Source of the DNA: Snowella sp.
Lineage (GTDB): Bacteria > Cyanobacteriota > Cyanobacteriia > Cyanobacteriales > Microcystaceae
Assembly (NCBI GenBank): GCA_003249095.1
Contig: QBMS01000050.1
Location: 19,353-65,828 of the forward strand
DNA length: 46,476 bases
Direction of reading: 5' to 3'
The position numbers were made by a program, and so were the translations under genes. The notes beneath the pieces were generated by a model, which saw only the letters and a list, made by a program, of their open reading frames with translations, had not been told where the DNA came from and ran no database searches. Positions 1 through 46,476 of this stretch are shown piece after piece. How positions within the stretch are numbered: the first letter of the stretch is position 1; each line of letters starts with the position of its first letter.

Positions 1-252
1 GATATTGTTGCTTTAACTGTTGACCTTCCTGAACATAACTTGCGACGTGGAGAAATTGGAACAGTAGTTGAACTATTAGCTAATGGTGCTGCCTTTGAAG
101 TTGAATTTAGTGATAATGATGGACAAACCTATGAATCTATCGGATTGCGTCCAGAACAATTCATTGTCTTAAAAGAATTTAAAAAAAGAGGTAATGTTAC
201 CCAACACTCTCCTAGAAAAGCTCAAAATATAGCCCATGTAACCAAAAACTAA
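1..252 (+). CDS. DUF4926-like small protein, 5' end outside window
   Basis: The reading frame is open from base 1, so the gene starts before the window. The first visible residues read DIVALTVDLPEHNL, followed by RRGEIGTVVELL and a GAAFEVEFSD segment. This pattern is typical of DUF4926, a small beta-rich domain often found in cyanobacteria beside toxin-antitoxin-like genes. A basic tail (KKRGNVTQHSPRK) follows the domain and is longer than usual. Function is unknown. A TTG at base 40 could be read as a start, but the domain clearly begins upstream of it, so the gene is treated as partial. Confidence 0.6.
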   Translation, partial: DIVALTVDLPEHNLRRGEIGTVVELLANGAAFEVEFSDNDGQTYESIGLRPEQFIVLKEFKKRGNVTQHSPRKAQNIAHVTKN

Positions 253-427
253 GCGATAGACAAGATTTAAGGTAAATATTATCTATAAATCTAATTCGGT
301 AGATCTGGAATTCTATCTTGATAAGCAGAATCGCGTTTCAGACAAAATCTCTCAGTGGAACCCTTTGAGTTTAAAAACGGTCAGCCATTGTTAGACTAGG
401 GAAATATTTCATCTTTTTTGGCGGTGC

Positions 428-3400
428 ATGGTTCATATCAAACGCATCGAACTGACCAACTTTAAATCCTTTGGTGGCACAACGGCCATTCCTTTTTTGC
501 CTGGCTTTACCGTCGTTTCTGGCCCCAATGGGTCGGGAAAATCCAATATTTTAGACGCACTCCTCTTTTGCCTGGGACTGGCAAGCTCCAAGGGAATGCG
601 GGCCGAACGTTTACCCGATTTGGTCAACCATACCCACACCAGCAATCGCCACAGCACCGAAGCCAATGTTTCCGTCACCTTTGATGTGTCAGATTTGGGG
701 GACGTTACCCAGATCATCGATGGGAATGAACAACCCAAGGAAACAGAAGCCGTCAAAATCAGCGAAGGAAAACCGATCAATATTAGTCGGGAATGGACGG
801 TGGCGAGACGATTAAAAGTCACCAAAAGCGGCAGTTATTCTTCCACCTATTCCATCAATGGAGAAACGGTTACAGCGACGGAATTGCAGGTCGAATTAAA
901 CCAATTGCGTATTTATCCCGAAGGTTATAACGTGGTGTTGCAGGGGGATGTGACGCGCATTATTACGATGAATGCGAAGGAAAGACGAGAGATTATCGAT
1001 GAATTAGCAGGGGTGGCTGAATTTGACCGTAAAATCGAAAAAACTAAGGAAACTCTAGAAGAAGTTCGGGACAGGGAAGATCGTTGTCGGATTATTGAAA
1101 CGGAATTAGCGCGATCGCTGGAAAGATTAGCGGCCGATCGCATTCAGGCTGAGAAATACCAAAAATTAAGGGCGCAAGTCCAGGAAAAACAACAATGGGA
1201 AATTGTTTTAAATTGGCAGTCCGTTCAACAGCAATTTGCCCGTGTCACCACTCAATTTCAGCAAGCAGAACAGGAAAATAATCGCTTAACAGAAAAATTA
1301 GGTCAGTTAGCAACTCAGATTGAAAAAACTCGCCAGGAATTTGAACAATTAAATGCTCAAGTTAAGGCATTAGGAGAAGAAGAACAATTATCTGTTGCTT
1401 CCCAATTAGCCACTCAAAAAGCTAAACGTCAACAGTTAGAACAACGCTATCAAGAATTAGCTAATTCTGCCCAACAACATCAAGGAAGTTTAGCGCAAAC
1501 TCGTCAAGAATTAGACCACTATCAACAGGATTTTTTACGATTAACCCAGGAAAAATCCCATTTTGAAAGCAATCTTTTACCCCAATTACAACGCGATCGA
1601 GATCAGCTTAGAGCTACGATTGAAGAATTACGGGAACAGTCCAACGCGATCGCCTCTGCGTCCGAAACCTGGGTGCAAGAACAAACGGCCCTCAGTCGTA
1701 AAATTGCCAATCTACAAGCAACCCTAACGCCCCAACGCACGGAACAAGCTCAACTACGGGAACGGGAAGAACAATTAGCAAAAATTATTAGTGAAACAAC
1801 TCAACGATTAACCCCAACAGAACAGGAATTAAGCCAGAAAGAAACTGAGGCCGCCCGTTTATCGGGTCAAATGGGAGGCATTACACAACACATTCAAACC
1901 CTAGCTCAACAACTCAGTGATAGCGAAACCGATCGCAGTTTATTGCAAGAAACCCAGAACCGTTTATTAACAGAACAACGGGAAAAACAACGTCAATTAG
2001 ATAAATTAGAAGCCACAAAACAGGCTCAGAGTGAAATCCAAGGAACCTATGCAACGCAAATGATTTTACAGTCCGATTTACCTGGGATTTGTGGACTCGT
2101 TGCCCAATTAGGACAGGTAGATCCGCGTTACCAACTCGCTTTAGAAATTGCTGCAGGGGCAAGATTAGGTTACGTGGTAGTAGAAGATGATGGCATTGCG
2201 GCGGCAGGAATTGAATTGTTAAAACACGCCAAAGCAGGCCGTGCCACGTTTTTACCTTTAACTAAAATTCGTCCCCCCCGTCACGGAAGCGTTAATTTAA
2301 ACTATGCCAAGGGTTATATTGATTTAGCAGTTAATTTGATTGATTGTGAACCCAAATATCAGGATATTTTTCTGTTTATTTACGGTAATACCCTCATTTT
2401 TGAAAGTATTGAAACTGCTCGTCCCCATTTAGGAAAACAACGTTTAGTTACCCTAGATGGCGATATTTTAGAAAGTAGTGGAGCGATGACAGGAGGCAGT
2501 AAACCTTCGCGGCCTTCGATTCGGTTTGGAGTGACAAAATTAGAAGAGTCGGCAGAACTGCGATCGCTGAAACAACGATTAAGTGATATTGAACGGGTGC
2601 AAGGACGGAACGATGAAGGGTTGGTGATGAAAGCCGCTCAGATCAAACAATTATCTCAGGAATTAACCGAAGTTCGACAAAGAGCAAGAGAAGACCAGTT
2701 AGAGTTACAACAACTCGAAAAAGACATTCAACGTCTCTCTAAACAGAAGAATGAATTCACTCAGCAACTCAATCAAAGTCGTCAGGATTTGGGGACAGTT
2801 CAACAACGATTAGCCATTTTAACGGCTCAAATCCCCCAATTAGAAACTGAGTTACAACAGGAACAACAAAAATTAACAGATTTAGAAAGCTCCCAAACCC
2901 ATCGAGAATGGCAAGAAATTCAAGCAATCATTAAAACCCAGGAAGTTCAGTTACAAGCCAAAGAAAAAGCCTTGCGAGAAGGTGAAATTCGCTTAACCGA
3001 TCTCCAGAATCAGACCCATCGCTTTGAAGAAAAAATCACTGAATCCCAAAAGCGCATTGAACTCAATCAAACCCAAACTGCCGAAATTACAACCCAACAG
3101 CAGACCTTAACCACTGAATTAAACACGATTAATGCAAAAATTAGCGAAACTGAAACTCTGTTAGCTCAACTCTCTAATCGCTTAGGAGAAACCAAAAAAG
3201 AACGCGATCGCTTAGAACAACTATTGCAATCTCAACAACATCAACACCAACAAATTATTTGGCAACTAGAAAAAATCGCCACCAGTCAAACGGAACGTCA
3301 AGCCAGTTTGCAGGCTTTGCAGGAAAAAATGACTGCCCAACAATCCGAGTTACCGAATCCCTTGCCGACCATTCCTTTATTAGGAAATTTCGATTCAGAA

Positions 3401-4060
3401 ACAGGAGATTATTCAGTTTTATTAGAAAATTTACAAAAGGAAATTCGTAATGGACAAAAGCGTTTAGAGGCAATGGAACCTGTCAATATGTTGGCCCTCG
3501 AAGAGCATGAAAAAACCCAAGCCCGATTATTAGAACTATCGGAAAAATTAGCCACCATTGAAGCCGAACGAACCGAATTATTATTACGAGTAGAAAATTT
3601 CACCACCCTCAGACAACGTTCCTTTAAAGATGCCTTTGATGCAGTGAATACAAATTTCCAAACGATTTTTGCCGAACTTTCCGAAGGGGACGGTTATTTA
3701 CAATTAGATAATGAGGAAGATCCTTTCAGTGGCGGATTAAATTTAGTGGCTCATCCCAAAGGGAAACCTGTGCAACGGTTAAGCTCTATGTCAGGAGGAG
3801 AAAAATCGTTAACGGCTTTGAGCTTTATTTTCGCTCTGCAACGGTATCGTCCTTCGCCTTTCTATGGCTTTGATGAAGTAGATATGTTTCTAGATGGAGC
3901 TAATGTGGAGAAATTATCGCGGATGGTTCAAAAACAAGCAAAACTCGCCCAATTTATCGTCGTTAGTCTGCGTCGTCCCATGATCGAAGCTTCTGAGCGG
4001 ACAATTGGGGTCACTCAAGCCAGGGGAGCGCATACCCAGGTTTTGGGGATTAAATTGTAG
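428..4060 (+). CDS. smc: Chromosome segregation ATPase SMC
   Basis: This 1210-aa protein has the full SMC architecture. The N-terminal ATPase half carries Walker A GPNGSGKSN at residues 32-40. A long Gln/Glu-rich coiled coil follows, then a hinge at roughly 550-690 starting at LPGICGLVAQLG, then the return coiled coil. The C-terminal half carries the signature SSMSGGEKS near residue 1120 and Walker B YGFDEVDMFLD near 1145. SMC dimers with ScpA and ScpB organise and help segregate the chromosome. Length matches the family. Walker B reads DEVDMFLD where most bacteria have DEVDAALD; this looks like a lineage variant because the acidic residues are kept. The start is the ATG giving MVHIKRIELTNFKSFG, the normal SMC N-terminus. 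It is the first gene of a run of plus-strand genes but is separated from them by a minus-strand tRNA. Confidence 0.97.
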   Translation: MVHIKRIELTNFKSFGGTTAIPFLPGFTVVSGPNGSGKSNILDALLFCLGLASSKGMRAERLPDLVNHTHTSNRHSTEANVSVTFDVSDLGDVTQIIDGNEQPKETEAVKISEGKPINISREWTVARRLKVTKSGSYSSTYSINGETVTATELQVELNQLRIYPEGYNVVLQGDVTRIITMNAKERREIIDELAGVAEFDRKIEKTKETLEEVRDREDRCRIIETELARSLERLAADRIQAEKYQKLRAQVQEKQQWEIVLNWQSVQQQFARVTTQFQQAEQENNRLTEKLGQLATQIEKTRQEFEQLNAQVKALGEEEQLSVASQLATQKAKRQQLEQRYQELANSAQQHQGSLAQTRQELDHYQQDFLRLTQEKSHFESNLLPQLQRDRDQLRATIEELREQSNAIASASETWVQEQTALSRKIANLQATLTPQRTEQAQLREREEQLAKIISETTQRLTPTEQELSQKETEAARLSGQMGGITQHIQTLAQQLSDSETDRSLLQETQNRLLTEQREKQRQLDKLEATKQAQSEIQGTYATQMILQSDLPGICGLVAQLGQVDPRYQLALEIAAGARLGYVVVEDDGIAAAGIELLKHAKAGRATFLPLTKIRPPRHGSVNLNYAKGYIDLAVNLIDCEPKYQDIFLFIYGNTLIFESIETARPHLGKQRLVTLDGDILESSGAMTGGSKPSRPSIRFGVTKLEESAELRSLKQRLSDIERVQGRNDEGLVMKAAQIKQLSQELTEVRQRAREDQLELQQLEKDIQRLSKQKNEFTQQLNQSRQDLGTVQQRLAILTAQIPQLETELQQEQQKLTDLESSQTHREWQEIQAIIKTQEVQLQAKEKALREGEIRLTDLQNQTHRFEEKITESQKRIELNQTQTAEITTQQQTLTTELNTINAKISETETLLAQLSNRLGETKKERDRLEQLLQSQQHQHQQIIWQLEKIATSQTERQASLQALQEKMTAQQSELPNPLPTIPLLGNFDSETGDYSVLLENLQKEIRNGQKRLEAMEPVNMLALEEHEKTQARLLELSEKLATIEAERTELLLRVENFTTLRQRSFKDAFDAVNTNFQTIFAELSEGDGYLQLDNEEDPFSGGLNLVAHPKGKPVQRLSSMSGGEKSLTALSFIFALQRYRPSPFYGFDEVDMFLDGANVEKLSRMVQKQAKLAQFIVVSLRRPMIEASERTIGVTQARGAHTQVLGIKL

Positions 4061-4167
4061 GGAGGGAGATGATTGAATAACTCGAAAAATCTTGATGGGA
4101 CTTAAGCTACCTCCCCTTCAAGATCGAATACTGAATTTGTTTAAGTCCTAAATATTCAGACTTTGTA

Positions 4168-4254
4168 CGGAGAGGGAGGGATTCGAACCCTCGTTAAAGT
4201 TACCCCTAAACAGCATTTCCAGTGCTGCGCCTTCAACCACTCGGCCACCTCTCC
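4168..4254 (-). tRNA. tRNA-Ser (anticodon GGA)
   Basis: On the minus strand the acceptor stem GGAGAGG pairs perfectly with CCTCTCC. The anticodon stem CAGCA/TGCTG encloses the loop CTGGAAA, giving anticodon GGA (UCC and UCU serine codons). A long variable arm, typical of class II tRNA-Ser, precedes a T arm with GGTTCGAATCC. The discriminator base is G, as expected for serine. The 3' CCA is not encoded. The gene lies between smc and the ferredoxin gene in the opposite orientation. Confidence 0.95.
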
Positions 4255-4320
4255 TGGTGGGTCACAGCTTTACATCATACAATAGATAATGGCCGATCAC
4301 TCAAATTAATTCAAAAAACT

Positions 4321-4689
4321 ATGACTCGCTCCTATCAAATTCGGATTCATCACCGCCAAACCGAGGAATCCTACACCCTATCTGTGCCTGAAGATCGCTA
4401 TATTCTTCACAGTGTAGAAGCCCAGGGCTATAAATTACCGTTTTCCTGCCGCAATGGAGCTTGTACGAGTTGTGCCGTTCGTATTCTGTCGGGAGAGGTG
4501 GATCAACCTGAAGCGATGGGACTTTCTCCCGAATTACAAAAAAAAGGTTACGCGCTTTTATGCGTGAGTTATCCCTGCTCTGATCTGGAAGTGGAAACCC
4601 AGGATGAGGATGAGGTTTATGAATTACAATTTGGTCGCTATTTTGGCCGTGGGAAGGTACGTTTTGGCCTACCCTTAGATGAAGATTAG
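4321..4689 (+). CDS. Plant-type [2Fe-2S] ferredoxin with C-terminal extension
   Basis: The 122-aa protein has the plant-type cluster motif C-x4-C-x2-C-x29-C at Cys43, 48, 51 and 81, within SCRNGACTSCAVRILSG and LLCVSYPC. It continues about 25 residues past a standard PetF, ending in GRYFGRGKVRFGLPLDED. It carries electrons as a soluble one-electron carrier. The C-terminal extension resembles the FdC-type ferredoxins of cyanobacteria and plastids rather than PetF1; the exact subtype is an inference. The ATG at 4321 is chosen because an upstream in-frame ATG at 4222 lies inside the tRNA gene and adds unrelated residues. Confidence 0.9.
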   Translation: MTRSYQIRIHHRQTEESYTLSVPEDRYILHSVEAQGYKLPFSCRNGACTSCAVRILSGEVDQPEAMGLSPELQKKGYALLCVSYPCSDLEVETQDEDEVYELQFGRYFGRGKVRFGLPLDED

Positions 4690-4780
4690 TCTGTTAGCCA
4701 CTGTTTTCTAGTATTCGTTGTTTAAATTCCGTTGACTAATTTTTCCTTGTTTTTTTAACTTTTAACCTAAAATCTGCCCC

Positions 4781-5623
4781 ATGACCTTTGATCAACAGAA
4801 TTTATTAAACTTTTTGGATATTGCGACCGAATCCGTTTTGGCGGCGGGGGCGGTACTTGAAGATCTCTATGGAAAATTAAAGGCGATCGCCGAAAAAGGT
4901 CGGCCAGGGGATTTGGTCACAGAGGCAGATAAAAAAGCAGAATCGATTATTCTAGACATCATTGCTCGCCATTGTCCCGATCATGCGATTTTAGCCGAAG
5001 AATCGGGCTATTTAGGGGATCAAACCGCCAATCCCTATCTTTGGGCGATCGACCCCCTGGATGGAACCACTAATTATGCTCATGGTTATCCTGTCGCCTG
5101 TGTCTCCGTCGGGTTGATGATTGCAGGAATCCCCCAGGTCGGTGCGATCTATAATCCCTTTCGGCAAGAGTTATTTCGCGGAGCGAAGGGGCTAGGAGCA
5201 ACCCTTAATCGTCGTCCGATTCGCGTTTCCCAGACAACAAGCTTGGAGAAAAGTCTTTTAGTGTCGGGCTTTGCCTATGACCGTCGAGAAACCCTTGATA
5301 ATAATTATGCAGAATTTTGTCATTTGACCCATTTAACCCAGGGCGTTCGCCGTAGTGGTTCTGCCGCACTGGATTTGGCGGACGTGGCCTGTGGACGATT
5401 GGAGGGATACTGGGAACGGGGAATCAAAGCTTGGGACATTGTGGCGGGCGTTGTTATCCTAGAAGAAGCAGGCGGAATGGTCACCAGTTATGACAATCAT
5501 TCGTTAGACATTCAATCAGGACGAATTTTAGCGACTAATGGTTTAATTCATCAGGAATTAAGTCAGTCTTTACTCTATTCTGCCGATTGGTTTACTGGTT
5601 TCTTAGATAAAAAACTTAATTAA
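4781..5623 (+). CDS. Inositol monophosphatase family protein
   Basis: The 280-aa protein carries all the signatures of the metal-dependent sugar phosphatase superfamily: EADKKAE near residue 48, AEESG at 72-76, DPLDGTTNYAHG from residue 91, and KAWDIVAGVVILEEAGG near 215. These supply the Glu and Asp residues that hold Mg2+. Members dephosphorylate inositol phosphates, or in some bacteria histidinol phosphate or 3'-phosphoadenosine phosphate. Substrate cannot be settled from sequence. Because hisZ lies two genes downstream, a histidinol-phosphatase role is conceivable but speculative. Confidence 0.92.
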   Translation: MTFDQQNLLNFLDIATESVLAAGAVLEDLYGKLKAIAEKGRPGDLVTEADKKAESIILDIIARHCPDHAILAEESGYLGDQTANPYLWAIDPLDGTTNYAHGYPVACVSVGLMIAGIPQVGAIYNPFRQELFRGAKGLGATLNRRPIRVSQTTSLEKSLLVSGFAYDRRETLDNNYAEFCHLTHLTQGVRRSGSAALDLADVACGRLEGYWERGIKAWDIVAGVVILEEAGGMVTSYDNHSLDIQSGRILATNGLIHQELSQSLLYSADWFTGFLDKKLN

Positions 5624-5718
5624 CTTACTGAAAATATGATTTTTAATCAAAAAAGTTAGGCATTTTTTGAAATGTAGTAAACAATGAAATAGGGGTTCGG
5701 AATTAAGTACGAGGAATA

Positions 5719-6660
5719 ATGGTAGAGTTTCCAATTCAGCAAGGACTATTTAAATATAATGTGATGGACTATCACGCTATTTTGGGAACACCGTTAGATA
5801 TGGGAGCGCCAGAGATTCGTCAACGCTATTTGAAAATTGCCTATTTTCTTCACCCTGATACCTGTAAATTAGAAAGTACCGCCGATAAAAAACGAGCGAT
5901 TAAGCTTTTTTCTAAATTAGTCAATCCTGCCTACGAGATTTTGTCACGGGAGAGTAGTCGAACGGAGCAGGTTTTAATCATTTCCGAAATTGCCAGGGGG
6001 CTGGCTCCAGAAAAAGATAAAATTACGTTGGCCCATGAAGATGGTCAAAAACTCTTGAGAGCAACAAATAATTTAGATTTAGTTTATCGTCAACTTCTAC
6101 ACCCTTTGATTACGGATCTTTATAAGGATTTAGACAATATTTTTCAAAGAGTCGCCTATATTAGCGAGTTAAATCTAATTTATCTGATGATGAAGTCGGA
6201 ACAACCAATTTCGTCTAAACCCTCGTCCCCAACGATGGTTTCTGCGTCTCTCCGTCCGAGAGTGGATGCAACGATTGTGACCGAAACGTCTCCTGGGAAG
6301 GAAGAGCCGAAAAAAGAAACCCCTAAAATTCCGCCCCAGGAAATTTATTACCGACGAGCGAAGGAAAAGTATGATCAGAACAGTTATTCTGAGGCGATCG
6401 CGGAATTGAGAGAAGTCTTAAAAATTGATCCCAGGGATAGTAAATCCCATTGTTTATTGGGCTTGTGTTATCTAAAAAGCAAAATGGCCACAATGGCAAA
6501 AGTCCACATTACGATGGCTTTAGAGATTAATCCGAGCGATCCATTGAATATCCTGGCAAAAAAAGAACTGGATAAGGTGCTTCCCCCCGATGATAAGAAA
6601 GATAGTAAATCTACGAAGTCGGGATTTTTTGGGGGATTTTTTGGGGGCAAGAAAAAGTAG
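5719..6660 (+). CDS. J-domain and TPR-repeat protein
   Basis: The 313-aa protein has an N-terminal J domain beginning at about residue 18 (YHAILGTPLDMGAPEIRQRY) with the HPD tripeptide at 45-47, which stimulates Hsp70 (DnaK) ATPase. A low-complexity linker rich in Pro, Lys and Glu (about 170-205) leads to two TPR motifs at about 210-280 (SEAIAELREVLKIDP; AKVHITMALEINPSD). The C-terminus is GFFGGFFGGKKK, an odd hydrophobic-basic tail that might touch membranes. There is no Gly/Phe or zinc-finger region, so it is not DnaJ itself. The ATG at 5719 has GAGG four bases upstream. An inner ATG at 5764 would still keep the J domain. Confidence 0.85.
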   Translation: MVEFPIQQGLFKYNVMDYHAILGTPLDMGAPEIRQRYLKIAYFLHPDTCKLESTADKKRAIKLFSKLVNPAYEILSRESSRTEQVLIISEIARGLAPEKDKITLAHEDGQKLLRATNNLDLVYRQLLHPLITDLYKDLDNIFQRVAYISELNLIYLMMKSEQPISSKPSSPTMVSASLRPRVDATIVTETSPGKEEPKKETPKIPPQEIYYRRAKEKYDQNSYSEAIAELREVLKIDPRDSKSHCLLGLCYLKSKMATMAKVHITMALEINPSDPLNILAKKELDKVLPPDDKKDSKSTKSGFFGGFFGGKKK

Positions 6661-6716
6661 AATAGGGTAACTTGCCCCTGATTAAAAATTTTTGGCTTAC
6701 TATTGTGACCTCCTCT

Positions 6717-7937
6717 ATGATTCATCAACCACCCGCAGGAGCGAGGGATCTACTGCCCGTCGAAGTCGCTCAAAAAGCGTGGATTAATAACCGCCTACAG
6801 GATATTTTTCAAGGTTGGGGCTATCAGCGCATTGTGACATCCACTTTGGAATGGCTGGATACCCTGATTGCAGGGGGCGCGATTGAACCGTCAACGGTGA
6901 TCCAACTCCAGGATAGTTCGGCGGGAAATTTGGGATTGCGTCCTGAATTAACGGCTTCCATTGCACGGGCGGCAGTCACTCGTATGTCCGATAGTATTTA
7001 TCCCCAACGCCTTTGTTATCGGGCGAATGTCTTTCGCAAACCGCCTGTGGGTTATCACGGTCGCCAATTGGAATTTTACCAAGCGGGGGTAGAATTGCTA
7101 TTTGTCGGTGGGGTGATGGCGGATGCGGAAATGTTGCTCTTGATGGCCGATGGTTTAAAAGCGCTAGGTATTCCCCAGTGGCAAGTCATTGTGGGAGAAG
7201 CGGGTCTGACGCGATCGCTGTTGTCTCGATTGACCGAGCCTTTACAAACAGAAGTTCGGGAATGTCTGATCGACCTAGATTACGTCAAACTCAGCAATTT
7301 AAATTATCCGACCGTCGAGTTAAAAGATTGGGCTTTACAATTATTTGATTTACGGGGAGAAGCCGAAACAGTTCTAGAAACCGTTTCCCAATTGAACTTA
7401 GATTCTGCAAGTCAGGAAAGAATTAAAAACTTAAAATCTTTGGTTGAAATCATCCGCCAGAGCGATCAATCCCAAATTTCCCTAATTTTAGATCTCAGTT
7501 GGCTACAACCCTTTGACTACTACACAGGTATTGTTTTTCAAGCGGTTAGTGTTGCGGGCAACCAATCCCATATTTTGGGACAGGGGGGGCGTTATGACCA
7601 ATTATTAGGGCTTTATCATCCCCAGAAAAAATCCTTACCAGGGATTGGATTTTCTCTCAATATTGAGGATTTACACGCCTGTTTACTGCCAACGGAACAT
7701 CTCCCCAAAACCACACCCCTGATTGACTGTTTGGTGATTCCCCTTTCTACGGAAGATCGTAGCCAGGCGTTTCGTTATGCCCAGTCTTTACGGGATGCCC
7801 AGCCTACTTTACGGGTGGAATTAGAGTTAGGCGATCGCGCTATGGACGAAATTCGTGCCTATGCCCGTAATGCCCAAATTAAACAATTAGCCTGGATCAA
7901 TACCGAGGGAGCCGTAAAAACAGAAATAATAGCTTAA
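6717..7937 (+). CDS. hisZ: ATP phosphoribosyltransferase regulatory subunit HisZ
   Basis: The 406-aa protein is a class II aminoacyl-tRNA-synthetase-like fold related to HisRS. Visible elements are the N-terminal PAGARDLLPVEVAQK, a motif-2-like stretch CYRANVFRKPPVGYHG, and a motif-3-like stretch GQGGRYDQLLGLY. The HisRS anticodon-binding domain is replaced by a diverged C-terminus. Such proteins are HisZ, which forms a hetero-octamer with the short HisG and gives histidine feedback control over the first step of histidine synthesis. hisG is not in this window. The ATG at 6717 gives the usual MIHQPPAGARDLLP start; an upstream TTG at 6672 is unlikely. Confidence 0.9.
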   Translation: MIHQPPAGARDLLPVEVAQKAWINNRLQDIFQGWGYQRIVTSTLEWLDTLIAGGAIEPSTVIQLQDSSAGNLGLRPELTASIARAAVTRMSDSIYPQRLCYRANVFRKPPVGYHGRQLEFYQAGVELLFVGGVMADAEMLLLMADGLKALGIPQWQVIVGEAGLTRSLLSRLTEPLQTEVRECLIDLDYVKLSNLNYPTVELKDWALQLFDLRGEAETVLETVSQLNLDSASQERIKNLKSLVEIIRQSDQSQISLILDLSWLQPFDYYTGIVFQAVSVAGNQSHILGQGGRYDQLLGLYHPQKKSLPGIGFSLNIEDLHACLLPTEHLPKTTPLIDCLVIPLSTEDRSQAFRYAQSLRDAQPTLRVELELGDRAMDEIRAYARNAQIKQLAWINTEGAVKTEIIA

Positions 7938-7957
7938 AAAAACATTGAATTAATGTT
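7936..7957 (-). terminator. Weak rho-independent terminator after cutA
   Basis: On the minus strand AACATT pairs with AATGTT around a 5-nt loop and is followed by a run of seven T. The stem is all A/T-rich, so strength is doubtful. It sits about 25 nt past the cutA stop, between the convergent hisZ and cutA genes. Confidence 0.4.
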
Positions 7958-7980
7958 GAATTCATGCCTAAGCGTCAATT

Positions 7981-8310
7981 TTAATTCAAAATATCACTCA
8001 GCCAAGCTAAATAGGATTCAGAACCAGACACAATCGGTAGGGCGATAATTTCAGGAACTTCGTAGGAATGAATTTCTTGGATTCTGCTGGATAATTCTGA
8101 AAATTTAGCGAGATTTGTTTTGATGATTAACTGAAATTCTGATTCCTGCTGAATACGGCCTTGCCATTGATAAATGGACTGCACAGGAAAAACATTGACA
8201 CAGGCGGCTAATTTTTCCTCAATCAACATCGTCGCGATCGCCGTTGCCTCAGCTTGAGAAGCGGCGGTAACGAGTACCACACTATAGCCCGTAGAATTGA
8301 GCGCATCCAT
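7981..8310 (-). CDS. cutA: Divalent-cation tolerance protein CutA1
   Basis: The 109-aa protein matches CutA1 over its whole length: VVLVTAASQAEATAIA at the N-terminus, EEKLAACVNVFPVQSIYQW in the middle, then a trimer-forming ferredoxin-like fold ending with HSYEVPEIIALPIVSGS and YLAWL. CutA1 forms very stable trimers that bind copper; the physiological role in cyanobacteria is unsettled. The ATG at 8310 is chosen because a start at 8331 would add seven non-homologous residues and overlap the upstream pentapeptide gene. The two genes are 10 nt apart and could be co-transcribed. Confidence 0.93.
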   Translation of the reverse strand: MDALNSTGYSVVLVTAASQAEATAIATMLIEEKLAACVNVFPVQSIYQWQGRIQQESEFQLIIKTNLAKFSELSSRIQEIHSYEVPEIIALPIVSGSESYLAWLSDILN

Positions 8311-8320
8311 AGAAAAATCC

Positions 8321-9202
8321 TTACATCGCAAAACCAGGATTGAAGAGAGACATAGCAGACATTTGCTCAGCTAAACTCAGCGTTTTCCCTGAATAATCTT
8401 CTTTCTTCAAAATATTGGCTTGATTTTCAAAGATAATAGCTTCATTCAGATTAGTTCCCTGCAAAATTGCGTCATCTAAAATTGCATGGGTAAAGTTTGC
8501 TCCTTCTAAATTAGCTTCCGTAAGATTCGCGCCCGCCAAATTGGCCCCTGTCAGATTTGCATTTCTCAGATTAGTCCTTTGCAGATTTGCCTCTTGGAGA
8601 TTTGCGCCCTGTAACTGACCTCTCACCAGTCGAGCATCACTGAGATTCACTCCTTCTAAATTAGCCTTCTGGAGATCCACCTCTCTCATCAAAGCCCGAC
8701 TAAAATTCGTCTCCCAGAAAGAAGTTTCCGTCAGAATCGCGCCACTTAAGCGAGCTTCTTGCAGATTCGCCCAATTAAAATTAGCTTTTTGTAGGTTTGC
8801 ATCCCGTAGGTTGACTCCCAGCAAATTCGCACCACTCAGATTCGCTTGCCGTAAATCGGCCCCCCGTAGATTGGTGTAGGACACATTCGCGCCACTCAGA
8901 CGAGTACCCACCAAACTCGATTTGACTAAAAAAGCTCCCGTCAAATCTGCCCTCGTTAAATCGGCCTCATCTAAACAAGCTTGATTTAATTTGGCGTAGG
9001 TGAGGTCGGCCCAATTGAGCTGAACCCGACTTAGGTTAGATTTCGTTAAAAAAGCTCGACTTAGATTGGTGCCAATGAGATTCGAGTCTGCTAGATTCAC
9101 CGAGATCAGCATGACCTGGGACAAGTAAGAACCTTGAAGGTTTATTTTCGGAAAATCTCGCAGACCTTTTTCGTAAGATCGAAGAAAATCATTAATCTTC
9201 AT
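8321..9202 (-). CDS. Pentapeptide-repeat protein
   Basis: The 293-aa protein is almost entirely A(D/N)Lxx pentapeptide repeats, roughly from residue 22 to 255 (for example ANLSGANLLGVNLRDANLQ and ANLTGANLAGANLTEANLEG). These fold into a right-handed quadrilateral beta-helix. No signal peptide, kinase or other domain is attached. The C-terminal 35 residues (ILKKEDYSGKTLSLAEQMS) are non-repeat. Cyanobacteria carry dozens of such genes and most have no known role. It lies directly upstream of cutA on the same strand. Confidence 0.93.
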   Translation of the reverse strand: MKINDFLRSYEKGLRDFPKINLQGSYLSQVMLISVNLADSNLIGTNLSRAFLTKSNLSRVQLNWADLTYAKLNQACLDEADLTRADLTGAFLVKSSLVGTRLSGANVSYTNLRGADLRQANLSGANLLGVNLRDANLQKANFNWANLQEARLSGAILTETSFWETNFSRALMREVDLQKANLEGVNLSDARLVRGQLQGANLQEANLQRTNLRNANLTGANLAGANLTEANLEGANFTHAILDDAILQGTNLNEAIIFENQANILKKEDYSGKTLSLAEQMSAMSLFNPGFAM

Positions 9203-9754
9203 AGTATGCAGCTGCTCCTGATAAGGGAACGCTTGGCGCAGGAAAGTGTTTTCTGCAAAAAGCCTTAGAGTACTACGATAAGGATATTTTTACCAAGGGA
9301 ATTTATGTTTATCTGTATCGGATTTTACTACGATTTTCCAGAATGGAATGGAATTTATGGAGAGGTTGTCATAAATCTTAATTCTTTATTAAAATTAATT
9401 TTAATCTTTATTCTCAGGAGTCATTCTAGGGATTATTGTCGTCGTTAATTAGTGTAGAAACCAGTTTTTTTGAGAAAATCTCTCTAACAATCTCCGAAAA
9501 AATACTGAGTCTTATTGGGGTTTGAGTGTTAATAAAACTTATCGATTACATAAGAGTTAGGTTGTACAAGATTATGCTAAATAAAACGATGATTTTTTGA
9601 TCTATTATCCTAAAAAGTCGCGATCGCCGCTTGCTTGAAAAGATTAATATTGATATTTTAGATAAAATCCCCTTAGCCCGCCTGAGAAAAGGAACACCGA
9701 AGAAGGCTAGGCATCAATTCGGTCAGGGAAGGGGAGATATTTTTGATAAATTGA
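9203..9754. other. Intergenic region, mostly featureless, with inverted repeat near its right end
   Basis: About 550 bases lie between the pentapeptide gene and the PfkB kinase. The part next to 9202 must hold the promoter of the minus-strand pentapeptide/cutA unit, but no clear -35/-10 pair stands out. No convincing coding frame is present. The large imperfect inverted repeat at 9664-9743 is listed separately. Confidence 0.5.
9664..9743. repeat. Imperfect inverted repeat, possible MITE remnant or terminator of the PfkB gene
   Basis: AAAATCCCCTT at 9664-9674 faces AAGGGGAGATATTTT at 9729-9743 about 55 bases later, and CCTTAGCC on the left faces AGGCTAGG inside the interval. The outer arms match imperfectly. 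Short G/C-rich inverted repeats of this type are common dispersed elements in cyanobacteria. The repeat ends 11 nt from the PfkB stop, and on the minus strand its second arm runs into GGGGATTTTA, so it might also stop that transcript. Confidence 0.35.
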
Positions 9755-10747
9755 CTAAATTTGATTCACGAGGGCTTGAAGTTCAGTCGTTTCTAGTCTG
9801 GCTCCAAAGCAAGTCACAATTCGGGCGGCACTAATAGACGCTAGTTTTCCAGCCCGTTCATAACTCATGCCCTGGGTAATGCCATAGAGAAAGGCTCCTG
9901 CATACATATCTCCTGCACCAACGGTATCGATCGCCTTGACGGGAGTGGTGGGAATGGTGAGGAGGTTTTCGCCATCAAAGATTAAGGAACCTTCTGCGCC
10001 CCTGGTGATAGCAAATCCTTTGCTCAAGGTTTTTAGGTAGGCGATCGCGGAATTCAGGTCATCACTGCCCGCCAGTGTGGTGGCTTCTGATTCATTGGCA
10101 AAAATAAAATCTAGTCCATCGCCGATAATTTCTAATAAACCGTCTTTAAAAAAGTTGGCCATGTTGGGATCAGATAAGGAAAAACTGGTTTTGACTCCTG
10201 CACTTTCTGCAATTTTTCTAGCCTTGATCGCGGCGGCCTTTCCCGTAGGAGAGGTGACCAAATAACCCTCTAGATAGACATACTCAGACTCTTGGATCAA
10301 TTCTGGCACTAATTCTTGTTCCGAGAGACTGCCTGTGATGCCTAAAAAGGTGTTCATGGTGCGATCGGCATCGGGGGTCACTAACACTAAACATTTTCCC
10401 GTAATTCCCTGCTCGCGATCGCCCCTGTGGAGATTAGTCTCTAACCCACAAGCGGCCAAATCCTTAAGATAAAAGGTTCCCGCGTCATCATTAGCCACTT
10501 TACAGGAATAAAAACCTTTACCACCCAATTGACTGATCGCGACCATTGTATTAGCCGCAGACCCTCCTCCGCTTTGTTTGCAGAGATGCTCCCGAAGTTC
10601 AGCGACAAGATGATTTTGTCGTTCTTCATCTACGAGGGTCATGACCCCTTTATCAACCTTGAGTTCTTGCAACCGCTCTGGCGTGACTTCAAATTCCATG
10701 TCAACGAGAGCATTTCCCACACCATAAACGTGATACTTCTTACCCAT
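9755..10747 (-). CDS. PfkB-family kinase, adenosine-kinase-like
   Basis: The 330-aa protein is a ribokinase/PfkB-fold enzyme. [11 protein letters not shown] at the N-terminus is followed by the substrate-binding GGGSAANT at residues 60-67. The C-terminal anion-hole and catalytic motif is [13 protein letters not shown], with the catalytic Asp at 280. The layout is closest to the adenosine/inosine or sugar kinase branch annotated as adenosine kinase in many cyanobacteria. Substrate is not proven by sequence. Its start is 66 nt from the 3' end of the AIPR gene, and both are on the minus strand. Confidence 0.9.
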
Positions 10748-10813
10748 GAGACCCCTTAATAAGAATACTTTCTAACGACTGCTATAGTAGTTTAGATGGG
10801 CAAGGAAAGCAAC

Positions 10814-12598
10814 TTAAAGAATTTGCAACAGTTTTTGTATAATCGAATCATCATCAATAATACCCGCTTGAAGGTTATAGTCAACTCTACATTTTGCTTT
10901 GCGAAAATAGCCACTGTAGGAAAAAGATTTTTCTTGTTTTTTATACAACTCTATTTGTTTTTTTATAATCTGATCTACAATGTCAAGGGCAAATTGGTAT
11001 GCTTCTTCTAATTTTTCTGAATGATTAATATTCGTCAAATCATTTTCTAAATACTTGTAAATGCCATAGGCGAGTAACTCCGTCGCATGGCTAATATATT
11101 CTCTTGACCCTTGTTGAGCTTTTTTTTGATTTTGAACATGGCGATAAATCTCATACGAATAGATTAATTGCTGATAAATCGGTGAGTTTTTTTCGCCATT
11201 AAACAATTCATGTAATGGATGACTATTATTATTTGTAGCATCAAAAATAGCTTCCATCACTTCATAAACACTATTTTTGGCAGTTTCTGGCTGTTCATAA
11301 AAAGTTGCATACCAAAACCGTAAAAGTGTATCACTTTCAATCGTGGACTTTAACTGCTTACTTAGATAATTAGAAAAAATTTCGCCGCGTTTCGTAATAT
11401 ATGAAATTCCTTGATTAGCAAATACTTCTTTGACATATAAATTGAAGTCTTTGTTACTTACTTTATCTTTATAAGAAATAGGAGTTTGAGTATTAGTCGC
11501 ATCTGTAATTTTTTCAACTATCTCAGTATCACTTGTTTCGTATAAACGCACATTTACAAAAACATTTTGAAGTTTATTATTTCCTTTTCGTTTGATTTCC
11601 TCAAACACTTCATAAATAACACGAGTCGTTTGTAAACCATTCACAATGATGGGATTATAGGCGGGTAAAATATATTTTCCACTTTGTAAAGTAGAAGGAA
11701 TCTCCATTCTTTCACAAATGATTGTTACGCCGTTATTCAGAAGAGGAAAATAGATCGCCGAATCTGGATTTGTTAATGTTTCTTTCATTCTTTGATTTGG
11801 TCTAACTTTGAACCCCAAAAAAGAGCGAATATTATCAGAAAAAAGAAATTCGTAAGTATTATTGGCAGATAGTTCTTCTTCAACTAATCTACAAAGCTCA
11901 TCCGCTTCGATGCGAAAGTTTGCGGCTCTAACATTGCCAACAGAATAAGTATATAAGCCTTGTCCTTGTCTATCAGAAATGATAATATTTGAAATTTGAG
12001 GATTAAAAATGAATTTAATCTCTTTACGTTTGGCTTGAGCTTTAATGAGTTGGCTAATTTTTTCATAAAGTGCTTCTATATCCCAAATTTCGTATTCACC
12101 TGATCGATGGTAAGCCTGATAATTTTGATTATTAGCAGGATACTTAGGATCATTATTAGAACCAGCATAGACGAAATAATATTTAATTTCGATAATAAAA
12201 CCGTCTTTGGATAACTGCTGATATTCATTTATTTTAGGTTGAAGTAACTCTGTATGAAGTTTATTTATTCCATAGATAAAAAGATCCTCTACATCATGGC
12301 GAAATTTATCAAGCTGGTTTGTTTTTAGGCTTGGGCTATTCTTACACTGAAATACCATTAATGTATAGTAGCTACCTTGTTCTACAAATACTGCACCATC
12401 TATACCACCATCTTTTCCTTTAAGATTAGAATCGATTTCTCGTTTTTGTCTGATTTGGATATCATCATAGACCTCTTGGAAGGGTCGTTCTGTAATCGCG
12501 GCAATGGAGAAAATCTCAAACGATATATCTTTATCTATACTAAACTGCTCGGATATTTTATTTAAGTATCCCTCTATAAATAATTGTCTGTTATTCAT
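10814..12598 (-). CDS. AIPR-family protein with nuclease-like N-terminus (probable phage defence)
   Basis: The 594-aa protein has two recognisable parts. Residues about 30-180 look like a PD-(D/E)XK nuclease fold of the Mrr type: GKDGGIDGAVFV with Asp67, then MVFQCKNS with the QxK motif at 84-86. Residues about 250-420 match the AIPR (abortive infection phage resistance) domain: FLFSDNIRSFLGFK, then LLNNGVTIICE with NNG at 288-290, then IIVNGLQTTRVIYEVF at 317-332 and DATNTQTPIS. AIPR proteins are known from abortive-infection loci. The gene is clearly more AT-rich than its neighbours, stands alone and has no methylase nearby. Function as a stand-alone defence nuclease is an inference. Confidence 0.85.
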   Translation of the reverse strand: MNNRQLFIEGYLNKISEQFSIDKDISFEIFSIAAITERPFQEVYDDIQIRQKREIDSNLKGKDGGIDGAVFVEQGSYYTLMVFQCKNSPSLKTNQLDKFRHDVEDLFIYGINKLHTELLQPKINEYQQLSKDGFIIEIKYYFVYAGSNNDPKYPANNQNYQAYHRSGEYEIWDIEALYEKISQLIKAQAKRKEIKFIFNPQISNIIISDRQGQGLYTYSVGNVRAANFRIEADELCRLVEEELSANNTYEFLFSDNIRSFLGFKVRPNQRMKETLTNPDSAIYFPLLNNGVTIICERMEIPSTLQSGKYILPAYNPIIVNGLQTTRVIYEVFEEIKRKGNNKLQNVFVNVRLYETSDTEIVEKITDATNTQTPISYKDKVSNKDFNLYVKEVFANQGISYITKRGEIFSNYLSKQLKSTIESDTLLRFWYATFYEQPETAKNSVYEVMEAIFDATNNNSHPLHELFNGEKNSPIYQQLIYSYEIYRHVQNQKKAQQGSREYISHATELLAYGIYKYLENDLTNINHSEKLEEAYQFALDIVDQIIKKQIELYKKQEKSFSYSGYFRKAKCRVDYNLQAGIIDDDSIIQKLLQIL

Positions 12599-12651
12599 TT
12601 TAGTTTAGGTATTTATTCTTGTCAAAAAGGTGATATGCTCCTATCTTAAAA

Positions 12652-12678
12652 TAAAAAAGAGCCGAATGATCGACTCTT
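12652..12678 (-). terminator. Rho-independent terminator after the first porin
   Basis: On the minus strand AAGAGTCGA pairs with TCGGCTCTT (one G-U pair) around a 4-nt loop and runs into TTTTTTA. It lies about 28 nt past the stop of the porin gene at 12707-14563, ahead of the AIPR gene on the same strand, so it separates the two transcripts. Confidence 0.75.
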
Positions 12679-12706
12679 AACACGATTTATGAATTAGACA
12701 AAGCAC

Positions 12707-14563
12707 CTAGAAAGAGAATTGAGTCCGCAGATTTCCGACATAAATGGGTCCATTGCTCGTAAAGTTGTTGGGTTTCATGATCAGATAAAAAGATGGAACG
12801 ATCGCAATATTATTATTGATCGGATAATAATAATTCACTTCAATCTCAGACTGAACACCGCCGTCTCCACCACCTGCAACAAGAAATTCTCGTCCACTGG
12901 TCACAGACATGGGAATTAAATAGGAGACGTTAGCCTGGGCCCCCTCTTTCCCCAGGTCAGGCAAGGCAAAACCGACCTGTACGGCTTGGGAGTTCACCGT
13001 ACCCCCTGAGCGAGCGGCATCGGTTGGGGTTAAGCTGGTGCTGCCGTAACTATATCGCCCGAACAATCCAAAGCCTTCGGTGACTAACCAATCCATATTA
13101 AAGAGGTAGGTATCGGCAAAGGCATGGCGTAAGGTTCCCCCAAACCCATCATCAGCAAAACCATAGGGTAGGGGTTCACCAATAGCACCCCCCACGAAGC
13201 CATTAAAGGGATCGGGTTCCATGCGGGAACGGGCATAGAGGAATCGTAGATTGAGGTTATCGGTTGCGGCAATACTTAATTGGGCGATCGCCGTCCAGGA
13301 GCCGCCAAACCAACCAAATTTCGGATCATTCGCCGTTGAAAAGGCCTGGGGTAAAAACTCATTACTGGCACCGACATAAGCGGCTGTAAAACGAAACGCA
13401 TCGTTAATTTTCCAATCAGCGACTGCACCCGAACCTCGGTCAACGGTCGCAAACTGGGTGGAACCACTACTGTTAAAGCTTTCTGGCCCATTAATGAAGT
13501 AGGTAAAACGGTTGCCATCAAAATAACGATAGAGATTAACCCGTGGCCCGACCACTAACTGGAGATTATCGGCGGCGGGGAAACTATAAAACAGGTCTCG
13601 GATAACTACTTTATTTCCCGTATCTGCACCTGTTTGTAAGGGGAAAGGGGTTCCCGTTGAGTTATAAAAACCTGCCGAGAGGAATTGGTTTGCAGGAGCA
13701 TCCCCGTTACCGACGGCCAATTGGACGGTTAAATTATCTTTCCCTGTAAAGGAGGTTTCAAAGTTAATCCAACTTAAATAACTCATCGTTATCCCTGGTT
13801 GGTCTGTGATGACACGGGAAATGGGAATGTTGTCATCAGGATTCCGTGCTGGATTGAAGGGAGTAAAGACATTGGCTCCTTCTGCCCGAATGTTTCCGCC
13901 ACTTCCAGCCCCACTCAGGTAAATAAAGGTTTGACCCGATAGTTTCGTGGTGGTCGAGAATTGATGATCTTCCAAATAAGCGGTACGGGTTTCTAGATTA
14001 TCGACTCTTGCACCGAGTTGGGCTAATTCCTGTTCAAATTGTTGGGCTAGGGTCTTGAGCTTGTCGATATCTTCTCCCAAGACGGTAACATTTTCCTGGA
14101 GTAAACGTTCCATGACGTTCATACAGGCATTCAAACCAGCCGCAAATTCCCAACGACTGAGGGCGCGATTCCCCCGAAAGGTGCGATCGGGATAGCCAAC
14201 GATACAACCATAACGTTCAACTAAGCTTTTCAAAGCCTCATAGGCCCACTCAGTGGGTTGCACATCCCGTAATTCCGAAACAGACGTGACCTGGGAAAGA
14301 GAATCCGAGGTAGAGGTAGATTTGGAGTTGAGTTGATAACGTTGGGGCTGATTACTCTTGAAGGATTTTATGTCAGACAGGTCGGTGGAGGCAGGGTTTG
14401 CCAACTCCGAGACCTTGGGAATATCTCCTGATAAAGATTGAGCCTGGGCGGTGCGGGAAGCATTCTCTACTCCCCAAAACATTCCCACAGAGGCGGCCAT
14501 CAATCCCAAGGAAAATCGCCGTAATGCTAGTTTTTGCAATACAAAATTAGAAAAATTGTTCAC
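12707..14563 (-). CDS. SLH-domain OprB-type porin (iron uptake porin family)
   Basis: The 618-aa protein starts with a signal peptide (KLALRRFSLGLMAASVGMF, cleavage near AQA-QS). An S-layer homology domain follows at about 95-155 (DVQPTEWAYEALKSLVERYG, GYPDRTFRGNRALSRWEFA), then a coiled coil at about 160-195, then a long beta-barrel ending in the terminal Phe typical of outer-membrane porins (NLRTQFSF). The SLH domain anchors to peptidoglycan-linked polymer while the barrel makes a channel. Related cyanobacterial proteins move inorganic ions including iron. It is a paralogue of the porin at 24797-26440, with near-identical SLH domains. Upstream I see only a poor match to a Fur box, so iron control is less clear here. 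Confidence 0.92.
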   Translation of the reverse strand: MNNFSNFVLQKLALRRFSLGLMAASVGMFWGVENASRTAQAQSLSGDIPKVSELANPASTDLSDIKSFKSNQPQRYQLNSKSTSTSDSLSQVTSVSELRDVQPTEWAYEALKSLVERYGCIVGYPDRTFRGNRALSRWEFAAGLNACMNVMERLLQENVTVLGEDIDKLKTLAQQFEQELAQLGARVDNLETRTAYLEDHQFSTTTKLSGQTFIYLSGAGSGGNIRAEGANVFTPFNPARNPDDNIPISRVITDQPGITMSYLSWINFETSFTGKDNLTVQLAVGNGDAPANQFLSAGFYNSTGTPFPLQTGADTGNKVVIRDLFYSFPAADNLQLVVGPRVNLYRYFDGNRFTYFINGPESFNSSGSTQFATVDRGSGAVADWKINDAFRFTAAYVGASNEFLPQAFSTANDPKFGWFGGSWTAIAQLSIAATDNLNLRFLYARSRMEPDPFNGFVGGAIGEPLPYGFADDGFGGTLRHAFADTYLFNMDWLVTEGFGLFGRYSYGSTSLTPTDAARSGGTVNSQAVQVGFALPDLGKEGAQANVSYLIPMSVTSGREFLVAGGGDGGVQSEIEVNYYYPINNNIAIVPSFYLIMKPNNFTSNGPIYVGNLRTQFSF

Positions 14564-14902
14564 TTTCTCACACCCGATAAATTAACAAAACAAGATTTGC
14601 ATACAAATATCATTATTTTTAAGGGGAATTTGTTTTTTAAGCTACATTTTATGGATGAATTACCAAATATAAAGTGCCAAAATGAATAGTAAATTTTAAC
14701 CTCTCATCGTTGTACGACCATTGAAATCAATGATTGGATTAGTTAAAAATTCAACGACTGAGGTTTTGTCAAGGAATAAGTTGATCTTTCTCTAAATTTT
14801 ATTTAAATCGAAAAACATTCCAGATAAGTTTTTTTGCGACCCAAATATTCCCAAAAGTGATTGAAATTGATTAGATAATTTAGCTTGGTTAAAACAACAG
14901 AT
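14564..14902. other. Intergenic region between porin and guanine deaminase genes
   Basis: About 340 AT-rich bases. The right half is downstream of guaD and the left half is the presumed promoter region of the porin, both on the minus strand. No clear -35/-10 pair, operator palindrome, terminator or small ORF could be supported. Confidence 0.5.
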
Positions 14903-16219
14903 CTAAATAGATTGATAGGCAATTTCTCCCATAATATAAGTGACTTCGATGGTGCGATCGTCTCCCATAATCATGATCGCAAAAGCCTTATCTGCTATGT
15001 CTTCTAGGGTTTTTACAGGGAAGTCTGCATTCCGTAATGCCATTGCAGGGGTTGCCTTGGGATCAAGTACGATAAAATCGGCTTCTTTTCCGATCTCGAA
15101 ATTTCCTAATTTATCTTCTAAAGACAATGCCCTTGCCCCTCCTAAAGTCGCTAAAAATAACGCTTTAAAGGAAGATAATTTTTCACCTTGTAATTGTACA
15201 ACTTTATAGGCTTCATTCGCAGTTTGTAATAAGGAAAAACTGGTTCCTGCCCCAATATCCGTTCCTAAACCGACTTTCACAGGAGTTTCGGTGGATTTGG
15301 CTTGATGGAGTTTGAATAAACCACTGCCTAAAAATAAATTAGAAGTGGGACAAAAAGAAATGGCAGACTTGGTTTCTGATAAGCGTTTAAATTCTTGCTC
15401 AGTGAGTTGAACTCCATGAGCAAAGATGGATTTTTCTTTGACTAAACCTGCTTGGTCATAGACATCTAAATAGCCTTTACTGTTGGGGAAAAGTTCGGCG
15501 ACAAACTGGACTTCGTTAACATTTTCTGACAAATGGGTATGCAAATAAACGTCAGGAAATTCTGATAAAAGTTTACCCGCGAGATCCAATTGCTCATCGG
15601 TTGAGGTGATGGCAAAACGAGGCGTTACGGCGTAGAGTAAGCGGCCCTTTTGATGCCATTTTTCAATGAGAGCTTTAGTTTCGTCATAGGAAGATTGGGC
15701 GGTATCTAGTAGAAAATCGGGAGCATTGCGGTTCATCATCACTTTGCCCGCAATCATTCGTAGGTTGCGACGTTCGGCTTCTTCAAAAAAGGCATCGACG
15801 GATTCGGGAAAAACGGCGGCAAACACTAAAGCTGTCGTGGTTCCATTTTTGAGGAGTTCATCTAAAAAGACAGTGGCAATTGCTGCGGCGTAATTTTTAT
15901 CTTTAAATTTTGCTTCGGTGGGAAAGGTATATTTGCTCAACCATTCCAATAATTGTTCTCCGTAGGCCGCCATCATTGCGGTTTGGGGGTAGTGGATATG
16001 GGTATCAATAAACCCTGGCATGATCAGTTTGTCGGGATAGGCGATCGCGTCTATACCCGCATATTTTTCCTGGAGTTGTTCATAGGTTCCAAAATCTTTG
16101 ATCTTGCCATTTTCAATCACCAACAATCCATCTTCTAGATATCGAACACTCGCCGCTTCTGATGTGTAGAAAGGATCATCAATAAAATCTAAGAACGAAC
16201 TCCGAATTACTTTAAGCAT
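14903..16219 (-). CDS. guaD: Guanine deaminase
   Basis: The 438-aa protein is an amidohydrolase with the metal-binding PGFIDTHIHYPQ at 68-79. Later motifs are the LHTHLSEN strand, FAHGVQLTEQEF, and the GLGTDIGAGTSFSLL loop that holds the last catalytic Asp. These match guanine deaminase, which turns guanine into xanthine and ammonia. Length is as expected. It is divergent from an AzgA-type purine permease, so import and breakdown of guanine are coupled. Such a pair lets the cell use purines as a nitrogen source. Confidence 0.93.
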   Translation of the reverse strand: MLKVIRSSFLDFIDDPFYTSEAASVRYLEDGLLVIENGKIKDFGTYEQLQEKYAGIDAIAYPDKLIMPGFIDTHIHYPQTAMMAAYGEQLLEWLSKYTFPTEAKFKDKNYAAAIATVFLDELLKNGTTTALVFAAVFPESVDAFFEEAERRNLRMIAGKVMMNRNAPDFLLDTAQSSYDETKALIEKWHQKGRLLYAVTPRFAITSTDEQLDLAGKLLSEFPDVYLHTHLSENVNEVQFVAELFPNSKGYLDVYDQAGLVKEKSIFAHGVQLTEQEFKRLSETKSAISFCPTSNLFLGSGLFKLHQAKSTETPVKVGLGTDIGAGTSFSLLQTANEAYKVVQLQGEKLSSFKALFLATLGGARALSLEDKLGNFEIGKEADFIVLDPKATPAMALRNADFPVKTLEDIADKAFAIMIMGDDRTIEVTYIMGEIAYQSI

Positions 16220-16310
16220 TAGAAATTAAAAGGGTAATATTTTACGAAAGAAAAACTTAAACTTTAAGGTGATCTCAGCGTTAACTCAGAGAAAAAATCA
16301 ATAATTTTTT

Positions 16311-16324
16311 GTGATCACGATCAC
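16311..16324. promoter_or_regulatory. Palindrome in the guaD/permease divergent region
   Basis: GTGATC and GATCAC are separated by two bases, a 6-bp-arm inverted repeat about 90 bases before guaD. It has the size of a binding site for a dimeric regulator, but I cannot assign the protein. Confidence 0.3.
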
Positions 16325-16365
16325 TTTCAGTTAATTAGATAATTAGAAAATAGTTAAACGAGTTC

Positions 16366-16397
16366 GCGGTATTTACAGAAAAACTAAGTAATACCGC
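16366..16397. promoter_or_regulatory. 8-bp-arm inverted repeat in the purine divergon
   Basis: GCGGTATT at 16366-16373 is perfectly repeated in inverse as AATACCGC at 16390-16397, with 16 bases between. It lies midway between the divergent genes. There is no T-run after it on either strand, so it is not a terminator. It could be an operator for a purine-responsive regulator. Confidence 0.35.
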
Positions 16398-16505
16398 TAA
16401 AAAAAATAGACTCAACACCAAAAATTGATTTAACGAAAGAAACTTTAAATCAAGGCAAAATTCATAACTTTGGTGAAAATTTACCAGATGAAGACTCGTT
16501 AATTT

Positions 16506-16547
16506 GTACCTAAAACTACAAAACCTCCTATCTCAACGGACTAGTAT
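16506..16547 (+). promoter_or_regulatory. NtcA-activated promoter of the purine permease
   Basis: GTA-N8-TAC at 16506-16519 is followed after exactly 22 bases by TAGTAT at 16542-16547 (TAN3T). This is the canonical class II NtcA promoter layout, in which NtcA replaces the -35 box and activates under nitrogen limitation. Transcription would start near 16554, about 50 nt before the permease ATG. Confidence 0.75.
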
Positions 16548-16603
16548 AGGCTGTCTCTTGTAAATGATTTTTATTAACGAGAATTACGATGGAGCTACGG
16601 TAA

Positions 16604-18037
16604 ATGAGTAATGAAATTAATTTAGAAATGGTTGAAGCTAGCCAATCTCCACCGCCGCCGTATTCGGGATGGCAAGCGAAGATAGCTAACTATTTTGAAT
16701 TCGAGTTCTATAAAACCAACTTTCGCACAGAAATTTTGGCTGGACTTACGACTTTTATGACGATGGCTTACATCCTAATCGTAAATCCGCTCATCTTATC
16801 TGATGCCATTTTTCTAGAGCAACCCAAAGATTTATTCCCAGAGTTGGTCATTGCGACAGGGGTATCGGCGGCGATCGGGACATTGATTATGTCTTTATAT
16901 GCTAAATATCCCTTTGCTACCATGCCTGGAATGGGATTAAATGCTTATTTTGCCTATTCCGTTGTCATTGGTTTAGGGTTTAGCTGGCGATTGGCCTTGG
17001 CGGCTGTATTGGTGGAAGGTCTTATTTTCATTGCCATGACAGTTACCGATATCCGTCGCCATCTCATTGTCGCGATTCCTTCTTCGATTAAAATTGCGAC
17101 AACGGCGGGGATTGGTCTATTTATTGCCTATATTGGTCTAGCGGGTGATCCCAAGGTTGGGGGAGCGGGACTCATTGTTGCCAATCCTGCCACTAAAACC
17201 GCTTTTGGAAGTTTTCGTCAATGGCCGACCATCATGGCTTTTCTGGGAATCTTAATTGCCTCCGCGTTTATTGTCAGACGGATAAAAGGGGCTTTACTCT
17301 GGGGCATTATGGCCACAGCCCTGTTGGGTTGGATTGTCGGAGCCGCTTCGTGGCCCAAGGGATTTATTCAGATTCCCCCACTGCCTGTGCATCTTTTCGG
17401 TGAGGCGATTAGAGGTGTTTCGGGGATTAATTCTACTAATTGGGTTGATTTTGTCTCGGTCTTGCTGGTCTTCCTATTTGTAGATATTTTTGATACCATT
17501 GGAACACTTTCAGGATTAGCTTCCCAAGCAGGTTATCTTGATGAAAAGGGACAAATCCCCCGTGCCAATGAAGTCTTAATGGCTGATGCGATCGCCACAA
17601 CGGCGGGGGCAGTCATGGGATCTTCTACCGTAACAACCTCTGTTGAATCGGCTTCTGGGATTGCAGAAGGAGGACGAACAGGATTTTCTTCTTTCATTGT
17701 CGCTATCTTGTTCATTTTTGCCATGTTTTTCATCCCTATCTTTGAAGCTATTCCCTCGTTTGCCACCACACCTGCGTTGGTTATTACGGGGGTTTTAATG
17801 GTTTCCAGTGTGACGGGTATCCGTTGGGGGGATATGGGAGAAGCCATTCCTGCTTTTTTAACCATCTTTCTCATTCCCCTGAGTTATTCGATCGCGGCAG
17901 GTTTATCCGTAGGGATGATTACTTACCCCATCATCAAATCGATGCAAGGCAAATCCCATGAAGTTCCTGTCGTTACTTGGGTTTTAGCGGGAGTTTTTGT
18001 TGCGCGTATTGTCTTTATGACGATCCGCTTTGGCTAA
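16604..18037 (+). CDS. NCS2-family guanine/hypoxanthine permease (AzgA type)
   Basis: The 477-aa integral membrane protein has the AzgA/PbuG hallmark near the N-terminus (EILAGLTTFMTMAYILIVNP) and PGMGLNAYFAYSVV. About a dozen hydrophobic segments follow, including FVDIFDTIGTLSGLASQAG and SSTVTTSVESASGIAEGGRTG, which line the substrate site in this family. It imports guanine, hypoxanthine or adenine with protons across the inner membrane. It is divergent from guaD, carries an NtcA-type promoter, and is closed by a strong terminator at 18085-18128. Confidence 0.93.
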   Translation: MSNEINLEMVEASQSPPPPYSGWQAKIANYFEFEFYKTNFRTEILAGLTTFMTMAYILIVNPLILSDAIFLEQPKDLFPELVIATGVSAAIGTLIMSLYAKYPFATMPGMGLNAYFAYSVVIGLGFSWRLALAAVLVEGLIFIAMTVTDIRRHLIVAIPSSIKIATTAGIGLFIAYIGLAGDPKVGGAGLIVANPATKTAFGSFRQWPTIMAFLGILIASAFIVRRIKGALLWGIMATALLGWIVGAASWPKGFIQIPPLPVHLFGEAIRGVSGINSTNWVDFVSVLLVFLFVDIFDTIGTLSGLASQAGYLDEKGQIPRANEVLMADAIATTAGAVMGSSTVTTSVESASGIAEGGRTGFSSFIVAILFIFAMFFIPIFEAIPSFATTPALVITGVLMVSSVTGIRWGDMGEAIPAFLTIFLIPLSYSIAAGLSVGMITYPIIKSMQGKSHEVPVVTWVLAGVFVARIVFMTIRFG

Positions 18038-18084
18038 ACTAAAGAGACATTTACATTGGCATTAGTTGAATTATCTTTAAATAC

Positions 18085-18128
18085 AAAAAACGTGGCTCCT
18101 CTTAGGGATTAAAAGGCCACGTTTTTTT
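18085..18128 (+). terminator. Strong rho-independent terminator after the purine permease
   Basis: AACGTGGC pairs with GCCACGTT and is followed by seven T; the stem is also preceded by an A-run, so it may work in both directions. It lies between the permease and the convergent Gln-rich gene. Confidence 0.85.
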
Positions 18129-18179
18129 CGTTATAGCATTAAGTCTAGACTTGTGGGAAACCCATGATCAATCAGTAGA

Positions 18180-18314
18180 TTAAGATACTTGTTGACTTTG
18201 TTGACTTTCTTGGTTTACTTGATTGTTCTGGGAATCATTTTGGTTAGGAGACGGTTGTTGTTGCTCAGATTGCTCCTTTTGGCTCTGGTTTCCCTGATTG
18301 CTATTTTGGGGTTC
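18180..18314 (-). pseudogene. In-frame 3' continuation of the Gln-rich gene after the TAG
   Basis: Directly after the TAG the same frame reads EPQNSNQGNQSQKEQ, then SEQQQPSPNQND, and ends QQSQQVS with TAA at 18180-18182. Composition and repeat unit match the upstream part (NSNQGNQSQKEQ compared with NSNQSQNQGEQ). The frame and composition therefore continue through the stop. It is a decayed end, a readthrough extension, or a sequencing error at one base. Confidence 0.6.
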
Positions 18315-18614
18315 CTATTTTTGAGCATACTGCTGGGTTTGTTCCCCTTGGTTTTGGGATTGATTACTATTTTGAGACTCCTGAGATTGCTGTTGAACCT
18401 GTTCTCCTTGATTTTGGTCTTTTTGGAAAGGCCAGCTTATTTGAGCATATTGAACCGCGTCGGATTGATTAAATCCTTGAGTTGTTTGGGAATATTGGTT
18501 AGATTGTTGTTCCGTTCCTTGGGTAGAAACTTCACCTGCATTTACGGGCATAATTACCAGCGTTAAAACCGCAAAAAATACAACCGCTAACGTTAAAAAA
18601 GTCTTACGAATCAT
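18315..18614 (-). CDS. Gln/Asn-rich secreted small protein, ends at an in-frame TAG
   Basis: The 99-aa product begins with a clear signal peptide (IRKTFLTLAVVFFAVLTLV, cleavage near VNA-GE). A low-complexity mature part of Gln, Asn, Ser and Glu follows, with loose repeats such as SNQSQNQGEQ. No known domain is visible. The frame stops at a TAG at 18315-18317, but the same frame stays open downstream for 44 more Gln/Asn-rich codons to a TAA at 18180. This suggests the ancestral protein was about 144 aa and that a CAG codon mutated to TAG. It is monocistronic and convergent with the permease gene. Confidence 0.65.
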   Translation of the reverse strand: MIRKTFLTLAVVFFAVLTLVIMPVNAGEVSTQGTEQQSNQYSQTTQGFNQSDAVQYAQISWPFQKDQNQGEQVQQQSQESQNSNQSQNQGEQTQQYAQK

Positions 18615-18789
18615 TAAAAATTCTCCTGTATGAATGGGATTTGTAGCGCGTTCCTTCAGGTAAAATTATTGTCCTTACTTCCGTCTCTTGCGAACTACTT
18701 TCTATTGTGTGAAGAGATGAACGATTTCTTCTATCTGTTCTTACAATCCCATTTTAAATCCCTATTTACTTCACCCATTTGGGTGACTT

Positions 18790-19701
18790 TTAAGTGGACT
18801 TTAAAGATTGGGACATAGACATTCCTGCATTTTGCAAACGAACCACAACTTGAGTCTGCATTGCTGATTGCACCAATTTTCCAGTTGTCATAAAGGGACT
18901 TACTGGCACAATTTCTCCTACCACAGGAGCCGTATAAAGAGGATTGGCACTCGCAACTAGGGCAATATGCCGATCGCTGACCACTAATCCATGAGTCGGA
19001 TCGTAACCGCGCCAACCACCCCCAGGTAAATAGACTTCTGCCCAGGCGTGCAATTCCCAATCATCGGTTGCAAGATCTCCCTCTTGATAACCACTGACAA
19101 ATCGAGTGGCTAATCCGACTGCCCGACACGCTTCCATAAATAAAACCGTTAAATCCCGACAGGAACCTGTTTTATTCCGCCAAGTGATGCCCGCTTCCCA
19201 AGGATCTCCCGTTTCTCTGACGACATAACTACAGTTTTTATAAATATGCTGATTTAAGGCATTGAGAAAGGCTAAAGTATCTTGTTTTTCTTGGTGAAGA
19301 ATGTCCTGGGCTAAAGCTAAGGCGATCGCATCGGGTATGGCACTATAGGGTCGTAAATAGGACTGGAGTTGATGAAATAGAGAGTTTGGATAATCCATCG
19401 GCAACTTCAATGCCCAGGGTTCAAGGAGAAAATTAAAGGGATTATCGATATGGGTTTCAATCTCTGACTCGATTTCGAGAGCAAATTGTTCTGTGGGAGC
19501 CGTAAACCAAATTTTTTGTAAGCTATTGCCGTCTAAGTCATTAATCTCTGAAATACCGACGGGTTGAGGCGTGATTTTAATGAAAAAGTTATCTAGGGTT
19601 TGCCAACTATTAGAGCGGGGTCGGAGCCTAACAAGATGGGGTTTGAGGAATACGGGTTGATTGTAGGTATAACTCGTTTTGTGATGGATGTGATAGCGCA
19701 T
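18790..19701 (-). CDS. Transglutaminase-like protease-fold protein
   Basis: The 303-aa protein has the N-terminal beta domain typical of bacterial transglutaminase-like proteins (MRYHIHHKTSYTYNQPVFLK, LVRLRPRS). A papain-fold core follows with a full catalytic triad: Cys181 in TGSCRDLTVLF, His218 in ELHAWAEVYL, and Asp234 in RGYDPTHG. No signal peptide is seen, so it is probably cytoplasmic. Such proteins may be peptidases or crosslinkers; many sit next to alpha-E or circularly permuted ATP-grasp genes, but none is present here. Substrate unknown. Confidence 0.9.
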   Translation of the reverse strand: MRYHIHHKTSYTYNQPVFLKPHLVRLRPRSNSWQTLDNFFIKITPQPVGISEINDLDGNSLQKIWFTAPTEQFALEIESEIETHIDNPFNFLLEPWALKLPMDYPNSLFHQLQSYLRPYSAIPDAIALALAQDILHQEKQDTLAFLNALNQHIYKNCSYVVRETGDPWEAGITWRNKTGSCRDLTVLFMEACRAVGLATRFVSGYQEGDLATDDWELHAWAEVYLPGGGWRGYDPTHGLVVSDRHIALVASANPLYTAPVVGEIVPVSPFMTTGKLVQSAMQTQVVVRLQNAGMSMSQSLKST

Positions 19702-19776
19702 TGTATCAATGGTGGATTGTTTTCGATTGGAATATTTGGATTTTTGGGCGATCGCAATTTCCCCCTACGGTTGCCT

Positions 19777-20217
19777 CTAATTCCAAAATTCTTCCGTTAA
19801 TAATTGATCAATGTCTTCGCTAAACGGTAGGCGATCGGGAAAAATCGCATCATATTCCACACGCATATTTTTCAAAGCATCTTGATAGCACTCTTCGATA
19901 AGACTAACAAAATAATTACGTAAACTAGGAGAATCTCTCAAAATTTGCTTTAACTTATATTGAGTACGATTTAAGGTCACTTCCCAGCCGCGATAACAAT
20001 CGGGTAAAGACACATATCGCCGTTTCAGTGCGTGTTCAAATAACGTAATTAGATAATTTTCTAACTCCCGTTTATCGCTCCGAGTCAAACCTTCTACCTC
20101 TTCAATTAAATTGTCCCAATCTACTGCGTCATAATTTTTAGCCTTAAGCAGCGCGATATTTTCTTCAACCCAAAGGGCGAAGTCTTGATCATAGGTTTTG
20201 GTAGAGGATGTCATCAT
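19777..20217 (-). CDS. DUF29 family protein
   Basis: The 146-aa protein matches DUF29 across its length: YDQDFALWVEENIALLKAK, DWDNLIEEVEGLTRSDKREL, NYLITLFEHALK, and a C-terminal LPFSEDIDQLLTEEFW. DUF29 is a very common cyanobacterial family of unknown role, often near toxin-antitoxin genes. The ATG at 20217 is preferred because an AGGA lies nine bases upstream and because an earlier start would run into the opposite-strand antitoxin region. It is divergent from the VapBC-like pair. Confidence 0.85.
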   Translation of the reverse strand: MMTSSTKTYDQDFALWVEENIALLKAKNYDAVDWDNLIEEVEGLTRSDKRELENYLITLFEHALKRRYVSLPDCYRGWEVTLNRTQYKLKQILRDSPSLRNYFVSLIEECYQDALKNMRVEYDAIFPDRLPFSEDIDQLLTEEFWN

Positions 20218-20294
20218 AATTTTTGATCCTAATAGACTATGATAATTGATATATGTTAACCACAATCTTGGCGATCGCGCTGAGTATCTTTTCT

Positions 20295-20504
20295 ATGGTA
20301 GACCAAATCAATCTCGAAACCCGTCTAACTAATTTAGAAAAAATGGTTTGTGAGCTTCAAGCACAGGTCAATAAAAAAGAGAACACAGAAAATTGGCTAC
20401 AGAATCTTGTTGGTTCAATTTCTGACGAATCCGCATTTCTGGAAGCTTTGGAATATGGTCGAGTGTTTCGCCAATCGGATCGCCCTTTAGATAAACTTGA
20501 ATAA
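20295..20504 (+). CDS. Antitoxin of a VapBC-like pair
   Basis: The 69-aa protein has an N-terminal coiled coil (LETRLTNLEKMVCELQAQV), then a short C-terminal part (GSISDESAFLEALEYGRVFR) of the kind that wraps PIN toxins. It is only three bases upstream of a PIN-domain gene, the normal antitoxin-toxin layout. No recognised DNA-binding fold is visible. The ATG at 20295 is favoured; a start at 20253 would add a hydrophobic stretch unlike antitoxins. Confidence 0.7.
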   Translation: MVDQINLETRLTNLEKMVCELQAQVNKKENTENWLQNLVGSISDESAFLEALEYGRVFRQSDRPLDKLE

Positions 20505-20507
20505 TAC

Positions 20508-20945
20508 ATGACTAAATATCTATTGGATACTGATCATATCAGTTTTTTACAGCGTCGTTCAGGTTCAGAATTTCAAAAATTAACCCGACGAATGGCTAAG
20601 TATTCGATTAATGACTTTGCCTTGAGTGTCATTAGTTTACACGAACAAGTTGTCGGAGCCAATAGCTTTATCAATCGTTCTCAAACTAATATAGAACTAG
20701 CGCGCGGTTATCAATTATTACAAGAAATTTTAATAAGTTTCTCTAAATCCTTAATCTTACCTTTTGATACTAAAGCAATAATCCAATTCAATGATCTACG
20801 AACCCAAAAAGTTCGAGTTGCAACAATGGATTTGAGAATTGCCGCGATCGCGTTGTCTAATAATCTAATTTTATTAACCAGAAATAATCGTGATTTTAGT
20901 AAAATTCCAGCGTTAATAATAGAAGATTGGACAGTGAATTCTTAA
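20508..20945 (+). CDS. PIN-domain toxin (VapC family)
   Basis: The 145-aa protein is a PIN-domain ribonuclease: Asp7 in LLDTDHISF, Glu46 in SLHEQVVGA, Asp108 in VATMDLRIAAIAL and Asp129 in TRNNRDF form the acidic Mg2+ site. VapC toxins cut tRNA or rRNA when the antitoxin is degraded. All catalytic residues are present, so it is probably active. It is coupled to the upstream antitoxin and its stop overlaps the stop of the convergent Uma2 gene by four bases. Confidence 0.88.
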   Translation: MTKYLLDTDHISFLQRRSGSEFQKLTRRMAKYSINDFALSVISLHEQVVGANSFINRSQTNIELARGYQLLQEILISFSKSLILPFDTKAIIQFNDLRTQKVRVATMDLRIAAIALSNNLILLTRNNRDFSKIPALIIEDWTVNS

Positions 20946-21526
20946 TCAAAATTGATTTGCTCATACAAATCACCTAATCGAATCTCAAGAGCAATAGAAG
21001 CTAACAGAATTTTATCGTCAGGCTGATCATATTCCCGAAATAACCATTGGCGATCGCCCTGCTTAAGATACTGCTCTAAGTGTAGAGAGGATTGATCAAT
21101 TAATAAATATTCTTGAAAAGTTGGCAAAGTACGATAGGCCGCAAACTTTTCATCTCGGTCATAGGCTTTGGTAGAATTGGATAAAACTTCTGCTAATAAA
21201 AGAGGATTTGTCACCGTATCTTTGCGCCCCGATTGTAACTCCACAGGATTCTGAATTACCATCCCATCAGGATAGGTATAAAGTTGGTAATCGGGTATCC
21301 AAAGCCGTTGATCTGCCATAAAAACGCTGTAAGGCTTGCCCCTTAATCCAAACCATAACAACGCATTCAATGCACTAATTAATTGATTATGGACAGGAGT
21401 TCCACCAGTCATCGGGATAATTTCTCCATCAAGGTATTCATTACGAATATCGGAGTGAATTTCTAAATTCAAATACTCTTCAGGTGTATAGACTTTGGGC
21501 AGATTTAACGTAACAGTCATGGTCAA
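20942..21526 (-). CDS. Uma2-family (DUF820) putative endonuclease
   Basis: The 194-aa protein follows the Uma2/DUF820 pattern: YTPEEYLNLE, NEYLDGEIIPMTGGTPVHN, YTYPDGMVI and LLAEVLSNSTKAYDRDEKFAAYR. The fold is PD-(D/E)XK-like, with Asp in YPDG and Glu in LAEVLS. Cyanobacteria carry tens to hundreds of these and the biological role is unknown; links to mobile elements have been suggested. An alternative start two codons in (21520) is equally possible. Confidence 0.88.
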   Translation of the reverse strand: MTMTVTLNLPKVYTPEEYLNLEIHSDIRNEYLDGEIIPMTGGTPVHNQLISALNALLWFGLRGKPYSVFMADQRLWIPDYQLYTYPDGMVIQNPVELQSGRKDTVTNPLLLAEVLSNSTKAYDRDEKFAAYRTLPTFQEYLLIDQSSLHLEQYLKQGDRQWLFREYDQPDDKILLASIALEIRLGDLYEQINFD

Positions 21527-21580
21527 TTTCTCCTACTTGAGTGACAGAAAAAAGGACAATAGAGACTAAAGAGAGGAGTT

Positions 21581-22843
21581 CTAGATCTTGCCGTTGCCCT
21601 GTACAACTTGCTTGAGAGTGGTAAAAGTTTCCAGGCCGATTAAACCCCTTCTATGACCTTTTTGATTAGAAATTCCTAAAAATAACGATTCACCCTGCTT
21701 GGGATTACGGGTAAAGCGGGGAGAAGTATTAATATAAACCAATGCACTATCGATGCCCATCGCAAATTGACGGCTTTCTTGATAGGATTCGGTGGCAATA
21801 CAATCGGCGTGACCACTGCTGTAACGATTAATCCAGGCGATCGCATCGGATAAATGGGGAATAACTTTAAAGGCGATGGTTTTGTTTAAATAGGGTCGTC
21901 CCCACTCAACTTCCTTAGCAAGAGTCAAATAATTAGGGAATTCCTGACAAAGTTGTTCATCTCCGCGCAAATTAAACCCCTTTTCCTGAAGATTACTAAA
22001 TAAGCGCATCACCAGGGAACTATTTTGGGAAGGACTGAGTAACACTTTTTCAATCGCATTCACAGGGTCAGGTTCACTGGCATGACTATCTAAAATCATC
22101 CAACGGACTAATTCTAAATCCCCTTTAGCCGACCAGTAGAGGGCGCAGTTTCCCATCGCAGACTTCAGTACGGGAGCCGTCGCCAGATGATTAACCTGTT
22201 CGATCAAACTCGGACGACCATAGGGAATAATCAGATTAATGTATTGATCCTGGGTCACTAGAGCCTGAATCGAAGGCACATCATCACTGGATAAAATTTC
22301 TAAACACCCCGTCGGTAAATCGACTGAAGCCAAGGCTTCCTGAAGAATCTGGGCAATCACTAAATTAGAATGACTAGAAGCCCCACATCCCCTTAAAACT
22401 AAACTATTTCCAGTCTTTAAACAAAATCCCGCCGCGATCGCCCCCAATTCGGGAAAGACCTCATAGATCAGAGCAACCACACCGAGGGGCATCAATTGGC
22501 AATAGGTCTGGGAAGGATTGAGTTGATAGGGAGCATTCATCACCCGTTGAATGGGATCGGGTAATTCCACCAACTGCTCCAGTAGCTCAACCGTTGTCGC
22601 CAATCGCTCTGGGGTTAATTTCAGCCTATCTAGTAGATCTTCCGAGATGGCCATTTCCCGACTTACTTCCAGATCGAGGGTATTGGCCTCTAAAATTCGA
22701 TCAAAGGATTGGGCTAAGGCTTTGGCCATTGCCGAAATCCCCCGACTCCGTTCCGTTCCATTAACATTTCCGAGGGATAAAAAAGCTGAATGCGCTCGTT
22801 GTAGCGTTGTCAGCAAGAGATTTGGCGGATTATCTTGGGTCAT
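21581..22843 (-). CDS. ProA-like glutamate-5-semialdehyde dehydrogenase paralogue lacking catalytic Cys
   Basis: The 420-aa protein aligns with ProA (gamma-glutamyl phosphate reductase, proline synthesis) over its full length, e.g. MPLGVVALIYEVFPELGAIAA, LKTGNSLVLRG and RRGLIGLETFTTLK. The canonical catalytic segment R-P-x-x-C-N-A-x-E-T-L-L-V reads EPDPVNAIEKVLL here, so the nucleophilic Cys is Val261. The C-terminal FGLGAEVGIST-type stretch is also diverged (GESLFLGISNQ). Cyanobacteria often have two ProA copies; this looks like the divergent one and may not reduce gamma-glutamyl phosphate. The ATG at 22843 is chosen because a start farther upstream overlaps the preceding gene. Confidence 0.85.
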   Translation of the reverse strand: MTQDNPPNLLLTTLQRAHSAFLSLGNVNGTERSRGISAMAKALAQSFDRILEANTLDLEVSREMAISEDLLDRLKLTPERLATTVELLEQLVELPDPIQRVMNAPYQLNPSQTYCQLMPLGVVALIYEVFPELGAIAAGFCLKTGNSLVLRGCGASSHSNLVIAQILQEALASVDLPTGCLEILSSDDVPSIQALVTQDQYINLIIPYGRPSLIEQVNHLATAPVLKSAMGNCALYWSAKGDLELVRWMILDSHASEPDPVNAIEKVLLSPSQNSSLVMRLFSNLQEKGFNLRGDEQLCQEFPNYLTLAKEVEWGRPYLNKTIAFKVIPHLSDAIAWINRYSSGHADCIATESYQESRQFAMGIDSALVYINTSPRFTRNPKQGESLFLGISNQKGHRRGLIGLETFTTLKQVVQGNGKI

Positions 22844-22850
22844 GATGCTA

Positions 22851-23255
22851 TTATCGCCGATAGGCAAGCCAAATGGTATAGACAAAAAACGAAACCAGGG
22901 TTGTGCCGACCATTATTCCCAAAATCATACTCAGGGATGGTAGGGAATGCAATGCTAAAAATAACCATCCCATTAAAATCATTAAGATCAACCCCAGAAA
23001 AAGCGGAAAAGAACTATTATTTGTCTGCTGTAATGCTCGCCAACGATTTCCTGTCCAACGCCAGATTCGTTTATAGGGATAGGCTGACGATAATAGTTCA
23101 ATTTCTTGACGCTTTTCATCGATCGCAAAAATCTGTTGACAGCGATCGCAACCAAAGGCTTCGGTCAAGGTAATCGGTAAAAGACGACCCTTCCGCCGAC
23201 AAGGACAGGGGTAATCGTGATTAGAATCTAGCTTAATAGGCTTTTCAGAGCGCAC
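22851..23255 (-). CDS. Small membrane protein with Cys-rich N-terminal motif
   Basis: The 134-aa protein begins with a zinc-ribbon-like cytosolic part containing four cysteines (Cys17 and Cys19 in YPCPCRRKGRL, Cys36 and Cys39 in CDRCQQIF). Two membrane segments follow at about 84-103 and 107-130. It starts with GTG. The stop is seven bases before the ProA-like gene, so the two are probably one operon. It resembles a conserved cyanobacterial hypothetical family; function unknown. Confidence 0.7.
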   Translation of the reverse strand: MRSEKPIKLDSNHDYPCPCRRKGRLLPITLTEAFGCDRCQQIFAIDEKRQEIELLSSAYPYKRIWRWTGNRWRALQQTNNSSFPLFLGLILMILMGWLFLALHSLPSLSMILGIMVGTTLVSFFVYTIWLAYRR

Positions 23256-23506
23256 GAAGATATAAGGTAAATAAGAGAATATTAAGGAAATTAGAAAAAC
23301 AGTTTTTATATTTAGTTCTTGATATTCCTATAGTATAGTCACTCTAATTTATGATGGAAACTTGCTTTACGATTCCCCAGTCCCTGCGCAATTAGCGATC
23401 GCGGCTTCAAAATATTTTCATGACTATTTATAATTAATTTCATTAACCTATTGCCATCAAACTCCTGACTTTTGAAAATTTTATTGAAAATTATTCTCAA
23501 AAACTA

Positions 23507-23535
23507 TTGACATTAATTATCAATAGCTCTATGCT
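23507..23535 (+). promoter_or_regulatory. Sigma-70 promoter overlapped by a Fur box
   Basis: TTGACA at 23507-23512 and TATGCT at 23530-23535 are spaced by exactly 17 bases. TGACATTAATTATCA at 23508-23522 matches 12 of 14 fixed positions of the 7-1-7 Fur consensus TGATAATnATTATCA and overlaps the -35 box. A wider palindrome CTATTGA/TCAATAG (23504-23526) surrounds it. Fur with iron would block this promoter. Confidence 0.75.
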
Positions 23536-23541
23536 AAAAAA

Positions 23542-23614
23542 ATACGGTGTTCTACTCTCAAGGGTTAATTGAGGCGATCACCTTCTAGGGAAGTTCATGA
23601 TCGCCCACTTTTTT
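23542..23614 (+). ncRNA. Candidate Fur-regulated small RNA (IsaR1-like)
   Basis: A predicted transcript of about 70 nt starts six to seven bases after the TATGCT box and ends in the terminator at 23573-23614. It contains a first hairpin (CTCAA/TTGAG around GGGTTAA) directly followed by the terminator stem. No ORF of useful size lies inside. Size, promoter logic and iron context match IsaR1, the iron-stress-activated RNA of cyanobacteria, which is about 68 nt and Fur-controlled. I did not align it to known IsaR1 sequences, so the name is a hypothesis. It could alternatively be an attenuated leader of the gene at 23922. Confidence 0.6.
23573..23614 (+). terminator. Strong terminator of the candidate small RNA
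   Basis: GGCGATCA (23573-23580) pairs perfectly with TGATCGCC (23598-23605); an inner CTTC/GAAG can extend the stem. A run of six T follows after three bases (23609-23614). Confidence 0.8.
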
Positions 23615-23843
23615 GATCGTTTCTAAAAAGTGACTAACGAAGGAATCGTTCTTAGAGATTTTTCCAATTAAGTGGTGATAAGTCTCATATTTTGGAGTAT
23701 CTAGCAAAGAAGACTTCTGTTTTTTTCGTTAAATATGGAGTCTCAGCCTGGGCAAATGCGTCTTATCCGAGCCAGCCCTTGAGAAAGAAACGAGTCCATT
23801 GTTTCATGTTTCCCTTAAGTCAGTTTTATTTTTTATTAGTTTA

Positions 23844-23871
23844 TTGATAATAATTATGAATAAGCTACGCT
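23844..23871 (+). promoter_or_regulatory. Promoter with Fur box before the alpha/beta-hydrolase-like gene
   Basis: TTGATA at 23844-23849 and TACGCT at 23866-23871 are 16 bases apart. TGATAATAATTATGA at 23845-23859 matches 13 of 14 fixed positions of the Fur 7-1-7 consensus and covers the -35 box. The gene start is 50 bases farther on. Confidence 0.65.
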
Positions 23872-23921
23872 AGAAAATAAATTTAATCCATCATTCAATC
23901 AAACACAACCCAAGATTATCT

Positions 23922-24677
23922 ATGCCTACTATTCCTGATGTCCTTTGGTTAAATGTCAGTCCTGCCTTAAAACGCTTTAATTCTCGTCTAGCCGTCAGAT
24001 TTTCTCAAAAAACAAGGATAGGGCAGTGGGAATATTCCCAAACCCTAGATGAGCCTAATTCTTTCACAATAGCGTTAGCTCTTCTTGATCATTACTTACA
24101 ATCCTGTGATCATCCGATTCATCTGATCGGTCATGGAGCCAGTGGATTGTTAGGGCTACTCTACGCTCGTCAACATCCAGAAAATGTTAAATCTCTGACC
24201 TTACTTTCGGTGGGAGTCGATCCTTCAATTGACTGGCAAACCTATTATTATGAGCAAATTTATCACTTAAAATGTTGTCGCTCAATGTTAATGACTCAAA
24301 TTGCCTATGATCTGCTGAATTGTCGTTCTTACCATCATATTCAAGCAATGGTTAAGATTCTAGAGCAGGATTTACTGACATCTCTGTCCCTTCATACTCT
24401 CCTTAAACAGGTCTCTATTCCTCGTGAAGGAGTGACTGTTCCCCTCTTTATCGGTTGTGGTGGGAATGATCCTGTTATTAGCCCAAATCTTTTTTATGGT
24501 TGGCAAAATTGGTTAAAAGAAGGCGATCGTCATTGGTTATGTCCTCAAGGCAAACATTTTTTTCACCATGACTATCCTGATTTGTTGATGGAACAGATTG
24601 AAGATTTCTGGGTTTCATTGTCAGTACCGACAAACTATACCGCCCTGACGATGCTTTCTCATGCGCGCTTAAGCTAA
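23922..24677 (+). CDS. Alpha/beta-hydrolase-fold protein with altered nucleophile elbow
   Basis: The 251-aa protein has the alpha/beta-hydrolase layout: HPIHLIGHGASGLLGLLYA at 64-82, ARQHPENVKSLTLLSVGV, an acid loop GGNDPVISP, and a late His segment QGKHFFHHDYPD. The nucleophile elbow, normally GHSxG, reads GHGAS: Gly72 replaces the serine and Ser74 sits two residues later. It may be inactive as an esterase or use a shifted serine. A similar hydrolase-fold protein (IsiC) is encoded with isiA and isiB in some cyanobacteria, and the Fur box here fits an iron-stress role, but identity with IsiC is unproven. Confidence 0.75.
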   Translation: MPTIPDVLWLNVSPALKRFNSRLAVRFSQKTRIGQWEYSQTLDEPNSFTIALALLDHYLQSCDHPIHLIGHGASGLLGLLYARQHPENVKSLTLLSVGVDPSIDWQTYYYEQIYHLKCCRSMLMTQIAYDLLNCRSYHHIQAMVKILEQDLLTSLSLHTLLKQVSIPREGVTVPLFIGCGGNDPVISPNLFYGWQNWLKEGDRHWLCPQGKHFFHHDYPDLLMEQIEDFWVSLSVPTNYTALTMLSHARLS

Positions 24678-24727
24678 CAATCAATCTTTTTAGATTTTAG
24701 AGGTTTGGGTGGGGATAAAAATGGATC

Positions 24728-24771
24728 TTGCTCAACTATCCCCAGCTAAAGTAGAATGATAATCATTTTTA
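24728..24771 (+). promoter_or_regulatory. Promoter and Fur box of the second porin
   Basis: TTGCTC (24728-24733) and TAGAAT (24752-24757), 18 bases apart, can serve as -35 and -10. TGATAATCATTTTTA at 24757-24771 matches 12 of 14 fixed positions of the Fur consensus, and its core AATGATAATCATT is a perfect palindrome. The box overlaps the expected transcription start, so iron-bound Fur should repress. Confidence 0.7.
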
Positions 24772-24796
24772 TCTTTTCCCGTTTATTTGATTAATT

Positions 24797-26440
24797 ATGA
24801 TTAACCGCTCTTTGCTGGGATTTTCCGCGCTATTTGCCCTGGCTGGTATTATGCTTGTGATTCCTCAATCGGCTCAAGCTTCTCCCCATCTTCATGAGAG
24901 AAAACTACACCCGCGATCGCTAGATGGCATGATTAATAGTCCCAAAAATCAGGAGGATACTTTATCTCAAATTACCAATGTTTCTGAACTGCGGGATATT
25001 CAACCCACTGATTGGGCCTATGAAGCATTAAAGAGCTTGGTAGAACGTTATGGTTGTATCGTCGGTTATCCCGACAGAACCTTTAGGGGCGATCGCGCTC
25101 TGAGTCGTTGGGAATTTGCGGCGGGCTTAAATGCTTGCCTGAATACAATGGAGCGATTATTACAGGAAAATGTAACTGTTTTAAGAACCGATTTAGACAA
25201 AATTAAGCGACTAACAGAAGAATTTAGGCAAGAATTAACAAGTTTGGGCGTTCGGGTAGATAACTTGGAACAAAGAACCGCCTTTTTGGAAGATCATGTT
25301 TTTTCTACAACCACTAAATTGGAAGGGGAGGTTGTTTTAGGATTAGCAGGAATCGCCGCAGGAGAAAAAAATGGAGGAGAAGCGGTTTCTCGCAATACCG
25401 TTTTAGGACATCGGACTCGTTTAAGCCTCAATACAAGCTTTACAGGAGAAGATAATCTTTATATTCGTTTAGCAACGGGAAATATGCCCACCTTTGAGGA
25501 AGAAAGCGGAACTTTTCAATCGACCCTTGGATTTGCCCAGCCCGACGACAATCAAGTGTTTATGGAAACCGTTCATTACGTTTTTCCCTTAGCCAGCAAT
25601 GTACAGGCTTGGATTTTAGGGATAGGGGGAACCCATGACGACTTTCTGACGACTTTTAATTTCCTAGATGGAGACGGAGCCTCTGGTGCATTGACTTCTT
25701 TTGGGACTCGCAACCCGATTTACTATACTTCAGAGGGATCTGGAGTCGGTTTTCAGGGAACTTTGGGAGATTTTCAGTGGGGTTTAGGGTATCTCGCCCT
25801 GGAAGGCAATAATCCTAGTCAGGGTCAGGGATTATTCAATGGTGCCTATGGTGCGATCGCTCAATTTGGTTACAATCCCAGTGAAAATTTTGGGGTCGCG
25901 TTAACCTATATCAATGGTTATAACAATCTCGATACCGAAACCGGTAGTTTAAAATCCAATTTCCAGTTTTTCGCTGAAGATAGCTTAGGACAAGCCGTAA
26001 AAACCGCTAATAATTCCTATGGTTTGGAATTTTCTTGGAAAGTGACCGATGGTTTTGTTCTCGGTGGTTGGGGAGGTTTTACTAAATCTTCTACCCTGAA
26101 TCCCATTGCCCTGAGTGAAGAAGAAATCTTACCTCGCGGAACCCTAGATATTTGGAATTGGGCAGTCACTTTGGCCTTTCCCGATGCTTTCAAAGAAGGA
26201 AATTTAGCGGGAATTATCGTCGGAATGCAGCCCTGGGTCGCCAATTCTACCGTCGCGATCGCCGATGGGTTTAGTGCCAAAGATAGTAATACCTCCATGC
26301 ACTTGGAAGCATTTTATCAGTATGCGATCAACAATAATATTTCCATTACCCCAGGAATCTTAGTGATTACCTCCCCCAACAACGATGACCGCAATTCCCC
26401 TTTAGTCATGGGTACTATTCGCACAACCTTTAGTTTTTAA
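24797..26440 (+). CDS. SLH-domain OprB-type porin, Fur-box regulated
   Basis: The 547-aa protein has a signal peptide (SLLGFSALFALAGIMLVIP, cleavage near AQA-SP). An SLH domain follows at about 65-125 (DIQPTDWAYEALKSLVERYG, GYPDRTFRGDRALSRWEFA), then a coiled coil to about 165, then an outer-membrane beta-barrel ending in TIRTTFSF. It belongs to the cyanobacterial iron-uptake porin family, like the gene at 12707-14563, with which it shares most of the SLH and coiled-coil sequence; the barrels differ. The Fur box 26-40 bases before the ATG supports induction by iron shortage and a role in iron entry across the outer membrane. Confidence 0.93.
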   Translation: MINRSLLGFSALFALAGIMLVIPQSAQASPHLHERKLHPRSLDGMINSPKNQEDTLSQITNVSELRDIQPTDWAYEALKSLVERYGCIVGYPDRTFRGDRALSRWEFAAGLNACLNTMERLLQENVTVLRTDLDKIKRLTEEFRQELTSLGVRVDNLEQRTAFLEDHVFSTTTKLEGEVVLGLAGIAAGEKNGGEAVSRNTVLGHRTRLSLNTSFTGEDNLYIRLATGNMPTFEEESGTFQSTLGFAQPDDNQVFMETVHYVFPLASNVQAWILGIGGTHDDFLTTFNFLDGDGASGALTSFGTRNPIYYTSEGSGVGFQGTLGDFQWGLGYLALEGNNPSQGQGLFNGAYGAIAQFGYNPSENFGVALTYINGYNNLDTETGSLKSNFQFFAEDSLGQAVKTANNSYGLEFSWKVTDGFVLGGWGGFTKSSTLNPIALSEEEILPRGTLDIWNWAVTLAFPDAFKEGNLAGIIVGMQPWVANSTVAIADGFSAKDSNTSMHLEAFYQYAINNNISITPGILVITSPNNDDRNSPLVMGTIRTTFSF

Positions 26441-26750
26441 GCTAATTTCAAAATTCTCAAAGACGCGATCGCCAGTTTTCCCCCAAATTCATTCCATGAG
26501 TTCTGGAAAATTGATCAGTCTCCTATTCTTCTGTGATCCTTCAATCTCGACCCTGTAAATAGCACCCAGAACGAGGCAAAAGGCATTCAATCAAGATTTT
26601 GAGGCAAGATAATCAATTTATGGCCTTGGATAACGTTAAGTTATTCCTAAAATCCAGACAAAGTATCTAAAATAGGTAAGGATAAGAATTGGTTAACTTT
26701 TTTTATCGGGGATCTCCATTTCTCCTGCCCTAACTTACCCCATCGGTTCT
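26441..26750. other. Intergenic region before cdsA
   Basis: About 310 bases between the porin and cdsA. One GCGATCGC site and AT-rich stretches are visible. No terminator, operator or small ORF could be supported. Confidence 0.5.
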
Positions 26751-27638
26751 ATGCCCTGGACTCGAATTATTAGTACGATTGTGGCGATCGCGATCGCCTT
26801 AGCAATGCTCATTTTAGGCGGATGGTACTTCACCGTTGCCATCGGACTAATTATTTTTCAGGGACAAAAGGAATATTTTCAACTCGTTCGAGCGAAAGGC
26901 ATCGAACCCGCAGGAAAAACAACCATTGTTTTATCCTTAATGCTGCTAATTTGCGCCACCCTTTCCCCCGATCTAACCGACGCACTTTTTCCTTTGACAG
27001 GAACCCTCATCTGTTTTTATCTTCTATTTCAACCCAAATTTGCCTCCATCGCGGATATTTCCACTTCCTTATTAGGACTATTTTATGGAGGCTATTTACC
27101 CAGTTATTGGGTCAGACTCAGGGTCGGTTTGTCTAACCTACCCGATGCTCTGGAAGCAACTAGCCGTCATTTTTTCTTACTCGATTACCTGCCCCCAGAT
27201 TGGACAATTCCTAGCTTTTTTTCCATGACCTTAATGGTTACGTTTCTTGCCTTTTGTTGCATCTGGGCAGCCGACATCGGGGCTTATATCATGGGCAAAT
27301 GGCTGGGCAGGACTCGTTTATCAGAAATCAGCCCCAAAAAAACCGTCGAAGGCTCGGTCTGGGGGGTTTTGGGAAGTGTACTTGTGGGGATTCTAGGAGC
27401 TTGGTGCCTAAATTGGCCCTACTGGCAGATCACAGGGGCTTTATTAGGTATCTTGATTGGAATTGTTAGTCTTTTGGGAGACCTCACCGAATCTATGATG
27501 AAACGAGATGCTGGCGTAAAAGATTCAGGACAACTGATTCCTGGTCATGGCGGTATCCTAGACCGCACAGATAGTTATGTTTTTACCGCTCCTTTAGTTT
27601 ATTATTTTGTTACGTTATTTTTACCGCTTCTCGTTTAA
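26751..27638 (+). CDS. cdsA: Phosphatidate cytidylyltransferase
   Basis: The 295-aa membrane protein makes CDP-diacylglycerol from phosphatidic acid and CTP, the precursor of phosphatidylglycerol. The family signature is complete near the C-terminus: SLLGDLTESMMKRDAGVKDS followed by PGHGGILDRTDSYVF. ADIGAYIMGKWLGRTRLSEISPKKT in the middle is also typical. Several hydrophobic helices occupy the N-terminal two thirds. The ATG at 26751 gives a hydrophobic first helix as expected. Confidence 0.95.
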   Translation: MPWTRIISTIVAIAIALAMLILGGWYFTVAIGLIIFQGQKEYFQLVRAKGIEPAGKTTIVLSLMLLICATLSPDLTDALFPLTGTLICFYLLFQPKFASIADISTSLLGLFYGGYLPSYWVRLRVGLSNLPDALEATSRHFFLLDYLPPDWTIPSFFSMTLMVTFLAFCCIWAADIGAYIMGKWLGRTRLSEISPKKTVEGSVWGVLGSVLVGILGAWCLNWPYWQITGALLGILIGIVSLLGDLTESMMKRDAGVKDSGQLIPGHGGILDRTDSYVFTAPLVYYFVTLFLPLLV

Positions 27639-27679
27639 ATCTGCTTGAAAAAATTAGTCAAACTAAACTTCAAAAATAA

Positions 27680-28789
27680 TCAATTAATAGGGATTTTATA
27701 TAATGTATTATTGTCATAACCCGCAAGAATAATGATTATAGAAACACCAAATAATAGAGATGCAGTCAAAGCCAGAAAAATTTTATCTTCTTTTTCAGGG
27801 ATAACTTCAAAAGTAAGAATGATGCTGGAACTTAGTAATAAAATTGAAGAGATAAAGTTAAATCGAGATGATAACCAAAAGATTTCAGCTCTTTCTAGGG
27901 CAATCCGAAATAAAGTCATAACAATGGTAAAAGAATAGTAAAGCCAAAATGGACTTTTCCAAAAATAAGCTTTTTTCCAAATATTAATAGCAGTAAAGTA
28001 TCCTATCAGTAATAGACTGAATCCGCCAATTGTAAAATTTCTAAAGTTTTTTATGGTTGAATAATATTCAGTTTGTTGATATTTTGAAGCATAGAGAGAA
28101 GTTTCTCCTGTCAATGAGTTGATTAGCTGACCACTCAATTCTAAATTAGAAGCAAGGATAAATAGAAAAATATATCCTAAAACCATCACTAAGACCTTGA
28201 TAATTTTTTTGGAAAATAAATTCGCCAGAAAGAGAGGAAGATAAATAAAAGAACTGGAGTGGAATGTGCAGGCAATAGCTGCAAAAAAGAAGGCGAAAAA
28301 ATTATTTTTCCTTAATAAAAAGCCTATGCCAATAAATATTAAACTTGTTGAGAGAATTTGCCGTAAAAGATAGGTCGTTAGTTCTCCTGGTACTGATTGC
28401 AAGCCAAAGATTAAACTCATGGCGATCGCAGTATCCTTCGGAACAAAGTATTCAAATAAAAAGCTAATAGAATACAAAAATAAAATAATTTCAGCTATGT
28501 GAAACAATGGCAGGGGAATATGGGTTATTTTGGCGATATACAGAAGACTGGTGAAAGCTCCTTCCTGATTCATAACAGGTTCAAAGCCGATACCTTCAAC
28601 CACTTCATAAACTTTTCTATAATTTTCCATATCAAATGAATCTAAAGCAGACATGGAAAATTTAAAGCCTGCTAAACCATAAGCAATCCATCTGACAATG
28701 GGTAAAGGATTAAAAATATAAAAGAGACAAAAGAGGAGATAGGTAAATTCTAAAAATATAAAAATAACATCGGATTGGGGTTGAAACAT
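27680..28789 (-). CDS. EpsG-family membrane protein (polysaccharide polymerase-like)
   Basis: The 369-aa protein has about ten hydrophobic segments and EpsG-like features: YRKVYEVVEGIGFEPVMN in the first periplasmic loop and TTYLLRQILSTSLIFIGIGF in the middle. EpsG proteins are thought to polymerise repeat units of exopolysaccharide, like Wzy. It is the last gene of a minus-strand cluster with two glycosyltransferases and two methyltransferases, which supports surface-polysaccharide work. Very AT-rich. Confidence 0.75.
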   Translation of the reverse strand: MFQPQSDVIFIFLEFTYLLFCLFYIFNPLPIVRWIAYGLAGFKFSMSALDSFDMENYRKVYEVVEGIGFEPVMNQEGAFTSLLYIAKITHIPLPLFHIAEIILFLYSISFLFEYFVPKDTAIAMSLIFGLQSVPGELTTYLLRQILSTSLIFIGIGFLLRKNNFFAFFFAAIACTFHSSSFIYLPLFLANLFSKKIIKVLVMVLGYIFLFILASNLELSGQLINSLTGETSLYASKYQQTEYYSTIKNFRNFTIGGFSLLLIGYFTAINIWKKAYFWKSPFWLYYSFTIVMTLFRIALERAEIFWLSSRFNFISSILLLSSSIILTFEVIPEKEDKIFLALTASLLFGVSIIIILAGYDNNTLYKIPIN

Positions 28790-28804
28790 AAGAATTTAGA
28801 CGCA

Positions 28805-30052
28805 TTAAGGATTAATAATGTTGTTGAATAAAGATAAATATCGTTGGGTTTGAATTGTTTGATTAAATTCTGTTTCTACTTTTTTTCTAGCGCGATCGCG
28901 TAATTGATGAACCTGTTCAGTATTATCTAAGATCCATTGAATACCGTGCGCTAAATCTTTAATCTCACAAGGTTGGGCTAGATAACCATTTGTTTGATGT
29001 TCAATCAGATCGGGCATTCCTCCAATGTTAAAAGCGACACAGGGAGTGCCACAGGCGAGGGATTCTAGGACGGTATTCGGTAAATTATCCTCCTGAGATG
29101 GAGCAACAAAAACATCTGCCGCCGAATAAACTAAGGATAAAGCAATATCGTCATTTAATTTTCCTAAATACTGAGTGGGAAAACCAAAATCAGGAGGATT
29201 CTGGGGTTGGGATGAACCAAAAATAACCAATTGAATTCGAGCTTGCCATTGTTCCTGATTGAGCATTTTTAGAGCAGGATAAAGTGCCTGAAAACCTTTA
29301 CGGCGATCGCTGGTGGCATTCATCGCCCCAAAAAGAATAATTTGTTTATCCTGGGGTAAGCCCAATATTTTTTTAGCTAAGGCTTTATCAATTGGTTTGA
29401 ACCGTTCTAAATCTAAGCCATTGGCAATCATTTCAACGGGAAAATCCTGAAGCAATGAACTTTTTTTGACACAATCTGTCATCCACTGACTTAGGGTAAC
29501 AATGGTAAGGTTTAGCTCCTTCCAGGCTTTTGCTTTGCGTTGCCATATCCATCGCGATAAATCTCGCTCTTTATGACTATTTAATTGGGGACAATTACCA
29601 CAGAAATCTTGATAGCGATCGCACCTATTACTATAGTGACATCCCCCTGTAAAAGCCCACATATCATGGAGTGTCCACACCAAAGGTTGTTTAAATTTTG
29701 CTAAGGTTTCAATTTGAATATAACCCAAGGTTATGTCATGTAAATTAATAATATGGGGCGAAAACTGTTTGACTTGATGCACTAGGCGATCAGGTATCCA
29801 TTGACAGGAATAAACTCCTTGATCAAACTGGGGATAAAATTTTAGCGGTAAAGAATTTAACGTTGGTCTAACTTTTGCTAAGGTTTTGGCGATCACCGTT
29901 ATGGGAGCAATGACCGTTTCATCTTCACTTAATTTAGTTTGTACTAATAAATGGGAATCAACTTCAAGTTTCCGCAGACCCTGATGCAATCGATAGGCGG
30001 CTCGTCCTGCCCCCCATTTCAAATCATCATTACTCAAAAGTACGACTTTCAT
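28805..30052 (-). CDS. Glycosyltransferase family 4 protein
   Basis: The 415-aa GT-B glycosyltransferase begins MKVVLLSNDDLKWGAGRAAYR, which resembles WcaC/colanic-acid-type enzymes. The C-terminal donor domain shows DRRKGFQALYPAL and the E-x7-E-type motif EDNLPNTVLESLACGTPCVAF. A four-Cys loop (HYSNRCDRYQDFCGNCPQL) after HDMWAFTGGC is typical of this subgroup. It transfers a sugar from a nucleotide donor during polysaccharide assembly. Its first four bases overlap the stop of the preceding methyltransferase gene (ATGA), indicating translational coupling. Confidence 0.9.
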   Translation of the reverse strand: MKVVLLSNDDLKWGAGRAAYRLHQGLRKLEVDSHLLVQTKLSEDETVIAPITVIAKTLAKVRPTLNSLPLKFYPQFDQGVYSCQWIPDRLVHQVKQFSPHIINLHDITLGYIQIETLAKFKQPLVWTLHDMWAFTGGCHYSNRCDRYQDFCGNCPQLNSHKERDLSRWIWQRKAKAWKELNLTIVTLSQWMTDCVKKSSLLQDFPVEMIANGLDLERFKPIDKALAKKILGLPQDKQIILFGAMNATSDRRKGFQALYPALKMLNQEQWQARIQLVIFGSSQPQNPPDFGFPTQYLGKLNDDIALSLVYSAADVFVAPSQEDNLPNTVLESLACGTPCVAFNIGGMPDLIEHQTNGYLAQPCEIKDLAHGIQWILDNTEQVHQLRDRARKKVETEFNQTIQTQRYLSLFNNIINP

Positions 30053-30873
30053 GGCTTTAATCCTTCCATAAATAGAGAATCGGGTTTGCGTACTGCACCA
30101 TTCATAATGTCTAATTGGTAACTATTAAAGTTGGGAATTCGGCTTTCATCTGCTCGACAGCAATGAATATCGATAAATCCAATTTCTGTTAATAAACGTT
30201 CTAAGGAAAAACGGTCATACATCCAGCGATGAACTTCCCCCGATTGACGAAAAATTCCTTTTTGAAAAGCAACTTTAGCTTCTTTCCCCGCAATAACTCC
30301 CACAAAACCTTCAGCAATCTGGACTCTGATTTTTTCTAAGAGTTGGCCAATAGTTTTATTCTTTATTTTTTCTTGAAAAGAACGTTCTATTGAAGCACTT
30401 TCCCAGTAGTATTTTGCTTCATTTCCGATGCGAGACAGGATAAATTCTTGATTCGACAATTGGGGATTAAGCATAAATTTACCCATTTCTCCTCCAGGAA
30501 ATTCTCGGATTCCTTGATCCAACAGTTCCAAAATCATCCAATCATAGTTGCTTTCCGTTGATAAATTTCCTGATATCACTGCTTCTAAACACTGCAAATA
30601 GTTTCTAGCAATCATTTCCAGGTCGGGAACGACAATCCTAATAATGCCCCCAGGTTTCAACACGCGATCGCAGTCTATCAAGAAAGACTTCGCTTGTTCT
30701 CTAGAGAGGTGTTCCAACACATGGGAACTATAGCAAACATCAATTTCCTGAGATAAAAAAGGAAGAGTCTCTCGAATATCATAAGATTGAACGTCCTTCG
30801 CTAGGGGAAGCACATCTAGATTAATCCAATCAGGATGAAAAACACTGCCACAACCAATATTAACAAGCTTCAT
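30049..30873 (-). CDS. SAM-dependent methyltransferase
   Basis: The 274-aa protein has a class I methyltransferase fold: VNIGCGSVFHPDWINLD at the N-terminus (SAM-binding glycine motif), SSHVLEHLSREQA and RVLKPGGIIRIVVPDLE. It lacks any extra domain. Context with polysaccharide genes suggests methylation of a sugar or an end-capping role. Four-base overlap with the next gene. Confidence 0.88.
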   Translation of the reverse strand: MKLVNIGCGSVFHPDWINLDVLPLAKDVQSYDIRETLPFLSQEIDVCYSSHVLEHLSREQAKSFLIDCDRVLKPGGIIRIVVPDLEMIARNYLQCLEAVISGNLSTESNYDWMILELLDQGIREFPGGEMGKFMLNPQLSNQEFILSRIGNEAKYYWESASIERSFQEKIKNKTIGQLLEKIRVQIAEGFVGVIAGKEAKVAFQKGIFRQSGEVHRWMYDRFSLERLLTEIGFIDIHCCRADESRIPNFNSYQLDIMNGAVRKPDSLFMEGLKP

Positions 30874-30972
30874 AAAACGAAATAATTTTTCTATAAAAAT
30901 TTAAACAGAATAACATTGCGTGAAAAGATTTTTTCTTATTCGTTAATACTTTGATTAACTCCCATAGAAAAA

Positions 30973-31890
30973 CTACTGAAATTGATAATTCTTGAAAACT
31001 TTTTTAATTTTACGTCCTAATCGAAACTTAAGATTAGCATTGAAAACACTATTTTGAGTAAATTTGTCTGCTATGCTATCTCGAATAATAAACTGAGGAT
31101 GTTGTAAGGGAAAGCTCATGGCCTGAGTGGGTAAATTAAGCCAGGGATTTTTAGCGCTAGCCGTATGGGTTGCTCCTTCACCAAACCCAATATTACTAAT
31201 CAAATTGACATTAGGCAAAATCGTTAAACCATTCTGTAGCCAAGAGGAAAGAAGCCATCGACAATCCCATGATTGAATTTTTGAGTCATAGGTATCTTGT
31301 AAGATAGATGTCCAATATTTAACGTCTCTATCATTAGCTAGGATTGAGCTGAGTAACTTTTTATCTCGAACGTCTGGCCATTTGGTCATTTCCATATCAA
31401 AATATTTCCAAGCTCTTTTCCAAGTTGCCCATCCCCAAGAGTGAGTATAGTGGGAAAAATAGTAGCTATCCTGGTTTCTTTGGTTACCTAATTGGAAATT
31501 ATTACCAGAGATCGCCATGATTCTTTGATCGTTTTTATAACACTCCAGTAACTCTTCGCAAAATCGAAAAAAGGTAATCTCAGGTAAACAGTCGTCTTCT
31601 AGAATAATAGCTTCTTCTACTTGTTTAAAAACCCAATCTAATCCAGTAGGAATACGTCGAAATGATCCTAAGTTAGTATCAGCGTAATTTTTAATGACTT
31701 CACAATCCCAGTCAATCGTGTCAATAATAGCGCGAGATTTTTCACATTTTTCATATTCATCAGACTTCTCTGGCCGTGGAGCGTCGCATATCACAAATAA
31801 TTTAGAAGGCTTAACTTGACGAATTTTTTCAAAGACTTTAAGAGTTTTATCAGGACGGCGAAAGATAATTAAAACAATGGGAGTTTTCAT
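30973..31890 (-). CDS. Glycosyltransferase (GT-A fold, GT2-like)
   Basis: The 305-aa protein starts MKTPIVLIIFRRPDKTLKVFEKIR and has the acidic metal/nucleotide motif AIILEDDCLPEITFF near residue 95, followed by SHYTHSWGWATWKRAW. This pattern matches nucleotide-sugar glycosyltransferases once annotated as hemolysin-type proteins. It belongs to the surface-polysaccharide cluster. A transmembrane segment is not evident. Confidence 0.82.
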   Translation of the reverse strand: MKTPIVLIIFRRPDKTLKVFEKIRQVKPSKLFVICDAPRPEKSDEYEKCEKSRAIIDTIDWDCEVIKNYADTNLGSFRRIPTGLDWVFKQVEEAIILEDDCLPEITFFRFCEELLECYKNDQRIMAISGNNFQLGNQRNQDSYYFSHYTHSWGWATWKRAWKYFDMEMTKWPDVRDKKLLSSILANDRDVKYWTSILQDTYDSKIQSWDCRWLLSSWLQNGLTILPNVNLISNIGFGEGATHTASAKNPWLNLPTQAMSFPLQHPQFIIRDSIADKFTQNSVFNANLKFRLGRKIKKVFKNYQFQ

Positions 31891-32155
31891 GGGAATTCTG
31901 ACAATGAATTAAAATTTATTACTAACAATTATTAACAACTGAAACTATTTATGATTTCTGAAGAAAATAATACATACATGAAAGTTTCTGTTAATAGTCA
32001 TAACTTAAAATCAAGGAAATCTTGTCATCATTTTGTGAAAACATTTTAGATATTAGCAAAAATCCGAAAAAATGGCTTACAAATTCGAGTCAAAAATAAA
32101 TTTGGTGTATTTATTCCAGTCTCCCGTAGTAGGATTTAGATAGAGAAACTTAATA

Positions 32156-33103
32156 TCACATTGGTTTTTCGTAAACAATTGTAACTGACTGACCATAGGG
32201 TTTCAGTTCATGATCAGAATCTAAAATTAATGAAGGAACTAGTCTCGCACCAACGGATGCAATTTTAGTTATGATTTTATAGCGAATAGATCGATCAATT
32301 AGATTAGTGTTACTAGGATAATGAATTAATTTTTGTAAATATCTAAGCATTAGATAGTATTTATATCGTCTTCTACTCACATTTGTTAATGGATCATGAT
32401 GAATATTGATAACTTTTAGCTCAAATAATTTTCCTATATATTCTAGGGATTCGTCAGAATACCATGTCACATGATGAGGAGGAAGATTCAGGAGATCATT
32501 AAAAAAAGTAACAAAAGAATCAGCACTGGGGATTGAATAAATCAATAATCCCCCAGGTTTGAGGCATTTAATGCAAGACTTTATAAAAGAGTTAGGCCTA
32601 GCGACATGTTCTAAAACTTGAAATGAGCAGACAACATCATAAGTCTCTGAATTTATTATCGCATGATCTTCTATAGATTCATTAAGAATATTAAGTCTAA
32701 GTTCGGATGCAAATTGTACAGCTTGCTTACTAAATTCCAAACCAGTATAATTTAAGGATTTTATTTTTTGAGGGAAAGCACCTTTTCCACAACCAATTTC
32801 AAGAACTTTATCCGATGGTTTAATATAGTTTTTTGCGTAATCATACTCTTCTTTTTCATCTTGGTAATACCAATCGAATTTTTGTAGTTTTTCATAAAAT
32901 GATTCTGAACCTGTAACCATAGGATAAAAAAACCTTATATCCGATTCTTGACAATGATAAAATCCAATTTCGACAAACTCCTTTAGTTCTGGAAAAACAT
33001 CTAAACCTAAGGAATCTTGGTAGGTTTTAATGAGTGATTTTGTTGTTATTTTGTCTAATAGGGTCACCTTTGAACTGCCACTTATAGGACAAAGCACTGT
33101 CAT
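32156..33103 (-). CDS. SAM-dependent methyltransferase of the polysaccharide cluster
   Basis: The 315-aa protein has an N-terminal extension with spaced Cys residues (CPISGSSKV, FYHCQESD). A class I methyltransferase domain follows: SDKVLEIGCGKGAFPQKIK at about 98-115, CSFQVLEHVARPNSF and KCLKPGGLLIYSIPSADSF. It resembles methyltransferases that act on nucleotide-linked or polymer sugars. It is the first gene of the minus-strand cluster; a GAGGA lies about 10 bases before the ATG. Confidence 0.85.
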   Translation of the reverse strand: MTVLCPISGSSKVTLLDKITTKSLIKTYQDSLGLDVFPELKEFVEIGFYHCQESDIRFFYPMVTGSESFYEKLQKFDWYYQDEKEEYDYAKNYIKPSDKVLEIGCGKGAFPQKIKSLNYTGLEFSKQAVQFASELRLNILNESIEDHAIINSETYDVVCSFQVLEHVARPNSFIKSCIKCLKPGGLLIYSIPSADSFVTFFNDLLNLPPHHVTWYSDESLEYIGKLFELKVINIHHDPLTNVSRRRYKYYLMLRYLQKLIHYPSNTNLIDRSIRYKIITKIASVGARLVPSLILDSDHELKPYGQSVTIVYEKPM

Positions 33104-33805
33104 TTTTTATGTTCCTCGATCAATAGAATCGTTATTTAACGATTATTTATTGTAGATATGCTATTTGTTTTGAAGAAAAACAAAATTATATGTAAGGATT
33201 AAACTCAAAACTATGCAAGACTCTAGAAAAATTAAGTTATTTTAAACTTGTGTCTAACCGTTGTCTTGCTTCGTGATTACATATTATTTACAAAACTACA
33301 AAAAAAGAGCAAATTGAATTTTTAACTAAGATAGCAGATTGGTGATGGTCTGTAAAGTTTTTTCGCGAACTTTCTTAGACTTAAAATTAGCGATTCGCTC
33401 AAGCTATCCTGACTTTTTTCGTTATCTTTTTCATTGAGCTATCACTTGATTGTTTCCTATCTAACAGTCTTATTCTGTCGTCGGCTATTATCATCAAGTC
33501 CAGTTTATTGAAAACGGAAAGAACTTGAAACCCTTACTCTGTCGTCGTTTTCAACCTTAACGGCAAAAATCAGAAGTCATCTAGAGATCTTAAGCAGTTA
33601 ATCCGAGATTAATTTCATTAGAAAGATTTTTAAATACAGAACTTAAAGAAAATTGCCAAAGGAGTGACCCATTACCGTTACAATAGTCCACGTTGAACAT
33701 CTCTGGTCTTTTAGCATTTCAGCAAAATAGTCAGAATTTGTCGTCTATACTTAATTCTCTTAATTCTCCCCTGAGCTACGGTTTTCTTTCTTAAACTTAA
33801 AAATT
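33104..33805. other. Long AT-rich intergenic region between the polysaccharide cluster and serA
   Basis: About 700 bases between divergent genes. It contains the palindrome listed at 33127-33144, a TATACT at 33746-33751 that may be the -10 of serA, and two copies of TCTGTCGTCG around 33475 and 33540. No ORF, terminator or clear RNA gene was seen. Confidence 0.5.
33127..33144. promoter_or_regulatory. Perfect palindrome upstream of the methyltransferase gene
   Basis: AATCGTT and AACGATT are separated by four bases, 24 bases before the start at 33103. It is placed where a repressor could bind, but the protein is unknown. Confidence 0.3.
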
Positions 33806-35383
33806 ATGTCAAAAATTCTTGTATCTGACCCCATTGATCAAGTTGGGATCGATATCCTCAAGCAAGTTGCCCAAGTTGATATTAAAACAGGACTGCCCGA
33901 AGAGGAACTGGTTAAAATTATCGGTGATTACGATGCGTTGATGTTGCGATCGGGAACAAAAGTCACCAAAGCCATTATTGAAGCGGGAACGCAGCTAAAA
34001 ATTATTGGTCGAGCAGGAGTCGGTGTCGATAATATTGATGTCCAAGCTGCCACTCGTCAGGGAATCGTTGTCGTTAATTCCCCCGAAGGAAACACGATCG
34101 CCGCCGCCGAACACGCTTTAGCCATGATGATGTCCTTGGCTCGCCATATTCCCGATGCCAACCAATCTGTCAAAGAAAAGAAATGGGATAGAAAAAGTTA
34201 CGTCGGGACGGAAGTTTATAAAAAAACCCTGGGCGTTGTGGGTTTAGGGAAAATTGGTTCCCATGTTGCGACGGTTGCCAAATCAATGGGTATGAAGCTA
34301 TTGGCCTACGATCCCTTTATTTCTAAGGAACGGGCGGATCAATTGGGTTGTACCCTGGTTGATTTGGATCTACTCTTTGCTGAATCAGATTTCATTACCC
34401 TACACATCCCTAAAACCACTGAAACCGCGAATTTGATTAATGCCGCATCGATCGCGAAAATGAAGCCCACAACCCGCATTATTAACTGTTCTCGCGGTGG
34501 CATTATTGACGAAGAAGCCCTAGTGGTGGCGATCGAAAATGGACAATTAGCAGGAGCCGCCCTGGACGTATTCAGTGAAGAACCCCTGGGAGAATCCAAG
34601 CTACGGGAAGTTAAAAATGTGATCCTCACCCCCCACCTGGGAGCCTCGACGGCAGAAGCCCAGGTGAACGTCTCCATTGATGTGGCCGAACAAATTCGAG
34701 ATGTGTTACTGGGTTTACCCGCCCGTTCTGCGGTGAATATTCCTGGACTTACTCCCGATGTCATGGAAAAATTACGTCCCTATCTCCAATTGGCTGAAAC
34801 CTTGGGAACCCTGGTGGGTCAATTAGCAGGAGGACGCATTGAACAATTAACCGTTGGTTTACAGGGCGAATTAGCAACTAATACCAGTCAACCGATTGTG
34901 GTTGCGGCCATTAAAGGATTATTGTCCCAGGCTCTACGGGAACGAGTTAATTACGTTAATGCGGCCATTGAAGCCAAGGAACGGGGGATTCGCATTATTG
35001 AAACCCGTGATGCTTCTATTCGCGATTATTCGGGATCTCTCCATCTCAAGGCGATCGGCTCAATGGGAGAACATTCGGCAACGGGAGCATTGATTAGTAA
35101 TGGCGAAATTCGTATTACTGATGTGAATGAATTTCCGATTAATGTCCCCCCCAGTAACTACATGGTCTTCACCCTCCACCGCGATATGCCTGGGATTATC
35201 GGCAAAATTGGCTCCCTATTGGGTAGTTTTAATGTCAATATTGCGGGGATGCAGGTCGGACGCAAAATTGTACGCGGAGATGCTGTCATGGCTCTGAGTT
35301 TAGATGATCCCTTGCCCGAAGGACTGTTGGCAGAAATTACCAAAGTGGATGGGATTCGGGACGCTTACACCGTTAAGCTATAG
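33806..35383 (+). CDS. serA: D-3-phosphoglycerate dehydrogenase
   Basis: The 525-aa long-form SerA carries out the first step of serine synthesis from 3-phosphoglycerate with NAD+. It has the NAD-binding GVVGLGKIGSHVA near residue 147, catalytic Arg in NCSRGGIIDEEAL, Glu in VFSEEPL and His in LTPHLGAST. The intervening ASB domain (about 320-450) leads to a C-terminal ACT domain (VFTLHRDMPGIIGKIGSLLG), the serine-sensing part. prmA follows 30 bases downstream on the same strand, a pairing I recall from other cyanobacteria. Confidence 0.97.
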   Translation: MSKILVSDPIDQVGIDILKQVAQVDIKTGLPEEELVKIIGDYDALMLRSGTKVTKAIIEAGTQLKIIGRAGVGVDNIDVQAATRQGIVVVNSPEGNTIAAAEHALAMMMSLARHIPDANQSVKEKKWDRKSYVGTEVYKKTLGVVGLGKIGSHVATVAKSMGMKLLAYDPFISKERADQLGCTLVDLDLLFAESDFITLHIPKTTETANLINAASIAKMKPTTRIINCSRGGIIDEEALVVAIENGQLAGAALDVFSEEPLGESKLREVKNVILTPHLGASTAEAQVNVSIDVAEQIRDVLLGLPARSAVNIPGLTPDVMEKLRPYLQLAETLGTLVGQLAGGRIEQLTVGLQGELATNTSQPIVVAAIKGLLSQALRERVNYVNAAIEAKERGIRIIETRDASIRDYSGSLHLKAIGSMGEHSATGALISNGEIRITDVNEFPINVPPSNYMVFTLHRDMPGIIGKIGSLLGSFNVNIAGMQVGRKIVRGDAVMALSLDDPLPEGLLAEITKVDGIRDAYTVKL

Positions 35384-35413
35384 TTATTGTCTTTTTAGTT
35401 TGTGTGACAATTT

Positions 35414-36310
35414 ATGGCTAATAGTTGGTGGGAAATCAAGATTCTCGCGCATCCGAGTTTGGAAGAGTCGATTTATTGGCGACTAGATAAGTTTGGCTGT
35501 TCTGGGACTGTCACCGAATCTAAGGGGCAGTCTGCTTTGATGCGTGCCTATATCCCCCAATCTAAAGTCCAATTGTTGGATCTGGCTGCTTTGTCCCTCT
35601 GGCTTCATCAGGATTCTCTCCTGGCGGGTTTACCCCAACCTTTGTTGCGTTGGAAATTAATTGAGGAGGAAGATTGGTCGAGTAGCTGGAAACAACATTG
35701 GCAACCGACAGAAATCGGCGATCGCTTTTTGATCTATCCTGCCTGGTTGCCCCTTCCTGAAAAAACGGATCGCTTACTGCTTCGTATTGATCCAGGGGTC
35801 GCCTTTGGGACGGGAACCCATGCCACAACCCAATTATGTTTAGAATCCTTAGAAATGCGCCTGACAACGGGAGCGAGTGATATGGTGCTGGCTGATGTGG
35901 GCTGTGGTTCAGGTATTCTGGCGGTCGGCGCGGTGTTATTAGGGGCGCAAAAAGTTTATGCGGTTGATAACGATCCTCTAGCAATCCAGTCGGCCCGTAG
36001 TAATCGGCATTTAAATCAAATTAATCCGTCCTATTTGGTGATTAATCAGGGTAGTATTACGGAATTATTGGAATTAGCTCCCGATGGAGTGGATGGCATT
36101 GTCTGTAATATTTTGGCAGAAGTGATCGCGGAATTAATTCCTCAATTTTCTAAGCTGATTAAACCTCAGGGTTGGGCAATTCTCAGTGGTATTTTGTTAG
36201 ACCAAACCCAGGCGATCGCGGACACTCTAGAACAAAACGGTTGGGTGGTGGCGGCTCTGTGGAAACGGGGAGAATGGTGTTGTTTTCAGATTCGTCGCGC
36301 CGAAAATTAA
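35414..36310 (+). CDS. prmA: Ribosomal protein L11 methyltransferase
   Basis: The 298-aa protein matches PrmA: N-terminal substrate-recognition domain starting [20 protein letters not shown], linker with [20 protein letters not shown], then [19 protein letters not shown] and the SAM motif [20 protein letters not shown] near residue 158. The NPPY-type motif appears as [13 protein letters not shown]. It trimethylates L11 on the ribosome. The last four bases overlap the convergent VOC gene. Confidence 0.95.
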
Positions 36311-36726
36311 CGCAAAACTCGAATAAACTCTAGGGGTAAACCATCGCTATCGGCGAGAAAAAGCACTTCATAAACGCGATCGCCGATCATTTGTTGGCAA
36401 GGTTCCAATAAAACTCTTAGGGGATCTAACTGTTCAGATTGATTGAATGCTGTTTGTAATGCTTTTAACCAGGTGGGCAAATCGGGGGTTAAATCCGTTA
36501 GATCAAAGGATAAATGATAATAACCCACATAATGTTCATCTCCAAAGGCATCGGCAGCAGGTTTCGGTTCAGGAATTTGGATCAACTCAATTCTCCCGCC
36601 TAATCCTTCCATCCAACAAGCCAGGGTATAACCCGTCGTAAAACGCTCATTAACGGTAAATCCTAGTTGCTCATAAAAGGCGATCGCCCTGTGAATATTA
36701 GCAGTCCGAATAGAAGCATGGTGCAT
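36307..36726 (-). CDS. VOC (glyoxalase/bleomycin-resistance) family protein
   Basis: The 139-aa protein has the vicinal-oxygen-chelate fold: [20 protein letters not shown] at the start with a metal-ligand His, a second beta-alpha-beta unit around [15 protein letters not shown], and the terminal [18 protein letters not shown] with the Glu ligand. Two betaalphabetabetabeta repeats fill the length. Substrate unknown; lactoylglutathione lyase, dioxygenase-like and binding-only roles are all possible. Confidence 0.88.
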
Positions 36727-36769
36727 GATTTTTGACTCAACTTAATCAAGTTATTCTATAGAATATTTT

Positions 36770-37495
36770 ATGTTTCATCAATCTCCCACTTGGCGTTTAA
36801 TTCCCCCCTTAGAAGTATCGGGAAAACGACAGATGGCGATCGATTATTGGCTTTTACAACAACATCATTTAGGACATTATCCCCCAGTTTTACGATTTTA
36901 TACCTGGTCACCGATCGCAATTTCCTTGGGACATTTTCAACGGAGTTATCCTGAAAAATGGAATCATTTAACTTGGCAAAATAAACCCATTGAAATTGTG
37001 CGTCGTCCATCGGGAGGAAGGGCGGTTTTACATCAGGGAGATTTAACCTATATGGTCGTGACTTCTGGTTTTAGTTCCAATGTGGTGACTTCCTATGAAC
37101 AAATTTCTCAGTTTTTATTAACGGGTTGGCGATCGCTAGGAATCGAATTACACTACGGAAAAACAGGCAGGGGTTATATCCACAATCCCAATTGTTTTGG
37201 CACAGCAACCCAAGCAGATTTAATTGACAAAGACGGACATAAAATCATCGGTGGGGCGCAATTACGTCAGGGCAAAACGATTTTGCAACATGGCTCAATG
37301 CTATTAAATCCCGATCCCGATCTATTTTCTCAAGTTTTTGGACGTTTTTCGCCCCATAGAATCAATCTGTCCCTTGAAACAATTATAGAAACTTTAATCG
37401 TCTCTGCCGAAGCTTGTTTTGGCGTGAAACTCATCAATCAGCCCTTATCTGAAACAGAATGGCAAAATATTTTGAATTCAGATATTGGGATCTAA
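36770..37495 (+). CDS. Lipoate-protein ligase A family protein
   Basis: The 241-aa protein has the BPL/LplA/LipB catalytic fold: MAIDYWLLQQH near the start, PIAISLGHFQ, the acyl-adenylate-binding RRPSGGRAVLHQGDLTYMVV, and KIIGGAQLRQGKTILQHGSML with the conserved Lys. No C-terminal LplA accessory domain is present, so it may be an octanoyl/lipoyl transferase (LipM/LplA2-type) rather than an ATP-dependent ligase. It would attach lipoate or octanoate to E2 or GcvH proteins. Confidence 0.87.
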   Translation: MFHQSPTWRLIPPLEVSGKRQMAIDYWLLQQHHLGHYPPVLRFYTWSPIAISLGHFQRSYPEKWNHLTWQNKPIEIVRRPSGGRAVLHQGDLTYMVVTSGFSSNVVTSYEQISQFLLTGWRSLGIELHYGKTGRGYIHNPNCFGTATQADLIDKDGHKIIGGAQLRQGKTILQHGSMLLNPDPDLFSQVFGRFSPHRINLSLETIIETLIVSAEACFGVKLINQPLSETEWQNILNSDIGI

Positions 37496-37538
37496 CAGCA
37501 ATAAAAAATAATTCTAAAGTCGTTGCTATACAAAAGCA

Positions 37539-37567
37539 AGAGTCTCTTTTTACCGAGAAGACTCTTT
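37539..37567 (+). terminator. Possible terminator after the lipoate-ligase gene
   Basis: AGAGTC-TCTC pairs with GAGA-GACTCT with one bulged A around a T-rich loop, then only three T follow. The position between two plus-strand units fits a terminator, but the T-run is short. Confidence 0.4.
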
Positions 37568-37624
37568 ACACTTTACACAAAACTTGCTAAGGTATTTGCA
37601 ATTATTAACTAAAGGTACATAAAG

Positions 37625-37903
37625 ATGGGAATGCCTTGCGAAGTTAACAGTATTTTAAAACTGAAAAACTCTAATGGATATCCGAATGAATTAAATCTCG
37701 GAATTCAATACGAAGCATGGAAAGAAGATTACAGAATCATTCCTATTGATGTCCCCATTCCATTAGTGGACGAAAATTGGGTTGCTTATGCGGATGTAAT
37801 CATTACTAAGTTAATTTGGGAAAAAGGAAACACATATCTCTTCTTTACAATTGATAGAATATATAAAAATCCATTTATTACAAAAGAAATAAATGAAGAA
37901 TAA
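37625..37903 (+). CDS. DUF2584-like small protein
   Basis: The 92-aa protein begins MGMPCEVNSILKLKN and contains YRIIPIDVPIPLVDENW and ADVIITKLIWEKGNTYLFF. The MGMP-E-N start and the IPIDxPI segment recall DUF2584, a small beta-rich family of unknown function found in Firmicutes and cyanobacteria. The last 11 bases overlap the start of the 2TM-GAF gene, so the two are coupled. Family assignment is from memory of the pattern. Confidence 0.6.
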   Translation: MGMPCEVNSILKLKNSNGYPNELNLGIQYEAWKEDYRIIPIDVPIPLVDENWVAYADVIITKLIWEKGNTYLFFTIDRIYKNPFITKEINEE

Positions 37904-38729
37904 GCGATTTTTAATTATCAACAGAATTTTAAAATATGAATGGGACTATTTTCTAAGAAAATTCAGATTGACTCAATCTATGTCTTTTTTTATATCTATT
38001 ATTGTGATAGTTATAACGGGACTAGGGGATACACAATCTTTTTTTATAGGAGACAACAGTCTTATTCCTGAAACATGGAAAATATTAAAAGATCCTATAA
38101 TTGTACGCGTTGTATCAATCCTAGTTTTAGTACTATCTTACCTATGGGCTTGGCTAATTGAGGGTCAACAAAAAAACAAGGAAAATGATGAAACTATTGA
38201 AATAATTGGGAAATATGTAGTTTCTAATACAAATCGGTATCTATGTGATTTTCAAGATGAAATAAAAAATAGTTTACAAATTGAAACTCGAATTTCCCTT
38301 TGGATTCCCGTCCGACTAAGTTTATTTAATTGGAATTTGCAGATGATTTGCAAGACTAATGATGTGCCTGATCAAGAACTTGAAGCATCTTTTAATTTAG
38401 ATGAGGGTGTAATTGGTTATACTTATTTGAGAAATAGACGTAGATATAATCTTGAAGTTGTCAATGTTTCAGATGAAACTCAATTACCATTATCCTATAT
38501 TCCTCTTCGACAGGATAATCAACTTTTAATTAAGTCAGATATTAAAGGCATTTTAGCATTATCATCTTTTCAAAGAGGATCTATCGTAGGGCTTCTTGCC
38601 ATTGACGTAAACAACATAAATGATCTACCGACAATCGAGAAGGTCGAGCTACATGACTTAGCCGTAAAAAGAATAACAGCCCACAAGGGAGATATTCAAT
38701 TACTTTGGAGGATGAAGAATCGTTTATAA
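37893..38729 (+). CDS. Two-TM protein with GAF-like domain
   Basis: The 278-aa protein has two membrane helices (about 28-44 and 69-88) separated by a short loop. A cytosolic part at about 110-260 looks like a GAF domain: TRISLWIPVRLSLFNWNLQM, LDEGVIGYTYLRNR, VVNVSDETQLP and GSIVGLLAIDVNN. GAF domains bind small molecules or chromophores. No output domain (kinase, cyclase, nuclease) is attached, and no chromophore Cys is obvious. It is strongly AT-rich and translationally coupled to the DUF2584-like gene. Function unknown; a sensor or membrane effector is possible. Confidence 0.65.
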   Translation: MKNKRFLIINRILKYEWDYFLRKFRLTQSMSFFISIIVIVITGLGDTQSFFIGDNSLIPETWKILKDPIIVRVVSILVLVLSYLWAWLIEGQQKNKENDETIEIIGKYVVSNTNRYLCDFQDEIKNSLQIETRISLWIPVRLSLFNWNLQMICKTNDVPDQELEASFNLDEGVIGYTYLRNRRRYNLEVVNVSDETQLPLSYIPLRQDNQLLIKSDIKGILALSSFQRGSIVGLLAIDVNNINDLPTIEKVELHDLAVKRITAHKGDIQLLWRMKNRL

Positions 38730-38733
38730 GTCC

Positions 38734-38786
38734 TTGACCATTAGAGCGACATACCCCATTATTAAAGTAACATCCTAAAATTTAGG
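38734..38786 (+). promoter_or_regulatory. Promoter and palindrome before the 58-aa ORF
   Basis: TTGACC (38734-38739) and CATTAT (38757-38762) are 17 bases apart. CCTAAA-A-TTTAGG at 38774-38786 is a perfect 13-bp palindrome just after the expected start point, positioned as an operator. The ORF starts at 38800. Confidence 0.5.
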
Positions 38787-38799
38787 CAGTAAAATTCAA

Positions 38800-38976
38800 A
38801 TGTCGAAAGCGTCCATCCAAAATTCATCCTCAGAACTAACGCTAGTCAGAATTGACCGAGACGGCAGTGCGAAGACCTTTGTTTATGAAGATCCTGACCA
38901 AAATTCTGAGGCTGGCGTTATTGCAAGATTTAAAGCGAAAGTATCTCGATACCTTGATAAGTTAGCGACAGCTTAG
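38800..38976 (+). CDS. Small hypothetical protein, 58 aa
   Basis: A short frame starting at ATG 38800 encodes 58 residues beginning MSKASIQNSSSELTLVRIDR and ending KVSRYLDKLATA. It contains a plausible beta-hairpin (LTLVRIDRDGSAKTFVYED) and a C-terminal amphipathic helix (GVIARFKAKVSRYLDKL). Support for being real comes from the upstream TTGACC-N17-CATTAT promoter, the palindrome before the ATG, the higher GC than the preceding gene and a terminator at 39068-39105. No family is recognised and no strong ribosome-binding site is seen. Confidence 0.5.
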   Translation: MSKASIQNSSSELTLVRIDRDGSAKTFVYEDPDQNSEAGVIARFKAKVSRYLDKLATA

Positions 38977-39067
38977 TAGCTTTGTACTATTAAGAAAATT
39001 CATCCATCGCAAGATACTATTTTTTCTAACCCCTTTCTTTTTTCTTGGAAATGCGAATAAAAACACA

Positions 39068-39105
39068 AAAATCTCCAGCTTTTTATACCCGAAGTTGGAG
39101 ATTTT
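39068..39105 (+). terminator. Rho-independent terminator between the 58-aa ORF and ridA
   Basis: AAAATCTCCA pairs perfectly with TGGAGATTTT; G-U and A-U pairs can extend the stem inwards. The final TTTT is part of the stem, and A-runs on the left would serve the minus strand equally, so it may be bidirectional. Confidence 0.6.
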
Positions 39106-39177
39106 AAATTTGGAAACCGAGCTTTCAGAATCCCTTTCAAGGTATTTTATTAGTGGAATAATCTTAATTTTTGCGCT

Positions 39178-39573
39178 ATGACTCTACAAATTATCCGTAC
39201 TAACCAAGCTCCCGCCCCCGTTGGCCCCTACAATCAAGCGATCGCGGCCAAAGGAACCATGTTATTTGTTGCAGGACAAATTCCCCTCAATCCTGAAACA
39301 GGTGAAATTGTCGGTGGAAATGATATTACTCAACAAACCCAGCAAGTTATGGCAAATTTAGGCGCGATTCTCAAGGAAGCAGGAACCAGTTGGGAAAATG
39401 TCGTTAAAACCTCGGTTTTTTTGAGTGATTTAAATAATTTTGTCGCGATGAATCAAGTTTATGCCTCCTATTTTGATGAAGCAACGGCTCCCGCTCGTGC
39501 CTGTGTGGAAGTTGCCCGTTTACCCAAGGATGTGTTAGTTGAAATTGACTGTATTGCGATTTTATCCGATTAA
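39178..39573 (+). CDS. ridA: RidA-family enamine/imine deaminase
   Basis: The 131-aa protein is a full RidA (YjgF/YER057c/UK114): [20 protein letters not shown] at the N-terminus, [14 protein letters not shown], and the signature [20 protein letters not shown] with the conserved Arg and Glu. It forms homotrimers that hydrolyse reactive enamines such as 2-aminoacrylate made by PLP enzymes, protecting metabolism. No operon partner is visible. Confidence 0.95.
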
Positions 39574-39602
39574 CTGTCAATAAAGATCGGTGTTTTCAAG
39601 GA

Positions 39603-39632
39603 TTGACTAATTTAGATAAATCTTAGTATGAT
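39603..39632 (+). promoter_or_regulatory. Promoter of the glycine-zipper gene
   Basis: TTGACT (39603-39608) and TATGAT (39627-39632) are 18 bases apart. The expected start is near 39639, so the leader before ATG 39654 or 39666 is short. Confidence 0.55.
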
Positions 39633-39653
39633 TTCAGTACTAATTCTTTAAGA

Positions 39654-40103
39654 ATGCGTATTGTCATGAATAACCAAGAAAATGATTCTCAAACACCAAA
39701 CAATTCATCTGATTCAGTACAAGAAGCGGCAATTTCTGTCGGAGTAGGGGCGGCGGTCGGTGCAGGTGCATCAACGGTTGTCGGTGGGATGGGTTTAGCT
39801 GTAGGAGGTACAGCCGTTGGAATTGGAATCGCACCAGTGGCCGCCGCAGGAGCAGTCGTTGGTTCTGCCGCCTATGGTGTCAAAAAAGCAGTTGAAGAGC
39901 AAGATCCGAGTATTGTTGGGGCTGCGGTGATCGGCGCGGGTGCTGGTGCTGGGGTTTCAGCTTTAGTCGGTGGTATGGGATTAGCCGTTGGAGGAACTGC
40001 GGTTGCTGTAACAATGGCCCCCGTTGCGGCAGTTGGAGCAGTTGTCGGATTAGCGGGTTATGGCATATTTAAGTTTTTTCAAGGGGAAGAAGAAAAAAAG
40101 TAA
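39654..40103 (+). CDS. Glycine-zipper membrane protein with internal duplication
   Basis: The 149-aa protein is very rich in Gly, Ala and Val. Two tandem copies of a hydrophobic hairpin unit (about 33-75 and 96-137) share GGMGLAVGGTAV and a following APVAA-GAVVG, separated by a charged linker KKAVEEQDPS. An acidic, Asn/Gln-rich start and a C-terminal GEEEKK tail flank them. Glycine-zipper hairpins pack in membranes and can form channels or oligomers. The start may be the ATG at 39654 or the one at 39666. It is 48 bases ahead of a PD-(D/E)XK nuclease gene, suggesting a two-gene unit. No named family is recognised. Confidence 0.7.
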   Translation: MRIVMNNQENDSQTPNNSSDSVQEAAISVGVGAAVGAGASTVVGGMGLAVGGTAVGIGIAPVAAAGAVVGSAAYGVKKAVEEQDPSIVGAAVIGAGAGAGVSALVGGMGLAVGGTAVAVTMAPVAAVGAVVGLAGYGIFKFFQGEEEKK

Positions 40104-40151
40104 GAAAAAAAAGTCAAAAAAGCATAAAAAGGAACATTGCAAGAAAAAATC

Positions 40152-40556
40152 ATGACTAAAAGTAAAAAAACAAAACCTAATTTATTGCAAAGTATGGCCA
40201 GAAAAGCTATACGCGAAATGATTTTTCAGATAAATGGTAATGTTCCTGAAAAAACAATCAGTGAGCCTGTTAAAGGTACGGAATCATGGTACCGCGATCG
40301 CTTAGCTAAACAACTCAATGGCCAAGTAGAAGTTTCTACGCCAGCAGGAAGAATTGATATCTTAACCAAGACAGAAGTCATTGAAGTAAAAAGAGCTTCG
40401 GGTTGGAAAAGTGCGATTGGGCAAATTATTAGTTATGGAAAATTTTACCCTCATCATCGCCAAAGAATTCATTTATTCGGTAAGCTTACAGAAAGTAAAA
40501 TTAAAGCTATTGAGGATATTTGTGAAGCTCAAAATATCTGTTTAACATGGGAATAA
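40152..40556 (+). CDS. PD-(D/E)XK endonuclease-like protein
   Basis: The 134-aa protein has a basic N-terminal helix (MTKSKKTKPNLLQSMARKAI) and then a compact PD-(D/E)XK core: Glu44 in GTESWYRDRLAKQL, Asp69 in PAGRIDILT and EVK at 78-80 in VIEVKRASGWKSAIGQI. This resembles small resolvase- or repair-like nucleases. All catalytic residues are present. The ATG at 40152 is chosen; a TTG at 40137 sits three bases after AAGGA and is an alternative. It follows the glycine-zipper gene and may be co-expressed with it. Confidence 0.75.
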   Translation: MTKSKKTKPNLLQSMARKAIREMIFQINGNVPEKTISEPVKGTESWYRDRLAKQLNGQVEVSTPAGRIDILTKTEVIEVKRASGWKSAIGQIISYGKFYPHHRQRIHLFGKLTESKIKAIEDICEAQNICLTWE

Positions 40557-40628
40557 TTTTTTAAATTGTTCAATATAGTTGTAATTCATCGCTAAGATAT
40601 AGTTGTAGATAGTTCCATAAAAATTATG

Positions 40629-41132
40629 TCAAGAAATTTTTCTACCCATAATTACTAAATCTCTTTCCACTCCTCCTAATTCAGCAACTTGAGGTAAATA
40701 GCCCCATTCGGTAAAATCATACTTAGTAAATAATTTTAAGCTTGCTTTGTTATGGGCAAAAATAAAACCTAATAAAACTTTTAATCCTAATTTTGAACCC
40801 TCTTCAATAGCTTTTTCTAGGAGTTTTTTGCCAATTCCCTGGTGTTGATAATCCAAATGAATATAAATACTTAACTCTGCGGTTTTTTGGTAAGCAATAC
40901 GACCATAAAAACACTGAAATCCTAGCCAACCAACAATTTGTTGATCTTCATTTTCAACCACCCAGAGGGGATATTTTTGAGGAGAGTGATCGGCAAACCA
41001 CTGGAGACGACTTTCAATAGTAATGGGTTTTGTATCTGCGGTGGCTAAATGCGTGGGGATATTGGAGTTGTAGATCTCAACAATGGGTACTAAGTCTTCT
41101 TTGAGGGCATCTCGGATGTCGAATTTTGGCAT
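40629..41132 (-). CDS. GNAT acetyltransferase (phosphinothricin-acetyltransferase-like)
   Basis: The 167-aa GNAT protein starts FDIRDALKEDLVPIVEIYNS and has the acetyl-CoA loop YQHQGIGKKLLEKAIEEG. It continues with LGFIFAHNKASLKLFTKYDF and ends with WGYLPQVAELGGVERDLVIMG. This layout matches the PAT/Bar-like branch that acetylates methionine sulfoximine, phosphinothricin or similar small amines. The actual substrate is unknown. It is convergent with the nuclease gene. Confidence 0.87.
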   Translation of the reverse strand: MPKFDIRDALKEDLVPIVEIYNSNIPTHLATADTKPITIESRLQWFADHSPQKYPLWVVENEDQQIVGWLGFQCFYGRIAYQKTAELSIYIHLDYQHQGIGKKLLEKAIEEGSKLGLKVLLGFIFAHNKASLKLFTKYDFTEWGYLPQVAELGGVERDLVIMGRKIS

Positions 41133-41494
41133 ACCTAATCATTCAGCATTACTAAGGTAATCATAGCGAAAATCGTGGAATCATTTCCAAAAATTTAGAT
41201 TTTAATTCCACAAGGTTGTAAATTAATAAATTTTGACAATACTATCTATGCCATTTCCTTAAATGGGAGGAGAGACTTGCCTGGTCAACGGGAAATCTTT
41301 TTCAGGATCGAATGATTTGAAGTTTCTCAAGTTGATTACCATTGACTGAAATCTAGTAACGCGATCGCTTACTCAAGTTCTCAACGCAGTTTCCCGTCAA
41401 CTTCCCGAAAAAAAAATAAAAGAGATCACCCTTGATGAACGGTTTCTGATAAAATCTTAGAGAAACTTAAAAAAACTTTACGAAACGATATTAA
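41133..41494. other. Intergenic region before ycf39
   Basis: About 360 bases between divergent genes. Two near-matching segments, GTCAACGGGAAA near 41283 and TTTCCCGTCAAC near 41391, form a loose inverted repeat about 100 bases apart. No RNA gene, ORF or convincing promoter box was found; ycf39 must be transcribed from here. Confidence 0.45.
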
Positions 41495-42469
41495 ATGCGA
41501 GTACTCGTTGTTGGTGGAACAGGGACTCTGGGGCGGCAAATAGTTCGTCGCGCCCTCGATCAAGGTCATTCCGTGCGCTGTTTGGTGAGAAACCTGCAAA
41601 GGGCAACCTTTCTTAAGGAATGGGGAGCAGAGGTTGTTTATGGGAATATTTGTAAACCCGAAACCCTGCCCTCGGCCTTGGTAGACATTGATGCGGTAAT
41701 TGATGCGGCGACCGCACGGGCAACGGATTCCCTCTCGATCGCGAAAGTAGATTGGACGGGGAAAGTGAACCTCATTCAGGCAGTGAAATCGGCAGGCATC
41801 GAACGCTATATTTTCTTCTCCATTCTGCGGGCAGAGGAATATCCCAACGTACCGTTGATGCAAATCAAACACTATACAGAACTTTTTTTAGCAGAATCTG
41901 GACTAAACTATACTATCTTGCAACTTTGTGGGTTTATGCAGGGTCTTATTGGCCAGTACGCCATTCCCATTCTCGACAACCAGCCCATTTGGATTACGGG
42001 AGAAAGCGCACCGATCGCCTATATCGATACCCAGGATGTTGCTAAATTTGCGGTTCGAGCCTTAGAAGTTCCCGCTACCGAGAAACAAACCCTACCCATC
42101 GTTGGAACCCGTGCCTGGAGAGCCGAAGAAATTATTAAACTTTGTGAACAATTATCCAGCCGAGAGTCCAAAATTTCCAGAGTTCCCCTCGGATTGTTGC
42201 GTTTTATGAGACGCTTTACCCGTGTTTTCCAGTGGACTTATAATATCTCTGATCGGCTTGCCTTTGCGGAAGTTCTCGCCAGTGGAAAACCCTTAGATGC
42301 GCCCATGAAAGAAGTCTATGAAACCTTTGGACTTGATCCGAAGGAAACAACCACTTTAGAATCCTATTTACAGGAATACTTTGGGCGAATCATGAAAAAG
42401 CTCAAGGAACTAGATTACCAGCAAAACAAAGCCAAAAAATCGAAAAAAAAGAAAGATTTCTTCTTTTAA
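41495..42469 (+). CDS. ycf39: Ycf39 photosystem II assembly factor (atypical SDR)
   Basis: The 324-aa protein is an atypical short-chain dehydrogenase with the Rossmann motif MRVLVVGGTGTLGRQIVRRA. It continues HSVRCLVRNLQRATFLKEWG and ATARATDSLSIAKVDWTGK, which are characteristic of Ycf39/HCF244. Ycf39 with HliC/HliD delivers chlorophyll to newly made D1 during photosystem II assembly. The C-terminus is Lys-rich and ends KKSKKKKDFFF. NAD kinase follows 36 bases later on the same strand. Confidence 0.93.
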   Translation: MRVLVVGGTGTLGRQIVRRALDQGHSVRCLVRNLQRATFLKEWGAEVVYGNICKPETLPSALVDIDAVIDAATARATDSLSIAKVDWTGKVNLIQAVKSAGIERYIFFSILRAEEYPNVPLMQIKHYTELFLAESGLNYTILQLCGFMQGLIGQYAIPILDNQPIWITGESAPIAYIDTQDVAKFAVRALEVPATEKQTLPIVGTRAWRAEEIIKLCEQLSSRESKISRVPLGLLRFMRRFTRVFQWTYNISDRLAFAEVLASGKPLDAPMKEVYETFGLDPKETTTLESYLQEYFGRIMKKLKELDYQQNKAKKSKKKKDFFF

Positions 42470-42505
42470 ATCTTCCTATTCACCCCAATCGAGGATCAGC
42501 CATCA

Positions 42506-43423
42506 ATGCCCAAAGTAGGCATTATTTACAACGATATCAAACCGATCGCTTGTAAAGTCGCTCTAGACTTACAGGCAAAATTTGAAGCGTCTGGCTGGGA
42601 AGTCTTACTCGAAACAGGATGCGGCGGACTGCTGGGCTATTCCCAACCCGATCGCCCTATTTGTCATACCCGTATTGAACAATTGACACCGCCCCATTTT
42701 AACGCTGATATGACTTTTGCGATCTCTTTGGGGGGAGATGGCACAGTTTTATCGGCATTTCGGCAGTTAGCTCCCATTGGCATTCCCTTGTTAACCGTTA
42801 ATACGGGCCACATGGGGTTTTTAACTGAAATTTATCTCAATCAACTCTCCCAGGCGATCGAGCAAATTATTGCTGGAGACTATTGCATTGAGAACCGTTC
42901 CATGTTGACAGTGAGGTTATATCGGGAAGAAACCATCCTTTGGGAAGCTCTTTCTCTCAATGAAATGGTCTTGCATCGGGAACCCCTCACGAGTATGTGT
43001 CATTTTGAAATTCAAATTGGGAAACACGCTCCCGTCGATATTGCCGCCGATGGCATTATTATTTCCACGCCCACTGGTTCAACGGCCTATTCCCTGAGTT
43101 CGGGCGGCCCCGTTGTTACCCCCGATGTTCCCGTCCTGCAACTTGCCCCCATTTGTCCCCACTCCCTTGCCTCCCGCGCCCTGGTGTTTTCCGATGCAGA
43201 ACCCGTGAATGTTTTTCCTGCTACCCCCAATCGGATGGTGATGGTAGTAGATGGAAATGGGGGATGTTATGTCTTGCCCGAAGACCGCGTTCATCTGCAC
43301 CGCTCTCCCTACACAGCGAAATTTATCCGTCTCCAATCGCCCGAATTCTTTAGAATTTTACGGGAAAAGTTGGGTTGGGGTTTACCCCATATTGCCAAAC
43401 CTACTTCCGTTGAGTTGCCTTAG
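42506..43423 (+). CDS. nadK: NAD kinase
   Basis: The 305-aa protein phosphorylates NAD to NADP. It has the catalytic GGDGT motif at residues 76-80 ([15 protein letters not shown]), [13 protein letters not shown], the LNEMVLHR segment, and the glycine-rich [21 protein letters not shown]. Cyanobacteria usually have two NAD kinases; I cannot say which form this is. It is just downstream of ycf39 and probably co-transcribed. Confidence 0.95.
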
Positions 43424-43525
43424 TGGAGCTTATTCAATCTCAAGGCTGACGACTTTTTGCGATACTGTTGCTATATTAAGACCTTTGGAAATCAGAATAT
43501 ACTTTCAGAACATTTCCTTTTTGAT

Positions 43526-45226
43526 ATGTCCTCTTCTTCTCCTTCCAGGCTATTACGACCTTCTGTTCTGCCGATTCTCCAATGGTTGCCAACCTATCAG
43601 AAGAACTGGTTCCGCTTTGATCTGGTTGCGGGTTTAACCCTAGCCGCCTATGCCATTCCCGTCGCTCTGGCCTATTCTTCTTTGGCGGGCCTACCTTCCC
43701 AGGTAGGTCTCTATTGCTATATGTTAGGCGCGATCGCCTATGCCGTTTTTGGAACCTCGAAACAATTAGCCACTGGCCCCACATCGGCGATTTCTATCCT
43801 CGTCGGTGTGAGCCTGGCGACCTTGGTTCCCAATGATCCCCCCCGCTATTTAGCAATGGCTTCCCTGACGGCTGTTTTGGTGGCAGGAATTTGTTTACTG
43901 GCTTGGATTTTTAAGGTTTCCCAGGTCGTCAATTTTATTTCTGAACCGATTTTGACGGGTTTTAAGGCAGGAGCCGCTCTGCAAATTGCTTCGACCCAAT
44001 TACCTAAACTCTTTGGAGTCAAGGGGGGAGGACACAATTTTTTTGAACGTATCTGGGATTTGTTGCACCATTTAGGCGAGATTCATTTTCCGACTTTTTG
44101 GGTCGGTGCGATCGGTCTTGTTTTATTACTTTTGGGCGATCACTTTTTACCGAAACAACCCATTTCTCTCCTCGTTGTGATTGCATCCATTGTTTTAATG
44201 ACGATTACCCATTTGCCTGATCAGGGAGTTAAAGTTGTTGGCGAAATTCCTCAAGGTTTTCCTCTTTTTGGGCTACCCGAATGGTCATTTAGTGATCTCA
44301 ATAATTTGTTTCCCTTGGCTCTGGCCTGCTTTTTACTATCCTATATTGAAGGAATTTCTACCGCTCGTAGTTTTGCTATTAAGCATGGTTATACGATCAG
44401 TGCGGAACAGGAATTATTGGCAATCGGGGCCGCGAATTTAGCCGCAGGATTGGGACAAGGTTTTCCCCTTGCGGGGGGATTATCTCAGTCGGCAGTGAAT
44501 GAAAAAGCAGGGGCAAAAACGCCTTTAGCAATTGTTGTGACGGCCTGCATTATTGGCTTAGTTTTGTTATTTTTTACGGGATTATTCCGCAATTTACCTG
44601 ATGCTATTTTAGCGGCGATCGTTTTAGTCGCGGTGAAAGGGTTAATTAATATTCCTGAATTAAAACATTTACAAAAAGTCAGTCGTTTAGAATTTCGGAT
44701 AGCATCATTAGCTCTAGTAGGAGTTTTGCTATTCGGTGTACTCAAAGGAATTTTATTAGCCGCGATCGCGTCCATTCTATTGCTAATTCGGGGCGTAGCG
44801 CATCCAACAACAGCGATTTTAGGTCGAGTTGAAGGCACAGATCAATTTAGTGATGTAGAACGACATCCTGAAAACGAAACAATTCCAGGGGTGTTAATTT
44901 ATCGAGTCAATGGGCCAATTCTTTACTTCAATGTGGAGAATATTCAACAGGATTTATTTCGGTGTTTACGACAACAGGAAAACCCTGTTCGTTGCATCAT
45001 TTTCGATCTTTCTTCTTCTCCTGGGGTAGATACTCCTGGCGCACGTTGGTTTGACAATTTATACCAACAATTAACTGTCCAGAATATTACTTTAAAATTA
45101 GTGAATTACAGTGGTCGAGTCTGCGATCGCCTACGGGCCGAAGGACTAGAAAGTAAGCTTGGCTCCTTTGATCGAACGAGTACGATTTCCTCAATTTTGG
45201 CTGAATTTATGTCGAAAAATGGTTGA
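43526..45226 (+). CDS. SulP-family anion transporter with STAS domain
   Basis: The 566-aa protein has an N-terminal membrane core with about a dozen helices starting FDLVAGLTLAAYAIPVALAY and QLATGPTSAISILVGVSL. LSYIEGISTARSFAIKHGYT and GGLSQSAVNEKAGAKTPLA follow. A C-terminal STAS domain lies at about 450-560 (VLIYRVNGPILYFNVENIQ, FDLSSSPGVDTPGARWF). It carries an anion such as sulfate or bicarbonate. It differs from the classical BicA N-terminus, so BicA is not assigned. The ATG at 43526 gives MSSSSPSRLLRPS; an upstream TTG at 43457 is less likely. Confidence 0.9.
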   Translation: MSSSSPSRLLRPSVLPILQWLPTYQKNWFRFDLVAGLTLAAYAIPVALAYSSLAGLPSQVGLYCYMLGAIAYAVFGTSKQLATGPTSAISILVGVSLATLVPNDPPRYLAMASLTAVLVAGICLLAWIFKVSQVVNFISEPILTGFKAGAALQIASTQLPKLFGVKGGGHNFFERIWDLLHHLGEIHFPTFWVGAIGLVLLLLGDHFLPKQPISLLVVIASIVLMTITHLPDQGVKVVGEIPQGFPLFGLPEWSFSDLNNLFPLALACFLLSYIEGISTARSFAIKHGYTISAEQELLAIGAANLAAGLGQGFPLAGGLSQSAVNEKAGAKTPLAIVVTACIIGLVLLFFTGLFRNLPDAILAAIVLVAVKGLINIPELKHLQKVSRLEFRIASLALVGVLLFGVLKGILLAAIASILLLIRGVAHPTTAILGRVEGTDQFSDVERHPENETIPGVLIYRVNGPILYFNVENIQQDLFRCLRQQENPVRCIIFDLSSSPGVDTPGARWFDNLYQQLTVQNITLKLVNYSGRVCDRLRAEGLESKLGSFDRTSTISSILAEFMSKNG

Positions 45227-45354
45227 TAAATAGAACCAAACTCTTTTAGTTTTGATGCTTTAGGATTGCTCCATCTAATCCAATAAGACCACTGTTCGGT
45301 CAATCATTCACATCCATGTGAATACTGCATTAGGAGGTGAAAATCTAGGTTAAT

Positions 45355-45678
45355 TTATGCTGATTGATAATGATAACGAGCTTGTAAAAAATAAACCTTA
45401 TTTCCTGTTACTTTGTAAACCAAACGATGTTCTAAATCAATCCGTCGTGACCAAGTATCTGCTTCAATATATTTAAGCGGTTCGGGTTTACCTAATCCTG
45501 TAAACGGTTCACCGTCCAAGATATCTGCTACTAAGTCTAAGATTTTATCGCCTTTTTTCGGTTCGTTACGATACCACCAAGCTAAGTCTTCTTTGAAATC
45601 AGGGCTAAAAACTGGTAAATAACCATAAACATGATTGTTTTTAGCTTTATCTAGCTTATTTTTTCTTTTAGGAGTCAA
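45355..45678 (-). CDS. yoeB: YoeB-family toxin (Txe/YoeB mRNA interferase)
   Basis: The 107-aa protein has a RelE-fold YoeB core: FSPDFKEDLAWWYRNEPKKG, GEPFTGLGKPEPLKYIEA, then WSRRIDLEHRLVYKV with the catalytic Arg and Glu region, and the terminal RYHY with the catalytic His-Tyr. YoeB cleaves mRNA at the ribosomal A site. A basic N-terminal extension (TPKRKNKLDKAKNNH) is unusual. Its start overlaps the 3' end of the yefM antitoxin by 11 bases, giving tight coupling. Confidence 0.9.
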   Translation of the reverse strand: MTPKRKNKLDKAKNNHVYGYLPVFSPDFKEDLAWWYRNEPKKGDKILDLVADILDGEPFTGLGKPEPLKYIEADTWSRRIDLEHRLVYKVTGNKVYFLQARYHYQSA

Positions 45679-45952
45679 TTTCTAACTCCTCTTTCAATTC
45701 AGCTAGGGTTTGAGGCGTTGAATCTTCTGTCCCCGCCCATTCTAAAGCCCGAAATAAGCGTTTGGCATTTTCTGGCGATCGCAATAAATAAACACATTCC
45801 AATAAACTTGAAAGCTCATTTTCGGCAATTAACGCCACATTTTTCTGATTACGACGCTTAATTACCATAATTTGAGAGTCATCACACACCTGATCCATAA
45901 TACTCGCTAAATTCATCCTCGCTTGAGAATAAGTGGTTTCTTTGCTTAACAT
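45668..45952 (-). CDS. yefM: YefM-family antitoxin
   Basis: The 94-aa protein starts MLSKETTYSQARMNLASIMD and continues with MVIKRRNQKNVALIAENELS, the Phd/YefM fold that dimerises and binds DNA. The C-terminal part (RALEWAGTEDSTPQTLAEL) wraps the YoeB toxin. The ATG at 45952 is chosen because it gives the normal YefM N-terminus and leaves the TGTACA operator upstream; an earlier start at 46036 would place the operator inside the gene. Co-transcribed with yoeB. Confidence 0.9.
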   Translation of the reverse strand: MLSKETTYSQARMNLASIMDQVCDDSQIMVIKRRNQKNVALIAENELSSLLECVYLLRSPENAKRLFRALEWAGTEDSTPQTLAELKEELEIDS

Positions 45953-45969
45953 TGTTTTTGCGGGAGACT

Positions 45970-45988
45970 TGTACAGCTTTATTGTACA
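45970..45988 (-). promoter_or_regulatory. YefM operator with two TGTACA cores
   Basis: TGTACA occurs at 45970-45975 and 45983-45988, 13 bp centre to centre, just upstream of the yefM ATG. The E. coli yefM-yoeB operator also uses paired TGTACA cores in a long and a short palindrome, so this is a likely autoregulatory site. Confidence 0.7.
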
Positions 45989-46043
45989 GTTTCCTTGCCA
46001 TTGAGATACCCAAAAACCGACAATCGATTCAGCCATTAGAGGT

Positions 46044-46080
46044 AATCGTCATTTTGAATCGTCATTTTGATTGATATAAT
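46044..46080 (+). promoter_or_regulatory. mazE promoter with perfect 13-bp tandem repeat
   Basis: AATCGTCATTTTG is repeated head-to-tail at 46044-46056 and 46057-46069. A consensus TATAAT follows at 46075-46080, 28 bases before the mazE ATG. The repeats cover the -35 and spacer region, where a MazE or MazEF autorepressor would bind. Confidence 0.6.
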
Positions 46081-46107
46081 TAAAACTTATTTACCAGGTA
46101 GTCAAAA

Positions 46108-46350
46108 ATGCTGCTGAAAATCGTAAAAATCGGTAATTCTCAAGGAATTACAATTCCTAAAGCGATTATGGAACAGTGCGAACTCACTGATGAAGTCGAG
46201 GCGACAGTCGAGGGTAAAAAGATTATTCTGAGTTCTAAAAAGGGAATAAGAGAGGGTTGGGCTGAGTTATTTGATGATGATCCCCTCGAAGTAGAGTTAC
46301 AGGATTGGTTAGGGGTAGAAAATGAGTTTGAGCGAGAAAATCAATGGTAG
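46108..46350 (+). CDS. mazE: MazE/AbrB-family antitoxin
   Basis: The 80-aa protein has an N-terminal SpoVT-AbrB swapped-hairpin DNA-binding domain (LLKIVKIGNSQGITIPKAIM, then VEATVEGKKIILSS). An acidic toxin-binding tail follows (WAELFDDDPLEVELQDWL). The toxin gene overlaps its end by seven bases but is cut short by a mobile-element end. MazE would now be an antitoxin without its cognate toxin, and is divergent from yefM-yoeB. Confidence 0.88.
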   Translation: MLLKIVKIGNSQGITIPKAIMEQCELTDEVEATVEGKKIILSSKKGIREGWAELFDDDPLEVELQDWLGVENEFERENQW

Positions 46351-46421
46351 AAAGATTTACCATAGTGTTGGTGGAACTCGATCCGACGAGGGGATCTGAA
46401 CTGCAAAAAACCCGACCTTGT
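46344..46421 (+). pseudogene. mazF: MazF toxin fragment, first 26 codons only
   Basis: From ATG 46344 the frame reads MVERFTIVLVELDP then TRGSELQKTRPC, the typical N-terminus of MazF/PemK endoribonucleases (consensus VxLDPTxGSExxKTRPC). After the Cys codon the family should continue with a strand like VIVSPDE, but the sequence changes to the end of an IS200/IS605-type element and the frame stops six codons later. The toxin is therefore broken at 46421/46422. The rest of mazF, if kept, would lie beyond the element. Confidence 0.8.
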
Positions 46422-46476
46422 TTGACATACTCCCCGTCATAAATGACGAGGATTCTTCTAGAGTCACCCCTTAGAA
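46422..46476 (-). mobile_element. End of an IS200/IS605-family element, continues past the window
   Basis: The sequence from TTGACATACTCCCC onward contains the stem CCCCGTCA/TGACGAGG around TAAA, the subterminal hairpin style of IS200/IS605 (TnpB-bearing) elements in cyanobacteria. On the minus strand it reads GAATCCTCG, the stem, GGGGAGTATG, then TCAA. This is the usual right-end form, so tnpB would lie beyond the window on the minus strand. No transposase codons can be confirmed in 55 bases. The boundary at 46422 is inferred from where mazF homology stops. Confidence 0.65.

Follow-up and report, generated by a model that had tools for sequence, protein, structure and literature searches.

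A stretch of cyanobacterial DNA of 46,476 nucleotides from Snowella sp., here called the window, contains the gene of a predicted small RNA of about 70 nt. In all likelihood this RNA is an orthologue of IsaR1, which would be repressed by Fur and act by pairing with the mRNAs of iron proteins. IsaR1 sets the response of photosynthesis to iron shortage. The promoter, two Fur-like boxes and the terminator have the order seen in relatives. The seed, however, differs, and the complementarity to the usual target genes has weakened. On balance, the regulon appears to have shrunk or to have been rewired in this lineage, a reading based on four genes of a single draft genome.

Fur binding, induction by iron shortage and the mode of repression are taken by analogy from the IsaR1 family, and the RNA would accordingly be expected to work as follows. 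Iron-loaded Fur would occupy the two boxes and block the promoter. When iron becomes scarce, Fur would leave, and the RNA of about 70 nt would be made, its own terminator setting the end. The unstructured 5' stretch of the RNA would cover the ribosome-binding regions of iron-protein mRNAs and thereby repress them. Both a single seed base and the post-seed core have changed in this lineage, with sodB still pairing and the sites in sufB, petF and hemA no longer detectable.

Promoter, Fur-like boxes and terminator

The features of the locus are compiled in Table 1. The initial annotation had read the promoter as TTGACA-N17-TATGCT, which direct reading and script-checked coordinates confirmed. It fits the consensus at 10 of 12 positions and ties for the best among 16 promoter-like sites in a scan of 3.5 kb (22-25.5 kb). 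Its TTGACA is invariant across 19 aligned relatives.

Table 1. Coordinates of the predicted sRNA, its control elements and nearby Fur-like boxes in the window
Feature	Position	Strand	Remarks
Upstream Fur-like box TGAAAATTATTCTCA	23485-23499	+	2 mismatches to TGATAATNATTATCA; similar box at the same place in many relatives
Promoter	23507-23535	+	-35 TTGACA 23507-23512, spacer 17 nt, -10 TATGCT 23530-23535
Fur-like box TGACATTAATTATCA, overlapping the -35	23508-23522	+	2 mismatches to TGATAATNATTATCA; similar in many relatives
Predicted sRNA of about 70 nt, probable IsaR1 orthologue	23545-23614	+	start placed at 23543-23546; from homology; stop in each frame
5' pairing stretch GTGTTCT-A-CTCTCAAGG	23547-23563	+	A at 23554; from comparison with relatives
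Divergent linker	23564-23572	+	GGATCGGCAGG-type core of relatives absent; from comparison with relatives
Intrinsic terminator	23573-23614	+	8-bp stem 23573-23580/23598-23605, T-run 23609-23614
Fur-like box	23845-23859	+	1 mismatch; just before alpha/beta-hydrolase ORF 23922-24677
Fur-like box	24757-24771		2 mismatches; just before SLH-OprB porin ORF 24797-26440

The 7-1-7 motif of Fur is TGATAATNATTATCA. Each of the two promoter boxes agrees with it at 12 of the 14 specified bases. The one on the -35 element had been noted in the initial annotation; the second, upstream one had been missed. The intergenic region 23256-23921 contains three plus-strand Fur-like sites with at most 2 mismatches, compared with 0.016 expected from 1000 shuffles. 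Across 52 promoters (TTGACA copies only, window included, some places counted twice; without L021, L045, L068 and L070-L072), the mean mismatches to the 7-1-7 motif are 3.9 for the upstream and 4.0 for the -35 box, versus 6.2 and 6.4 once the letters are shuffled; a match of the -35 box is favoured because it overlaps the very TTGACA by which the promoters were chosen. The window shows 2 and 2 in this comparison; L065, a copy from the genus of Synechocystis, has no clear 7-1-7 box (8 and 6). The FurA consensus of Anabaena was rejected as a marker of promoter boxes: the upstream box reaches 14/19 at 23487-23505, but 14 sites in the window reach at least 14, and this score alone is weak. In sequence, the candidate boxes at 23485 and 23508 agree with a Fur-type operator at the promoter, as expected for IsaR1.

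The RNA had been described as some 70 nt long, without an ORF and ending in a perfect 8-bp stem with a T-run. All of this held: 70 nt are predicted, with stops in all three frames, and the stem is built from GGCGATCA and TGATCGCC, with a loop of 17 bases and a gap of 3 bases before the six T. Size, stem and T-run agree with a free-standing RNA of about 68 nt that has an intrinsic terminator. An automated terminator scan at 22-25.5 kb reported none, versus 2.7 in shuffles, because the scan requires a loop of 3-8 bases and a T-run at most 2 bases from the stem, and the loop and gap found here fall outside these limits. Two stem-loops had also been claimed. The terminator hairpin, which encloses a small inner hairpin, is firm, whereas the centroid fold shows only weak structure in the 5' part. 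Taken as a whole, the RNA 23545-23614 has a fold no better than that of shuffled sequences (z -0.66). In the family, both sides of the terminator stem vary at 7 of 7 modelled pairs, with 36 cells of two-sided change versus 13.2 in shuffles, in an alignment of 45 distinct rows that was fitted to the model and has about 5 doubtful rows. Since relatives have the promoter, the 5' stretch and the terminator as well, the candidate is more than a chance arrangement.

Homologues and identity of the RNA

A blast search with 23460-23640 gave matches in 23 of 98 genomes (own genome among them) at E 0.001. Several span the boxes, the promoter and the 5' RNA; many are short and of the chance type. Common to the good ones are the promoter with its two boxes, the 5' stretch (A)GTGTTCTCCTCTC, a core resembling GGATCGGCAGG, and a terminator. 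Two models were built from relatives with the window excluded: R1, a covariance model built on 9 relatives and limited to the RNA, and R2, comprising boxes, promoter and RNA (19 relatives). R1 finds the window RNA at 23545-23619 with 25.3 bits (E 2e-5), R2 the locus with 50.8 bits (E 4.7e-15). The IsaR1-like reading of the initial annotation, which had been derived from size and regulation, is now supported by homology. The Rfam search suggested along with it was of no help. Against Rfam 15 the window RNA gave no relevant hit, whether the gathering or a permissive threshold was applied, and no family was returned for six IsaR1 homologue loci; as clear homologues also remain without a match, the test could not work. 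Annotation based on Rfam would likewise miss copies of IsaR1.

In its own genome, the window copy is the sole match reported by R2 (E 6.1e-13, threshold E 0.001); R1 missed it there and gave six weak matches, the best with 16.2 bits. Within the order, R2 matches 310 of 388 genomes at E ≤ 0.001, in 127 of 149 genera, Synechocystis included, as counted from a score list that was individually inspected in part and in a search that scores filtered candidates only. In the family, R1 matched 42 of the 50 genomes, of which 40 were read as real, and R2 matches 41, window included. L070 (G015), L071 (G021) and L072 (the second match in G018) were rejected; they have no promoter and look like chance. 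L045 (G038) and L068 (G031), whose RNA matches the family well (68.8 and 49.1 bits), were retained as copies. Their upstream regions, which resemble each other and not the usual ones, are devoid of the TTGACA promoter and of Fur boxes. At L073 (G029), two IsaR1 copies lie in tandem with starts 212 bases apart, one having the seed CTCCTTTC for CTCCTCTC. With the filters used, a convincing IsaR1 was not reported in 9 of the 50 family genomes (G003, G006, G013, G015, G017, G020, G021, G026 and G034); two of these, G006 and G015, are reduced (1.4-1.5 Mb). Such an sRNA may also be absent from Trichodesmium, as one report suggests (PMC12090762).

The link to the name IsaR1 is provided by the genus of Synechocystis. 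All five genomes of this genus that were searched, including Synechocystis salina LEGE 00031 with L065, have one copy each (L062-L066). These copies take the form AGTGTTCTCTTCTCAAGGATTCAG.., and one that was measured has 64 nt from AGTGTT to the last T. In three genomes of the genus, the 5' part pairs with the starts of sodB, sufB and petF at z -2.3 to -4.2, and more weakly with those of hemA (z -1.2 to -2.0). According to published work, IsaR1 of Synechocystis PCC 6803 has 68 nt (PMC6202907), is strongly induced by iron starvation (PMC5386190, PMC3516471) and has targets that include Fed1, PetJ, SufBCDS, SodB, PetABDC1, AcnB, HemA and ChlN (PMC8136909). From its size, its induction and sodB, the RNA called NC-181 in Synechocystis sp. 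PCC 6803 is presumably IsaR1 as well. We conclude that the cyanobacterial RNA family is most likely IsaR1, judged by genus, size, regulation and target fit.

The window RNA resembles IsaR1 of PCC 6803 in size, Fur-type promoter and terminator hairpin and in being the single copy found. It shares the 5' GTGTTCT..CTCAAGG stretch with the Synechocystis-genus copies, and this stretch fits sodB. E. coli RyhB and Pseudomonas PrrF1/2, Fur-repressed sRNAs acting on iron-protein genes, would be alike in mode of action; PMC3516471 names them as counterparts, with sodB as a shared target.

Seed, target pairing and the regulon

The window copy reads GTGTTCTaCTCTC (more fully GTGTTCTACTCTCAAGG), where relatives mostly have GTGTTCTCCTCTC or GTGTTCTCTTCTC. 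The difference is at position 23554, which is A in the window and C in the promoter-bearing relatives compared. Past this base the relatives vary themselves: CTCCTCTC, CTCTTCTC and, in a few, CTCCTCTT, CTCCTCTA or CTCCTTTC. The window seed is thus TTCTACTC instead of TTCTCTTC or TTCTCCTC. Of the 17 bases of GTGTTCTCCTCTCAAGG, 16 are kept in the 5' stretch; exact letters vary among members, which makes this form the usual but not the defining one. After CAAGG the core is unrelated to that of the relatives, and the GGATTCAGTAGG/GGATCGGCAGG core is missing. A pattern search for the window seed form behind an exact TTGACA found it in 2 of 388 genomes, the window's own and G260, where the matched letters show no visible -10 and look like chance. 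Among promoter-bearing copies, the R1 score of the window is near the lowest, with L021 still lower (23.3 bits). In a tree of AcnB, the own genome sits in an unresolved fork with a branch of 0.12 (median 0.069), like G010 and G011; general fast evolution is therefore no obvious cause of the divergence.

Pairing was calculated for 15 genomes, the 18-nt 5' stretch of each being scored against its own targets from -40 to +12 and expressed as z against shuffles. Start regions of sodB, acnB, sufB, petF, hemA and petC were used, with start codons chosen by pattern, no more than two copies of petF from each genome (the own genome has five petF family matches) and duplex energies that do not include accessibility. 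The mean was taken over sodB, sufB, petF and hemA. Two genes were left out of it: acnB, which is mixed (-3.0 to +1.1 in other genomes, -0.3 in the own one), and petC, which belongs to a published target operon but shows a site at its start in none of the 15 genomes (-0.5 to +1.8). The four-gene mean is -0.61 in the own genome, the weakest of the 15, versus -2.39 to -4.04 in the other 14, where that of G043 is averaged over just petF and hemA, as sodB had no match there and sufB is truncated. Of the four genes, sodB alone stands out in the own genome (z -2.4), the others reaching -0.3 (sufB), -0.2 (petF) and +0.5 (hemA). An earlier version of the test (19 nt, -50 to +15) gave -2.6 for sodB, -1.6 for acnB, +0.6 for sufB and -0.2 for petF. 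Weak single genes also occur elsewhere: petF in G046 (-0.1), hemA in G081 (+0.4) and G059 (-0.6), sodB in G005 (-0.8), and sufB in G012 (+0.4), where the start was picked too far upstream.

In 11 of 13 other genomes the 50 bases before sufB include the site GAGAACA, the exceptions being G012, which has it just after the start picked too far upstream, and G081, which has a variant site. GGAGAAC precedes hemA in 12 of 14. In the own genome neither is present at the respective gene. Swapping the seeds, in a run of eight genomes, suggests that both partners have changed. The canonical seed of G009 yields only -0.83 on the own-genome targets; the window seed yields -1.33 to -2.58 on the targets of seven other genomes, where the G009 seed yields -2.39 to -3.88, and -0.47 on its own targets with fresh shuffles. 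The seed and the core being changed and the sites in sufB, petF and hemA being undetectable, the regulon is therefore probably smaller than in relatives, or different. An operator and a promoter that are kept beside a faded seed and faded target sites amount to a natural experiment on the loss or rewiring of an sRNA regulon.

Of course, the full conserved regulon of an IsaR1 orthologue might persist, the seed change being tolerated or offset by pairing beyond a simple duplex score. With one base of difference in 17 function may well continue, sodB pairs well, and promoter, both boxes and terminator are intact. We nevertheless regard this as possible but rather doubtful: the mean pairing of the own genome is the weakest of all, GAGAACA and GGAGAAC are absent, and extending the stretch to 30 nt, as done for 8 of the 15 genomes, did not rescue it (sufB +0.7, petF -0.5, hemA +0.3).

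Within the preferred reading of a shrunk or rewired regulon, the specific case of rewiring would be that Fur control was kept while seed and target sites changed together, so that the RNA now addresses largely different mRNAs, with sodB as a remnant. We consider this an unlikely, if tenable, version. Compensatory sites of the GAGTAG type were sought by eye at the starts of sodB, acnB, sufB, petF, hemA and petC in the own genome, and none was convincing. If true, rewiring would mean that an iron-starvation sRNA has, in nature, exchanged its regulon with its promoter retained; a literature search on seed-region rewiring of iron sRNAs in cyanobacteria found nothing related.

A decaying IsaR1, on its way to a pseudogene and, expressed or not, devoid of regulation, is improbable. 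The divergent core, the changed seed, the faded target sites and the low R1 score would fit. Free drift would, however, not be expected to spare two well-formed Fur-like boxes together with a strong promoter and the perfect stem of the terminator, and their retention argues against simple decay, as does the pairing with sodB.

That the RNA instead serves the gene at 23922 as a leader or attenuator is very improbable. This alpha/beta-hydrolase ORF lies on the same strand, 307 bases after the T-run, but the terminator intervenes, the Fur-like box at 23845 is nearer to the hydrolase gene, and none of 60 homologue loci (some places twice, flanks of about 1.5-2 kb) was found to have the hydrolase next to the RNA. 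An unrelated Fur-controlled sRNA or a chance pairing of promoter and terminator, for which the missing GGATCGGCAGG core, the lack of an Rfam match and the unremarkable fold of the RNA alone could be invoked, is hardly credible in view of the E-value of 4.7e-15 to a profile built without the window, of boxes, promoter, GTGTTCT..CTCTCAAGG and terminator that follow one another as they do in relatives, and of the own genome, in which no better candidate was reported.

Neighbourhood and further features of the window

The additional Fur-like boxes listed in Table 1 suggest that the sRNA may lie in an iron-controlled gene cluster. When five neighbouring window genes were compared with the same 60 homologue loci, duplicates included, the only neighbour recovered was an OprB porin, which adjoins IsaR1 in a single genome, L002 and L036 being one and the same place there. 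Slr1908, one of the SLH/OprB proteins of Synechocystis, appears in the iron literature.

SufB of the own genome (L160, contig C46 of G000) contains a long in-frame insert that starts with CHPAGEQVLTRHGW and ends with VHNC; it looks like an intein. At 20253-20945 (+), a small ORF, for which no Pfam match was found, is followed by a PIN-domain ORF, and the two look like a toxin-antitoxin pair of the VapBC type. Finally, a glutamine riboswitch (Rfam RF01739, 55.2 bits) at 18645-18725 (-) lies directly before the ORF 18315-18614 (-), which encodes 99 amino acids and whose start is signal-like and whose tail is very rich in Gln.
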